A DNA stretch of 60,485 nucleotides from Firmicutes bacterium HGW-Firmicutes-3 (GCA_002841435.1 PGZS01000004.1:1-60485); one strand, 5' to 3'. Positions 1 to 60,485 are shown, counted from the first letter of the stretch. The notes: generated from the letters alone by a model not told the origin. Program-made: numbers and translations.

Positions 1-121
1 CAGATATTTTTTGAATAAATTTTTCAGCAGCAATTGGATTATCTTTTGAGATGTAGTCAAGTATCGCATATGTATCATTCATTGCAGATTCCTTGTAGAC
101 GACATTAAAGCTAAGTGACAT
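1..121 (-). CDS. ParE/RelE-family toxin, partial (runs off window start)
   Basis: Minus-strand ATG at 121 overlaps the antitoxin stop; translation MSLSFNVVYKESAMNDTYAILDYISKDNPIAAEKFIQKIS... resembles the ParE/RelE toxin N-terminus. Confidence 0.75.
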   Translation of the reverse strand, partial: MSLSFNVVYKESAMNDTYAILDYISKDNPIAAEKFIQKIS

Positions 122-380
122 TATACTTACCTCTAAGCTCTTTTATAAAATCATCATGTGAGATAGATGGTGAATCAGATGCATACTCGGCCTCTGCAAC
201 AGATAATTTTTGGTATAAGTCAAGCTTATCTTGAAGTGTTTCAAAGTACTCTATTGATGTAACAACAAGATCGCCTTTACCATTTTTAGTGATATAAACA
301 GGTTCGGAATTTTGATGACATATTTCGGATATTTCATTAAAGTTGTTACGCAAATCTGAAATAGGATGAATTTTTGGCAT
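111..380 (-). CDS. Phd/YefM-type antitoxin
   Basis: 89 aa, 'ISDLRNNFNEISEICHQNSEPVYITKNGKGDLVVTSIEYFE' matches the Phd/YefM pattern; overlaps a downstream toxin ORF. Confidence 0.85.
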   Translation of the reverse strand: MPKIHPISDLRNNFNEISEICHQNSEPVYITKNGKGDLVVTSIEYFETLQDKLDLYQKLSVAEAEYASDSPSISHDDFIKELRGKYNVT

Positions 381-468
381 TGTGTCACCTCACTTTCATT
401 ATTATGAGTATATTATATCATAATAATGATAAATGGGGTAGTCTTGGAAATAGTCAATTCTAAACAGC

Positions 469-541
469 GTATAACAGCGAGTTGACGACATGGCCTTTTA
501 ATCGGACGGATGACACATCGTCAACTCACAGAATGTTAGCT
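469..541 (+). repeat. attC-like site 1
   Basis: GTATAAC..GAGTTGACGA...TCGTCAACTC..GTTAGCT; perfect 10-bp inner arms flanked by AAC/GTT boxes. Confidence 0.8.
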
Positions 542-604
542 GAAAGCACATGAAAGGCCGGGCCATCCGTGCGCGGATTATTAAGAAACTCAGGAGGAAT
601 ACAT

Positions 605-1411
605 GTGGCAGAGAAATTACAAATTAATGCAGATCGTTTTACAGGTTTTGCTGATGTATACGATAAAGCTAGACCAAAGTGTCCAGAAAAAGTTAAAAAT
701 ATAATTTTGAAATATTTAGGACATAGTCCATCTATGGTTGTAGATATTGGGTGCGGTACTGGTCTTTCAACGTTTATATGGAGTGGTATTAGCAAAGAAG
801 TAATTGGGATAGAGCCAAGTACAGATATGTTAAATATAGCAATACAAAATTCTGATGGAGTAGAAAATGTTAGGTTTGTTTCTGGATTTTCTGATAAAAC
901 AGGATTAGAAGATAATTCTATAGACATTGTCACTTGTTCACAATCATTTCATTGGATGAATCCAGAAACAACTTTAAATGAAGTTTCAAGGATATTAAAA
1001 GATAAAGGAATCTTTGCGATATACGATTGTGATTGGCCACCTGTCTTCAATTGGGAAGTAGAGAAAGAATATAATTGTCTTTTTGAAAAGGTGAAAGAGT
1101 TTGAGACAGTAAAGCCAGAACTCAAAAATAGTTTTAAAAGTTGGCCCAAGGATAAGCATTTACATAATATTATGAGTTGTGGAAAATTCCAATATGTAAG
1201 AGAAGTTGTTTTTTCAAATAGTGAAGAGTGTGATGCCCAAAGGTTCATTGCTATTGCATTAAGCCAAGGTGGTTTACAGTCTATCCTTAAAGCAGGAATT
1301 AGTGAATTTGAGCCTTACTTAAATAAGTTCAAGGAAAGAGTGAACTCTATCCTTGGAAATAAAAATATAACTATTGACTTTTGTTATAGGATGAGAATTG
1401 GTGTTAAATAG
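605..1411 (+). CDS. class I SAM-dependent methyltransferase
   Basis: VVDIGCGTGLSTFIW motif I, SFHWMNPETTLNEVSRILK; AGGAGG before GTG at 605. Confidence 0.9.
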   Translation: MAEKLQINADRFTGFADVYDKARPKCPEKVKNIILKYLGHSPSMVVDIGCGTGLSTFIWSGISKEVIGIEPSTDMLNIAIQNSDGVENVRFVSGFSDKTGLEDNSIDIVTCSQSFHWMNPETTLNEVSRILKDKGIFAIYDCDWPPVFNWEVEKEYNCLFEKVKEFETVKPELKNSFKSWPKDKHLHNIMSCGKFQYVREVVFSNSEECDAQRFIAIALSQGGLQSILKAGISEFEPYLNKFKERVNSILGNKNITIDFCYRMRIGVK

Positions 1412-1474
1412 CGGTATTATTATAAGGGCAAGCCATGAAGATAGGCTCTGGAGTACGAGCTGAAGTATGCGTGC

Positions 1475-1542
1475 CCACAGCTTTCAGCCTAAGATAGGAG
1501 TTATCTAAGGCTGAAAGCCGTCGTGAGTGCCAGACGTTATGT
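1475..1542 (+). repeat. attC-like site 2 with long apical hairpin
   Basis: GCTTTCAGCCT(1480-1490)...AGGCTGAAAGC(1508-1518) inverted repeat, then GACGTTATGTG. Confidence 0.6.
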
Positions 1543-1570
1543 GAAAGACTCTGTTTAGAAAGGTGAAATA

Positions 1571-2230
1571 ATGAAAAAAAGAATTAAGAAGAGCTACAAA
1601 AGGAAAGATAGTTTTCTAGTAGATATGTGGGAGTTCATATTTAGGTTATTAGGATATGTATCCCTTTTCTTTATAGTCAAAAAAATCAAAAGAAATATTT
1701 CGCATAGATTTGTTGATTTTTGGGTTATTGGTAATTTTATGTTTGCAATAATATCATCTATATTGGTTTACTATATAAGCGATTATTACCTTTTACTTAA
1801 GATTACATTGTCAGTTTATGGATTTTTAAGAGTCTTTGAAGTTATAATATATCAAATTAATGTTGTGTTATTTGACCCATACAGATCGCAAAAATCTGGA
1901 GAAAAATATAGGGTGAAATCGATTAGAAGAATAATTTTGGCCCTTTTTCATAATTATATAGAGATAATGTTTTGGTTCGCGACAATTATGAGTACTATTG
2001 CTGTTATTTCTTCCGTTACGATTAATGCCACCTGGATAGAATATATTACTTCTACCATATTATGTGTAGCAATATTTGATAGGTCTGGAATTGAAAGCAT
2101 TATTGAAGGGAATATGTCAATAATAACTCAACTTGTCTTTCTTGAGATTGTATCTGGACTGATTATGACTATTATATCAATAGCCAGATTTATTGGGATT
2201 TTACCGTCTGTTGATGAGATTGACGGATAG
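1571..2230 (+). CDS. hypothetical membrane protein (cassette gene)
   Basis: 219-aa ORF with several hydrophobic segments between attC-like sites. Confidence 0.65.
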   Translation: MKKRIKKSYKRKDSFLVDMWEFIFRLLGYVSLFFIVKKIKRNISHRFVDFWVIGNFMFAIISSILVYYISDYYLLLKITLSVYGFLRVFEVIIYQINVVLFDPYRSQKSGEKYRVKSIRRIILALFHNYIEIMFWFATIMSTIAVISSVTINATWIEYITSTILCVAIFDRSGIESIIEGNMSIITQLVFLEIVSGLIMTIISIARFIGILPSVDEIDG

Positions 2231-2243
2231 TTGACGTCCTTCA

Positions 2244-2334
2244 CATAACACGACAATTCCCATCATGCCCACAATCTCTATCGCTTTGGGACACTGAATG
2301 GATGGGCAAGACTGGAACTGCGGGAACGTTATAC
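2244..2334 (+). repeat. attC-like site 3
   Basis: CATAACACGACAATTCCCATCATGCCCA...TGGGCAAGACTGGAACTGCGGGAACGTTATAC. Confidence 0.8.
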
Positions 2335-2393
2335 GAAATTCTGGGGCATAGTTTTGAAGCGTAGTAGTATAAAATCATAAGGGGGTTATTAAT

Positions 2394-3233
2394 ATGTGGG
2401 AATCTGATAATCATGTAAGAATTGGCATAATTGGTGCACTAATTACGTTAGTACTTTTTATACCCTTAAGTTTTATTCTAAAATGGCCGTATACAATTAT
2501 TTTAATTTTATTGTTGGCTTTACTAGTATTTTTTACAGCATATATTTTTGGAGGAGTAAAATCAAGTGTTAAATGGATTGTTTATACTTGCGCTATTTGT
2601 GGTTTTGCTTCATTAGCTCATTATATTAGTTGCTGGTTACAATTGAATAATTTAATTTCACCAGAAATTCAGAATTTGGTTTCTTATGCTTTATTAGCTA
2701 CTTTTTCTTATTCTAGTTATAAATTAACTCTTAGGGTATTTAGAAAGTTTGAAGGCGCTTTGCAACTAGAGAATAACGAACATATTCTTACAGAACATGA
2801 TTTAGTGGAACTCGAAAGAAAATATAAAAAAGGTGCTATCTATTTAATTGAACCCAAAATGTTTGATGTGGATTTTGTTTTCAAGATCATTATAAAAAAC
2901 AATAATATATTTTATTGTAGGGTAGGTGGACAATTTTATGAAGTTGATGAGATTTCATTGAAATATTCATGTGAAGTTGACGAAAACGTACTTTTGAGTG
3001 ATAAATCAAATTATAAAATACAGCTTAATTTAATTAGGAGTATTTCATTAAATAGAAAGAAAAGTAGGCATACTGGGGCTTTTCCTAACAACGGTATAGT
3101 ATATATTTCCATTGATAATGAGAAAAAGGTAAAAAAATATATTATTCATCCAATAAATGAGTATGATGAAGTTAAAGAGTTTTTTGAAAAAATACAAAAA
3201 ATCACGGTAGAAGAGAAAAAGGTTTTTGTTTAA
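2394..3233 (+). CDS. hypothetical membrane protein (cassette gene)
   Basis: 279-aa ORF, N-terminal TM segments. Confidence 0.65.
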   Translation: MWESDNHVRIGIIGALITLVLFIPLSFILKWPYTIILILLLALLVFFTAYIFGGVKSSVKWIVYTCAICGFASLAHYISCWLQLNNLISPEIQNLVSYALLATFSYSSYKLTLRVFRKFEGALQLENNEHILTEHDLVELERKYKKGAIYLIEPKMFDVDFVFKIIIKNNNIFYCRVGGQFYEVDEISLKYSCEVDENVLLSDKSNYKIQLNLIRSISLNRKKSRHTGAFPNNGIVYISIDNEKKVKKYIIHPINEYDEVKEFFEKIQKITVEEKKVFV

Positions 3234-3262
3234 TTGTGTAGCTGCATTATCGTCCGAACTTC

Positions 3263-3374
3263 CTATAACAAAGCACTCAAGTCCGCTTTGGCTTGAGAAG
3301 ATAGCCAAAGCACATTCCTTCACCAAACCAGGTCTGGTTAGGCTTAGGAGCGTTTTGAATGGGAAACGTTAGGT
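3263..3374 (+). repeat. attC-like site 4
   Basis: CTATAACAAAG...internal GCTTTGGCT/AGCCAAAGC...GGGAAACGTTAGGT. Confidence 0.7.
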
Positions 3375-3431
3375 GATACAAGTTATTTTGTCTTTTGTGG
3401 AATTCTATGCTCAGCAAAGGGGGAGTGTTAT

Positions 3432-3995
3432 GTGAGAAAAGAACATATTCTAATTTTGGTCTTAGTTATATTCAGTATTGTTCTCATGCTATTGATTTTT
3501 TATAAGTATGGAGAAGTAAACTCATTAAGTCAGGAATTAATGAAGGATAAAGCAGAATACTTAAATGAAATTGAAACAACTAAAAATGTCCTTAAAGTTG
3601 TAATGAACGACAAAATAATACTAAAGGATGAACAAAAAACACTTAAGGGCACTATTGATGCATTGGAGAAAGAAAAGGAAGTATTAAATAATATAATACA
3701 AGAATTAATTACAATTGATGCTGCGTCCATAGAATGGTTAAAATATAGTGGAATTAGTGACTATACTCAAATATCTGAAGATTTAAGATTACATCCTGAA
3801 TTGATTCCTTATGATGGTGTATTAGGAGGAACAATGGCTTTTACCAATATATATGTTTTGAATGATAAATGGATTTATGCAAGGTTTGAAGATGGGCATA
3901 TTCAAGGGTATGGTATATATGAATATACAGTTGATCAGTTTATGAATATCTCATGGAAAATTATAGATTCTGTTTTGGATGGGAATGAGAACTAG
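3432..3995 (+). CDS. hypothetical membrane-anchored coiled-coil protein
   Basis: Single N-terminal TM followed by Glu/Lys-rich coiled coil. Confidence 0.6.
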   Translation: MRKEHILILVLVIFSIVLMLLIFYKYGEVNSLSQELMKDKAEYLNEIETTKNVLKVVMNDKIILKDEQKTLKGTIDALEKEKEVLNNIIQELITIDAASIEWLKYSGISDYTQISEDLRLHPELIPYDGVLGGTMAFTNIYVLNDKWIYARFEDGHIQGYGIYEYTVDQFMNISWKIIDSVLDGNEN

Positions 3996-4028
3996 TTTTA
4001 GTATATAGCAACTTCCATAACTTACATC

Positions 4029-4093
4029 GCCTAACAGCATGTTGACAACACTCTATCTGCTAACCGAGTACGGGGTCGCATTAGCCGTTCGCA
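4029..4093 (+). repeat. attC-like site 5, 5' half only
   Basis: GCCTAACAGCATGTTGACAACACT...GGGGTCGCATTAGCCGTTCGCAAA closely matches the left part of site 8 but lacks the right arm and GTT box. Confidence 0.7.
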
Positions 4094-4158
4094 AAAGTGT
4101 AATAAATTTGTAGTTGTAAAAAAAATAAAAAAATACATTTAGAAAAGGAAAAGAAAAA

Positions 4159-4935
4159 ATGAAAAGAATGACATGGAACCTAATAATTATAATGGTATTA
4201 CTTAGTGGATGTGGTAATAATAGTACTAAAGAAACGGAAATTGGGCTATTAGACAATACAATTGCGCAAACTATAGAAACTACAGAAAATGTAACGAAGG
4301 AGAAAGAAGAAATGTCACCCCCTATAATAGAATTAATTGGAGCAGATACAGTTGAATTGGTTATTGGTGAACTATATAGTGACGAAGGAGTTAAAACAAG
4401 TAATAAAAAAGATGGGGAATTAAATGTATCTATAGAAGACAATATTAATTATCTTAAAAAAGGAGTCTATGAAATTACGTATACAGTCATAGATGAAGAT
4501 GGTAATAGTTTGCAAAAGAAACGAGAAATTGTGATTAATCCGATTGTGATATTAACAGAAAATGAGATAACAACAATAATCGAAGAAATCGAACCGCCCT
4601 TTGAAAGTGCAGGACAAAATTTTGCATTAGCATTTAAATTAACAATTATGAATAATTCGATAGATACAATAGAAGTACCTCCAATGTTTATATTTGAAAA
4701 CAAAGACATTGATGAACATGAATTTAATAGTAAAGTCATAACGCAGTTTCCAATTGATAAATTAAAAAGTGGAGAAACAACTACAGAGCTGTTAAAATTT
4801 GTTTATGAAGACAATCAAGATGATTTGATGAATTCGCAAAAAATAAAATTTAATTATTCATCAGATGGGACATACACTGAATTTCCATATGAAATCAATA
4901 TAAGAATTGCTGACTTTGTAGGTGATGCAAGGTAG
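4159..4935 (+). CDS. lipoprotein with DUF5011/bacterial Ig-like domain
   Basis: Signal peptide with lipobox LLSGC; IELIGADTVELVIGELYSDEGV...YTVIDEDGN motif. Confidence 0.75.
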   Translation: MKRMTWNLIIIMVLLSGCGNNSTKETEIGLLDNTIAQTIETTENVTKEKEEMSPPIIELIGADTVELVIGELYSDEGVKTSNKKDGELNVSIEDNINYLKKGVYEITYTVIDEDGNSLQKKREIVINPIVILTENEITTIIEEIEPPFESAGQNFALAFKLTIMNNSIDTIEVPPMFIFENKDIDEHEFNSKVITQFPIDKLKSGETTTELLKFVYEDNQDDLMNSQKIKFNYSSDGTYTEFPYEINIRIADFVGDAR

Positions 4936-4952
4936 TTTCCGTTGGAGGCATC

Positions 4953-5045
4953 GTATAACACGACAATTTCCATCTTTTCCCACTATAATAAATGAGTTTG
5001 GGATGTTTGAAGACAGGCACGATGGAAACTGCGGTAACGTTATAA
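4953..5045 (+). repeat. attC-like site 6
   Basis: GTATAACACGACAATTTCCATC...GATGGAAACTGCGGTAACGTTATAA; inverted arms. Confidence 0.85.
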
Positions 5046-5151
5046 GACATGGCGGTATTCGGGGTCACACTTTAGGGTCTTCCTTATGAAAATTGACTTG
5101 TTAATTATTTTCTAATCCCTTATCACTATTTAATTTAGGAGATGATTTGTT

Positions 5152-5400
5152 ATGAAAAAGAATGGAAAAACAATTATACGCTTATTCGCTGGGCTTATTC
5201 TTATTGTAGGTTTGTTTGTATATGGCAACAAAGCTGTTATATTTCAATGTGGTAACCCGATTCCATATATAGCAAAATTTTTTTCACTAGACAACGGCAT
5301 CACATATGTAGATGTATTTGATGATAAAAGTGAGTATATTACTAAAGGAGATACTAGCGATGATCTTTTTCAATTTGTAGAAGATGAATATATGGAGTAA
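5152..5400 (+). CDS. hypothetical small membrane/secreted protein
   Basis: 82-aa ORF with N-terminal hydrophobic segment and upstream AGGAG-like sequence. Confidence 0.5.
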   Translation: MKKNGKTIIRLFAGLILIVGLFVYGNKAVIFQCGNPIPYIAKFFSLDNGITYVDVFDDKSEYITKGDTSDDLFQFVEDEYME

Positions 5401-5534
5401 TCTTTATAGAGCAAATGGGTAATGGATCTGTATTTGGGTCTGACACACAAATGGTAATGTTAACATCTTAGATATATTGGCGATACTATAAGGTATGGTC
5501 ATTGACGATTAAGTAAATAAAAAGACGTCTCTAC

Positions 5535-5624
5535 ATCTTATAAAAAAGTACTCCTGATATTTCACAACCTAAGATAAGAGCTATCTAAGGTTGTGAAATA
5601 TCAGGAGTACGTGAGACGTTATGT
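5535..5624 (+). repeat. attC-like site 7 with 23-bp perfect hairpin
   Basis: GTACTCCTGATATTTCACAACCT (5548-5570) and exact reverse complement (5588-5610), then GAGACGTTATGTG. Confidence 0.75.
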
Positions 5625-5672
5625 GAAATATATTACTATGTTTTTATAATTAACTAAAAGGGGAGATATATA

Positions 5673-6248
5673 ATGAAATATTTTAAAAAGTTGGTAGGGA
5701 AAGAGATATATTTATCACCAATGAATCCGGATGATTATGAGATTTATTGTGAGTGGATTAATGATTTAACAACATGTATTCCATCTGGTGTAGCAACTAA
5801 TAATTATACTTTATATCAAGAAAAGGATGCACTAAAAAAGATTTCTGAAGGTCAGGCATTTGCGATTGTAAATCTTAATAATGATGAAGTGATTGGTAAT
5901 TGCTCACTACTGGATGTTAATAATATACACGGAACAGCTGAACTAGGTATTTTTATTGGTTCTGATCAAAACAGAAATAAGGGTTATGGGACAGAAGCCT
6001 CTAAACTTTTATTAAACTATGGATTTAAATTATTAAATCTTAATAATATTATGATACGTGTCTTTGGATTTAATCAAAGAGCACTTAAATCTTATTTAAA
6101 CATTGGATTTAAAGAGTTCGGTAGAAGAAGAGAAGCGTTTCTAATTAATCAAAGCTATTACGATGAAGTATATATGCAATTACTTAGAAAAGATTTTAGA
6201 AGTGATTTGTTAGACAAGCAGATTAATGATATCATTAATTTATCATAG
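5673..6248 (+). CDS. GNAT family N-acetyltransferase (RimJ/RimL-like)
   Basis: AELGIFIGSDQNRNKGYGTEASKLLLNYGF. Confidence 0.9.
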   Translation: MKYFKKLVGKEIYLSPMNPDDYEIYCEWINDLTTCIPSGVATNNYTLYQEKDALKKISEGQAFAIVNLNNDEVIGNCSLLDVNNIHGTAELGIFIGSDQNRNKGYGTEASKLLLNYGFKLLNLNNIMIRVFGFNQRALKSYLNIGFKEFGRRREAFLINQSYYDEVYMQLLRKDFRSDLLDKQINDIINLS

Positions 6249-6275
6249 CTATACAAGGCATCCGTAATATACTTC

Positions 6276-6403
6276 ACCTAACAGCATGTTGCCAACACTT
6301 TATCTGTTAACCGAGTCGGGGTCGCATTAGCCGTTCGCAAAGCTCACAGGCATGAGCCCGACCTGTAAGCAGATTGGCGTCGTCAACTCAAAGGACGTTG
6401 TGC
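6276..6403 (+). repeat. attC-like site 8
   Basis: ACCTAACAGCATGTTGCCAACAC...GTCGTCAACTCAAAGGACGTTGTGC. Confidence 0.8.
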
Positions 6404-6426
6404 GAAATAGTAAAGGAGCAAATAAT

Positions 6427-7191
6427 ATGAAAGATTCAAATAAAGACTTTTTAGACTCGTTGGATTTAATTGACCAAGAAATGGAAGAACATATTCCATA
6501 TGTTCTTCAAGATTTATGGGAACTTGGAAGTATTCCTGAGTATATCTACTTGCTAATTGACAAAAATGTAGATAAAAAAGGAATAAATAAAATCATTGAT
6601 TTTGGTTGCGGTAAAGGTGCTGTCTTGATTTATTTAGCAGTAAGACTGGATTTTCAAGGACTAGGAATTGATATTGTATCGGAATTTATCGAATCTGCAA
6701 ATCAACATGCTATTGAAAATTCAGTTAATAATCAAATTGATTTTAAAACAGGCGACATCTTAAAATATATAGACAAAGAAGAAAAACATGATGTTGTAAT
6801 TTACGGTTATGATTCAGGAATTCTTGGTGATGTAAATGAGACAATTCTACAATTGGGAAATCGTATACAAGATTCTGGCTATTTGATCTTGGAAATAGCC
6901 TTTACGGCAGATTCAAAAAATAGAATTGAGGGGTTACCAACAGAAAAAGAATTGATTGAACAACTTGATCAGAGTGGTTTAGATGTAATAGATAGAATAT
7001 TATGGGACGTTGATAAGATTACTACAATTAATGAGCAGAACAACAAATTTATAAACAACAGGGTTCAAGAGTTAATGGTCAAATATCCAGCAAAAAAACA
7101 GATTTTCGAACAGTATATGGACAATCAGATAAAGGAATGTAAACTAATTGAACACGAGATGATTTGTTCAACTTGGATATTGAAAAAATAA
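6427..7191 (+). CDS. class I SAM-dependent methyltransferase
   Basis: IIDFGCGKGAVLIYLAVRLDFQGLGIDIV; ATG at 6427 after the attC site. Confidence 0.85.
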   Translation: MKDSNKDFLDSLDLIDQEMEEHIPYVLQDLWELGSIPEYIYLLIDKNVDKKGINKIIDFGCGKGAVLIYLAVRLDFQGLGIDIVSEFIESANQHAIENSVNNQIDFKTGDILKYIDKEEKHDVVIYGYDSGILGDVNETILQLGNRIQDSGYLILEIAFTADSKNRIEGLPTEKELIEQLDQSGLDVIDRILWDVDKITTINEQNNKFINNRVQELMVKYPAKKQIFEQYMDNQIKECKLIEHEMICSTWILKK

Positions 7192-7198
7192 CTACTTC

Positions 7199-7272
7199 GC
7201 ACAACTGAGAATTGATGACATGGACAGTAACAAGGCTGGATGTCCACGTCGTCAACTCACAGGACGTTATCT
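7199..7272 (+). repeat. attC-like site 9
   Basis: GCACAACTGAGAATTGATGACATGGACA...TGTCCACGTCGTCAACTCACAGGACGTTATCT. Confidence 0.85.
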
Positions 7273-7301
7273 GCAATCAGTAAAGAAAGAATAGGTTTAA
7301 A

Positions 7302-7772
7302 ATGAAGGAATACCAAAATGCATTAAAGATAATGAATGAGTTGTTCGCAAAAGATTGTCAGTTTTCTTTAGCAACATCAAAAGATAATGTGCCATCGATA
7401 AGAATTGTAGATACATTTTATGATGAAGGATCATTTTACATAGTGACACATGCAAAATCTCAAAAGGTAAAAGAAATAAATGACAATGAAAATGTTGCTT
7501 TGTGCAGCAAACTGTATAGCTTTAAAGGACTTGCAGAGAATATAGGCCATCCTCTGAAACTAGAAAATCAGAAGATAAGAGAAAAGTTGATACATGCATT
7601 TCAAACTTGGTATTTTCAACATAATGATGAGAATGATCAATCAATGTGTATCGTAAGGGTTTTACTTCAAAAGGGATTTTTCTATAGTCAAGGAATTGGC
7701 TATAAAGTGGATTTTCAAGCAGAAAGCGCGGAGGTATTTCCGTTCAATTTTGAACAAGTAGAACTACCTTAG
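7302..7772 (+). CDS. pyridoxamine 5'-phosphate oxidase-like flavin-binding protein
   Basis: CQFSLATSKDNVPSIRIVDTFYDEGSFYIVTHAKSQKVKEI pattern. Confidence 0.85.
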   Translation: MKEYQNALKIMNELFAKDCQFSLATSKDNVPSIRIVDTFYDEGSFYIVTHAKSQKVKEINDNENVALCSKLYSFKGLAENIGHPLKLENQKIREKLIHAFQTWYFQHNDENDQSMCIVRVLLQKGFFYSQGIGYKVDFQAESAEVFPFNFEQVELP

Positions 7773-7817
7773 TGTTACTAAAGGCGTATTAAAAGCAAGA
7801 TAAACAAAACTGACTGC

Positions 7818-7933
7818 AGATAACAGAGCACTAGCAAAACATACTCTGTCACGTTATTTACATGAACTTTGCAAATCACGCGCCAAGCTACTAAGGCGGC
7901 ACGCTTACATTGCTAGTGTTCGGAACGTTATCA
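7818..7933 (+). repeat. attC-like site 10
   Basis: AGATAACAGAGCACTAGCAA...TTGCTAGTGTTCGGAACGTTATCA; arms CACTAGCAA/TTGCTAGTG. Confidence 0.85.
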
Positions 7934-8048
7934 GAAAGATGAGTCATTAGCCGCCCCGTCCATGGGCGGGTTTTAGCAAGTATATCTTGAGAGATTGAAT
8001 TATTGCTTGATAAGTTGAACAAAGGATTATATAGAGAGGAGGATATCT

Positions 8049-8513
8049 ATGAAAGTTCAAAAATGCATAAAAGAATCTTTTTCTGTTATAGGGAAAGAAG
8101 GTTCTACAAATGATGGAAACGGATTTATTCAAGAATTGTGGAATGATGCTAATTCTCATTTTAATGAAGTAGCTGAACTGGCAAAGAAAGCTGAAAATGG
8201 AAAATTAATTGGAATATGGGGTGTTATGTCCGATCTATCCCGGTCTTATATGCCTTGGGATGATAATTTTACGAAAGGGTATTATCTTGCAGGTGTTGAA
8301 GTTTCAGATGATGCCAGTGCTCCTCAGGGATGGGTGAAATGGACAATTCCATCGTATGAATATATTTATGTTAAAAATGATAGTCCGGATACATTTGAAA
8401 ATGTAATTGAATATTTAAATAAAAACAAGATTGACCTTGTAGGAGCTGTTCACGATTTCAATTGTCCTGAAAGCAAAGAAGCTTATATGTTTTTTCCAGT
8501 TAAAAAATTGTAA
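8049..8513 (+). CDS. GyrI-like/effector-binding domain protein
   Basis: Fold pattern GIWGVMSDLSRSYMPW..YLAGVEV..PSYEYIYV resembles GyrI-like domains. Confidence 0.6.
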   Translation: MKVQKCIKESFSVIGKEGSTNDGNGFIQELWNDANSHFNEVAELAKKAENGKLIGIWGVMSDLSRSYMPWDDNFTKGYYLAGVEVSDDASAPQGWVKWTIPSYEYIYVKNDSPDTFENVIEYLNKNKIDLVGAVHDFNCPESKEAYMFFPVKKL

Positions 8514-8639
8514 AGTTAAGCGTATAGAAAGAATTGTTTACAAACTAATAGAGTTTAAGTTCAAAGTTAGTAGCAGTCATAAGTTTGGTTTGGGGCGCCA
8601 CCGTTCATGACGGCTAGGCTTTGTAGGGCCTCATCCATC

Positions 8640-8834
8640 TGATAACAACGCGTCTTCGTAATGGGCTCGGGGGTCATTTTCATGATGTATTCCTCATAAG
8701 CTCATCATGAAGAAGGGCTTGCCCACAGCCGGAACCCTAACCAGAGTCGGTAGCTGCATTAGTCGATCTTAAGGTTCCCCGACATGAACAGTCACCTGTA
8801 ATGGTTCCGGCCGTCGCAGACGCCAACGTTAGAT
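8640..8834 (+). repeat. attC-like site 11, unusually long (~195 nt)
   Basis: TGATAACAACGCGTCT...AGACGCCAACGTTAGAT with internal CCGGAACC/GGTTCCGG arms. Confidence 0.65.
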
Positions 8835-8874
8835 GACATATTATCTTTCGGATATAAAAGAGAGGTGACTTTAA

Positions 8875-9426
8875 TTGGATGATGTAGTTACCAGTTTGGC
8901 AGAACATTTGAATAAGGAAAATATTATATGGGGTATAGGTGGTTCATACTTATTAAAGGAATATGGTATCGTTGATGAAGTTCATGACTTGGATATCATT
9001 GTTTCTGAGGAGGATGTGAAGAAGACCATCGAGATTCTTAATTCTATAGCTGAGAGGAAGACGATACCTGTTAAGAATGAATATAGAACGAAGAACTTCC
9101 ATATATATTCCTACAGAGGTGTGAGTATTGATGTAATGTCTACTTTTCGAATTGAGCATACTAATGGTGTTTATGAGTTCTTGTTAGATGATCAGTCGAT
9201 TGTCTTAAAGCAGCTGAAACAGGGAGTAATTATACCCTTTACAAGTTTAGAAGATTGGCTCATTGCATATAAATTGATGAAAGGACGAGAAGAAAAAGTC
9301 GAGCTGATAGAGAATTATTTTAGAACAGAAGGTTTGAATCACAAAGAACTTCTTGAAAGAACAATTAACCAAGAATTGCCTGAAGAGATTAAAGAGTATA
9401 TTAGGAACATACTTAAGAAAAATTGA
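8875..9426 (+). CDS. nucleotidyltransferase-like protein
   Basis: WGIGGSYLLKEYGI..EVHDLDIIVSEEDV resembles the NTase GG/S..D.D pattern; TTG start. Confidence 0.65.
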   Translation: MDDVVTSLAEHLNKENIIWGIGGSYLLKEYGIVDEVHDLDIIVSEEDVKKTIEILNSIAERKTIPVKNEYRTKNFHIYSYRGVSIDVMSTFRIEHTNGVYEFLLDDQSIVLKQLKQGVIIPFTSLEDWLIAYKLMKGREEKVELIENYFRTEGLNHKELLERTINQELPEEIKEYIRNILKKN

Positions 9427-9455
9427 AGTTTGCTAAAACTGTCAAGCTAATACGG

Positions 9456-9651
9456 CATCTAGCAGCGAGTTACCGATACGTGACAGTTAACGCTATTTTA
9501 TTAAGTATTAGAAAGATATTACAATCGTATACGTTTTACCGTATACATAAGGTGTTATGGTAGGAGACGAAGAATCACATCACATCGAGTTGACGATTTG
9601 GACAATAACAAGGATGGATGCCACACATCGCCAATTCACTGGACGTTAGCT
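9456..9651 (+). repeat. attC-like site 12, composite/hybrid
   Basis: Left half CATCTAGCAGCGAGTTACCGATACG at 9456; ~85 nt later GAGTTGACGAT...ATCGCCAATTCACTGGACGTTAGCTG. Confidence 0.5.
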
Positions 9652-9724
9652 GACATTGTTCAACTGGGTTTTGAATCGTACAGTATTATAAGTAAGTGTT
9701 AGCATTAAGGAAATAAAATTATGT

Positions 9725-10290
9725 ATGGGAGATTTGAAATTGAAAATTAAATGTAGGTATGTAGTGGTTATGGAAGATGGGGAAATTATACCACCAGGAA
9801 TATTGTCTGGGAAACTTTATAGTATTGAATTGTCAACAGGTAATATATTGGAAGATTTAGGAAAAGGGATTGATCCAAGGTTTAATCTTGAACCATATCC
9901 AGAGCATCAAATTAAGTCTGAAGGACCAGCAGGTATTCGTTGCAAAAAGGCATAGTTTATGAGGCTTATAATAATGATGGTCAATTATTACTGAATTTCA
10001 CACCTTTTTGTGGGAATAAGTCTAATGACTTGGAGTATGGATCCGGTGGAAGATGGCTCTACGGTTATGCAGATGACAGCAATATAAATCACTTAAAGAA
10101 CTACTTGTTTTCAGGAAGGAGACGACTCATTCAAGCGAGTAGAGATTTAGATTTCTTGGGCATAGACGGTGGAGATTATGTTCGTGTTTATGATTACTCC
10201 GATGCAACTATCACTTTACAGAATTGGGATGGAGATGTGCTAATGATATTCCAGTTATGCAAGGCAATAACAACTTATTTTCGCCACTAG
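9725..10290 (+). pseudogene. hypothetical protein, probable single gene split by 1-nt frameshift
   Basis: Two overlapping ORFs (9725-9955; 9940-10290) join as ...GIRCKKGIVYEAY if the A run at 9944-9948 had one more A. Confidence 0.45.
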
Positions 10291-10369
10291 GCAAATATAC
10301 GGTAGAACAATCCGCAATTACCTTGCTTAGGCTATCAGAGGTTAAATAGTGTATTATTGTCTAATGATT

Positions 10370-10427
10370 GTATAACAGAAATGAGCCACAACTTCCGCTG
10401 GAAACATCAACTCACAGGACGTTATGT
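10370..10427 (+). repeat. attC-like site 13 (short)
   Basis: GTATAACAGAAATGAG...CAACTCACAGGACGTTATGTG. Confidence 0.65.
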
Positions 10428-10476
10428 GACAATGCATGCTAGTAATAAAAACGTAAGGGTACAGTATTGTACAACC

Positions 10477-11598
10477 ATGAAATTATTAAAAAATATAAGG
10501 GGTGTTACCTTGAGGAAGAAGATTTATGTTTTATCATGTTTGGTATTAGCAATGATTAGTATTGTTGGATGTAAAGAAACTCATATACAATCTGAACAGG
10601 CAGATGTTGAGGTATTAGAAGTTGGAACCACAACTGAAGTAACTACAAAAGAGAGCCAAGAATCTGAATATTCATGGAATGATGATATTAATGAATATGC
10701 TATTTATGTGAATGATATTTATTATCCACTTGATAATCACTATATTTTTGAGACAGTATTAGAGGATGCTGAGGTTCAAGAATTTTCTGGGGAGTTTCCA
10801 TACCCGAGTGGAAAAATACACTTTGGAAATGGACTAAAAATCTCAACTTTCAATGTTAATGATGAAAGAGGTCAAGGAGAAACCATTTATAATATTTTGG
10901 CAACCAAGGATGCTAAAACACCAAGAGGTGTGGGTATAGGGGATACTCTATCTGATTTGCAAGAATCTTATAGTGAGCTAAAATATGAAGCAAATTGGGT
11001 TCGGGATGAAGAAAATCCAATGTTTAATAGAGTATATATCTATACAACTGAAGGAAGCAGTAAGTATATTGCATTTTTCCTATATGAAAAAGAAATTGTT
11101 ATGATAGCAGTTGAAGAAGGATTTGATTATATACCTGGTATAGATATAGAAAATAGTAATATTCTTGGGATTCAAGGTGTTCTTCGAGAAGTAGATAATA
11201 TCTCTTCCAAAGGGATGAATATACATTATTTTTATACAGATAGTGATGGAGAAGAAATAACACTTATAAATATATATGCTCGCTCTACTTACGAAGTAGA
11301 TATTGATGATGATGGAATTATAGAGTTAATGGTTTATTTGAATAATGAGGAAGATTGGCAATCAATAGGAATCTATGATGTGGTGAATGGAGAAATTTCT
11401 TATATTGATGTCAATAAAAAAATGGGGTGCAAATGGTCAAGGGGAGAAGAGAATTGTGCGAACATAAAACCCGAGTATAAAAAATGCATAGAAATAGGCT
11501 TTGAAAGAGATGACGATACTTATAGATCTGGGCTCTATAGGGTGGTAGATAATGAACTATTTTATATTTGCCCTTTTTCCGATGATGTGTTGATGTAA
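10477..11598 (+). CDS. lipoprotein, hypothetical (start 10477 ATG or 10510 TTG)
   Basis: Lipobox MISIVGCK; DIDDDGIIELMVY FG-GAP-like motif. The listed ORF start (10357) lies upstream of the attC site. Confidence 0.7.
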   Translation: MKLLKNIRGVTLRKKIYVLSCLVLAMISIVGCKETHIQSEQADVEVLEVGTTTEVTTKESQESEYSWNDDINEYAIYVNDIYYPLDNHYIFETVLEDAEVQEFSGEFPYPSGKIHFGNGLKISTFNVNDERGQGETIYNILATKDAKTPRGVGIGDTLSDLQESYSELKYEANWVRDEENPMFNRVYIYTTEGSSKYIAFFLYEKEIVMIAVEEGFDYIPGIDIENSNILGIQGVLREVDNISSKGMNIHYFYTDSDGEEITLINIYARSTYEVDIDDDGIIELMVYLNNEEDWQSIGIYDVVNGEISYIDVNKKMGCKWSRGEENCANIKPEYKKCIEIGFERDDDTYRSGLYRVVDNELFYICPFSDDVLM

Positions 11599-11982
11599 GG
11601 AGTATATCTATCATGCCCACGATGGCTATACCTAAATTAGAGGATGTTGATGGATGGATCAGTTAACAAGGATCAAATAGAAAGGATTTCTAAAGACATA
11701 ATAACAGATAAAAAATTCATTAACGAGGAGCTATTGGCACATATAAAAATGAATCAATTAAGTTTTAGTATACGAGATTTATCACCTTAATCGCCTTATC
11801 TATATATAAGAGTTGAATATATGATGAAAGATGGCAATACAAAGGTTTATTCATATAAGATAAGACAATGTAATGTTTATAGTATTTGGGATGATTTGAT
11901 AAAAGATGGGTGGCTTTAGATAAAAGATATTTAATATGGGTATATCTCAATATAGATAAGGAAAGTAAAACGGTCCGATATC

Positions 11983-12073
11983 TCATAACACGCCAATTTC
12001 CATCATGCCGAGGATTGTTATCGATTAGGATATAGATTGGATGGGCACGACGGAAACTGCGAGGACGTTAGGC
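11983..12073 (+). repeat. attC-like site 14
   Basis: TCATAACACGCCAATTTCCATC...GACGGAAACTGCGAGGACGTTAGGC. Confidence 0.85.
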
Positions 12074-12142
12074 GACTATGACCTTTGTAATGGTTTGAAA
12101 ATATATAATAATAGAAAAAACTACGGAAGTGAGGTGAGTAAT

Positions 12143-12808
12143 TTGAAAGTGAATGCTAGAATTTTTTATATACTAGTAACTATGCTGATTTTAGTAAGCT
12201 GTACTGGAAAGAAAGAAGATATTATTTTTAGGCAGATTTACACGGATAAGTATATTGACAATACGAAGATTGATATAGATGCTAAAATAATTGAGATTAG
12301 CAAATATTTAAAGAGCTATGAATTCCAAGGTGATATTGAAAAAAATCTTACTATTAATATTATCGATGGATATGATGAACTTACAAAATTAGGTATTGAG
12401 TTAGTTAGTGTTAAATTAGATTACGCATGGTTGGATGGATTTGTAGTTTACAGAAATAATGAATTAATAGGTTTGTTATACGGTATGAACGAGCAAGGCG
12501 TGTATATGACTGACTTGAATAATGACGGTAATATGGAAATTATATACCAATCAGAATTTGGATCAGGTATTAGTAGAACAATTATTAATTTACTTGATTT
12601 AGGAACTAATAAAGTATATAGTGCACAATATTATAATAATAATGATGGAATAATATTTGATGTAACACCTATAGGGGTAGCAGTATATTCATATTATTAC
12701 GAATTTGAAAGAAGATCTGAGGAACCAATAGGTTATTTAAAGTTGACAGAAGAAGGATTAGTAATAGATGGTGTTGACGCACCAAATTTACAGTTAATGA
12801 ATGACTAA
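12143..12808 (+). CDS. lipoprotein, hypothetical (TTG start)
   Basis: LILVSCTG lipobox; TDLNNDGNMEIIYQ motif. Listed start 12041 lies inside the attC. Confidence 0.65.
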   Translation: MKVNARIFYILVTMLILVSCTGKKEDIIFRQIYTDKYIDNTKIDIDAKIIEISKYLKSYEFQGDIEKNLTINIIDGYDELTKLGIELVSVKLDYAWLDGFVVYRNNELIGLLYGMNEQGVYMTDLNNDGNMEIIYQSEFGSGISRTIINLLDLGTNKVYSAQYYNNNDGIIFDVTPIGVAVYSYYYEFERRSEEPIGYLKLTEEGLVIDGVDAPNLQLMND

Positions 12809-12812
12809 AACT

Positions 12813-12853
12813 GACGGACGTAACATCGTCTATTAACTCACAGGACGTTATAT
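12813..12853 (+). repeat. attC-like site 15 (right half)
   Basis: ACATCGTCTATTAACTCACAGGACGTTATATAC. Confidence 0.55.
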
Positions 12854-13115
12854 ACAATCCCTACAGAATATAACTGGAGTCAACCAATTTATTGAAAGTC
12901 GAACATTATACATAAATTTCATAGGTTATGATATACCACTAAGCAAAATTGAAGGGGAATATTATTATGAGATAGAGGTTGATTCAAGTGGTTACGATAA
13001 AGTAGTTTATAATGGATTGGACAAAGAAGATGATAAGGTACTTTATAGTGCCAGATAAAGACATTGATGATTAATTAACCAATTGAAATAGAAAAGTTTG
13101 AATCATCGGGACTGC

Positions 13116-13192
13116 ATATAACACAGCTTTAGCAACATATGATTGAGGGATGAGAATAGGGTTTTGGAGTCGCCAACCCTAAAACGTTATAT
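13116..13192 (+). repeat. attC-like site 16
   Basis: ATATAACACAGCTTTAG...CCAACCCTAAAACGTTATATAC. Confidence 0.7.
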
Positions 13193-13287
13193 ACTAGATT
13201 CTAGCGAGGAGTATTTATTCGTTCGCCGTCCTTGGCTCACTAGTAAATGACAGATTAAATTAAAAATAATGAAGAGTAGGAGTGAAA

Positions 13288-14223
13288 ATGAGTATTCAAT
13301 CTTATATAATAAAAAAAATTCTTAGAAGAGTTGTACCAAAAGATGAAGATTTTAGCTTGAGAAGAAAGAAAACGGATGAATTAGCTGGGAAGAATTCGTT
13401 GGCTAAGAATGTTAGTATTAAAGAGGTTCAGTTAGGCAGTGTAACGTGTGAGTGGGCCTATATAGAAAATGCACCATTAGATAAAGCTATTATATATTTA
13501 CATGGGGGAGGATTTTGTATTGGATCCATAAATACATACAGACATTTTACTAGTAGATTAGCTAAGGCGACTGGTATTAGAGTATTATATGTGGAATACA
13601 GTTTAGCTCCAGAGCATCCTTTTCCTAGAGCATTAGAAGATGTAATTGCAGTATATCAAAGCCTTTTATCACAAGGAATATCTTCGGAAAACATAATTTT
13701 CATGGGAGATTCTGCTGGAGCAGGACTATGTTTATCTACAACGTTAGCCTTAAGAGACAGGGGAGAATCATTACCAACAGCCTTAATACTTTACTCACCC
13801 TGGACTGATCTTACCTTAACATCTAAAAGTTTAAAAACCAATGAAAAAAAAGATCCTTTAGTATTTGTAAATGACCAAAAAAAGCTGGTGAGGGCTTATA
13901 TAAAAGAAAAAGATGTAAGAAATCCATTGGTTTCTCCTAGGTTTGGAAATTTTAATAGATTCCCTCCAATGCTTATACATACAGGTACTGATGAGATATT
14001 ACTTGACGACTCATTAAATCTAGTAGAAAAGGCAAAAAAAGCTGGTGTAGAAGTAACCTTAAAATTATGGAAGGGAATGTTTCATGTTTTTTCAATTTTT
14101 CCTGACCACACACCAGAAGGTAAAAAATCGCTTAAGGAAGTTGTCACATTTATTCATAGTAAATGGGGATTGAATAATACCAGCAATTTATCTAAAGAAC
14201 AACAAAAACAATTTAAATTGTGA
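13288..14223 (+). CDS. alpha/beta hydrolase, HSL-type esterase/lipase
   Basis: YLHGGGFCIGS oxyanion motif, GDSAGAGLCL nucleophile elbow. Confidence 0.92.
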   Translation: MSIQSYIIKKILRRVVPKDEDFSLRRKKTDELAGKNSLAKNVSIKEVQLGSVTCEWAYIENAPLDKAIIYLHGGGFCIGSINTYRHFTSRLAKATGIRVLYVEYSLAPEHPFPRALEDVIAVYQSLLSQGISSENIIFMGDSAGAGLCLSTTLALRDRGESLPTALILYSPWTDLTLTSKSLKTNEKKDPLVFVNDQKKLVRAYIKEKDVRNPLVSPRFGNFNRFPPMLIHTGTDEILLDDSLNLVEKAKKAGVEVTLKLWKGMFHVFSIFPDHTPEGKKSLKEVVTFIHSKWGLNNTSNLSKEQQKQFKL

Positions 14224-14299
14224 AAATGGACAAAAAAGATATAAAAAGAAGTTTGGTTTAAGCAAGTACTAGATTTATGCTCCGCAGTCTTTGGTTCCA

Positions 14300-14336
14300 C
14301 AGCTAGAATCCATCGTCAACTCACAGGACGTTAGCT
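14300..14336 (+). repeat. attC-like site 17 (right half)
   Basis: CATCGTCAACTCACAGGACGTTAGCTAC. Confidence 0.55.
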
Positions 14337-14387
14337 ACCATTGCACATTTTTGAGAAATAAAAAGGTTGATTTTTTGGAGGATTGAA

Positions 14388-14810
14388 ATGAATAAAGAAA
14401 TCATAACAAAAGCAGGAGAAATTATAGAAAAGAATACTGGGGAACTAACTTTTTGCGTGCTGGCATTAATAGACCTGGATGGTTATCCAACAGTGTCAAC
14501 AATATCTGCATCAAAAGCCGAAGGTATCTACTGGATTACTTTCTGTACTGGTCTTGGAGGAACGAGAACCAATAGAATTAACAAGTGCAACCGTGCAAGT
14601 GTATGTTTTAATGCTATGGATTATAATATAACACTTGTGGGTACAATTGAAATATTAACAGACATGGATGTAAAAAGAGAAATGTGGTATGAGGGACTTA
14701 AAAATCATTTTAGTGGACCGGAAGATTCTAATTACTGTGTTTTACGTTTTAAAACAGAACGCTATAATCTTTTGATTGATTGGAAAGAGGCAAAGGGAAC
14801 TATAGATTGA
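14388..14810 (+). CDS. pyridoxamine 5'-phosphate oxidase-like protein
   Basis: LTFCVLALIDLDGYPTVSTISASKAEGIYWITFCTG. Confidence 0.8.
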   Translation: MNKEIITKAGEIIEKNTGELTFCVLALIDLDGYPTVSTISASKAEGIYWITFCTGLGGTRTNRINKCNRASVCFNAMDYNITLVGTIEILTDMDVKREMWYEGLKNHFSGPEDSNYCVLRFKTERYNLLIDWKEAKGTID

Positions 14811-14845
14811 TTGAAGTGTGACTAGGTAGGTCAATGAGCAACAGC

Positions 14846-14928
14846 AGCTAACACGTCAATTTCCATCAAGCCCGCGCTGGAGATCGCATTGGGAAGTTGA
14901 GTGGATTGACACGACGGGAACGTTAGAT
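14846..14928 (+). repeat. attC-like site 18
   Basis: AGCTAACACGTCAATTTCCATCAAGCCC...GACACGACGGGAACGTTAGAT. Confidence 0.85.
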
Positions 14929-14984
14929 GACAGTTCAATAAATAATAGCGACATGAGTCGCTTGTATAGGAGAGTGAATTACAA

Positions 14985-15330
14985 ATGGAAGATAGAAAAG
15001 CTTTATGGAATTCTAAACAAGGATTACTAAGGAACATAATTTAAAACCTGATAAATTTGACCAAGCGATTCATCCATTTATTGAACAGCACTCCATGTTG
15101 CATTCATCAGAACTGTCACAGGAGTAAAAAAACGAACAATCGCTTATGGCATGTGGCATTCAACTAGAATTGAAGATATATCAATAAATACTTTGGTCTC
15201 TGACGAAACTCAAGTCCTATATAATGATAATTGGTTAGAAAAAGTCAATTCAAGAACTATAGATACATGAAATGCATTAAAAGAAACAGAAATTCGTGAA
15301 TTAAGCCATCTTCTAACAATGTATTGCCAT
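14985..15330 (+). pseudogene. degenerate DinB-like protein gene
   Basis: AYGMWHSTRIEDISINTLVSDETQVLYNDNWLEK...T*NALKETEIRELSHLL, with in-frame stops/frameshifts. Confidence 0.55.
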
Positions 15331-15395
15331 ATTTTGCAAGCCTAAGGAACGTCGTTGTAAGAATTGCAGACTGCGGCAATACGAGGACGTTATAT
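15311..15395 (+). repeat. attC-like site 19
   Basis: TTCTAACAATGTATTGCCATA...TGCGGCAATACGAGGACGTTATAT; arms GTATTGCC/GGCAATAC. Confidence 0.8.
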
Positions 15396-15462
15396 GAAAT
15401 TGTTCCAATTGTTTTAGGGTAAGTTCTCTGGTGTTTTCATAGTTAGAATTGGAGGGGGAAAA

Positions 15463-16320
15463 ATGGATGCTCATATACGGGAAATATTAAAAAAGAATCA
15501 AATAAATGAATCATTTGTCAAATTAACTACCCATGGTATTGCAAATGAGATATACGCAACGCCGAATTTTATTTTAAGGATTCCTACAGATCATCCAGAA
15601 GCAAATTCTGACGCTTATACTGAATCTGTAGCAGCTCCATTGGCTAAGTTAAATGGAATAAAAACGCCAAAATTAATTTGTTTTGATGACTCTTTTAGTA
15701 TAATAAATAAAACATATTCTATTTGGGAAAGAGTTCATGGATTAACTCTTGGTGAAATTGATAATTATTTACAATATTCTAACACATGGCGAGAAATAGG
15801 CTTTGAGATTGGAAAATTACATATTAATATTAAAAACTGTGATGATCCTAATGGATGGCTTGATAATCCTGAGACTTTTAGAGAATATACAAAGGAAACA
15901 ATGATTAAAAGTTTATCTAACAGTGACCTAAATTCAACATATATATTAGGATTTATAGAAAAAAAGTATACTAATGATATCTATTCATATAAAAAATGTT
16001 TTGTTCATGGGGATACTAATGAGTTCAATTTTCTATGTAATGAAAATGACCAATTATTATCAGTAATTGATTGGGGTGACGCAGGTTGGGGAGATCCAGC
16101 AATTGATTTTTATATGATACCAATAGAAGTTATTGATAATGTGTTAGATGGATATTCTGAAATAGCAGGAATAAATATTGACTATAGATTTATATATCGT
16201 ATTATTTTTGACAAAATATGGGCAGCGATTGAACAAAATCAAGATATAAGAGGATTAGAAAAAAACGTAATAGAATTGGAAAGAAACTATGTCAAACATA
16301 TTTCCAAAACCAATTTGTGA
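15463..16320 (+). CDS. aminoglycoside phosphotransferase/choline kinase-like (APH family)
   Basis: FVHGDTNEFNFLCNENDQLLSVIDWGDAGWGDPAIDF. Confidence 0.9.
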   Translation: MDAHIREILKKNQINESFVKLTTHGIANEIYATPNFILRIPTDHPEANSDAYTESVAAPLAKLNGIKTPKLICFDDSFSIINKTYSIWERVHGLTLGEIDNYLQYSNTWREIGFEIGKLHINIKNCDDPNGWLDNPETFREYTKETMIKSLSNSDLNSTYILGFIEKKYTNDIYSYKKCFVHGDTNEFNFLCNENDQLLSVIDWGDAGWGDPAIDFYMIPIEVIDNVLDGYSEIAGINIDYRFIYRIIFDKIWAAIEQNQDIRGLEKNVIELERNYVKHISKTNL

Positions 16321-16603
16321 ATTACCAATTGCTGATATACCATTAAAAGGAATAGAAGCCTATTTATCCTAAGGCGAAGATTATCAGATTATTTTTATGC
16401 AATTTAACGAGGACTTAGATTTGATAGAACATAGCCATGAAAGCCAATGGGGTATCGTACTTGAAGGAACTATAGAACTTATAATTGATGGGATGAAATA
16501 TATATTTAAGAAAGGTGATAGATATTTTATTCCTAAGGATGTAAAGCATTCAGGAAAGATATATGCTGGGTATGCAGATATGACAATTTCCCATAAAATC
16601 TAA
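16289..16603 (+). pseudogene. cupin-domain protein with in-frame TAA
   Basis: MSNIFPKPICELPIADIPLKGIEAYLS*GEDYQIIFMQFNEDLDLIEHSHESQWGIVLEG...; TAA at 16370-16372. Confidence 0.75.
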
Positions 16604-16671
16604 ACATTGAAAAATGGTTTTCTGTTATCAAGCGAAAGCAAATAACTTAAAACTTTAAACGGGAGGTCAGT

Positions 16672-17772
16672 ATGAAAACAATACCTAAAATACTTGTAAT
16701 TGGAGCATCAGGTGTACTTGGTAAGCTTATTTGCCGGGAAACTTTAAGGGTATTTAATAATAATGTAAATCTCCTAGTTGGAGACTATAGAAGAGATAGG
16801 GGGAGAGCATTAGCATTAATGCTCGGTCCAAAAGCCGAGTACCAATATATTGATGCTTCAAACAGTAATAGTATCAAAGTAGCATTAAAGGATGTTTCAT
16901 GTGTAATTATCTCTATGAATCAGAATGAGCCTTTAATACAAACACAGTGCATTGAAGCGAAGATACATTGTATAGACGTGACAGCTTCTTCTGAGTTGTT
17001 GGATAAAGTCAAACCTCTTAACAAAAAAGCTATAGCAAGCAATATTGCACTGGTTATGTTTTCAGGGTTTTTCCCTGGGTTGTCAGGAATACTGATTAAA
17101 GATACATCATCGGATTTTGAACGTACTGATGAAGTTAATATTGGGTTACTGTCAAGTGTGAATGCTCAGGCTGGTTATTCCGGTTTTATTCAAATGCTGG
17201 AAGTCTGCCATAAACCCGTTGTTCTGAAACATAAGAATCAAGAAAAAACCTTTCCTGGGTTTTACCAGAAAACATATATGCATTTTTCTGAACCTTTCGG
17301 AAGAAAACATGTAAGACTGGTTAACTATAGTGAACGTGCGGTATTGGCTCAGTATTTGAACATCCCGATATTGAACTATTGGATTGGTTTGGAAAAAGAA
17401 GCATTGACGATGGCACTAGGTATACTGAAAAAAATAAGAGTAACAGCATTATGCCTGAAAAATAGAATATTGGGCAAGTTTTTTACGAAAGTGCTGTTTA
17501 AACATAATCCAGATAAGCCAGAAACAACAGCATTATCAATCAGTGTTCACGGAACTCAATGCGGCATATCAAAAACAAGAATACTTACACTTAAAGCATA
17601 TTCAGATTATGGAGTAACAGCTGCATTTAATGCAGCATTATGCTGGTATCTGGTATACCAGATGAGTTCAAAGAGTTTGGGAGTTCGTTTTCCTTTTGAA
17701 ATAGTAACTTTATCAGAAATTCTATCAATAATGGCAACTGAAGGGGTTACTATTGATGATAAATGGATATGA
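16672..17772 (+). CDS. saccharopine dehydrogenase-like NAD(P)-binding protein
   Basis: ILVIGASGVLGKLICRETL Rossmann motif; overall organisation of the family. Confidence 0.75.
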   Translation: MKTIPKILVIGASGVLGKLICRETLRVFNNNVNLLVGDYRRDRGRALALMLGPKAEYQYIDASNSNSIKVALKDVSCVIISMNQNEPLIQTQCIEAKIHCIDVTASSELLDKVKPLNKKAIASNIALVMFSGFFPGLSGILIKDTSSDFERTDEVNIGLLSSVNAQAGYSGFIQMLEVCHKPVVLKHKNQEKTFPGFYQKTYMHFSEPFGRKHVRLVNYSERAVLAQYLNIPILNYWIGLEKEALTMALGILKKIRVTALCLKNRILGKFFTKVLFKHNPDKPETTALSISVHGTQCGISKTRILTLKAYSDYGVTAAFNAALCWYLVYQMSSKSLGVRFPFEIVTLSEILSIMATEGVTIDDKWI

Positions 17773-18078
17773 ATTATCATCAAAAAATAATCAATTGATT
17801 GTTTTAAAACTGTTTAAACCGGATTTATTACTTCCATTTGGTATTAATAGTGTGATCATGGTTATAAATAATAAATGATCCAAAGCATAAATGATTTTAT
17901 AACAAAGACTTCTTATGGCTGGATATGTTTTGTGGTATGCTTTTTAAGTGGTTTCATAATGATGTTAAGAGCACAGAAAAAGTATAATGGTGGATTATTC
18001 TAACATAAATAACTGCCCATAATTGCTGTTATTTTATATGTAGGATTTATGAGGATGCTATGAATAAGGAGAGATTTA

Positions 18079-18615
18079 ATGAGAAAGAAACTTCATTTGA
18101 ATGAAAAAGTTTACAAAGAAATAATAAGCTGGATTAAAACAATTGGTTTAACACTCGTTATTGTTTTAGTCATTAATAAAGGTATCATAGTAAATGCATA
18201 TATTCCAACGTCGTCGATGGAAGAAACAATTATGACAGGCGACAGGGTGATTGCTGCTAGATTAGCCTACATAACAAGTGAACCGGAAAGAGGTGATATT
18301 GTTGTTTTTAAGAACCCAGATGACAAATCAATACTATATGTTAAAAGAATCATTGGTTTGCCAGGCGAAGAAGTAATAATTAAAGATGAGAATATATATA
18401 TTAATGGGGTACTATTAGAAGAAGAGTATATATTAGAGGCGATTAGGGGAGAGTTTGGTCCTTATACTGTACCGAATAGTAAATACTTTATGCTTGGAGA
18501 TAATAGAAATGGCAGTAAGGACTCAAGGGTATGGAATAATACTTATTTAGAGAAAGAAGATATAATTGGGAAAGTGATTTTTAGGTATTTTCCGAATTTG
18601 AAAAATTACAACTAG
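18079..18615 (+). CDS. lepB: signal peptidase I
   Basis: IPTSSMEETI (Ser), YVKRIIGLPGE (Lys), MLGDNRNGSKDSR motifs. Confidence 0.95.
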   Translation: MRKKLHLNEKVYKEIISWIKTIGLTLVIVLVINKGIIVNAYIPTSSMEETIMTGDRVIAARLAYITSEPERGDIVVFKNPDDKSILYVKRIIGLPGEEVIIKDENIYINGVLLEEEYILEAIRGEFGPYTVPNSKYFMLGDNRNGSKDSRVWNNTYLEKEDIIGKVIFRYFPNLKNYN

Positions 18616-18683
18616 TGGTTATAGTGTTTGGTATAGTTTAGTGAATATATTTATGGCTCTGGGATATTACCGCACAAAACAGC

Positions 18684-18774
18684 AGCTAATACGACAATTT
18701 CCTTCATGCTTGATGTGTATCGTTTTTGAAAGTTGAACGTTTTTATATGACGAAAACTAAGGGAACGTTATATG
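18684..18774 (+). repeat. attC-like site 20 (last clear site)
   Basis: AGCTAATACGACAATTTCCTTCATGC...ATGACGAAAACTAAGGGAACGTTATAT. Confidence 0.75.
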
Positions 18775-18905
18775 ACAGTGCACACAGCCTAAGTGCAAGC
18801 ACCCGGTATCATGAAATTGAAGAGGAAAAAGGTGGTTTTGGTACCTTAAGGCTCTACGACAGGAAGCTGTAACATTTGTTGAAATGACCAGTAATTGGAG
18901 GATTT

Positions 18906-19625
18906 ATGAAAAAATTACTTCTGTATTGTTTAATATTAAGTTTAAGTACATTTAGCGGATGTAGCAAGGATAAAGATGGTTCTGACACAGAGACATTACA
19001 GATTCATGAGAATCAAGTACTGATTCAAGATTTGCAATCTGAGATTAAGGAAAAAGATGCTTTGATTAATAGGCTTAATAATGAACTAGATGAAGAGATT
19101 GATGAGCAGTTATCGAATGGAGAAAATATGTATGAGGGTAGTATGTGTCAGTATGATCATGAGCAGTTAATAGAGTCATTTCTTAATGGAAGATATATTA
19201 TCTTGCTCTATAGACAAATATATAAGGATTCGGTTTTGAACAATATTGTATTGCCCGAACTGATAAAGAAAGGTGATGTTGTAGCTGGATTGACAGTTGT
19301 TGACCAATGGAGCAATTATCATGGTGGTGAATATTCAATTCTATTTGAAGGAGAATTTTCAATTACCGGTACGTTAATATATAATGCGATGGAAGACGCG
19401 TACTTTATAAAAACTAAAGAACTAGATAGAGTGCCATATGTGTCTAGAGCCTCTTCACCTGGTGAAACAATCTTTTTTATGATTGATGATAATGGCTTAT
19501 TGTCTGATGTTAATGACGGAGAAATAATAGAGGCTACGTTTTATAATCTAACACTCGCTAGAACATACGGTAAACCGATAACTGATACAGCAATACTTAA
19601 GGACTATAGCCTTAGAAGTAACTAA
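18906..19625 (+). CDS. lipoprotein, hypothetical, coiled-coil
   Basis: Lipobox LSTFSGC then coiled coil. Confidence 0.7.
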   Translation: MKKLLLYCLILSLSTFSGCSKDKDGSDTETLQIHENQVLIQDLQSEIKEKDALINRLNNELDEEIDEQLSNGENMYEGSMCQYDHEQLIESFLNGRYIILLYRQIYKDSVLNNIVLPELIKKGDVVAGLTVVDQWSNYHGGEYSILFEGEFSITGTLIYNAMEDAYFIKTKELDRVPYVSRASSPGETIFFMIDDNGLLSDVNDGEIIEATFYNLTLARTYGKPITDTAILKDYSLRSN

Positions 19626-19809
19626 CTTTCGTCACATCAGCTAGTAGTGTAAGGAGACATGCTGATTATTCAATGGAAACTCATAATCACTATGGTTTAC
19701 ATCAGGAATACCCAAGCTTGAAAGATGGAAAAAATAGCAGCATTAATTTATAGTAAAATTATAAATCGTTAGGGTTACCTTTTTATGAATGAGAGAGAGG
19801 TCAGTGGGG

Positions 19810-20697
19810 ATGTATGGAAAATTATTAAATATGAGTTATTATATCGGCTTTATACCAGTATACTGGTTAGTTGATGCTATTTTACATAAAAAACGAAAGA
19901 AGAGTCATCATTATTTACAAGCATTAGCTATAAATTTCCTCTTGTTCAGTAGTTTTCTAATCTTTCTAATTTGCTTCGGCATCCACACGTTTATCATCTA
20001 TTTTCATCGTAATCTTGCATTAACCATACCAATAGAGCTTTCTTTCTACATATGGGGTTGTTTATTACTTATATGTTTAATTATTTGGCTAGAAGGTATT
20101 GTTAGTGCAATAATTGGACGTGCTCCTAGAATATCATTATTTTCAAGTTTGACGCGTACAAGGTTTTTAACAGTAATAACAGCATTGCATCATCTCTTCG
20201 TTATATTGATCATTATTGTAGCTATTCACTCATCTTCTATAGCTCAAACAGAGGTAGAAGAAGCAGAGATATTTCTATTATATGATGATATGGGGTATAT
20301 ACCAAGGTGGGTATTTACTCTTGGGTTTTATTGTGATTCAATTGTCGCGGTTAACCGTTGGGGTGATCATAGTGTTGCCATCGTACCCTTAAATAAAAAT
20401 ACAATAGACTATGCACTGGAGAAAGGACGTTTTATATTTGTTTCATCTCATGGCGTAAATGGGTATATATTACTTCAAGACAACATTTTCTATGGACCTG
20501 AAGATATTGAAAATAGTATAAGTACAAGGCTTCAGTATGTTTATTTGTCGGGCTGTGATACAGGATTAAAACAAGAAGAATGGGAGAATGCACTTAGCCC
20601 CGCATATGTTAAGACATTTGATCGTTTATCTACAACGTTAGAACATTTTTATTGGTTGATTATTAAAGGGCCTAAAGTTATTGATTCTCTAAATTAG
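19810..20697 (+). CDS. membrane protein with CHAT/caspase-like C-terminal motifs
   Basis: N-terminal TM helices; IFVSSHGVNG and YVYLSGCDTG resemble CHAT His-Gly and (S/A)C(E/D)TG motifs. Confidence 0.5.
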   Translation: MYGKLLNMSYYIGFIPVYWLVDAILHKKRKKSHHYLQALAINFLLFSSFLIFLICFGIHTFIIYFHRNLALTIPIELSFYIWGCLLLICLIIWLEGIVSAIIGRAPRISLFSSLTRTRFLTVITALHHLFVILIIIVAIHSSSIAQTEVEEAEIFLLYDDMGYIPRWVFTLGFYCDSIVAVNRWGDHSVAIVPLNKNTIDYALEKGRFIFVSSHGVNGYILLQDNIFYGPEDIENSISTRLQYVYLSGCDTGLKQEEWENALSPAYVKTFDRLSTTLEHFYWLIIKGPKVIDSLN

Positions 20698-21092
20698 GTT
20701 ATTATTGAAACATAGGGATAGTATTTGCTAATTTCGGTACGCTACATATATTAAGCCAATAGGTTATCTTCCTTAGTATCTTAAGGGTGGGACGATAAAT
20801 TTTTTTAAGTGATTGGTTAAAATAAAAGTTTATAGTATAATTAAACGATTAAGGCGTCAAACCTATACAGTTATGACACTAATCATATTTAATTGGGTAA
20901 AAGGTATTTTCTTTAGTTGTAGGTTTTATTCAGAGTATCTGAATGTCTTACTTCTGTTAATGAATCTGTTGGATATGTGGCAATTGTTATTATATCTAAG
21001 CTTAGCATCTCCGAAAACGTGGAGTTGAAGTATGAGGTTATAAAATATAAATAAAATATGATAGAGTATTGAGAGGGTAAGGTATTTAATAT

Positions 21093-23540
21093 ATGAGCAT
21101 TAGTGAAAAGTTACAAAGCCTACTGGTACAACAAAAAGAAATAACAAGAAGTTATGAGGAAATGTTGTCCCAAATATCATATGATCAGATGATTAATGAA
21201 AATGAGCTTTTAAAGGGTAAAGTAAAGACCTATGAAAAAAGTTTGGAAGATCTGAGAATACAGAATAGAAAACTTGAAGACGAAAGACTAAAACTAAAGA
21301 GAGCCTATAACCAACAAATAATAGATGAAAGAAATAATTTGTTATATAATTCAAAAAACAAGACGCAACTGTATTTTCAAGATAAAGCGGGAATAAATAG
21401 TAACAAGTTAAGCAGATTAGAGAATTATGCAAAAGAAAATATAGATAAACTAAGTGGTTTAGTTAACCGTGAGATTGAAGAAGATAAGCAAGTATTTGAA
21501 GAAGATATCAATAGAATGTATGAAAAATTGGACCAATGCATTAAGGATAGAAGGCATCAGCTTTCCCAAAGAGAACAGAGTATAAATGAGTATATAAATA
21601 ATAATCATTCAGAAATGGCAGAAGAAGAAATCTCTGAGGAGCTTCTCAAGAAAAAGGAAAAGCATAATGATATTGAAATAAAAATAGGTCTTAATCTACT
21701 GAATAAAATTGGAATTATTATCATTCTTATTGGTGTGATTACAGCCGTGAGATATACCTATGCAACTTGGTTTAACGACTATGTAAAAGGGATTTCTGTT
21801 TATCTATTGGGCTTTATCTTCATAGTTGGGGGTGAAGTTTTTTCTAAGAAAGACAAAAGAATTTTTTCCTTGGGATTAAGTGGTGGCGGGATAGGCGTGT
21901 TGTATATTGCTACCTTTATTAGTTATTTTACCTATAACATCATCAGTCTAGTACCGAGTATGTTTTTGGCGGTTATTATTACGGTAGCAGCATTAATACT
22001 ATCTTTAAGATATGAATCGAAAACCATTTGTGGCTTATCCTTATTAGGTGGGTACTTACCCTTTTTTAGTTATTTTCTGACCTCAGGGTTAGAAGGAAAT
22101 GCAGTTTTTGTATCTATGATGTATCTCCTATTATTGAATATATTTGTATTGGTCATATCTTTTAAAAAAAGATGGATTTTTATTAATTATCTAAGTTTTG
22201 TGCTAAATATACCATCAGTCATATTACTAATAAATTTATCGCAAAATGATACAATAAGTATTGCCTATACACTTATAATATTTTTGTTATATGTAGCAAT
22301 ATCTTTGGCATACCCATTAATTCATGGTACAAGGTTGACGATTATTGACGTCATATTGCTTGGATTAAACACGATTATAAAGTCAGTTATCTTATTCGAG
22401 CTATTTAATGAAGACTATAGAGGACTAGTGGCCTTCATATTTGTTATTACATATTTTGGTTTGGCAGAAATAGTAAAAAGAAAAACCAGTGGGGAAAAGA
22501 AAACGCAGGCACTATTCTATGTCACGGCACTAACCTTTGCAGTACTGATGATTCCCTTCCAGTTTGGTATTAAGTGGTATTCTCTTGGTTGGCTTATTGA
22601 AGGTGTGGTCCTTATCTATGTGGCTAGAAAAATAAAAGATAGAGGTTTTGAATTAGCAGGATGGATTATTTGGGGGTTAAGCTTTTTTGCTTTTGGAATA
22701 GACACAGTGTTATTCAATGAGTATTACTATGATTTAAAATATACAATTAATACACTTGCAATGATTTTTATTTTGAGTATGTATATTAAAGATTTTGATC
22801 AAGTTGCCTTTCGTCATTCTTTAAAGGGCGTTGCATTAATTTTATTTAAGTATGTTGTTTTAATCTATACTTGGTTATTTTTGATTTATCAAGCTTTTAA
22901 TGGAATAGACTTCATTAGACAGAATGAGGCATTCTTTTATATGGTTGTTTTTGGATTACTTACGATGTTGTATGGGTATGGGATATCCAAAATTAAATTA
23001 CTCGGCGATAAAGGGATTAAAATTTTCGTTACAGTCTTATACCTTATTGGTGATTTAATAGCGTTTAGTATTATATTCTATCCTTTATCAGGTAGTGTTG
23101 GGACTACGTTGCTGGGGGTGGCGATTATTATTTTATATAATGTACTTGTGGTATTTAATATAAGGGATTTATTGATGAAACTCATTAAAGAAAATAAGTT
23201 GGGTTATCAGATATATCCTCCTTTGTTAGGGCTGTACATTCTTGCTTCATCAGTCGGCTTTATCTCATCTCAATTAGATCTTGGAAGATTAAACCTATTA
23301 ACAAGCATATGTATTATACTATTGGCATTAATCTATCTCATAGTGGGATTTCGCAAGAACTTTTTACACCTCAGACGATTTGGGCTTGGTTTAGCACTTT
23401 TTGCACTTACAAAACTATTTATTTTTGATTTATCCTATCTTGATTTGCTTGGAAAAATTATTGCATATTTTAGTTTTGGTTTAATCCTAATAATTATGTC
23501 TTTTGTATACCAAAAGATTAAAAATCAACTAGAGGGGTGA
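21093..23540 (+). CDS. DUF2339-family polytopic membrane protein
   Basis: N-terminal coiled coil plus >15 hydrophobic segments; GLNLLNKIGIIIILIGV...GGGIGVLYIATF. Confidence 0.75.
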   Translation: MSISEKLQSLLVQQKEITRSYEEMLSQISYDQMINENELLKGKVKTYEKSLEDLRIQNRKLEDERLKLKRAYNQQIIDERNNLLYNSKNKTQLYFQDKAGINSNKLSRLENYAKENIDKLSGLVNREIEEDKQVFEEDINRMYEKLDQCIKDRRHQLSQREQSINEYINNNHSEMAEEEISEELLKKKEKHNDIEIKIGLNLLNKIGIIIILIGVITAVRYTYATWFNDYVKGISVYLLGFIFIVGGEVFSKKDKRIFSLGLSGGGIGVLYIATFISYFTYNIISLVPSMFLAVIITVAALILSLRYESKTICGLSLLGGYLPFFSYFLTSGLEGNAVFVSMMYLLLLNIFVLVISFKKRWIFINYLSFVLNIPSVILLINLSQNDTISIAYTLIIFLLYVAISLAYPLIHGTRLTIIDVILLGLNTIIKSVILFELFNEDYRGLVAFIFVITYFGLAEIVKRKTSGEKKTQALFYVTALTFAVLMIPFQFGIKWYSLGWLIEGVVLIYVARKIKDRGFELAGWIIWGLSFFAFGIDTVLFNEYYYDLKYTINTLAMIFILSMYIKDFDQVAFRHSLKGVALILFKYVVLIYTWLFLIYQAFNGIDFIRQNEAFFYMVVFGLLTMLYGYGISKIKLLGDKGIKIFVTVLYLIGDLIAFSIIFYPLSGSVGTTLLGVAIIILYNVLVVFNIRDLLMKLIKENKLGYQIYPPLLGLYILASSVGFISSQLDLGRLNLLTSICIILLALIYLIVGFRKNFLHLRRFGLGLALFALTKLFIFDLSYLDLLGKIIAYFSFGLILIIMSFVYQKIKNQLEG

Positions 23541-23547
23541 GCAAAGT

Positions 23548-24792
23548 ATGAAGAATAGTAGGATATGGTTCATCTTAATTTGTACCGGATTGATGTCTAT
23601 AGGGGTACATGCAATGGAAGAAGAAACGTGGCTCTATAGCAAACCAATTAAGACGGAGAAGATGGAAGGGTATAAAGAATTCTATATCGACGAAGAGTTA
23701 TATAAATACAGTAATGATGACTTAGGTGATATAAGAATTATAAATGATAAAGACGAAAAGGTACCATATTATATAGTTGAAGAAGAAATGGTTTATAATA
23801 ATGTGCGTTTCGAATACAATCTAGAGCTATTAAACGCCTTTCGAAAAGGTAATGATAGGTACTTTGATTACAAAGTAGAAAATAAGGAAAACAATAAAGA
23901 TGTTATAGGCAATGAGTTAGCTATTGATTTAAATATAAGCGATTATATGAAGAATGTAACTATTTATGGTAGCTATGATAACCTGACATGGGAATATATT
24001 AAAAGTGATTTGATATATGAAGTACCCAATCAGGTGAAAGGTTTTATATATCTAGAAGATGGACTAAAGTATAACTATTATAGAATTGTATTCATTAATG
24101 ATGTGGAAAAAGATGTTATAGAAAGTGCAAAATTAGTTTATAACAATGGTTATGCAATGGATGAAAAGTACAGTTTGTCAAAACGCGTATCTTTTGATAT
24201 AAATACAAAAGATCAAAAAACAACGGTGCATATTGACAATGAAGATCGGTTAAAGATTAAAAGGATGAGCATCATTGCTTCTGATTTATATAATAGGCGT
24301 TATGTTCTTTCGGTTAAAAATAAAGAAGAACAATATATGCAGATTGAAGAGGGGGAGATTTATCAGATTAAGTTAGAGAATTTTGAAGCAATGAATAACA
24401 CAATTAATATTAGTGATACAACAAAAGCTGAAGAATTAATTCTTGTTATTGATAATAAAGATGATAAAGCCATCGAAATAAAAGAAATCCAGATTGATTA
24501 CTATGTTGATAAGATTGTATTTGAGGGAAATGAAACCAGTAAGTCATATTATGTTCTTTTTGGAAATAAGTTAGCAAAAAAGCCTAGTTATGATATAAAA
24601 AGCTATAGTGGGTATATTGAGCAATCGGAAAAGAAGGAGGAAGTAACATTAGGGAAGCTTGTTGTGATGAAGGAAAATGGTAGTGTAAAATCAGAAGTTA
24701 TAAATACTAAGTTGGTTTTTAATATTGTAATTGTAGTAATCTCTTTGGGACTTGTGGCTATTATAATAAGAAAGATGAGATCAGAAGGATAG
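23548..24792 (+). CDS. DUF3999-like protein
   Basis: Signal peptide, large extracytoplasmic beta-rich region, C-terminal TM; directly follows the DUF2339 gene. Confidence 0.55.
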   Translation: MKNSRIWFILICTGLMSIGVHAMEEETWLYSKPIKTEKMEGYKEFYIDEELYKYSNDDLGDIRIINDKDEKVPYYIVEEEMVYNNVRFEYNLELLNAFRKGNDRYFDYKVENKENNKDVIGNELAIDLNISDYMKNVTIYGSYDNLTWEYIKSDLIYEVPNQVKGFIYLEDGLKYNYYRIVFINDVEKDVIESAKLVYNNGYAMDEKYSLSKRVSFDINTKDQKTTVHIDNEDRLKIKRMSIIASDLYNRRYVLSVKNKEEQYMQIEEGEIYQIKLENFEAMNNTINISDTTKAEELILVIDNKDDKAIEIKEIQIDYYVDKIVFEGNETSKSYYVLFGNKLAKKPSYDIKSYSGYIEQSEKKEEVTLGKLVVMKENGSVKSEVINTKLVFNIVIVVISLGLVAIIIRKMRSEG

Positions 24793-25739
24793 TAAAAGTG
24801 ATGCTTGTTAAAGAAAATAGTCCACCGATGGATTATTTTGGTTCGGAATATTCAAATATATTCGGCCCATCTAAAATTCCTAAATATATAATTATGAATT
24901 CCCATAATATTTATAAATGAGTTTCTCTTTTATCACGAATAGTATAAGTATAAACTCTAATAAGGAGACTATTCGAACATACCCTACGAGAATATCATAC
25001 TCTAGTTTGAGGTGGTGTTGATTGTCAAAGAAAGTTGATTCAGAGGCGGAAATAGTTCCATACCAAATCAAAAGAGAATTTGTGTTTGTCGCGGTTTTAA
25101 CTAAACATGAAATGATTTTTGAAGAAATTCTTAGGGAATAAAAGAGACATAGCGCTGTGGATCGTAACTTTCAATTCCTAAAATCTCCACAGTTCATCAA
25201 CTCATACTACCAAACTCAACAAAGCGCAATGAGGCTATAGGCAATTTGTTGCTTATTCTAAGAGTCATTCTTAGTGCGACATAACATGTGGTACGCCGTG
25301 AATTTGTAAAAGAAAAAGAGATTATTATTCCTCTTGGTAAAGTAAAATAGTAAGGCTTCATTGATTGGAATTTGTCTTATTTTGTATTCCGTAACTACAG
25401 TATCAATCCTATTAAGTGGTTAGAGGTAAAGAGGATTTACAAAGCTCTGGGCTCCTAACGTAAAAAAGTGCTAGAGTGTTTAGAAATAGCTGAACCTATT
25501 TACATTCAAGACGGTATTTTTTGATGTGTATTTAATTATTGCAAAGGTTTATCATATTCAGCGGTATATGCAATATAAACATTTATAAAATTTTGCGCCA
25601 AGCAGAATGACAAAAGCAACATGTATTGAGCTATCTAAAAAAGTAAGAGTAGTAAGGAATTAAACAACTGAACAAAAAGTTAGCTCTCCCAGTTAATACG
25701 AATTTTAGATAAACCATATTTTGAGTGAGAGGTATAATA

Positions 25740-26363
25740 ATGACAGAAACTTATGATGAATACATGGATCGCTGTTGTAAATCATTAGCGAATTTTGGGT
25801 GGACATTCCCTAAAAACTTTAGCCCAGCTGAAATAAGTGATTTGACAATTAGATCCAAGAATCGGTATCAAGTTGATGAATATTTTTTGGATTATTATTC
25901 GAAAGATTTAAATTTTGAACGAATACTACATATCGTGTATTCTTCAAGTTTTTTGAATAAACAGTATGAAGTGTTTGAACAATGTATAAAGACTTATAAA
26001 AGTGGGTTGTATCTTGTAACTGTCCCTGCATTGTTGATGGTACTTGAAGGTGTTATCGCCTCAAAAGGTGAAGATAAATGCTTTATGATGTTAGAAGCTG
26101 TGCAAAGAAATATTGACAGTTCAGACTCAAACACATATAAAAAGGATATGTGGCGTTCGTTTTATTATTTCATAAAGTTACTATACGAAACAAAACCATT
26201 TAATCACGACCGACCCAATTTTATCAATCGACATTGGATAATGCATGGCAGAGATTTTACCAATTGCAAACAGGCGGATTGCTTGAGATTATTCCAGGCC
26301 TTATACACTTTAGTATCTGCTGGTGTTGACATGGAAGTTACACAAAGAAAGCATCAGCTGTAA
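25740..26363 (+). CDS. hypothetical protein
   Basis: ~210-aa ORF; MTETYDEYMDRCCKSLANFGWTFPKNFSPAEI; NRHWIMHGR motif. Confidence 0.6.
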   Translation: MTETYDEYMDRCCKSLANFGWTFPKNFSPAEISDLTIRSKNRYQVDEYFLDYYSKDLNFERILHIVYSSSFLNKQYEVFEQCIKTYKSGLYLVTVPALLMVLEGVIASKGEDKCFMMLEAVQRNIDSSDSNTYKKDMWRSFYYFIKLLYETKPFNHDRPNFINRHWIMHGRDFTNCKQADCLRLFQALYTLVSAGVDMEVTQRKHQL

Positions 26364-27009
26364 TACTTTAATAACCGATATGGTAGCTATGTTGGCGATA
26401 CACAAATGTTGCTAGGCGCTGCTCAAGAAGGTGTATTTTTTGTTATAAAGAGTTAATACTATTTATAATACTTACATGTTTCTTTTGACTTCTTGTTACG
26501 ATGTCAGGCTGTAAATACATAAAGAATGGAGAAAAAAATATGGAGTATGAACCGAAATAAGTTCTAATAGATTCAAAATTCATAAAAAACGACTCATTCC
26601 AGATTATTGAATTTACTTTGTGGGAGTGTTAGTATTTATGACGGAAGAAGCAAGTACTTATTAGATTTATCAAAATATACCATTGAGCAGAAGTACGTAT
26701 TTGCAATACAGTGGTATATAACTGAAGTCAATAATAGAGGTCATCCACAATACAGAATAACCAGTTGAAGAGAAACTGCTGCAACACATAAACGAACATG
26801 AAGATATGTTTTTCTTTAATGGAACTTTTGACATTCCAAAGTAGTGGCACCTCTCAAGACCTATCTAAAGGTGTCAGGGTGAATAGGGTTGATTCAAGAT
26901 GGTCTCCTAAAACCGGTAACTAAGAACAAACTCATTCTAGGAACCAGAGTGCTAAAATATTGTAGCATAATTGTATTGCAATTTTTAATTTAAGGAGTGT
27001 ATAGATTAA

Positions 27010-27999
27010 ATGAATAATCGTGTTTTATTTCTGTTCGTTATTGTGATGACTTTTCTCTTAAGTGGCTGTGATTCAGAAAGACTTCTTAGCAGTTATCTAT
27101 ATGGAGATGATGATTTTGTGTCAGAAGTTGTAAAATTAGTTGAACTGGAAAAGTTTGATGAAGCTCTTATTAAGATTGATCCAAAATTAAAGTCGGGTCG
27201 ATTTGCTATAGCCGACATGAATAATATTGCGGTATCTTTTATTGATAAAGACCAATCTGAAGATGCCATCAATATTTTGCAAATAATTGAGACCAAGTTT
27301 CCTGGAGATGAAGCAGTTGCTAATAATTTGTCTTGGGGTTACAACGAGTTGAGGCTATATAAAATAGCTAATTACTACGCTGACCTGACTTTGAGTAAGG
27401 AGCCCAATGATCCGATAGAATTTGTAAACAAAGCTGCAGCCTTAAATGGCCTTGACAAGGATGAGGAGAGTCTAGAGTTTTATCAAAAAGCATACGCAAT
27501 TAATCCAAAGGAGCAGTTTGCGATATCAGGTATTATGGTTTTGTCTTATAATCTTGGAGATTATGATGAAACGATTAGGGCGTTTAATGAGTATGAATTG
27601 TTATATCCTGAGGATTCGAAAAATTATCTCTTTTATCTAACCGATGCATATGTAAAGCAAATAAAATTTGATGAAGCTATTGAAGTCTATAATTATCATT
27701 ACAGCAAAGAACCTTCTGACACAAATTACCTGTATAGTATTGGCAATATCTATATGTCAGAAATGAAAGACTATGAAAATGCACTATCTTACTTTCAACT
27801 AATTTCTGAGTTGGAACCTGAAGATTCGTGGGCTCATTTCAATATGGCTGTATGTTTAGCAGGAATTAACAGTGACGAGGAAGCCTGTAAATCTTTAAAA
27901 AGAGCAATTGAACTAGATGAGTATGTCTTGTATGAAATCTCCTACTATATTGAGCTGGTCCGCTTAAAAGATTCACCATACTATAAAGAAATATTCTAG
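27010..27999 (+). CDS. TPR-repeat lipoprotein
   Basis: Lipobox FLLSGC; repeated TPR units (AVANNLSWGYNELRLYKIANYYADLTLSKEPN...). Confidence 0.85.
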   Translation: MNNRVLFLFVIVMTFLLSGCDSERLLSSYLYGDDDFVSEVVKLVELEKFDEALIKIDPKLKSGRFAIADMNNIAVSFIDKDQSEDAINILQIIETKFPGDEAVANNLSWGYNELRLYKIANYYADLTLSKEPNDPIEFVNKAAALNGLDKDEESLEFYQKAYAINPKEQFAISGIMVLSYNLGDYDETIRAFNEYELLYPEDSKNYLFYLTDAYVKQIKFDEAIEVYNYHYSKEPSDTNYLYSIGNIYMSEMKDYENALSYFQLISELEPEDSWAHFNMAVCLAGINSDEEACKSLKRAIELDEYVLYEISYYIELVRLKDSPYYKEIF

Positions 28000-28059
28000 C
28001 TCTTTCGAATTCTTCTGGTAGCACATGCTTTAGACTCTTTATATTTATCGACTATACCA

Positions 28060-28805
28060 ATACCTCTTTACCCAGAGTACTGTCTATTGATGAGTTTAAA
28101 GGTAATGCGGGACACAAATATCAAGGTATTCTTACGGATCCGGTCAATAAAAAGGTCTTAGATATTTTACCTGGTTGCGAACATCATATCCTTTCTGACT
28201 ACTTCAGACGCTTTAAGAACCGTGATAAAGTAGCTTATTTTGTTATGGATATGTGGTAGCCTTACCTCGATATTGCTGAAACCTATTTTAAGAATGCAAC
28301 AATCGTCATAGACAAGTATCATTGGATTAGACAGATAATACGGGCCTTTGATCGGGTTAGAAAACAAAAACAGAAAAAGTTTTACAAGACCAGAAGGAAA
28401 TACTTCAAAAGAAGTCGACATCTCCTATTAAAAGGACGTCGATTTTTAACAGATGAGCAAGTCAACCAAGTAAGCGTCATGCTTAATACATCCTCAAGGC
28501 TTAGGACAGCTTGACTTTTAAAAGAAAAGTTCTATGACTTTGTGGATGCTCCAGATAAGAATACAGCATTAAAACGTCTTAAGGAATGGTATATTTTTGT
28601 AGCAACACAGAATGAACCTGAGTTTATAACATGTATGAATACCATCATTAACTGGCAAGAGTATGTTCTTAATTCCTTCACTTGTCCCTATACGAACGGC
28701 TATACAGAGGGCGTTAACAACAAGAGTAAGGTTTTTAAAAGAAATGCATATGGTATGCGTAATTTCAACAGGTTTAAAAATCGTATACTCCATATGATGA
28801 GCTAA
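28060..28805 (+). pseudogene. ISL3-family transposase remnant
   Basis: LPRVLSIDEFKGNAGHKYQGILTDP...FVMDMW*PYLDIAETYFKNATIVIDKYHWIRQ...RLRTA*LLKEKFY...YTNGYTEGVNNKSKVFKRNAYGMRNFNRFKNRIL. Confidence 0.85.
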
Positions 28806-28861
28806 GGAAAGCGAATAATGCCATGTAAGCCCACACCGACCATGAAGTTCCTGGAAGCAGT

Positions 28862-29020
28862 GTGTGACTAGGCTCATAAGAAAGTAACCTCATGCATCAT
28901 GTCAGTCTTCAAGGCATGATGCTAAAATGAAAACTTTCTTATGAAATTTGAAAGACAGCAGGAGCTGTCCGCCGACTTTTGGTGCAGGACGCACCAACTG
29001 GAGGCCGTAGTCATATACAC
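28862..29020. other. nested inverted-repeat region, candidate structured RNA or degenerate element
   Basis: TCATAAGAAAGT(28874-28885)/ACTTTCTTATGA(28933-28944); GCATCATG/CATGATGC; GACAGC-AGGA-GCTGTC; GGTGC-AGGAC-GCACC. Confidence 0.4.
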
Positions 29021-29118
29021 TGTGGAAGGGTTTTCATGGGACCCACCATTAAAACTCAATTTATTCTATCCCCAGCTTGTACTAGAGAGTAAAAAGAAAT
29101 CTAACTTCATCTAAAAAA

Positions 29119-29152
29119 AGTCCCTAAGCATTTTTCACTTAGAGACTTGGTT
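29119..29152 (-). terminator. intrinsic terminator (minus strand)
   Basis: AAAAAAAGTCCCTAAG...CTTAGAGACTT; poly-T on the minus strand. Confidence 0.6.
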
Positions 29153-29246
29153 GATTCATTTAACATAGAATAACCCCAACATTTGACAAAGAACCAGTAT
29201 TTTTTAATTTTAAAAACGTATAGTGAGTTTAATAAAATATGCGTTC

Positions 29247-29289
29247 AAACAAAAAAAGCAACCTCTAATTAAGTTGTTTTTTTGTTTGT
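29247..29289. terminator. bidirectional intrinsic terminator
   Basis: CAAACAAAAAAAGCAAC...GTTGTTTTTTTGTTTG. Confidence 0.75.
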
Positions 29290-29317
29290 AAGAAAATTCT
29301 ACTATTTTCATGATTGA

Positions 29318-29353
29318 TTAAAGTGTCAAAACTATATGGTCTTGACACTTTAA
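29318..29353. repeat. minimal copy of palindromic intergenic repeat family
   Basis: TTAAAGTGTCAA/TTGACACTTTAA with AAACTATAT core. Confidence 0.6.
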
Positions 29354-29367
29354 CCATTATTTAATAA

Positions 29368-29991
29368 TTAAGCTTCTTTGCCATCACGCCAAGCTTCGAA
29401 TTTTTTTATGGTTAGATCTAAAGTCTCTTTGCTGAGTGAAGGGAGTTCGCCACCCCATATGGCTTCTGCTTCTTTATAGCCGGCTTTTACAGCATCTAGT
29501 AGCATATCTGCTTTGCCTGGATCACCACCGGATAGAGCTTTAGCAAATTCAAGGAAACGATCTGAAGTGGCTTTAGCGCCCCAATAGCCATCCTCTGCTA
29601 CATCAACCTTAGCTTTATCAATAGCTTCTGGTGTGATTTCTATTCCAAGTTCAAGGGCAAGATCATCTTCAGTAGACTCACCGTTAATAAGTCTTTGCAA
29701 ATAGCCTCTAAGTCCACCAAGTTGCTTGAGTGCTCCGCCTTTTACAGTGTCTCTAAAAAGGTCGATCAGTCTTTGATCTGTTTCTTCCTTCATGGCACGT
29801 ACTTTGTCCATATCCGGTTTATAGCTGGCTTTAGCCGGTGTCTCGTTGGATTTATAGTCAGCCGCTTTAGTATCAGGCTTCTCTTGTAATTTCGCTTTTT
29901 CATCGACGGATCCGTTTGATTTGTTTTTCTTATTTAATTCATTTAGGTTTGTGTTATTTTGTGGGTTATTGATATTTCCGATTGTATTCAT
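29368..29991 (-). CDS. hypothetical protein
   Basis: 207-aa ORF, disordered N-terminus and helical C-terminus. Confidence 0.7.
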   Translation of the reverse strand: MNTIGNINNPQNNTNLNELNKKNKSNGSVDEKAKLQEKPDTKAADYKSNETPAKASYKPDMDKVRAMKEETDQRLIDLFRDTVKGGALKQLGGLRGYLQRLINGESTEDDLALELGIEITPEAIDKAKVDVAEDGYWGAKATSDRFLEFAKALSGGDPGKADMLLDAVKAGYKEAEAIWGGELPSLSKETLDLTIKKFEAWRDGKEA

Positions 29992-30248
29992 GAGTCTTCC
30001 TCCTTGAAATATGATACCTATCCGTAGGTTTAATAGTCATCTCCTAGAGTATATCGGCATAAAAGCATTAAGAGTTAATGGTTTTATGGTTGATTATATG
30101 GCCAAATCAAATTTGAATAAATTATGAATAATCTATTAGAAGTTTATTATAAAACCTTCATTATATAGACTTATGTAGGTAGGTGTGATAAGTTAATACT
30201 ACAACGAATATGAAAATAAAACAATAAGACAATGGATATAGATAGAAT

Positions 30249-32569
30249 TTGGAGTTGATGAATATGAAATGTTCAATGTGCCGTGTAAACACAGCAATTG
30301 TATTTGTAACAAAAATGGAAAACGGTATAGCAAAGCGTGAAGGGCTCTGCATTCCTTGTGCTCAAAAACAAGGGCTTGCACCACTTGATGCAATACTTCA
30401 ACAAACGGGTATGTCACAAGAAGAATTTGATAATATTAGTGAGCAGATGACGGATATATTTGAAGATGTTGATATGGACCAGCTAACGGAAAGCTTTACA
30501 AAACCGGATGAGCATGGAAAAAACCATATATCTAATTTATTTAATTCGGCTTTTGCTAAGAATAATAAAGACGAGGATATGACTTTTAAACAAGCGGAGA
30601 AAGAAACCCAAGACGGATCGGTTAAAACCAAGGTCAAAAAAGCGAATTCTCCAAAAAGAAAAAATCTTGATGCTTATGGCATTAATCTGAATGAGAAAGC
30701 GCTTAATCATGAAGTGGATCGAATCATTGGTCGTCATAGAGAAATCGATAGGGTTATTCAAATACTCAACCGTAGAACCAAAACAACCCAGTGCTTATTG
30801 GTGAACCGGGTGTGGGTAAGACAGCTATAGCTGAAGGATTAGCGGTTAGAATCGTGGAGGGGCAAGTGCCAACGAAACTATTGAATGTTGAGGTCTATCT
30901 ATTGGATCTGACATCTGTTGTTGCAGGTACACAGTTTAGAGGTCAATTTGAGACGCGTATGAAAGCGATTTTAAAAGAAGCAACCTCAGAAGGCAATATA
31001 ATATTGGTTATTGATGAGGTCCACAGTATAGTGGGAGCAGGTGAAGCAGAAGGTGGCACTATGAATGCAGCCAACATATTAAAACCGGCTCTAGCTAAAG
31101 GCGAGGTCCAGATTGTTGGTGCAACGACTCTTGAGGAGTATCGCAAACATATTGAAAAGGATTCTGCCCTTGAAAGACGTTTTCAACCGGTTATAGTAGA
31201 TGAACCTTCCATTGAAGACTCTATTGAAATCATAAAAGGTATTAAAGATTATTATGAAGATTACCATAAGGTTCATATATCCGACGAAGTTATTGTCAAG
31301 GCGGTCATGATGTCAGAACGTTATATCAGTGATCGATTCTTGCCGGATAAAGCAATTGATGTCATTGATGAAGCCGGTTCAAGAGCAAATCTTCTAAATG
31401 AAGGTCTAGTAGAACTAGAAGCATTAAAAAATGAGTTGCAAAAAATTGTGATTGATAAAGAAGATGCGGCTGCCAATGATGATTATGAGAAGGCTGCAGA
31501 TTGTAAAGTTGAAGAGCTCAGGCTTAATGATAAGATTGCTAAGATTGAAAAAGAGTGTAAAAATGTTGCCATAACTGAGGAAGATATTGCCTATGTCATA
31601 GAAGCATGGACAAAAATTCCGGTAAAATCTATTGCAGAAGATGAAGCTTATAAACTGATTAATCTTGAGGAACGTCTACATAGAAGAATTATCGGTCAAG
31701 AGGAAGCGGTTAAAAAACTCTCAAGAGCAACTAGAAGAAGCCGATCAGGATTCAGTCGAAGGAAAAAACCTTCATCCTTTGTTTTTGTCGGTCCGACAGG
31801 TGTTGGTAAGACAGAATTATCTAAGGCTTTAGCGAGTGAATTGTTTGGCAATGAAGAAGCATTAATTCGCTTTGATATGTCTGAGTTTATGGAAAAACAT
31901 ACAGTATCAAAATTAATAGGTGCTCCTCCAGGCTACATAGGTTATGATCAGGCAGGTCAATTGACAGAAAAAGTACGTCGACGCCCATACTCTGTGTTAT
32001 TACTGGATGAGATTGAAAAAGCTCACTCAGATGTTTTTAATCTATTGCTACAGATACTTGAAGACGGACGCTTGACGGATGGTCAGGGACGAACGGTTAA
32101 CTTTGAGAATACGGTGATTATTATGACGTCTAATGCAGGAACAAGCCATAAAAATAATGGTATTGGTTTTGGTAACGGGACGTATGCATCTTTAGAGCAA
32201 ACAACAAAAGATGCTTTAAAAGATGTGTTTAAGCCGGAATTTCTAAACAGAATTGATGAAACCATTGTTTTTACCGAACTGAGTAAAAATGAGCTGAAAG
32301 ATATTATTGAACTGATGCTAAAAGATGTATTAAATACTGCAAAAGACAAACATATAATCCTTAAGGTGGAAGATGAGGTTAAAGCATTCATCCTTGAAAA
32401 AGGCTATGACCCCAAATATGGTGCAAGACCATTAAGGAGAGCTATTCAGCAGTATATTGAAGATGAGTTGGCTGAATGTTATATTAAAGGTATTATAAAA
32501 GAAGGTGACCATATTGAAATGTATATGGAAGAGGATGGACCAAGGGTAAAGGTTCAAGACCGATACTAG
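30249..32569 (+). pseudogene. clpE: ClpE/ClpC-type AAA+ ATPase, disrupted by frameshift near first Walker A
   Basis: N-terminal CxxC zinc-finger-like segment; [10 protein letters not shown] vs expected [21 protein letters not shown]; second frame carries both AAA domains. Confidence 0.85.
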
Positions 32570-32628
32570 TAGACTTCATCCCACAAATTTTTATCGAGGC
32601 TTTATAATTCAATAGAATTAATATATAC

Positions 32629-32680
32629 TCAAAGAAGGATCAATATCTCTCAATACGTGGGAATTGTTCCTTCTTTGATG
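32629..32680 (+). terminator. inverted repeat after clpE
   Basis: TCAAAGAAGGA...TCCTTCTTTGA. Confidence 0.4.
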
Positions 32681-32847
32681 TCTTATAGGAAAATGTTTAG
32701 AAAAACCAGGAAAAATATGTTAATCAAATATTAAATATTACATTTTTTATTGACATAATGCACAAAAGCATATACATTAATAATAGTGTTAATATCAGGT
32801 GAAGATGTTTTTACCAAAGAAATAGATATTAATAATGGGAGGCTAGG

Positions 32848-33381
32848 ATGTTTGGAGACATTATTTATGTTGAGAGAAAGCCCATTATTTTGGGGTCAAC
32901 TAAGGTACGTGAAAATGAAGACTCTAAATGGATTGATAAGCTAATTTTTAGAACCATGAGTTATCGACATTTTGGTGTTGAGGTTGAGAACAATTGTGTT
33001 ATTCACTTTCATGCCAATAGCTTTCATATGAGAAAACATGCTGAAATCAAAAAGGTATCCATGGATACTTTCTTATTAGGTGGAGAAAAAGTAGTATTAC
33101 ACCATATAAAAGATAGTTATACAAGAGAATTAATCGTATCTAGGGCTTACAGTGCATTAGGAAAAAGAGAAGAATGCTACAGCATTAATAAGAATAATTG
33201 CGAACACTTTGTATATTGGTGCGCAACAGGTAATCCTTATTCGACTCAGACTTATTTTATTAATAAAGGTCAGGATGTATGGATGCTTAGGAAAAAAGTG
33301 GTACCATTCACCGTAAGAACTAAAAATAGAACCTTAAGACTGAGTATGGATATTTATAAAAGAATTCTAAGAAGAGCGTAA
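32848..33381 (+). CDS. LRAT-domain (lecithin retinol acyltransferase-like) protein
   Basis: YRHFGVEVENNCVIHF ... NNCEHFVYWCATG motif. Confidence 0.75.
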   Translation: MFGDIIYVERKPIILGSTKVRENEDSKWIDKLIFRTMSYRHFGVEVENNCVIHFHANSFHMRKHAEIKKVSMDTFLLGGEKVVLHHIKDSYTRELIVSRAYSALGKREECYSINKNNCEHFVYWCATGNPYSTQTYFINKGQDVWMLRKKVVPFTVRTKNRTLRLSMDIYKRILRRA

Positions 33382-33390
33382 GTCCTAAAA

Positions 33391-33421
33391 AGAGTTGTTA
33401 CATATGTAATAACTCTTTTTT
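33391..33421 (+). terminator. intrinsic terminator
   Basis: AGAGTTGTTACATATGTAATAACTCTTTTTTT. Confidence 0.85.
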
Positions 33422-33713
33422 TAATGGCTCTTTGTCAAACCTGCTAAAGAAAGGCAATAGTAGATTTAAAATCTTGGGGCTATCCATATGTTTAATATAT
33501 TAGGGAAAGTACCACTTATTTCACATAGATATATATATTGATAGAACTTATCATTTACAAAATTGGTACCTATGATATACTGTTAATAAAGATTTGACTT
33601 TTATATAAACAAATTTGGCATCAACGTATTAGATACAGATGTCAAGAAAGTGACGTATTAACCATAACAAACAGAATAGACATAATCAAAATGTGTATAC
33701 AAGGAGGATAAAT

Positions 33714-34610
33714 ATGAAAATCGGATTAATAGGACTTGGAAAAATGGGTTATAACTTAGCCCTTAATATGCGAGACAAAGGCTTAGATATAGGTGTAAAC
33801 AACCGTAGCAAGGAGCCGATGGAACGAATAAAAAATGAAGGCATCAAAACTTTTGAAGATGTTGAAGGCTTGATAGATGCTTTGGAGTCACCTAAGGTAG
33901 TTTGGATTATGGTTACAGCAGGGCCTGCAACTGAGGCCATTATTGAGCAGGTTACACCGTTGTTGTCACCTGGCGATATCATTGTCGACGGTGGTAATTC
34001 AAGGTTCACAGATACCCTTAGAAGAGGTGATGCTCTAAAAGAAAAGGGTATATACTTTGTAGATGCCGGTACGTCAGGTGGAACAGATGGGGCCAGATAC
34101 GGCGCTTGTATGATGGTTGGTGGTGACGAGAAGGCTATTGCAATTCTAGAGCCGTATTTTAAGGTCCTTAATGTAGAAGAAGGTTACTTGCACTGTGGTA
34201 AACGAGGATCAGGGCATTATGTGAAGATGGTACATAATGGGATTGAGTATGGCATGATGCAGGCTGTTGGTGAAGGACTTGAGATTATTAGAAGGTCTGA
34301 ATTTGACGTAGACTTTGAAAAAGTAGCAAATGTATGGAATCATGGATCTATTATTGCCGGGTATCTCATGCAAATGACGAAACAAGCTTTTGAAAACAAT
34401 GGTATGTTAGAAGATGTCATTCCACGTATTGATGCCTTAGGAGAAGGGCAGTGGACAGTTGAGGAAGCAATAAGACTTGGTGTTTCTGCACCGGTTATTA
34501 CTCAATCATTGTTTATTAGAAATGCATCCAAAGATGATGGCAAATTTTCAGATCGTGTGGTTGCAGCACTTAGAAATGAATTTGGTGGTCACGCATTACA
34601 TAAAAGGTAG
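33714..34610 (+). CDS. gnd: 6-phosphogluconate dehydrogenase (decarboxylating)
   Basis: IGLIGLGKMGYNLALNMRDKG; GTSGGTDGARYGACMMVGG; RGSGHYVKMVHNGIEYGMMQ. Confidence 0.93.
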   Translation: MKIGLIGLGKMGYNLALNMRDKGLDIGVNNRSKEPMERIKNEGIKTFEDVEGLIDALESPKVVWIMVTAGPATEAIIEQVTPLLSPGDIIVDGGNSRFTDTLRRGDALKEKGIYFVDAGTSGGTDGARYGACMMVGGDEKAIAILEPYFKVLNVEEGYLHCGKRGSGHYVKMVHNGIEYGMMQAVGEGLEIIRRSEFDVDFEKVANVWNHGSIIAGYLMQMTKQAFENNGMLEDVIPRIDALGEGQWTVEEAIRLGVSAPVITQSLFIRNASKDDGKFSDRVVAALRNEFGGHALHKR

Positions 34611-34618
34611 GTGAGTAT

Positions 34619-36064
34619 ATGGATAATCAAAATGTATTATTTACTATTTTTGGTGGGACAGGTGATTTGACCTATTATAAGCTTATACCTGCTTTTTACC
34701 AATTATTTCTAGGTGGTCGTTTAATAAATGATATGACCATCATTGTTCTTGGAAGAAAAGATAAAGATACAACTACGTATAGAGAAGAAGTTAGAGAAAT
34801 TCTTATGAAGAAGATTTCTAATTTTAATGAAAATGTATTTGTAGCCTTTAGTGCTAAGCTTCATTACTACAATATGAATTTTGAAAAACCGGAGGCATAT
34901 GAAGGACTAGGTACCTTTATGAACAGTAAAAACTGCCCCAATCGCGTTTTTTATTTGGCGACTGCGCCTACGTTTTTCCCTTTTATATCTGAACAACTTA
35001 GGGATAATAAGCTTCTAGATATCAAAGGTTATTCAAGAGCTGTTTTTGAAAAACCATTTGGATATGATCTTGAGTCAGCAGAAAAAATCAACGCAACCAT
35101 ATCAGATATCTTTGGAGAAGATAATATATTTAGAATTGACCATTATCTTGGAAAAGAGATGATTCAAAATATCAATACCGTTCGATTCTCAAATCAAATT
35201 TTTAGTTCGGTTTGGAATAAGGATTCTATTGATAACATTCAGATTACGGTTAAAGAAAAAGATGGGGTAAAAGACAGAGGTGGTTATTATGACCACGCTG
35301 GGGCACTAAGAGATATGGTGCAGAACCACTTATTACAGATTTTAGCTCTAGTAGCGATGGAACCACCAAAGAGTCTTAACAATCACAATATTAAGGAAGA
35401 AAAAGTCAAAGTTCTTCAGAACTTGAGTATTCAAACAGAGCTTGAAAGTCATACCAATCTTATATTCGGTCAGTATGAAGGCTATAGAGAGGAAGTTAAA
35501 GTCGATCCGAATTCCATTACTGAAACTTTTGTGGCTATGAAATGCTTTGTAAAAAGTCCAAGATGGGAAGGTGTTCCTTTTTATTTAAGGACCGGAAAAG
35601 GACTTGATGATAGTGAGGCGAAGATTGTTATTGAGTTTAGAGTTGATGGATCAAGCACACCCCTTAATGCTAATGAAATACCCAATTTACTGGTTATAAA
35701 AATACAGCCGGATGAAGGTGTTTATCTGCGAATAAACACAAAGGAACCACGAAGTGAAAGCAATTTAATGTCAGTCAACCTAAGTTATTGTCAGTCCTGT
35801 GATATTTATTACAAGTCGCCTGATGCCTATGAAAGGTTGTTACTAGATATATTAAATGGCGATACGGCTATGTTTACAGGATGGGAAGAAGTAAAAAGTG
35901 CATGGGAACTGATTTCAGAAGTTATAAAAAAATGCCCTGATAAATCACAATTCTTGGATACTTATCCGAAGGGTTCAGATGGACCTACTTCAGCCCATAA
36001 TATGATTAAAATGGATGGTAGACATTGGTGGCGACTACGTGACCTGAGTAACGATTCTGAGTAA
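34619..36064 (+). CDS. zwf: glucose-6-phosphate 1-dehydrogenase
   Basis: FGGTGDLTYYKLIPA; RIDHYLGKEMIQNI active-site motif. Confidence 0.95.
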   Translation: MDNQNVLFTIFGGTGDLTYYKLIPAFYQLFLGGRLINDMTIIVLGRKDKDTTTYREEVREILMKKISNFNENVFVAFSAKLHYYNMNFEKPEAYEGLGTFMNSKNCPNRVFYLATAPTFFPFISEQLRDNKLLDIKGYSRAVFEKPFGYDLESAEKINATISDIFGEDNIFRIDHYLGKEMIQNINTVRFSNQIFSSVWNKDSIDNIQITVKEKDGVKDRGGYYDHAGALRDMVQNHLLQILALVAMEPPKSLNNHNIKEEKVKVLQNLSIQTELESHTNLIFGQYEGYREEVKVDPNSITETFVAMKCFVKSPRWEGVPFYLRTGKGLDDSEAKIVIEFRVDGSSTPLNANEIPNLLVIKIQPDEGVYLRINTKEPRSESNLMSVNLSYCQSCDIYYKSPDAYERLLLDILNGDTAMFTGWEEVKSAWELISEVIKKCPDKSQFLDTYPKGSDGPTSAHNMIKMDGRHWWRLRDLSNDSE

Positions 36065-36090
36065 CGATTTTGATTAAGATTGGAGATAAT

Positions 36091-36708
36091 ATGAAGATAT
36101 ATGATGTATCCATGACCATTGAACCGGATATTATGGTTTATAAGAATTATGAAAGCAAAAAACCGGTCTTTAGCAATGCTTCAAATTTTGACACAGGAAG
36201 CCACTATGAAACAGATTTAAAAATGAACCTTCATACAGGAACACATATTGATGCACCCCTGCATATGATTAGAGACGGGCATACTATGGAACACTTTAAT
36301 CTGAGTCGTTTTATGACAAAGGTCAGGGTTCTTGATTTGACCCATGTATTTGGCATGATAACAATGATAGACTTGAAAGAAAAGGAAGTGCAAAAAGGTG
36401 AGTTTCTTCTTTTTAAGACAAAAAATTCGTATGAGGAACACTTTAACAATCAATTTATATCCTTGTCTGAAGAAGGTGCAACCTATTTAGCTGAACTTGG
36501 TATCCTTGGCGTAGGAACAGATGGATTGGGCATTGAACGAGATCAACCTGAGCACGGGACCCATAAAAGACTTTTTGATGCGGATATAATGATTATTGAG
36601 GGTCTTAGACTAAAGGATGTTGAAGAAGGTATCTATGATATGATAGCCTTGCCTCTTAAGATTGCAGATGTGGAGGCATCTCCTGCTAGAGTGGTACTAA
36701 TGAAGTAA
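36091..36708 (+). CDS. cyclase/kynurenine formamidase-like
   Basis: MNLHTGTHIDAPLHMIRDG metal-binding motif. Confidence 0.9.
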   Translation: MKIYDVSMTIEPDIMVYKNYESKKPVFSNASNFDTGSHYETDLKMNLHTGTHIDAPLHMIRDGHTMEHFNLSRFMTKVRVLDLTHVFGMITMIDLKEKEVQKGEFLLFKTKNSYEEHFNNQFISLSEEGATYLAELGILGVGTDGLGIERDQPEHGTHKRLFDADIMIIEGLRLKDVEEGIYDMIALPLKIADVEASPARVVLMK

Positions 36709-36842
36709 AAGAGGGCTTTAATTCTAAAATATATAGAGCATCAGGTTTGCAATTATTTTTGCGAGTCTGATGTTTTCTTATTTCAATTTATTCGTAATGG
36801 TAACCAACGTTACTGATTGATAAGATTACTAGGTATATAATC

Positions 36843-36927
36843 ATGGTTAAAGGGTCAAAACTAAGTTTCACTAAATTCACATATTGTATGTGAAAGTTCA
36901 ACTATATCGTTTTGACGCCATAACCAT
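36843..36927. repeat. palindromic intergenic repeat, full copy A
   Basis: ATGGTTAAAGGGTCAAAACTAAGTTTC...AGTTCAACTATATCGTTTTGACGCCATAACCAT; nested TTCACATA/TATGTGAA. Confidence 0.8.
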
Positions 36928-36961
36928 ATACATTCTATAACAAAGAAAGAAGGCGATGATT

Positions 36962-38206
36962 ATGAATGCTTATTTTGATATAAAAGATACAGTTTATAAT
37001 ATAACCCATAAATATGAAGAAGCTATAGCACTCTTGGTGGCTGTCGGTATCGATCAGATGAAAGATGTTGCTCAAAGAGAAACCATCGGAAAAACCATTA
37101 GCCTTGAAATGGTATTACAACTTAAAGAAATAGATGTTCAAACCTTTGAAGAACGATTAATTGAAGCTATAGAAGAAAATGGCAAAAGTGTTGATCAAGG
37201 TCTACGTATTAAAGAGAAAAAGGAAAATCCTAAGATAAAAGTTGAAGGCGTTTTACCTTGCCCGGTAAAAATACCTTTGTTAGAGGGATTTGAAAACTGG
37301 CTTCTAACACAAGAGAATCAATGGGTTAAGGATCTGGATTATAACTTTAAAGCAGCGTCAATGGGCGTTGACTGGCTTAAGGAAGCTTTAGTAGCATCCA
37401 CTTCGGCTGACACCCTATCTGACTTGTTTATTTCTGCTGGATTTGACCTGTTTTTTGATCGCCAATTGATTGGTAAATATAGAACTCAAAAAGCTTTTAT
37501 GGATTATTCGCCTATTAAAACCTACAATCAAGACTTTAATCATGAAGGGCTAAAGTTAAAAGATCCGGCTGGACATTATGCTATGTTGGGTGTTGTGCCG
37601 GCTATTTTTTTGGTTAATACATCTGAATTGGGCGTAAGAAAAGCACCGACTTCATGGAAAGAATTGTTAGAGCCTGAATATGAAAATTCAGTCTCCTTAC
37701 CAATAGGAGATTTTGATCTTTTCAATGCTATATTGCTAAATATATATAAGAACTATGGTGAAACAGGTATTCAAAAGCTGGGTAAATCATTATTAAAGAG
37801 CATGCATCCATCAGAAATGGTGAAATCTCATAATAAAAAATCCAATCGACCGGCTATTACCATTATGCCCTATTTTTTTACTAAGATGACAAAGACAGGT
37901 GGGCCTATGGAAGCGGTATGGCCAAAGGATGGTGCCATAATCAGTCCGATTTTTATGTTATCAAAGACGAGTAAACAAAAAGAGCTTCAACCGATTATCG
38001 ATTTCTTTACATCCAAAGAGGTAGGAGAAATCCTATCCCATCAGGGTAGATTTCCAAGTGTACATCCTGAAGTAGACAATAGGGTTCCAAAAACAAACCC
38101 ATATATGTGGTTGGGTTGGGACTTCATCAATGACAATGACATCGGTCAACTCATTAAAAAACTGGAGCAACTTTTTGTTGACAGCAGTGGTAGGAGGCAA
38201 ATATGA
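36962..38206 (+). CDS. substrate-binding-like protein with N-terminal DUF1858-like domain, no signal peptide
   Basis: N-terminus NITHKYEEAIALLVAVGIDQMKD; downstream type-II periplasmic binding protein-like region. Confidence 0.7.
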   Translation: MNAYFDIKDTVYNITHKYEEAIALLVAVGIDQMKDVAQRETIGKTISLEMVLQLKEIDVQTFEERLIEAIEENGKSVDQGLRIKEKKENPKIKVEGVLPCPVKIPLLEGFENWLLTQENQWVKDLDYNFKAASMGVDWLKEALVASTSADTLSDLFISAGFDLFFDRQLIGKYRTQKAFMDYSPIKTYNQDFNHEGLKLKDPAGHYAMLGVVPAIFLVNTSELGVRKAPTSWKELLEPEYENSVSLPIGDFDLFNAILLNIYKNYGETGIQKLGKSLLKSMHPSEMVKSHNKKSNRPAITIMPYFFTKMTKTGGPMEAVWPKDGAIISPIFMLSKTSKQKELQPIIDFFTSKEVGEILSHQGRFPSVHPEVDNRVPKTNPYMWLGWDFINDNDIGQLIKKLEQLFVDSSGRRQI

Positions 38207-38907
38207 ATCTAGTAACCATATCAGGACCACCATCATCAGGTAAGACATCAATCATACTAAAAACAATTCAAGCGGTTCAAAATCGGGGTCTAAAAGTAGG
38301 TGTTGTTAAGTTTGATTGTCTTTATACAGATGATGATCAACTGTATGAAAAAGCAGGCGTGCCTGTTAAAAAAGGACTATCAGGCGCTTTATGCCCGGAC
38401 CATTTTTTTGTCAGTAATATTGAAGAAGTTGTACAATGGGGCAGAGGACAAGCATTAGATTTGCTGATCACTGAAAGTGCAGGTCTATGTAATCGATGCT
38501 CCCCATATATCAAAGAAATTCAGGCGATTTGTGTTATTGATAACTTAAGTGGTATTAACACACCGAAAAAGATTGGACCCATGTTAAAATCAGCAGATAT
38601 TGTTGTGATTACAAAAGGTGATATCGTATCCCAAGCTGAACGTGAAGTATTTGCTTCAAAAGTTAGCTCAGTAAATCCCCAAGCCATTGTTATGCACATC
38701 AATGGACTAACCGGGCAAGGTGCTTATGAGCTGAGTACGCTATTATATGACGAAAAAGAAGATGTGCTCACAGTCAAAGGTAAAGAATTGAAGTTTTCAA
38801 TGCCTTCAGCGTTATGTTCTTATTGTTTAGGAGAAACACGTATTGGTGATGATTATCAATTAGGTAATGTAAGGAAAATGGAATTGGGTGAAAAAAATGA
38901 TAGATGA
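38203..38907 (+). CDS. P-loop GTPase, HypB/UreG-like, with Cys pairs
   Basis: ISGPPSSGKTSIILK Walker A; VVITKGD; LCNRCSPY and LCSYCLG cysteine motifs. Confidence 0.75.
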   Translation: MNLVTISGPPSSGKTSIILKTIQAVQNRGLKVGVVKFDCLYTDDDQLYEKAGVPVKKGLSGALCPDHFFVSNIEEVVQWGRGQALDLLITESAGLCNRCSPYIKEIQAICVIDNLSGINTPKKIGPMLKSADIVVITKGDIVSQAEREVFASKVSSVNPQAIVMHINGLTGQGAYELSTLLYDEKEDVLTVKGKELKFSMPSALCSYCLGETRIGDDYQLGNVRKMELGEKNDR

Positions 38908-39919
38908 TAAAATACTTAGAAACATGACTTTAGATGATCTTTTTCTTCGTTATCCTTATGTAGCCACATATTTTGATAATAATAAACTGGATATTGAAGG
39001 ATTTGGTACAATGACCTTCGAAGATTACTTGAGACAGTTTGATGAAGATTATGTTGAAACATGGGCAATGGATAAAGACAAGATAGAGAAAGACCTTTTG
39101 GCGTACATTCTTCAAATGCTTAGTTTTTTAGGATTAAAAGAAGAACAATCTGTTGGGTCTATCACCATTTTACCCGGACAGGATAAAGCCGGTCAAAAAG
39201 AAGAGTTTGAAGCCATCACAATAAGATGTGGTGACATTGTTTCAATTGTCGGACCAACAGGTTCCGGAAAAAGTAGATTGCTTGCAGATATTGAATGGAC
39301 AGCCAATTATGATACACCCACGAAGAGAGGTATTTTAATTAACAATGAGATAGCAGATACCAAATGGCGGTTTTCTTCTAGCAATAAATTGGTAGCACAA
39401 TTGTCACAGAATATGAATTTTGTCATGGACTTAACAGTTGAGGAATTTCTTGAACTACACGCAAAAAGTCGTATGGTAGAAAATGTGGATCAGGTCATTA
39501 ATACCATATTAGAATCGGCCAATCAGTTAGCAGGAGAACAATTTTTGAGAACGACGCCAGTAACGGCACTAAGCGGTGGACAGTCTAGAGCCTTAATGAT
39601 AGCAGATACAGCCATTCTCAGTACGTCACCCATTGTACTCATTGATGAAATTGAAAACGCAGGTATTGATAGAAAAAAAGCCCTTAGACTCTTAGTGAGC
39701 AGTGAAAAAATCGTTCTTATTGCGACTCATGATCCTACATTGGCTTTGATGGCAGATCAAAGAATTATAATAAAAAATGGAGGTATTCACAAAATCATTT
39801 CAACGGATGATGAAGAGAAGAAAATCCTATCAGAGCTTGAAAAGCTAGATAAGATCGTTGGTAATCTAAGACATAATCTTAGATTAGGCAATCGAATTGA
39901 CAAAACCATGTTTATCTAG
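38897..39919 (+). CDS. ABC-type ATPase with N-terminal DUF1858-like domain
   Basis: VGPTGSGKSRLL, TALSGGQSRALMIAD, IVLIDEIENAG. Confidence 0.85.
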   Translation: MIDDKILRNMTLDDLFLRYPYVATYFDNNKLDIEGFGTMTFEDYLRQFDEDYVETWAMDKDKIEKDLLAYILQMLSFLGLKEEQSVGSITILPGQDKAGQKEEFEAITIRCGDIVSIVGPTGSGKSRLLADIEWTANYDTPTKRGILINNEIADTKWRFSSSNKLVAQLSQNMNFVMDLTVEEFLELHAKSRMVENVDQVINTILESANQLAGEQFLRTTPVTALSGGQSRALMIADTAILSTSPIVLIDEIENAGIDRKKALRLLVSSEKIVLIATHDPTLALMADQRIIIKNGGIHKIISTDDEEKKILSELEKLDKIVGNLRHNLRLGNRIDKTMFI

Positions 39920-40094
39920 ATAGAACACTTAAAAGACAAAGAAGAAGTTTACACTATAGATGGTAACATAAGATACCGATTAATGTGTTTGGGTGGGTTA
40001 TAATTTTATCATAGTTAATCATGATGGATTAGCGAATCAACCGGTTAGTAGTAACCAATCGGTAATAATAAATCAATTATATGGAGGTATTCTA

Positions 40095-41717
40095 ATGAGT
40101 ATGTTTTGTTATCAATGTCAAGAGGCAGCAAAAGGGACCGGATGTGATGTTATAGGTATCTGTGGTAAAGATGAAGAAGTATCCAATCTTCAAGATCTTT
40201 TGATTTATTCTACAAAAGGGATTGCAGATATTGTTATTAGAGGTGAGCTTGATGTAGCTAGCCTAGGGAAAACCAATGAGGTTGTATTGGATAGTTTGTT
40301 TAAGACCATCACCAATGCCAACTTTGATCCTGAGGCGATACGTGCACAAATAAGACAGAATCTAGAAATAAGAGATGAGTTAAGAAATATAGTAGAAGCG
40401 GATTTTCATGATGCAGCTACTTTTACAGTGTCAACGGATGCATCCATGGATGCCAAAGCAGTTTCAGTTGGTGTTTTAGCTACGGAGAATGAAGATGTAA
40501 GATCGCTAAGAGAATTAATTATCTATGGATTAAAAGGGTATGCAGCTTACGCTCAACATGCTTTGAACTTAGGTAAAGAGGATACTGATTTGTATGCATT
40601 TACATATGAAGCACTTGCGGCTACACTTGATGATAGTCTGACAGCAGATGATTTGGTAGCACTTACAATGAAAACAGGCGAATATGGTGTAAAAGCAATG
40701 GCTCTTCTAGATGAGGCCAACACATCAGCTTACGGCAATCCTGAATTATCCAAAGTTAACATTGGTGTTAAAAATAATCCTGCAATCTTGATTTCTGGTC
40801 ATGATTTAAATGATATGGAGATGCTCCTTGAACAAACCAAAGGTACTGGTGTAGACGTTTACACCCATAGTGAGATGTTGCCGGCTAACTATTATCCAAA
40901 ATTTAAAGCATATGAGAACTTGGTAGGTAATTATGGTAATGCTTGGTGGAAACAAAAAGAAGAGTTTGCGTCTTTTAACGGTCCAATCTTATTTACGACC
41001 AATTGTATTGTGCCGCCTAAAGGTGAGACGATTAAGCGAATCTTTACAACCGGCGCCGCAGGATTCCCTGGGTCTACCCATATTCAAGAGGATGAAAACG
41101 GTCAAAAAGACTTCTCACAAATTATAGAAATGGCTAAAACACTACCATCACCTACTGAAATTGAAACAGGAGAAATTGTGGGTGGATTTGCTCATGCTCA
41201 AGTCTTTGCCCTTGCAGATAAAGTTGTTGATGCAGTCAAATCAGGTGCTATTAAAAAATTCTTTGTTATGGCAGGTTGTGACGGCCGTATGAAAGACCGT
41301 GACTATTATACAGAGTTTGCAAATGAGCTACCAAAAGATACGGTTATTCTAACGGCAGGATGTGCCAAATACAGATACAACAAATTACCACTCGGTGATA
41401 TCGGTGGCATACCAAGAGTGTTAGATGCCGGTCAGTGTAATGACTCATATTCACTTGCGGTTATAGCTTTAAAACTAAAAGAAATTTTTGAGCTTAATGA
41501 TATCAACGAACTACCTATTGCCTATAATATTGCATGGTATGAACAAAAAGCAGTGATCGTGTTATTAGCACTCTTATCACTAGGGGTCAAAAACATTCAT
41601 CTAGGTCCTACATTACCGGCTTTTCTTTCTCCTAACGTTGCGAAAGTTCTTATAGATACTTTTGGTATAGCGGGTATTGGAACGGTTGAAGATGACATTA
41701 AATTATTTATGGCATAA
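40095..41717 (+). CDS. hcp: hydroxylamine reductase (hybrid cluster protein)
   Basis: [52 protein letters not shown]. Confidence 0.97.
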
Positions 41718-41763
41718 AATCAGCTAAAAAGATAATATTCATTACAAATATAATAAGAAGCAT

Positions 41764-41809
41764 AATAACAAGCGCCAATTCAGTCATAATTGAATTGGCA
41801 CTTGTTATT
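41764..41809. terminator. bidirectional terminator between convergent hcp and plsC
   Basis: AATAACAAGCGCCAATTCA/TGAATTGGCACTTGTTATT. Confidence 0.8.
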
Positions 41810-41829
41810 AATATATTATAGTAGATGTA

Positions 41830-42558
41830 TTATTGTAAATGAAATATGGGTGCCATAATGATATTACGAACAGTATCAGATAGATTATCTTGTTCATCTT
41901 TGCTTAACTGACTGGGGTAGATTGGATCATGGACGATGATACGGACATGATCTTTTGTTATGGCTTTTTTTGCTTCATACATCTTAAAAGACCCGTCGAT
42001 GGTGATGGGTACAATAGGTACACCGGCTTTAATACCAAGCTTTAGACTGCCTTTCTTGAAATCACCCATGGTGTAATTTTTTGATCGTGTACCTTCAGGG
42101 AAGATGACCAGTGTTTTACCATTTTTCAAATCCTCGATACCTTGTAATATGACTTTTAGTGATTGCTTCAAATTACCACGGTCTAAGAAAAGACAGCCCA
42201 TAACACGCATCCAGTGGCTTATAATCGGTACCTTTGACAACTCTATTTTTGCTACATAGGCCTTAGGCTTTGGCAAATATCCAAGTAATAGAGGAATGTC
42301 ATAGTTGCTTTGATGGTTACTTACGTACAGAACATTGCCTTCCGGTATTTTTTGGAGATTTACTAATTCGACTTTACTTGAAGAAAGCGCAACCATAAGA
42401 CGACCCCAAGATGCGGTCATTTTATGAATATAATCGTATTGAAGCTTTTTACTAAAAAGACCAATTAAGAGATACCAAAGGTAAGCAAATCCGGAAAGAA
42501 GAAGGTATGAAACCAGTACAAAATAAAAAAAGTAAGTTCTAATCATGATGTCCTCCAA
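41830..42558 (-). CDS. plsC: 1-acyl-sn-glycerol-3-phosphate acyltransferase
   Basis: VSNHQSNYDIPLL; FPEGTRSKN motifs. Confidence 0.92.
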   Translation of the reverse strand: MEDIMIRTYFFYFVLVSYLLLSGFAYLWYLLIGLFSKKLQYDYIHKMTASWGRLMVALSSSKVELVNLQKIPEGNVLYVSNHQSNYDIPLLLGYLPKPKAYVAKIELSKVPIISHWMRVMGCLFLDRGNLKQSLKVILQGIEDLKNGKTLVIFPEGTRSKNYTMGDFKKGSLKLGIKAGVPIVPITIDGSFKMYEAKKAITKDHVRIIVHDPIYPSQLSKDEQDNLSDTVRNIIMAPIFHLQ

Positions 42559-42567
42559 TAATAGTTA

Positions 42568-43599
42568 TTAGGCATTTGTCCGCTGAAGTGACAGATCCAT
42601 TTCAGCTGCCTTTATGACTTCAGTCAAATTATTATAATCAAAATTTGCTTTCCCGACAAGTAGGGATAAGTCACTTTCTTCATATTGAGTTAGTAATGTT
42701 TCAAAAGCATTCTGAATGCGAAGCAGGAAGATATTAACTTGGCTAATATCTGTATGACTTAAAATAAGTAGAAAAGTATTACCACTGTACCGAAAACATA
42801 GATCATTGGATCTTGAATTGCTTTTCATTAGATCAGCTAGGGTCTTGATGAAAAGATCACCTGACAGAGCACCATTTATCTGATTGAAAGTTTTGAATTG
42901 TTCAAGTTCAATTAGAACTAAGGTATGCTTAACATGTTGAGTATGTTGAAGATCAAATAAAGCTTGAAGCTGTTTGAGACCATAGCTTCGGTTATATAAA
43001 CCGGTTAATTCATCATATATATATTTCCGATCATACCTTCTTGTGACTTCGAAGTAGTTGAACACCAGCATGACCGTTACGGTTATTAATAGCAGTGCAA
43101 TAACAGAATATCTTAGAAAAGTAAGCAAGTAACTAGAAAGGCTTCCATAGGTTATAGTGAAAGATAAAGGCCATCTGACTTTAATATACATGAGTACAAC
43201 CGCAAAGATTAAATATAAAATGGGCAGGATGAACTCGCGTCTGTATTCAATGAATAAGAATGTGATCACTAAGAATAGAATGCTGGAGTAGGGCATGGTT
43301 TTGAATGCGTTGGAGGATGTCATCCATGCTACAGGAAAATAAATAAAATCTAAAAAAAGAATAAAACAGATTTTAATGTAGTGGGGATGCTGAGTGATAT
43401 TTAAAAGTATAAGACAAGTGGTACAAAATATAATGAAAACTATTGAGATGACGGTAGCGAGAGGTTCATAGCCTGAAAACGTACCCAAAAGCAGAACCAA
43501 AATACCCAGAACTGAAAAAGCCACCAGGAGAAAACGAAGGGCAACATACTGAATTTTATCGCTTTTCTGCTGATTTAAAATAGAATAAACCATATTCAT
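42568..43599 (-). CDS. membrane GGDEF-domain protein, degenerate active site
   Basis: Six or more TMs; YDELTGLYNRSYG; SGNTF in place of GG(D/E)EF. Confidence 0.8.
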   Translation of the reverse strand: MNMVYSILNQQKSDKIQYVALRFLLVAFSVLGILVLLLGTFSGYEPLATVISIVFIIFCTTCLILLNITQHPHYIKICFILFLDFIYFPVAWMTSSNAFKTMPYSSILFLVITFLFIEYRREFILPILYLIFAVVLMYIKVRWPLSFTITYGSLSSYLLTFLRYSVIALLLITVTVMLVFNYFEVTRRYDRKYIYDELTGLYNRSYGLKQLQALFDLQHTQHVKHTLVLIELEQFKTFNQINGALSGDLFIKTLADLMKSNSRSNDLCFRYSGNTFLLILSHTDISQVNIFLLRIQNAFETLLTQYEESDLSLLVGKANFDYNNLTEVIKAAEMDLSLQRTNA

Positions 43600-43639
43600 A
43601 ATATCAAACCCCCTTGTATCTATCTATATTTTACGTCAT

Positions 43640-43883
43640 AATCCTATAACCATTATGGTTATACTCAAAACTAAGTTTCTCTAAATCCTATACAACACAT
43701 AGATTACGTTGATGCATTCGTAACTATATGTTGTATAATAGTTTTAATCCTATAACCATTATGGTTATACTCAAAACTAAGTTTCTCTAAATCCTATACA
43801 ACATATAGATTACGTTGATGCATTCGTAACTATATGTTGAATAGGATAGTTCAACTATATAGTTTTAATCCTATAACCATTAT
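43640..43883. repeat. tandem copies of palindromic intergenic repeat variant
   Basis: AATCCTATAACCATTATGGTTATACTCAAAACTAAGTTTCTCTAAATCC... repeated at 43640 and 43746, partial at 43867. Confidence 0.85.
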
Positions 43884-43993
43884 ATCATATTATAAAAAAG
43901 CTGCATATCTCTATTGGTTTTGAGAAAAATGAAAACTTGTTGGCTATTATGTAGGATTTTGGGTATAATAGTGTAAGAATAAAGATAAGGAGA

Positions 43994-44713
43994 ATGAAGA
44001 TGTTAGGAACTTATGTGAATGCGGGCGTCATATTACTAGGAAGCATTATAGGGATCTTAGTAAAAAATGGACTTAAAGATCGATATAAATGGATTGTTAT
44101 GCATGGTGTAGGGTTATCCGTTATGTTTATTGGAATTGCTACAACATTAAATGGTATGATGAATGGCGGAGAACCCATATTGTTTATTATAAGCCTTGTA
44201 CTGGGTGGTATCTTTGGGGAGTGGGTCAATATTGAGAAAAGATTAGAACAATTAGGTCTTTTTCTGCAAAGCAAAGTTGGCAATGGAGAACATAATATAG
44301 CCCAAGGTTTTGTTACAGCAAGTCTTTTATTTTGTGTTGGAACGATGGCAATCTTAGGGTCTCTTGAGAGTGGGCTTAGAGGCAACCATGATATGTTATA
44401 TGCAAAATCCGTGCTAGATGGTGTTACTTCAATTATATTAACGTCTTCTCTCGGTATTGGCGTTATTTTTTCGGCTTTTTCTGTATTGCTTTATCAAGGT
44501 GCGATTGTGCTTTTTGCATCTCGTCTTGAACCTGTCCTAACCGGAGAAGTTATCCGAGAGATTTCTATCATTGGAGGTATATTGATTTTTAGTTTGGGGC
44601 TAAGTCTGTTGGAAATAAAAAAAGTGAAAACAGCCAATTTGCTACCTGCAATTCTTATTCCGCCAATTTATTTCATGGTGATCTTACCGTTGATTAAGAT
44701 GATCGTTCATTAA
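43994..44713 (+). CDS. DUF554 family membrane protein
   Basis: GTYVNAGVILLGSIIGILVKNGL; FCVGTMAILGSLESGLRG. Confidence 0.9.
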   Translation: MKMLGTYVNAGVILLGSIIGILVKNGLKDRYKWIVMHGVGLSVMFIGIATTLNGMMNGGEPILFIISLVLGGIFGEWVNIEKRLEQLGLFLQSKVGNGEHNIAQGFVTASLLFCVGTMAILGSLESGLRGNHDMLYAKSVLDGVTSIILTSSLGIGVIFSAFSVLLYQGAIVLFASRLEPVLTGEVIREISIIGGILIFSLGLSLLEIKKVKTANLLPAILIPPIYFMVILPLIKMIVH

Positions 44714-44744
44714 TTGTATATATAAACCATAAATCATCCATATA

Positions 44745-45548
44745 TTACCTACTAGACTTTTTTAAGTCTAGTATTTTTTTGCTGATTTTCACCTTTTCAT
44801 AAATGGTTTCGTAAACGTCTACGTTCATATCAGCTATATAATTTTTAGGATAAGCTTTGTTGACTATTCTATTTTCATGAAGATAATCAACTGCTTTATT
44901 ATAGGCAATGGCGGCGGTAGCCATATCTTTATAACGTCCGATTAGGTAATTTCCATGGATATTAATAGTTGACTTGTAAATAGATGCGACCAAAGGACGC
45001 TCTGATACAACACCATAGTAAGGATTGATTACCTGAATATTGTCGTATCTTAAGTTATGACAATCGCCATCTACAAAACGATGGTCCCTACCTAAAACAC
45101 TATGATTTTTAATGCCATAGCGACTCATTATATTAACTTGCATACCATAGTCATTCACAAAGTAATAACCTTGGCGCTTATGAATTTTATGATTGGCGTA
45201 GTAAAAAAGATCTTGAATATCAAAGAGGAGCTCTTCGGAATAGGAAATAAAATAAGAGAAATAATTTCTATGCATGTAAATGGGTGTAGAAAAATAGTAA
45301 TGATGATCTCTATAGTTCATAAGAACTACCCATTTGTCAAACGTCAAACACATATTATCTTCATAATCATAAATAGATAAACTGGGTGTGCTAATAATTT
45401 TTTTTGCCAGTAGATAAGCGTTATGGGCCATAGTAGAACATGTATAGCTACCAAGACTAATATGCCTACTTTCATAAGTTATGGATGACCGGTAATATAT
45501 CTGACCATTTTTTTTAACACTTTCATAAACACCTGGTAATGATTGCAT
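44745..45548 (-). CDS. AP2/HNH-like DNA-binding protein
   Basis: HRFVDGDCHNLRYDNIQVIN HNH-like tail and YLIGRYKDMATAAIAYNKAVDYLHE AP2-like motif. Confidence 0.55.
   Translation of the reverse strand: MQSLPGVYESVKKNGQIYYRSSITYESRHISLGSYTCSTMAHNAYLLAKKIISTPSLSIYDYEDNMCLTFDKWVVLMNYRDHHYYFSTPIYMHRNYFSYFISYSEELLFDIQDLFYYANHKIHKRQGYYFVNDYGMQVNIMSRYGIKNHSVLGRDHRFVDGDCHNLRYDNIQVINPYYGVVSERPLVASIYKSTINIHGNYLIGRYKDMATAAIAYNKAVDYLHENRIVNKAYPKNYIADMNVDVYETIYEKVKISKKILDLKKSSR
44752..44780 (+). terminator. intrinsic terminator
   Basis: TACTAGACTTTTTTAAGTCTAGTATTTTTTT. Confidence 0.75.
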
Positions 45549-45957
45549 AGGTTAACTCCTTAGAATATAGGTTAAATGCATTATAACATACTTTGATAAA
45601 GTTATTATTTAGACATGTAAAAGACACAACTTAGTGTCATAATGACGTGTTTCATCAATTAATGGCTTTATTTTATGTTTTGTGAATGGTTTTATTGCGT
45701 TATATTTTAAGGACAAATTCAACAAAAACTAGAAAACCTATGTAAAATATACCAAAAAAAATGCAATTATGCCATAAAAATATTGTTATTGCACAGTTCA
45801 AATAACAGAATATTCTGAAATATACAGGATAACCACCAAATCGAACTTTGTGATATTGACTATCAAAGTAGGGTCACCTATAATTCAGAGGTCACGTTTA
45901 TATAACAAGCCGACACTATTATTTCGATTATTATGAGAAGTACAAAAGGAGTCTATT

Positions 45958-46737
45958 ATGTTTAAACTGAAACATCTATTTGAAAGCATGTGGTTTGGCC
46001 ACAAAAGCATTTCAAAAAAAGTATACACAACTGGCCTTATGATTTTTTCAGGCGTATTTGTTGTAGCTGTAGTGATGTTAAGTGTTAATGGATTTGCGAA
46101 GACAAAAACTATTGATCATGTCGTTTCATATGAGACAGATGACGATGATCAGAGTTTAAATAGGATTGAAGAAACAACAACTGTTGCTGAAGCATCAGAA
46201 GAATCCTCGTACGATACCTTCGCAAGGTCTAATGACAATGACACATTACAGCTTGAAGCCGAAGAAGCTGTCACCCTTGCGAAAGAAGAAGAACAAGACA
46301 GGGTATTCCAAACTGCAACGAATAATTTAGAAGAAAGTCAAATTAATTTGTTGAATTTAAAAGATTACACGGCCTTGGTAAGGATTGTTGAAGCTGAAGC
46401 TACCAATGAAGATTTGAAAGGAAAAATTCTAGTTGCAAATACTGTAATGAACAGAGTTGCAAGCAGAAGATTTCCAAACACCATTTATGAAGTGGTTCAT
46501 CAGAGAACAGGAAATAGAGCGCAATTTTCACCCATAGACGACGGGAGATATTTTAGAGTAACAATTAAAGACTCTACAGTTAAAGCAGTTGAACAGGCAC
46601 TGAATGGTGTAGATTATTCAAATGGGTCATTGTTTTTTGTATCTAAGTCATTGGCCAGTGAAAATGCCGGCAATTGGTTTGATGATAATCTGACATTTCT
46701 ATTTCAACATGGTGGCCATCATTTTTATAAGTTTTAG
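45958..46737 (+). CDS. SleB-like cell wall hydrolase
   Basis: LVRIVEAEATNEDLKGKILVANTVMNRV; GNRAQFSPIDDGR. Confidence 0.88.
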   Translation: MFKLKHLFESMWFGHKSISKKVYTTGLMIFSGVFVVAVVMLSVNGFAKTKTIDHVVSYETDDDDQSLNRIEETTTVAEASEESSYDTFARSNDNDTLQLEAEEAVTLAKEEEQDRVFQTATNNLEESQINLLNLKDYTALVRIVEAEATNEDLKGKILVANTVMNRVASRRFPNTIYEVVHQRTGNRAQFSPIDDGRYFRVTIKDSTVKAVEQALNGVDYSNGSLFFVSKSLASENAGNWFDDNLTFLFQHGGHHFYKF

Positions 46738-46751
46738 ATAAATATTTAGTA

Positions 46752-46793
46752 GAATGTCCTTAGGTCTTTAAAACCTATGGGCATTTTTGTGTT
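46752..46793 (+). terminator. intrinsic terminator
   Basis: AATGTCCTTAGGTCTTTAAAACCTATGGGCATTTTT. Confidence 0.7.
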
Positions 46794-46911
46794 CTCTAGG
46801 AAACCGCTACTTCTCTAATATGCACATCTGTCCGCAAGAGACGAACAATTGTCTTTTTAAGCCAAATGTGGTATAATCACTAAAAAATGAAATAAGGATG
46901 GATGATTAGAA

Positions 46912-48402
46912 ATGGATAAGCTTTTATATAAGAGCACCAGAGGACTTGAAAGGGATGTTTCAGCATCATATGCAATAGTCAAAGGATTAGCGAAAGACGG
47001 TGGTCTGTATGTACCGTCCTATATTCCAAAGATGAAAAAATCCATGACAGAATTATCAGAAATGAACTATCAGGATCTAGCCTATGAAGTCATGTCACTC
47101 TATTATCAGGATTTTACAGAAGAAGAGCTAAGGGCTTGTATCCATCAAGCCTATGATCATAAATTTGATACTAAAGCCATAGCACCCACTGTAAAAGTGG
47201 GAGATGTGTACATGCTGGAATTATTCCACGGTTCTACTATAGCATTTAAAGATATGGCTTTATCCATATTACCCTATTTGATGAAAACAGCAGCAAAGAA
47301 ATTAGGTATTGAAAAAGAAATTGTTATTTTAACAGCGACTTCCGGCGATACGGGAAAAGCAGCTTTAGCAGGTTTTGCAGATGTTGAAAATACGAAAATT
47401 ATCGTGTTTTATCCTAAAGATGGCGTTAGCCCTATTCAAAAGAAGCAGATGGTGACACAAAAGGGCGATAACACCTTTGTAGTAGGTATAGAGGGTAATT
47501 TTGATGATGCTCAAAATGGTGTGAAGCGTATTTTTTCAGATCTTGAATTTAACAAAGAATTGGAAAATGGTGGTTTTCAATTTTCATCAGCCAATTCAAT
47601 TAATATAGGACGGCTTATACCCCAAGTGGCTTATTATTTTTATACCTATGCAACACTTATAAAACAAAATGAAATTTTAGATGGTGAAACCATTAATGTA
47701 GCCGTACCTACAGGCAATTTTGGAAATATTCTGGCGGCTTATTATGCAAAAGAAATGGGTCTACCACTAGGCAAGCTGATTTGTGCCTCTAATGATAACA
47801 AAGTACTTTTTGATTTTATAAGAACAGGTACTTATGATCGCCAAAGACCTTTTATACTTACCATGTCTCCATCTATGGACATCTTAATTTCCAGTAATTT
47901 AGAAAGATTGATTTATGAAATTACCGGAGCAGATTCAAAAACAACAAAGATGTTAATGGAAAATCTCACATCAAATGGATTCTATGAAGTGACAGATCAA
48001 ATGAAAGAGGGCTTGTCTGAATTTTATGGCAACTACGCGAATCAGCTGGAGACTCAAAAGACTATTAAAAGAGTTTTTGAAAAAAACCATTATTTAATGG
48101 ATCCACATACAGCAGTAGGTTATGCGGTTTATGAGAAATATGTTGCCGATCGTGGTGATACAACCAAAACAGTTATCGTATCAACAGCCAGTCCTTATAA
48201 ATTCACAAAAAGCACCATGGTTTCATTAGATGAAGCGTATGATGAAATAGATGATTTTGAACTGATTGAGAGAATGAAAGAAAAATCCGAAACAGAGATA
48301 CCGGATGCGATTCATGAAATACTTGAAGCGAGTGTTAGACATAATACCATCTGTAAGCATGAGGAGATGGAAAACGTTATTAAGAAATTCCTAAAAATAT
48401 AA
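46912..48402 (+). CDS. thrC: threonine synthase
   Basis: LFHGSTIAFKDMAL; TATSGDTGKAAL; VAVPTGNFGNILAAYYA. Confidence 0.96.
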   Translation: MDKLLYKSTRGLERDVSASYAIVKGLAKDGGLYVPSYIPKMKKSMTELSEMNYQDLAYEVMSLYYQDFTEEELRACIHQAYDHKFDTKAIAPTVKVGDVYMLELFHGSTIAFKDMALSILPYLMKTAAKKLGIEKEIVILTATSGDTGKAALAGFADVENTKIIVFYPKDGVSPIQKKQMVTQKGDNTFVVGIEGNFDDAQNGVKRIFSDLEFNKELENGGFQFSSANSINIGRLIPQVAYYFYTYATLIKQNEILDGETINVAVPTGNFGNILAAYYAKEMGLPLGKLICASNDNKVLFDFIRTGTYDRQRPFILTMSPSMDILISSNLERLIYEITGADSKTTKMLMENLTSNGFYEVTDQMKEGLSEFYGNYANQLETQKTIKRVFEKNHYLMDPHTAVGYAVYEKYVADRGDTTKTVIVSTASPYKFTKSTMVSLDEAYDEIDDFELIERMKEKSETEIPDAIHEILEASVRHNTICKHEEMENVIKKFLKI

Positions 48403-48433
48403 TAAGTAGCAATGATTTTTCAACGGATCTATC

Positions 48434-48475
48434 AAAAAAGCCATGGATTGTCATGATGACAATCTATGGCTTGCT
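48434..48475. terminator. inverted repeat between convergent genes
   Basis: AAGCCATGGATTGTCATGATGACAATCTATGGCTT. Confidence 0.7.
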
Positions 48476-48507
48476 TATTATATACGCTAGGTTTATTGGG
48501 CCAATTC

Positions 48508-49389
48508 TTATGACATGCGTTCAGGATGATATTGTGCTGGGTTGACATGTACAACAACCTCTTCAATATTATCGATAGATTCAAGCTTTTCTCGAACTTC
48601 ACTGGCAATTTCATGTCCTTTGTATACAGTTAGGTTAGCATCAATGGATATTTTAACAATGAGAAGGAAATGTAAACCGACAGGTTTAGCTGAGATCGCG
48701 TCGATATGGTCAACGCCTTCAATAGCCTTAATGATGTCAGAAAATTGCTTCATAAGCATGTTGTCGACGCTGGTGTCCATAAGAACATTATAAGCACCTG
48801 TGAAGATCTTAAAACCGCTAAAAGCAATCCAAAAGGAAATCAACATCCCGCCGATGCTATCGATGAAATAAAACTCGAAATAACCTGAGAAAATGCTTAA
48901 TAGTGTTAAGAGGGTTATAAATATGTCGTTTCTATGATCTTCAGCATTGGCATAGGCTAAGAGACTGTTGTGTAATTTCCCGACTCGTCTTGCAAATACG
49001 AAAAGTATGAACTTGATGATAATGGTTGATAAGCTTACGATGATGAGCCAGATGGAATATGTGAACTCAGAACCATAAATCAATGTATTTAAAGATGAAC
49101 TAAATATGGAAAAGGCGACTAAGAGTAAAGAAAAGCTTATGATCATGCTGAAAATATATTCGGCTTTTCCATGGCCGTAGGGGTGGTCATCGTCTATAGG
49201 CTGGGCAGAAATATGATTACCGATGTAGGTCATAATTGAAGAAAAGACATCACCGGCACTGTTTAGACCGTCCGCAATCATTGACTGACTTCTTGTGGTA
49301 AAGCCTACAATGAGTTTTGATGCCAGTAGTGCTATATTGCCAATTAGGCCATATATGGCTACTTCATTTATTTTTTTGTGTCTAGACAT
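48508..49389 (-). CDS. cation diffusion facilitator transporter
   Basis: SMIADGLNSAGDVFSS; DDHPYGHGKAEYI. Confidence 0.93.
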   Translation of the reverse strand: MSRHKKINEVAIYGLIGNIALLASKLIVGFTTRSQSMIADGLNSAGDVFSSIMTYIGNHISAQPIDDDHPYGHGKAEYIFSMIISFSLLLVAFSIFSSSLNTLIYGSEFTYSIWLIIVSLSTIIIKFILFVFARRVGKLHNSLLAYANAEDHRNDIFITLLTLLSIFSGYFEFYFIDSIGGMLISFWIAFSGFKIFTGAYNVLMDTSVDNMLMKQFSDIIKAIEGVDHIDAISAKPVGLHFLLIVKISIDANLTVYKGHEIASEVREKLESIDNIEEVVVHVNPAQYHPERMS

Positions 49390-49635
49390 GTCTTCACCTT
49401 TTCTATCTTTAATATGAGTTAAAGTTTACCATGATTAGAAATAATGTTCAAGGTTAAGAAGTCTCGTTTTTGTTGAATTACAACAAGTTGGAAAGTAGAG
49501 TTGAAATAATAAGCATTCTCATATATAATACTTAAGTAACATAGAAATTAATAATCTCCAAGTGATGGGGTCACGGCATTATTTAGCATATGAAATGCCT
49601 GTGATATAAAACATCAATATTGTAAGGAGTTCAAG

Positions 49636-50751
49636 ATGAGATTTGTCCCTGTTTCCGGACTTGTGGAAGGCATGGTATGTGGTAAAAAACTATACGATAT
49701 CAATCACCAGTTGCTGCTTAACAGCAACAGTATCATACACAGGTCCTATATAGAACGTATAAAAAGTCTTGGTTATCAAGGTATATATATTGAAGATGAA
49801 ATGTCAAAAGACATTATGATAAAGGATGTCATTAGTGACGAACTTAGAATGTCTGCGATTAAAGCAGTTAAAGATATTTGTATTTATGCCGGTCAATCAA
49901 AAAGCGACCCTAAAAAACTAGTTGATAAAGTCAATCATACCAAAATGCTTATTTCAAACATCGTGGAACAGGTTCTTGAAAACAAAGACACCATGGTCAA
50001 TTTAATAGATTTAAAGTTTTATGATGATTATACCTTTTTCCATTCTGTTAATGTAGCTGTGTTATCAATATTGGTAGGTGTTGAGTATGGACTAAGTAAA
50101 GCGGATTTATTCAATGTTGGCCTAGCATCAATACTGCATGACATAGGTAAGATGTTTGTTGATAAGGACATCCTTAACAAACCGGGAAAACTAACGACTG
50201 AAGAATATGAATCTGTAAAACAACACCCAACATTTGGCTTCAATTATCTTAAGGAATCCTATGATATACCGACAAGTGTCTATGTTTCCGTTCTTCAACA
50301 TCATGAAAGATACGACGGTAAGGGATATCCAATGCAAAAATCCAAAGATCAAATATCAATCATTGCGCGCATCATTGGAGTGGCGGATGTATATGATGCC
50401 TTAACTTCCTCAAGGCCATATCGAGAGGCATTACTACCTTCAGAAGCTATGGAATTTATTATGGCCAATGGTGGCAGTATGTTTGATCTTGAGATCACAA
50501 AAATATTTGCCAAAAAGGTAGCACCATTTCCGGTTGGTACATATGTAATTTTAAGCAATGGTTTAACAGGTATCGTAGCATCCAATCATGAGGATGCCTG
50601 TATGCGTCCAGAGGTTAAAATTATCATGAATGTGAACCAAGAGGTAATTGAACCGTATATGCTTGACTTAAGACTTAATAGATCCCTAAGGTCAGTAACC
50701 ATAACAGGGATTAACAGCTTAATTAAGGTAAAAGAAGTAAAAGAAGCATAA
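49636..50751 (+). CDS. HD-GYP domain protein
   Basis: HDIGKMFVDKDILNKPGKLT; HHERYDGKGYP. Confidence 0.95.
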   Translation: MRFVPVSGLVEGMVCGKKLYDINHQLLLNSNSIIHRSYIERIKSLGYQGIYIEDEMSKDIMIKDVISDELRMSAIKAVKDICIYAGQSKSDPKKLVDKVNHTKMLISNIVEQVLENKDTMVNLIDLKFYDDYTFFHSVNVAVLSILVGVEYGLSKADLFNVGLASILHDIGKMFVDKDILNKPGKLTTEEYESVKQHPTFGFNYLKESYDIPTSVYVSVLQHHERYDGKGYPMQKSKDQISIIARIIGVADVYDALTSSRPYREALLPSEAMEFIMANGGSMFDLEITKIFAKKVAPFPVGTYVILSNGLTGIVASNHEDACMRPEVKIIMNVNQEVIEPYMLDLRLNRSLRSVTITGINSLIKVKEVKEA

Positions 50752-50789
50752 TGAATGTTTGACGGTTATGTTTATGATATTCTAAAAAG

Positions 50790-50820
50790 CAAAGGCCTGA
50801 CTCATAGGAGTTAGGCCTTT
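50790..50820. terminator. intrinsic terminator
   Basis: AAAGGCCTGACTCATAGGAGTTAGGCCTTT. Confidence 0.7.
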
Positions 50821-50848
50821 ATTAGATTTAATTTAACTTGGTGATGCA

Positions 50849-52081
50849 TTATCTTTTAAGATGAAGTATATTTATGAAGTTGGGTATCCCGTTTTTATAA
50901 GTAAGTCGTGTTTCACCTTCGATGAGCGGTTTGGCGTAATCAATAAAATCAGTTGTGACATCATCGCCGGCATCATTGATATATTGTTTTGGAACTTCCT
51001 TCTCATGATTAGCCACTAAGTCAACATCTACAGATTGGATCTCGACTTCATATGGGTTAGCATTTATTCTTTTTATAGCCATCATTTTGCCGGTTAATCC
51101 TTTAGTGGCTGTTTCAACAGCTACTTTTCCGACAGAGACAGCTTCTTGAATGTCCGTATAAGAGGCAACATGACCAGCAGCTCTTTGGAGAACATTCAGT
51201 TCAATTGAACGCACTTTGCATCCTAGGTGATCTGCGAGTAAATACTCTAATGTCTTTCCAACACCACTCAACTTGGCATGGCCAAAGGCATCATAAGTTC
51301 CGGAAACAGAAGCTGCTATATAATTACCATCTTTGTCTTTTATGCCTTCCGAAACAGCAACAATAATATTTTTTTGACTTTTTTGTAATGCCTTAACACG
51401 CTTTATAAATAAGCTGACATCAAAAGCCTTTTCCGGAAGGTAGATTAGATCAGGTGCTGTACTATAGGTTGTTCGTGCTAAGGCAGAAGCTGCAGTTAAC
51501 CATCCGGCATTGCGTCCCATAATTTCTACTATGGTAACGGATTCGAGATTATATATATAAGTGTCATGAGCAATTTCAAGTAGAGAGGTAGCCACATACT
51601 TAGCTGCAGAACCATAGCCTGGTGTGTGGTCCGTCTCGACCAAATCATTGTCTATGGTTTTAGGGATACCAATTATTTTGACGTCAATTTGATGCTCTTT
51701 AGCGTACATGGAAAGTTTGAAAACGGTATCCATAGAGTCATTACCACCAATATAGAAAAAATAATCGATGGCTTTTTCTTTGAAGAAACTAAAAATCTTT
51801 TCATAAGTTAAGGGATCTTTTGAATAATCCGGCAACTTGTAACGGCAAGAACCCAAGTACATCGCAGGCGTATATTTAAGCTGTTCAAGGGTTTCACGAT
51901 TATGACCAAAGCGTTCAGACAGATTCAAAGTAGTATCTTCTAGAACGCCAGTTATGCCGTTTAAGGCACCATAAACGGTATCTATTTTGGGATGATTAAA
52001 TGCAGCTTCAATGACGCCGCAAAGAGATGCGTTTATGACGGCTGTTGGACCGCCGGATTGAGCGACTATGCAGTTTGACAT
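50849..52081 (-). CDS. pfp: diphosphate-fructose-6-phosphate 1-phosphotransferase-like phosphofructokinase
   Basis: AQSGGPTAVINASL; YIGGNDSMDT; GIPKTIDNDL. Confidence 0.9.
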   Translation of the reverse strand: MSNCIVAQSGGPTAVINASLCGVIEAAFNHPKIDTVYGALNGITGVLEDTTLNLSERFGHNRETLEQLKYTPAMYLGSCRYKLPDYSKDPLTYEKIFSFFKEKAIDYFFYIGGNDSMDTVFKLSMYAKEHQIDVKIIGIPKTIDNDLVETDHTPGYGSAAKYVATSLLEIAHDTYIYNLESVTIVEIMGRNAGWLTAASALARTTYSTAPDLIYLPEKAFDVSLFIKRVKALQKSQKNIIVAVSEGIKDKDGNYIAASVSGTYDAFGHAKLSGVGKTLEYLLADHLGCKVRSIELNVLQRAAGHVASYTDIQEAVSVGKVAVETATKGLTGKMMAIKRINANPYEVEIQSVDVDLVANHEKEVPKQYINDAGDDVTTDFIDYAKPLIEGETRLTYKNGIPNFINILHLKR

Positions 52082-52289
52082 GGTATATCCTCCTGAAGGG
52101 ATTGGTTAATGGTATCTAGATGCCACTATTTTATGAAGTCAATGTGACGTCTAGAATTCATTTATATACTACATGAGGCAGTTATAAAAATCAAGATAAA
52201 GCCAAAGAAAGAACAAATGCTTTTTAATGTGATTTTAATGTTGTACTAAAGCACAAGTAATACTATACTGTTACTATAGGACTATGAGA

Positions 52290-52374
52290 TTGGTTAAAGA
52301 GTCAAAACTAAGTTTTACTAAATTCACTTACAGTATATGAAAGTTCAACTATATAGTTTTGACGCCTTAACCAA
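52290..52374. repeat. palindromic intergenic repeat, full copy B
   Basis: TTGGTTAAAGAGTCAAAACTAAGTTTTACTAAATTCAC...AGTTCAACTATATAGTTTTGACGCCTTAACCAA. Confidence 0.8.
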
Positions 52375-52406
52375 AATTATAAGTCCATAAGTTAAGGTTC
52401 GAGGAA

Positions 52407-52967
52407 GTGATAACGATGAACATTACCAGTGATGATGTTAAGGCCGTACAAAGCCGAATGGATGTGACCTATGAGGAAGCTGAACGCTTTTTAATTAAAG
52501 CGAATGGTGACATAGAACTTGCAATATACTTAATTGAAGAGAAGAAAGCATCCAATTTATCCAAATTCATGACGGAATTAAATCGGATTGCCAAGGAGTT
52601 GATGACTTATTATGTCAGAATTGACAGAAAAAAGGAGATTCTTTTAAACCTGCCTTTGATTATGATTGTATTGTTCTTGGTATTTCTTGAAGTAGAAACA
52701 AAAATTTGGGTTTTGGTTATCGGTATCGGAGCTATTTTAATTAGTGAGAGTCAAGTGATGATTTATAAGCGAAAAAAAGATTCAGATAGTATTATTAGTC
52801 AAGAAAAAGTACAGAAAAAAGAGGATATTGCCTCATCCCATGAAAAAACCCAAGGGGCTGCGGACATAAATAGTACGGATGCGTCAATGAAATCAAATAG
52901 CAATTCTGTAGATTCGACAGATGTTAATAAGGATGACGATTACTATGAGGTAACCATAGAGAAATAG
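52407..52967 (+). CDS. UBA-like/DUF4342-type membrane protein
   Basis: DDVKAVQSRMDVTYEEAERFLIKANGDIELAI UBA-like segment, then two TM helices. Confidence 0.65.
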   Translation: MITMNITSDDVKAVQSRMDVTYEEAERFLIKANGDIELAIYLIEEKKASNLSKFMTELNRIAKELMTYYVRIDRKKEILLNLPLIMIVLFLVFLEVETKIWVLVIGIGAILISESQVMIYKRKKDSDSIISQEKVQKKEDIASSHEKTQGAADINSTDASMKSNSNSVDSTDVNKDDDYYEVTIEK

Positions 52968-52974
52968 GAGTAGT

Positions 52975-53664
52975 ATGAAAGAAAAAATATTGGTTGTAGA
53001 AGATGAGATTAAAATCGCAAGATTTATTGAATTAGAGCTTAAATATGAAGGGTATGATGTAACAGTTGCTAGCGATGGCAGAATGGGTTTAGAAGCTTTT
53101 AATGAAGGCGGGATAGACCTTGTTTTGCTGGATTTGATGTTGCCAAGACTGAGCGGCATAGAAGTTTGTAGGAGAATCAGACAGGCTAATGCTAATATCC
53201 CGATTATCATGCTGACGGCTAAGGATGACGTGTCAGATAAGGTTATGGGTCTGGATATGGGCGCGGACGACTATATGACCAAACCGTTTGAGATTGAAGA
53301 ATTATTGGCCAGAATGCGCGTGGCACTTAAGCGAAAAGATAGCCCGAAAGAAAACCATGTGTTAAAAGCCCTTGCATATAAAGGACTGGTCGTAAACGAA
53401 CTAAAAAGAGAAGTCATGTTTAAAGATGAAGTCATTGAACTGACAAAAAAAGAATATGAACTTTTAAAATATTTACTTGAAAACAAGAATATTGCTTTAG
53501 ACCGAGAAAAGATACTTGAAAAGGTCTGGGGTTATGATTATTATGGAGACACCAATGTTATTGATGTTTATGTTAGATATTTAAGAGCCAAGATTGATCA
53601 AAAATATAATGTTGAAATCATTAAGACGGTTCGAGGCATCGGGTACATCATCAATGAGGCGTAA
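52975..53664 (+). CDS. OmpR/PhoB-family response regulator
   Basis: ILVVEDEIKIARFIELEL; LDLMLPRLSG; winged-helix C-terminus. Confidence 0.95.
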   Translation: MKEKILVVEDEIKIARFIELELKYEGYDVTVASDGRMGLEAFNEGGIDLVLLDLMLPRLSGIEVCRRIRQANANIPIIMLTAKDDVSDKVMGLDMGADDYMTKPFEIEELLARMRVALKRKDSPKENHVLKALAYKGLVVNELKREVMFKDEVIELTKKEYELLKYLLENKNIALDREKILEKVWGYDYYGDTNVIDVYVRYLRAKIDQKYNVEIIKTVRGIGYIINEA

Positions 53665-55159
53665 TAAGGAGGATAATAAGCAACGTCCTAAAAAAGCGTT
53701 GCTTTTTCCTGTTGGTGTATTTAAGGAAATAAAACATGTGTTTAGATACATATATTTGAGCCTGACCTTGTCTATGCGCAAAAAAATCTCATTTGATTAT
53801 GGCATGTTATATTGGGTGGCAACCCTTATAACGACTTTTATCGTACTGTTAGGATTTAGCCTATATGACATACAACAAAAAAATCTAGAGATGGTTGATG
53901 GTGTCTTTGAAATGGTGGTCCCATTTGAAATGGGTGTCTACAATATGGACGCCTTAACCTATCAATTGGAGTCTATTTCATCAGAGAATTCGGTTGGTGT
54001 TCAAGTAATCATGTCCAGACAGGACCGAGAAGAAATTGGTTATACGATTACCAGCGCCACCTACGCATCTTCATTGTACCGACTCTCTTTCATAGATAAG
54101 ATACCTTTATTTTTTAATGAAGGTCTAATAATCAGGTCCTCTAACCGATACTATAAAATTAATGAGTACCACACGGTTGACTACAAGATTATGACCATCC
54201 ATAACATAAAATCGATGAACATGACCAGGATGGTAGTAGGTGGGTTAATATTAATTGGTCAATTGATGGGTTTTGTTTTTATGTCAATCATTGGTTCTAT
54301 TCGCTTAAAACAGGTTTTCAAACCTATTTACACCATGACCAAAGCAGCAGAAAAAATATCCATTAATGACATTGAAGGGAATCTGGATGTTTCAAGAGCT
54401 AAATATGAGCTTAAAGATCTTGCACTGACATTTAATGATATGCTGGATCGGATTCGATCTGATTATGATAAGCAAAAAAGATTTGTATCAGATGTTTCCC
54501 ATGAACTTAGAACTCCGATTTCCATTGTAAATGGTTATGTTAGAATGCTAGATAGATGGGGCAAAGAAGATGAAGCCATTCTCGAGGAGGCTATTGATGC
54601 CATCAAGAGCGAGTCCAAGAATATGCAAGTCTTAGTAGAAAACTTACTAACACTGGTGCGTTCGGATAATCAAACCCTTAAATTTGAAAAAGAAGTATTT
54701 GATATAGGCAAGTTGGCTACTGAAATCATGAAAGATATGGAAATGGTAGATGAAGGACGTCACACATTTATTTGTGATATTCAAATGGGTATACATGTGT
54801 GTTTGGATTATGCTAAAATCAAACAAACATTTAGAATTTTCATTGATAACGCTATGAAATATACACCGGACGATGGGGAAATAACCCTTAAACTTAAACA
54901 GGAATATAGTTCAGTAATCATATCCATAATAGATACAGGTATTGGTGTTGACAAAAATGATTTGCCTTATCTATTTGATCGTTTTTACAGATCTGATGAA
55001 TCCAGAACAAGACAAACTGGGGGACATGGTCTTGGATTATCCATAGCTAAAGCTATGATTATTGGACAAAATGGCATGATACGCGTTAAGAGCAAAGTTC
55101 AAGAAGGGAGTGCATTCATCATTAGTTTGCCGGTGAAGACACCTGAAACATGCATATAA
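53654..55159 (+). CDS. sensor histidine kinase
   Basis: FVSDVSHELRTPIS; DNAMKYTPDDG; GGHGLGLSIAKA. Confidence 0.95.
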   Translation: MRRNKEDNKQRPKKALLFPVGVFKEIKHVFRYIYLSLTLSMRKKISFDYGMLYWVATLITTFIVLLGFSLYDIQQKNLEMVDGVFEMVVPFEMGVYNMDALTYQLESISSENSVGVQVIMSRQDREEIGYTITSATYASSLYRLSFIDKIPLFFNEGLIIRSSNRYYKINEYHTVDYKIMTIHNIKSMNMTRMVVGGLILIGQLMGFVFMSIIGSIRLKQVFKPIYTMTKAAEKISINDIEGNLDVSRAKYELKDLALTFNDMLDRIRSDYDKQKRFVSDVSHELRTPISIVNGYVRMLDRWGKEDEAILEEAIDAIKSESKNMQVLVENLLTLVRSDNQTLKFEKEVFDIGKLATEIMKDMEMVDEGRHTFICDIQMGIHVCLDYAKIKQTFRIFIDNAMKYTPDDGEITLKLKQEYSSVIISIIDTGIGVDKNDLPYLFDRFYRSDESRTRQTGGHGLGLSIAKAMIIGQNGMIRVKSKVQEGSAFIISLPVKTPETCI

Positions 55160-55180
55160 ATATGTAAAGCGAGGGTTCTT

Positions 55181-56140
55181 ATGAAAATAGTCTTACTAGA
55201 TCAGAAATCACTAGGAGAAAATCTACATTTTGATAAATTGGAATCGATTGGTTCAGTTACCTATTATGACTATACCAATCAGGAGCAGATTATAGAAAGA
55301 TGTGCAGATGCACAAGTCGTTATAACCAACAAAGGGCATTTTGACAAAAAAACCATCGAAGCATTAAGTCATCTTAAGTTGATATGTATGACGGGAACAG
55401 GCTATGACAAAATTGATATACAGGCAGCAAGGGCCAGAAGTATAGGTGTTTGTAATGTTCTTGATTATTGCTCTGATAGTGTTGCGCAACATACATTGGC
55501 CTTGGTTTTACAATTGGTTAATCATATGAACTATTATAGAGATTATGTCAAAAGTGGAAAATATATTGAAGATGATGCATTTACCCATTACGAGGTACAA
55601 ATCAATGAGATTGCTCAAATGACATGGGGTATAGTCGGTATGGGAAGTATTGGAGGCAAAGTGGCTAAGATTGCAAAAGCGATGGGGGCAAAAGTCATCT
55701 ATTATTCTACAAGTGGAAAGAATCAACAGGATGCTTATGAGCGGGTTGAGTTTGATGACTTATTAAAACGTGCACACATTATTACCATCCATGCACCTTT
55801 AAATGATAGAACAAGAAACCTATTTGATGAAGCGGCTTTTGAAAAAATGAAAAAATCAGCCGTACTCATCAATGTTGGTCGTGGTGACATTGTGAATGAA
55901 GGCGCATTAGTAAAAGCCTTAAGCCATAATCTTATTGCAGGAGCAGCCTTAGATGTTTTAAGCAAGGAGCCAATGAGCAAGGCATCTAAACTCTTGCCTA
56001 TGTTGGAGGATTCGAGACTGATTATTACCCCTCATGTAGCTTGGGCCAGCATCACTGCTAGACAAAAAGTTATTAATGAAGTGGCATTGAATATAACGGA
56101 ATACGTAAAAGGTAATAAGTATCAAAGGGTAGATGTCTAA
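55181..56140 (+). CDS. D-2-hydroxyacid dehydrogenase
   Basis: GIVGMGSIGGKVAKIAKAMGAKVIYYS; INVGRGDIVNEGAL. Confidence 0.93.
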   Translation: MKIVLLDQKSLGENLHFDKLESIGSVTYYDYTNQEQIIERCADAQVVITNKGHFDKKTIEALSHLKLICMTGTGYDKIDIQAARARSIGVCNVLDYCSDSVAQHTLALVLQLVNHMNYYRDYVKSGKYIEDDAFTHYEVQINEIAQMTWGIVGMGSIGGKVAKIAKAMGAKVIYYSTSGKNQQDAYERVEFDDLLKRAHIITIHAPLNDRTRNLFDEAAFEKMKKSAVLINVGRGDIVNEGALVKALSHNLIAGAALDVLSKEPMSKASKLLPMLEDSRLIITPHVAWASITARQKVINEVALNITEYVKGNKYQRVDV

Positions 56141-56218
56141 AATACTAGGACTTAGTTGATGTATCTTATGAGATATGTTATATTATCAATAGTATTCTCT
56201 GAAGAAAGTAGGTGCCCT

Positions 56219-57073
56219 GTGGGTATTAAGATTATAGTAGACAGTTCTGCTGATTTGCCAAAAGACATTATTGAAAAGTACGGTTTTATAATTATTCCAC
56301 TATCGGTTCATTTTGGTAGTCATACATATCTAGACTCAGTCGACCTTACACCCGGTATGTTTTATGAAAAGTTAATCATCACAAGTGAGATGCCGACAAC
56401 AAGCCAGATTCCGCCGGAACGGTTTACCACATATTTCAAAAAAGTGCTGGATGAAGGTCATCAAATTATTTGCATCACTTTAGGTTCTAATGCGAGTGGC
56501 ACTTGTCAGTCTGCTTATCTGGCAAGAGAAGAGCTGAAGAAGGAAGACATTACAATTATTGATTCTAATTGTTTATGTTCGGGCGTAGCCTATATTGCTA
56601 TCGAAGTAGCACGCATGGTTGAAAATAATAAGTCTCTAGAAGAGATTCTCATGGCCATAGAACCCTTGACCAATAATGGTATTGAACATCTTTTTTGCGT
56701 AGATACTTTAGAATACCTAAAAAAAGGTGGACGAATTAAAGCAACCAAAGCAGCCGTGGCTGAAATTCTTAATATTAAGCCCATATTAAATGTGGAAAAT
56801 GCACTTACACAAATCATTCATAAAGTCAGAGGACGTAAAAAAATCATTCCCTATTATTTAGAACGAATGAAAAAAGATTTGGATTACGAAAGTGACAGAA
56901 TCATGGTGGCTCATGCCCAAGACTTAGAATTTGCCAATCAGTTGATTGAAAAAATCAGGAGCGAATTAAAATGGGATAAAGAAATCATTGTTTCAGAAAT
57001 AGGGGCTACCATAGGTACGCATGCGGGACCTGGTGTTTTGGCATGCTTTTATAAGAAGAAGCAAAGTCAATAA
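56219..57073 (+). CDS. DegV family fatty-acid-binding protein (likely GTG start)
   Basis: KIIVDSSADLPKDIIEKYGF; TSQIPPERF; SNASGTCQSAYLARE. Confidence 0.93.
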   Translation: MGIKIIVDSSADLPKDIIEKYGFIIIPLSVHFGSHTYLDSVDLTPGMFYEKLIITSEMPTTSQIPPERFTTYFKKVLDEGHQIICITLGSNASGTCQSAYLAREELKKEDITIIDSNCLCSGVAYIAIEVARMVENNKSLEEILMAIEPLTNNGIEHLFCVDTLEYLKKGGRIKATKAAVAEILNIKPILNVENALTQIIHKVRGRKKIIPYYLERMKKDLDYESDRIMVAHAQDLEFANQLIEKIRSELKWDKEIIVSEIGATIGTHAGPGVLACFYKKKQSQ

Positions 57074-57159
57074 AATCATACCATATTTATTTTGGCGTCT
57101 AATTAGGTTTAGGCGTCTTATTGTGACTTGAAGGTTAGACATACATCAGGAGGAAGACA

Positions 57160-57870
57160 ATGAAAAAACAGATCATAATAGGATTGATATTCTTACTTGT
57201 GCTTATAGGAACGGGCTGTGAAAAATCAGTTACCGGGGATCTTTATAATGAAACAGATACTGACGCAAGCCCGGACATCAGTTTAATAACAGAGGATCAA
57301 CCTAATCAAATACCACAAGATAATGATACACAAGTAGACGGGTTTACACAAAATGTTGTACCGGTAACACCAGAATCTGTAAATGATCAAGAAGTAAAAG
57401 ACCAACTGTTAAGTTTCCTAGAGACATTTCATTACAATATCTTTTTTAGTCAAAGAGATATGACAGAAGGTATTACGGAAAGTGATCGAATAAAATTTGC
57501 TATATCTTACATCTATCAAAATGAGTATCAAGAATTAAAATTCGATACATCAAAGTTCATTCTTTATGTTCCAAAGCAAAGAGTTGAGGAGATTGTTCAA
57601 AAGTTTTTTGGTGAATCGGTATCGACCCATGCTTCTTTTGAAGAAGAAAAAATTGTCTATGAAGAAGGTTTTTACCTCATGCCTGCTATGGACACTGAAT
57701 GGAATGAAAAGCCTCAAATCTATAGTATTGAAATTGATGGGGATGCTTCATATAAAGTTACCATATCACTGTACAATAGTGATCTTCAACCTACAAGAGC
57801 TTATAGGACCATTGTATCGGTTAAAGATAACCGATATATCCTTAAGAGTTACACGCCGATTATAAATTGA
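57160..57870 (+). CDS. lipoprotein, hypothetical
   Basis: Signal peptide and lipobox LIGTGC. Confidence 0.75.
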   Translation: MKKQIIIGLIFLLVLIGTGCEKSVTGDLYNETDTDASPDISLITEDQPNQIPQDNDTQVDGFTQNVVPVTPESVNDQEVKDQLLSFLETFHYNIFFSQRDMTEGITESDRIKFAISYIYQNEYQELKFDTSKFILYVPKQRVEEIVQKFFGESVSTHASFEEEKIVYEEGFYLMPAMDTEWNEKPQIYSIEIDGDASYKVTISLYNSDLQPTRAYRTIVSVKDNRYILKSYTPIIN

Positions 57871-57942
57871 TTTAAAAAGTATGGTGAGTTTTTTAAGCAT
57901 GTTAAATAATTATATTAGAGAAGCAATAATAAGGAGGCAATT

Positions 57943-60354
57943 ATGTCAAAATTATATAATCATAAAACAATAGAAAATAAATGGAGAAAAAATTGGGAGA
58001 CAGATCCTATAAATCTACCCAGTGATGATAAGAAGAATTATTATTGCTTAGACATGTTTCCATATCCTTCAGGTAGCGGCTTACATGTAGGCCACTGGCG
58101 CGGTTATGTTCTTAGTGATGTTTGGAGTCGTTATAAAATCTTACAAGGTTATCATGTCTTGCATCCCATGGGTTGGGATGCTTTCGGTTTACCCGCTGAA
58201 AACTATGCCATCACTATGGGCGTTCATCCGGCAAAAGCAACAGCTGAGAATGTGGAAAATTTCAAACGTCAGTTAAAAGAGATTAGTGCTGTTTATAATT
58301 GGGACAATGAGGTGAATACAACTGATCCTAATTTCTATAAATGGACCCAATGGATTTTTGTACAAATGTTTAAAGAAGGTTTAGCATACGAGAAAGAAAT
58401 GCCGATTAATTGGTGTCCAAGTTGTAAGACGGGATTAGCCAATGAAGAAGTAAAAGACGGAAAATGCGACAGATGTGATTCAGAAGTGACTAAGAAAAAT
58501 CTTAGACAATGGATGTTAAAGATTACCGCATATGCAGAAAGACTGCTGAATGATTTAGATGAATTGAACTGGCCCAGCAAAGTTAAAAAAATGCAATCAG
58601 ACTGGATTGGTAAATCATATGGGGCTGAAGTGGACTTTGAAGTTGAAGGTCATAATGAAAAGATCAAGGTATTCACAACAAGACCGGATACCTTATACGG
58701 TGCAACTTTTATGGTACTTGCTCCGGAACATGAACTGGTTAAGACTTTGGCTGCAGAGACACATAATCATGATGTAGAGACTTATGTATTTAATGCATCC
58801 CTTAAATCTTCCGTAGATCGACTACAGGAAAAAGAAAAGACGGGTGTTTTCACAGGAAACTATGCTATTAACCCATTGAATCACGAAAAAGTGCCTATTT
58901 GGATTTCTGACTATGTTCTAGCGGACTATGGTACAGGGGCCATCATGTGTGTACCGGCTCATGATGAAAGAGACTTTGCTTTTGCCAAAAAGTTTGATCT
59001 TCCTATCGTTCAGGTTATTGCGAAAGAGGGTATAGAAGTTGATTTAGATGAAGCCTATACGGAAGTCGGTGTTATGATTAATTCTGACGCGTTTAATGGT
59101 ATACCTTCAGATCAGGCAAAAGAAGTGGTAGCAAACTACTTAGAAGAGAATAATATTGGTGTCAAAACCACGAATTATAAGCTTAGAGACTGGGTATTTT
59201 CAAGACAACGCTACTGGGGCGAACCTATTCCAATCGTACATTGTCCAAAATGTGGTCCGGTACCGGTAAAAGAAGAAGATCTACCGGTAACTTTACCTGA
59301 AGTGGAATCCTATGAGCCTACAGGAACAGGTGAATCACCACTTGCAGACATTCATGAGTGGGTCAATACCACCTGCCCAGAATGTGGAGGACCCGGTAAA
59401 CGTGAGACCAATACAATGCCTCAATGGGCGGGATCATCATGGTACTTCTTACGATATGTAGATGTAAACAATAATGATGCCTTGGTTTCGAAAGAAAAGA
59501 TGAAAGCATGGTTACCTGTGGATATGTATGTAGGTGGTATTGAGCATGCTGTTCTACATTTATTATATTCAAGATTTTATACCAAGTTTCTTTATGATAT
59601 TGGTGCGGTTGAATTTGAAGAGCCTTTTACCCAGTTATTCAATCAAGGGATGATTTGTAAAAATGGTGCCAAAATGAGTAAATCCAAAGGCAATGTTGTA
59701 TCGCCAGATGATTTGGTTGAAAACTATGGCTGCGACTCATTAAGGCTTTATGAGCTTTTTGTTGGCCCACCTGAGTTAGATTCTGAATGGGATGACCGTG
59801 GTATTGAAGGTGTTTACAGGTTTATTAACAAGGTTTGGAACCTTGTTATGGATAACAAAGACCGTAGGGTAACAGTCACTCCGGAACTTGAGAAAATTAG
59901 ACATTTATTGATTCATGAAGTCACACATCGTATGGATTCATTCCATATGAATACAGTGGTATCTGCTTTTATGGAATATACCAATAAACTGATTCATCAA
60001 TCCAAGCACAATCAAGGTGTTGACCGAGATACCTTAAAAACACTTATTACCCTTTTGGCACCTTTTGCACCACACATGGCAGAAGAATTATGGGAAGCGA
60101 TGGGTGAAAAAGGTACGGTATTTGATCAGACTTGGCCGGTTGCAGATCCTGAAAAAATGAAAGAAGACGAGATAGAGATGCCAGTGCAGGTCAATGGTAA
60201 AGTTAGAGCAACGGTTACGATTGGTGTGGATGAGGGTAAAGAGTCTGTTCTAAAGAAGGCTAAGTTGGCTGTAGAGAAAGTCATTGGTGGTCAGTCTATT
60301 GTTAAAGAAATCTATGTTCCGGGTAGAATTATTAATATAGTGGTTAAGGCGTAG
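57943..60354 (+). CDS. leuS: leucyl-tRNA synthetase
   Basis: PYPSGSGLHVGHWRGY (HIGH region), KMSKSKGNVVSPDD (KMSKS). Confidence 0.98.
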   Translation: MSKLYNHKTIENKWRKNWETDPINLPSDDKKNYYCLDMFPYPSGSGLHVGHWRGYVLSDVWSRYKILQGYHVLHPMGWDAFGLPAENYAITMGVHPAKATAENVENFKRQLKEISAVYNWDNEVNTTDPNFYKWTQWIFVQMFKEGLAYEKEMPINWCPSCKTGLANEEVKDGKCDRCDSEVTKKNLRQWMLKITAYAERLLNDLDELNWPSKVKKMQSDWIGKSYGAEVDFEVEGHNEKIKVFTTRPDTLYGATFMVLAPEHELVKTLAAETHNHDVETYVFNASLKSSVDRLQEKEKTGVFTGNYAINPLNHEKVPIWISDYVLADYGTGAIMCVPAHDERDFAFAKKFDLPIVQVIAKEGIEVDLDEAYTEVGVMINSDAFNGIPSDQAKEVVANYLEENNIGVKTTNYKLRDWVFSRQRYWGEPIPIVHCPKCGPVPVKEEDLPVTLPEVESYEPTGTGESPLADIHEWVNTTCPECGGPGKRETNTMPQWAGSSWYFLRYVDVNNNDALVSKEKMKAWLPVDMYVGGIEHAVLHLLYSRFYTKFLYDIGAVEFEEPFTQLFNQGMICKNGAKMSKSKGNVVSPDDLVENYGCDSLRLYELFVGPPELDSEWDDRGIEGVYRFINKVWNLVMDNKDRRVTVTPELEKIRHLLIHEVTHRMDSFHMNTVVSAFMEYTNKLIHQSKHNQGVDRDTLKTLITLLAPFAPHMAEELWEAMGEKGTVFDQTWPVADPEKMKEDEIEMPVQVNGKVRATVTIGVDEGKESVLKKAKLAVEKVIGGQSIVKEIYVPGRIINIVVKA

Positions 60355-60485
60355 TACGTTTAATGAACAGGTAAGGTCCCTAAGTGTGATATGCTCCCTT
60401 ATAGGTAGACAAGTGAAATAATAAAACACTTGATACTTAGAAGGGAGCATTTTGTATGTCTAAAATACCAGCTCAAGATAAAATC

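Follow-up and report, generated by a model that had tools for sequence, protein, structure and literature searches.

The bottom strand of attC is the strand recombined by the known integrases, and R boxes that are specific to each cassette are expected from the integration of circular cassettes. In Treponema integrons, the integrase gene lies upstream of the cassettes and in the same direction. Pairing of 9-11 nt between a cassette start and its own attC has already been described for most cassettes (PMC2727003). The I2 domain of the integrase has been described as the innovation permitting recombination of single strands and as the reader of the extrahelical bases; its deletion kills IntI1, which bars a direct test of its single-strand role (PMC7790495). 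Complete integrons are reported to be almost absent from the Firmicutes, with one complete integron and a few arrays without an integrase on record (PMC9024848). A search of the open literature, with subscription papers outside its reach, did not find arms longer than 11 nt, a wobble in attC or Bacillota integrons like those described below.

The cassette array of HGW-Firmicutes-3

The window, that is, the whole stretch of 60,485 nucleotides analysed here from Firmicutes bacterium HGW-Firmicutes-3 (GCA_002841435.1 PGZS01000004.1:1-60485), opens with a cassette array of 19 kb, in which short units on the + strand, most of them with a single gene, alternate with attC sites. The contig begins within the array, so that the integrase and attI lie outside the window, and the remainder beyond the array is ordinary chromosome. 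The cassette products include an acetyltransferase, methyltransferases, PNPOx-like proteins, an alpha/beta hydrolase, a phosphotransferase and a signal peptidase. The attC sites are typically 73-130 nt long, with the boundaries ...AAC and GTT.... A search of the window against Rfam gave no match; a covariance model (R1), built on the bottom strands of eight attC of the window, matches 14 sites within it. As in described integrons, the cassettes each have a foldable attC with AAC/GTT boundaries, in these 14 matches and in many more in relatives. The features of the array are as follows:

469..541, + strand: attC (R''..R') of a truncated cassette on the left, at the contig start; R1 57.6 bits
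1536..1554, + strand: cassette start arm GTTATGTGAAAGACTCTGT; 12/13 over the first 13 nt with 2231-2249
2231..2249, + strand: own left arm of the 1536 start, ending in R'' ACATAAC; attC 2243-2334, model match
2328..2346, + strand: cassette start arm; 13/16 with 3251-3269, position-11 A/C
3251..3269, + strand: own left arm of the 2328 start; attC 3263-3374
3368..3386, + strand: cassette start arm; 16/19 with 4017-4035
4017..4035, + strand: own left arm of the 3368 start; attC without R' half, the following cassette start lost
4953..5045, + strand: attC of a lipoprotein cassette (start lost); R1 72.5 bits
5039..5057, + strand: cassette start arm; 11/16 with 5526-5544, which has R'' TTATAAA
5618..5636, + strand: cassette start arm GTTATGTGAAATATATTAC; 17/19 with 6264-6282, mismatches at positions 5 and 11
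6264..6282, + strand: own left arm of the 5618 start; attC 6276-6403, model match
6397..6411, + strand: cassette start arm GTTGTGCGAAATAGT; 14/15 with 7191-7205, sole difference at position 11
7191..7205, + strand: own left arm of the 6397 start; attC 7199-7272, model match
7266..7281, + strand: cassette start arm GTTATCTGCAATCAGT; 15/16 with 7809-7824, sole difference at position 11
7809..7824, + strand: own left arm of the 7266 start; attC 7818-7933, model match
7927..7945, + strand: cassette start arm; 16/19 with 8628-8646
8628..8646, + strand: own left arm of the 7927 start; attC about 8640-8834
8828..8846, + strand: cassette start arm; 15/19 with 9445-9463
9445..9463, + strand: own left arm of the 8828 start, with degenerate R'' (TCTAGC); attC interrupted
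11983..12073, + strand: attC, left arm pairing weakly with start 10421 (11/16); R1 87.9 bits
12847..12862, + strand: cassette start arm; 13/16 with 13107-13122
13107..13122, + strand: own left arm of the 12847 start; attC 13116-13192, model match
14330..14348, + strand: cassette start arm; 15/19 with 14834-14852
14834..14852, + strand: own left arm of the 14330 start; attC 14846-14928, model match
14922..14940, + strand: cassette start arm; 13/19 with 15299-15317
15299..15317, + strand: own left arm of the 14922 start; attC 15311-15395, model match
18684..18773, + strand: last recognisable attC of the array; R1 37.5 bits

An earlier note on this DNA had claimed that the cassette starts pair with the left flank of their own attC beyond the 7-nt R box, and every pair that it listed is present, with small corrections. 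The start placed at 12846 lies at 12847; the partner of the 8828 start ends in TCTAGC at 9463 instead of AAC, and the pair 3368/4017-4035 stands, with a partner whose attC has no R' half. When each start, read from GTT, was scanned along 20 kb with words of 13, 16 and 19 nt, the own attC flank was the best or joint best partner for about ten of the 19 starts; those at 535, 9645, 12067, 13186, 15389 and 18767, which failed, have an attC that is truncated, degenerate or missing.

The pairing is specific to the cassette. Among 16 start/own-attC pairs, three failures included, the cognate matches past position 7 exceed all of 100,000 shuffles, the reverse of the high-scoring shuffled pairs that the note had named as its refutation (positions 8-19: 110 matches, shuffle mean 64, maximum 95; positions 12-19: 76/128, shuffle mean 38, maximum 68). 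The R box is likewise complementary to the own attC (positions 4-7: 50 matches, shuffle mean 32.4), which agrees with the note's view that it is private to each cassette, as circular-cassette integration predicts. Positions 20-30 of the 16 pairs have no excess of pairing (41 vs. 48 in shuffles), and the attC flank matches the start of the next cassette in the window at 25% of positions 12-19, which is background. Beyond what the note had described, the arms have a sharp end at 19-20 nt and an almost invariant A/C 'mismatch' at position 11.

Several attC sites of the window are truncated, and its arms are more worn (59% at positions 12-19) than those of contig C253. In the genome of the window, contig C284 has an array that begins with an attI arrangement like that of relatives, next to a recombinase reduced to a decayed fragment without part of the catalytic domain. 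The array of the window is probably an old, decaying part of the system, and it may be immobile, because the integrase of its own genome is a decayed fragment.

Arms and predicted hairpins in clostridial and proteobacterial cassettes

Of 96 relatives, 17 gave matches to the attC model; all three genus mates are among them, as are G003 and G016, whose genomes are single contigs. Ten genomes, including that of the window, supplied a set of 159 cassettes, in which consecutive attC sites, extracted by the covariance model and the author's own folding rule, were taken blind to the arms. Positions 12-19 of these cassettes have 941/1272 matches, compared with 466 (sd 19, maximum 554) in within-genome shuffles. 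The modal own-cassette arm is 19 nt, outside the 9-12 nt of own-cassette pairing that characterizes canonical attC, and pairing normally stops at nucleotide 19-20; in the R-box-matched subset it is 0.75 at position 19 and 0.25 at the next position. Arms of 19-20 nt with the wobble are likewise present in a genome of another family (G423). Well-paired arms in long arrays could also be relics.

The start consensus of the 111 well-paired cassettes is GTTA NNN G A (A/C) A, followed by eight private bases, and the flank is its complement except for a C, not a T, facing A11. In well-paired cassettes, 99% of the starts have A at position 11 and 98% of the partner flanks have C there, which makes the bottom-strand pair a T.G wobble and the top-strand pair A.C. 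Sequence conservation, and not pairing alone, is seen at bases 8, 9 and 11, whereas positions 12-19 are unconserved in sequence. Wobbles clearly favour the bottom strand at positions 8, 10 and 11 but not at 12-19, where the count is 12 vs. 8, so that the wobble asymmetry was dropped as proof of bottom-strand use. Seven pairs of homologous cassettes were compared and one was informative: its members (67% identical) differ in their arms, which remain self-complementary in each, five of the changes being two-sided; this is what selection on pairing predicts, in a single case. Immediately beyond the arms, the motif at one end of the cassette varies with that at the other, although the two do not pair (TTCC/TA, 41; GTC/TCGG, 9; TGAC/TGG, 5).

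For comparison, cassettes were extracted by the author's own folding rule, also blind to the arms, from 80 loci around canonical intI genes, a set composed mostly of Beta- and Gammaproteobacteria, with Vibrio superintegrons and Treponema outside it. Cognate pairing in these proteobacterial cassettes extends through position 12 with no wobble and then falls to background. In the R-box-matched proteobacterial subset (n = 23) pairing is 0.83 at position 12, dropping to 0.13 at position 13, compared with 0.96 and 0.93 in the R-box-matched clostridial set (n = 102), and over positions 13-19 the match is 0.75-0.93 in clostridial and 0.13-0.39 in canonical cassettes. The median arm length is 19 nt in the clostridial and 12 nt in the proteobacterial cassettes (Mann-Whitney p about 4e-11). 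The unusually long outer attC stem that the earlier note had deduced is borne out by these values, with a mode of 19 nt in related arrays against 12 in proteobacterial integrons, measured alike. The extension past the R box as such is already published; what is new here is about seven further base pairs and the fixed wobble. With minimum-energy folds as a proxy, an EHB-like bulge is found in 27/109 clostridial and 37/44 canonical attC, so that, as far as predicted folds can stand for them, the extrahelical bases on the L'' arm that mark canonical attC are mostly absent from the clostridial sites.

The bottom strand of attC was folded with 20-nt arms, using DNA energy parameters, which gives predictions for isolated strands. 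The predicted bottom-strand hairpin has -29.0 kcal/mol with the own start, as in the circle, -19.0 kcal/mol with the next start, as in the array, and -18.4 kcal/mol with a random start. The predicted advantage of the circle fold over the array fold is thus about 10 kcal/mol, the circle fold being the better one in 109/111 cassettes; the top-strand circle fold, at -24.1 kcal/mol, is about 5 kcal/mol weaker than that of the bottom strand. In these models the 19-nt stem is formed only in the circle and is absent from the array.

Recombinases beside the arrays

The genome G003 encodes a tyrosine recombinase of 339 residues, and the first cassette start lies about 66-70 bp past its stop, with an arm that pairs with its own attC. 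The same spacing from the recombinase stop to the first start is found in G016, whose first cassette has a cognate arm of 18/19, and in G002. In relatives, an attI is located next to the integrase gene, as in described integrons, and the genome of the window is alike, outside the window and with a decayed recombinase. A recombinase gene neighbours the arrays of several genomes, and the orientation of the integrase is not constant, being different in G042 and G055.

With IntI1/IntI4 the G003 enzyme shares 31-34% identity, but about 42 residues are missing from it at the place of the I2 insertion and the RRHHM motif of IntI. The IntI1 reference used has a 100% match to public records, and that for IntI4 is consistent with a PDB alignment where shown. 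The GKG-to-HxLRHS spacing is 66-67 residues in the array-linked recombinases, compared with 107 in 56/66 canonical ORFs, and the RRH motif is absent from them; the integron-specific additional domain of IntI is accordingly missing in these enzymes. The TIGR02249 cut-off was reached by none of the 96 relatives, single-contig genomes with arrays included. A small tree places the array-linked recombinases in one group (86/78), separate from canonical IntI (96/90) and from the other recombinases of the host. When the clostridial integrase was sought in viral contigs, one weak, distant match was found. The tyrosine recombinase encoded beside related arrays is the likely enzyme of these arrays, and the few EHB-like bulges in clostridial attC (27/109) are consistent with a recombinase without I2.

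Proposed roles of the long stem and comparison with known integrons

The reading leaned toward here is that the array of the window is a chromosomal integron cassette array of a clostridial (Bacillota) lineage, in which an extended attC stem, formed in the circle only, biases the system toward capture. In the free circle, the bottom strand of attC would form a hairpin with about 19 bp in its outer stem, made up of the 7-bp R box, a semi-conserved G8-A9-N10, the fixed T.G wobble at position 11 and 8 private bp. Integration would put the two arms at opposite ends of the cassette, and the attC in the array would then face the unrelated start of the next cassette, with its stem down to about 9-10 bp. 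The hairpin would be stronger in the circle, the substrate of integration, than in the array, the substrate of excision, so that the long stem would help the circular cassette to fold and be captured at attI, with excision less favoured. A stem that is long in the circle and short in the array would bias the system toward capture and stable arrays, and, to judge from the modelled folds, it probably favours integration over excision.

The recombinase would have to be active and to use the bottom strand. Because the attC mostly lack extrahelical bases and the enzyme lacks I2, the landmarks that these bases provide for I2 may be replaced by the long stem and the asymmetric wobble in it, the wobble serving as a polarity mark of the arm or strand for cutting, which is the job of the extrahelical bases in canonical sites. 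A wider view, put forward tentatively and as something short of probable, is that clostridial integrons are a separate branch with hairpin recombination without I2, in which stem and wobble, in place of extrahelical bases, choose the strand and direction, maybe a state that preceded I2.

The main rival, to which a rather low probability is given, is that the arms are relics of cassette birth, or were matched by repair or replication templated by the folded strand, the stem having no present role. Such an origin would suit the sharp end of the arms and their cassette-specific sequence, and the co-varying motifs outside the arms, which do not pair, suggest that attC and both flanks may travel as one block. 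However, copying should erase the position-11 mismatch, whereas about 98% of the well-paired cassettes retain it, which argues against copying alone, and proteobacterial cassettes cycle alike but stop at 12. The conservation in sequence of bases 8, 9 and 11, beyond pairing, could also mean that the duplex arms form a larger protein-binding site, reaching about 19 bp past the cut, in which an I2-less integrase or an accessory protein contacts G8, A9 and position 11, with no circle-versus-array bias selected; this is improbable, as positions 12-19 are unconserved in sequence and the partner in the array is unpaired there.

Pairing in RNA, by which the start and end of the transcript would protect or regulate the mRNA, is very unlikely: the arms do flank the gene, and some finish a few bases from the stop codon (7191 in the window), yet the fixed position-11 pair would be an A.C mismatch in RNA, the stem runs gapless into the attC stem, and the top-strand folds are the weaker ones by the 5 kcal/mol given above. 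An ordinary attC extension of 9-12 nt together with chance or shared ancestry would fit the published 9-11 nt and the 12 nt reached by the proteobacterial sets, but it is scarcely credible in view of the match of clostridial and canonical cassettes at positions 13-19 and of the background level at non-cognate and neighbouring starts; the shuffles already refute it.

If the circle-only stem biases cassettes toward capture, the arms suggest a simple physical basis for easier entry than exit, a hairpin that is long only in the circle. Arrays of folded attC beside a natural I2-less recombinase are also a system for testing whether I2 is needed for single-strand recombination, and searches keyed to IntI with I2 would overlook clostridial integrons of this kind.

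Compared with known systems, the clostridial attC have in common with canonical attC of class 1 and proteobacterial chromosomal integrons the R''/R' boundaries AAC...GTT, the L stems, an asymmetric spacer, a variable loop, one gene and one attC per cassette and own-cassette complementarity past the R box; they differ in an arm of about 19 instead of about 12 nt, in the T.G wobble fixed at position 11 and in being mostly without extrahelical bases. The clostridial enzyme, like IntI (TIGR02249; IntI1, IntI4/VchIntIA), is a tyrosine recombinase that ends at the C terminus in ...PLD..L and whose gene adjoins attI and the array. Unlike IntI, it is below the TIGR02249 cut-off, has no I2 and, in G003, G016 and G012, is located upstream of the cassettes and co-oriented with them. 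Its best NCBIfam match, just under the cut-off, is the Xer/XerA type (NF040815), which also has no I2; unlike that type, the clostridial enzyme is associated with attC arrays. The arrangement in G003, G016 and G012 is that of Treponema and other co-oriented integrons, with the integrase upstream and in the direction of the cassettes.

Unusual attC sites and a multi-gene unit

In the cassette array of the window, the attC at 4014-4158 lacks its R' half, and the start of the cassette that follows it is also gone; an intact near-copy of this site is present at 6276-6403. Two further attC sites (1478-1520 and 5550-5610) have unusually long, near-perfect hairpins, which have in common the core CCTAAGATA...TATCTAAGG. 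The stretch at 15389-18691 carries several genes in one unit, those for a phosphotransferase, a cupin-like protein, a saccharopine-dehydrogenase-like protein and a signal peptidase, with an attC on either side and no cognate arm. This unit probably corresponds to several cassettes that merged once attC sites were lost.

Array-type recombinases

The array-type recombinase of the window's own genome is present only as a decayed fragment on another contig (L102, G000:C284, 2264-2653), having lost its N-terminal part as well as an internal portion of the catalytic domain; it is followed by an attI-like sequence and then by cassettes. The recombinase of genome G003 has approximately 60 additional N-terminal residues (L084, 12120-12296, reverse strand; GGKWLAKEKVWHLP...), and no Pfam match was found for this extension. 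Similar extensions are present in the recombinases of G405 and G027 and absent from those of G012 and G016.

Arm ends and canonical arm length

In related arrays (e.g., L089, L101 and L106), the motif classes immediately beyond the 19-nt arms are matched between the two ends of a cassette (left/right: TTCC/TA, GTC/TCGG and TGAC/TGG), although the left and right motifs do not pair with each other. Canonical arm length is cleanly illustrated by a MAG labelled as Chloroflexi (L152, reverse complement, 3147-10863), which carries nine cassettes in a row; pairing ends exactly at position 12 in seven of them and at 13 in the other two. The IntI of this MAG has 68% identity to IntI1.
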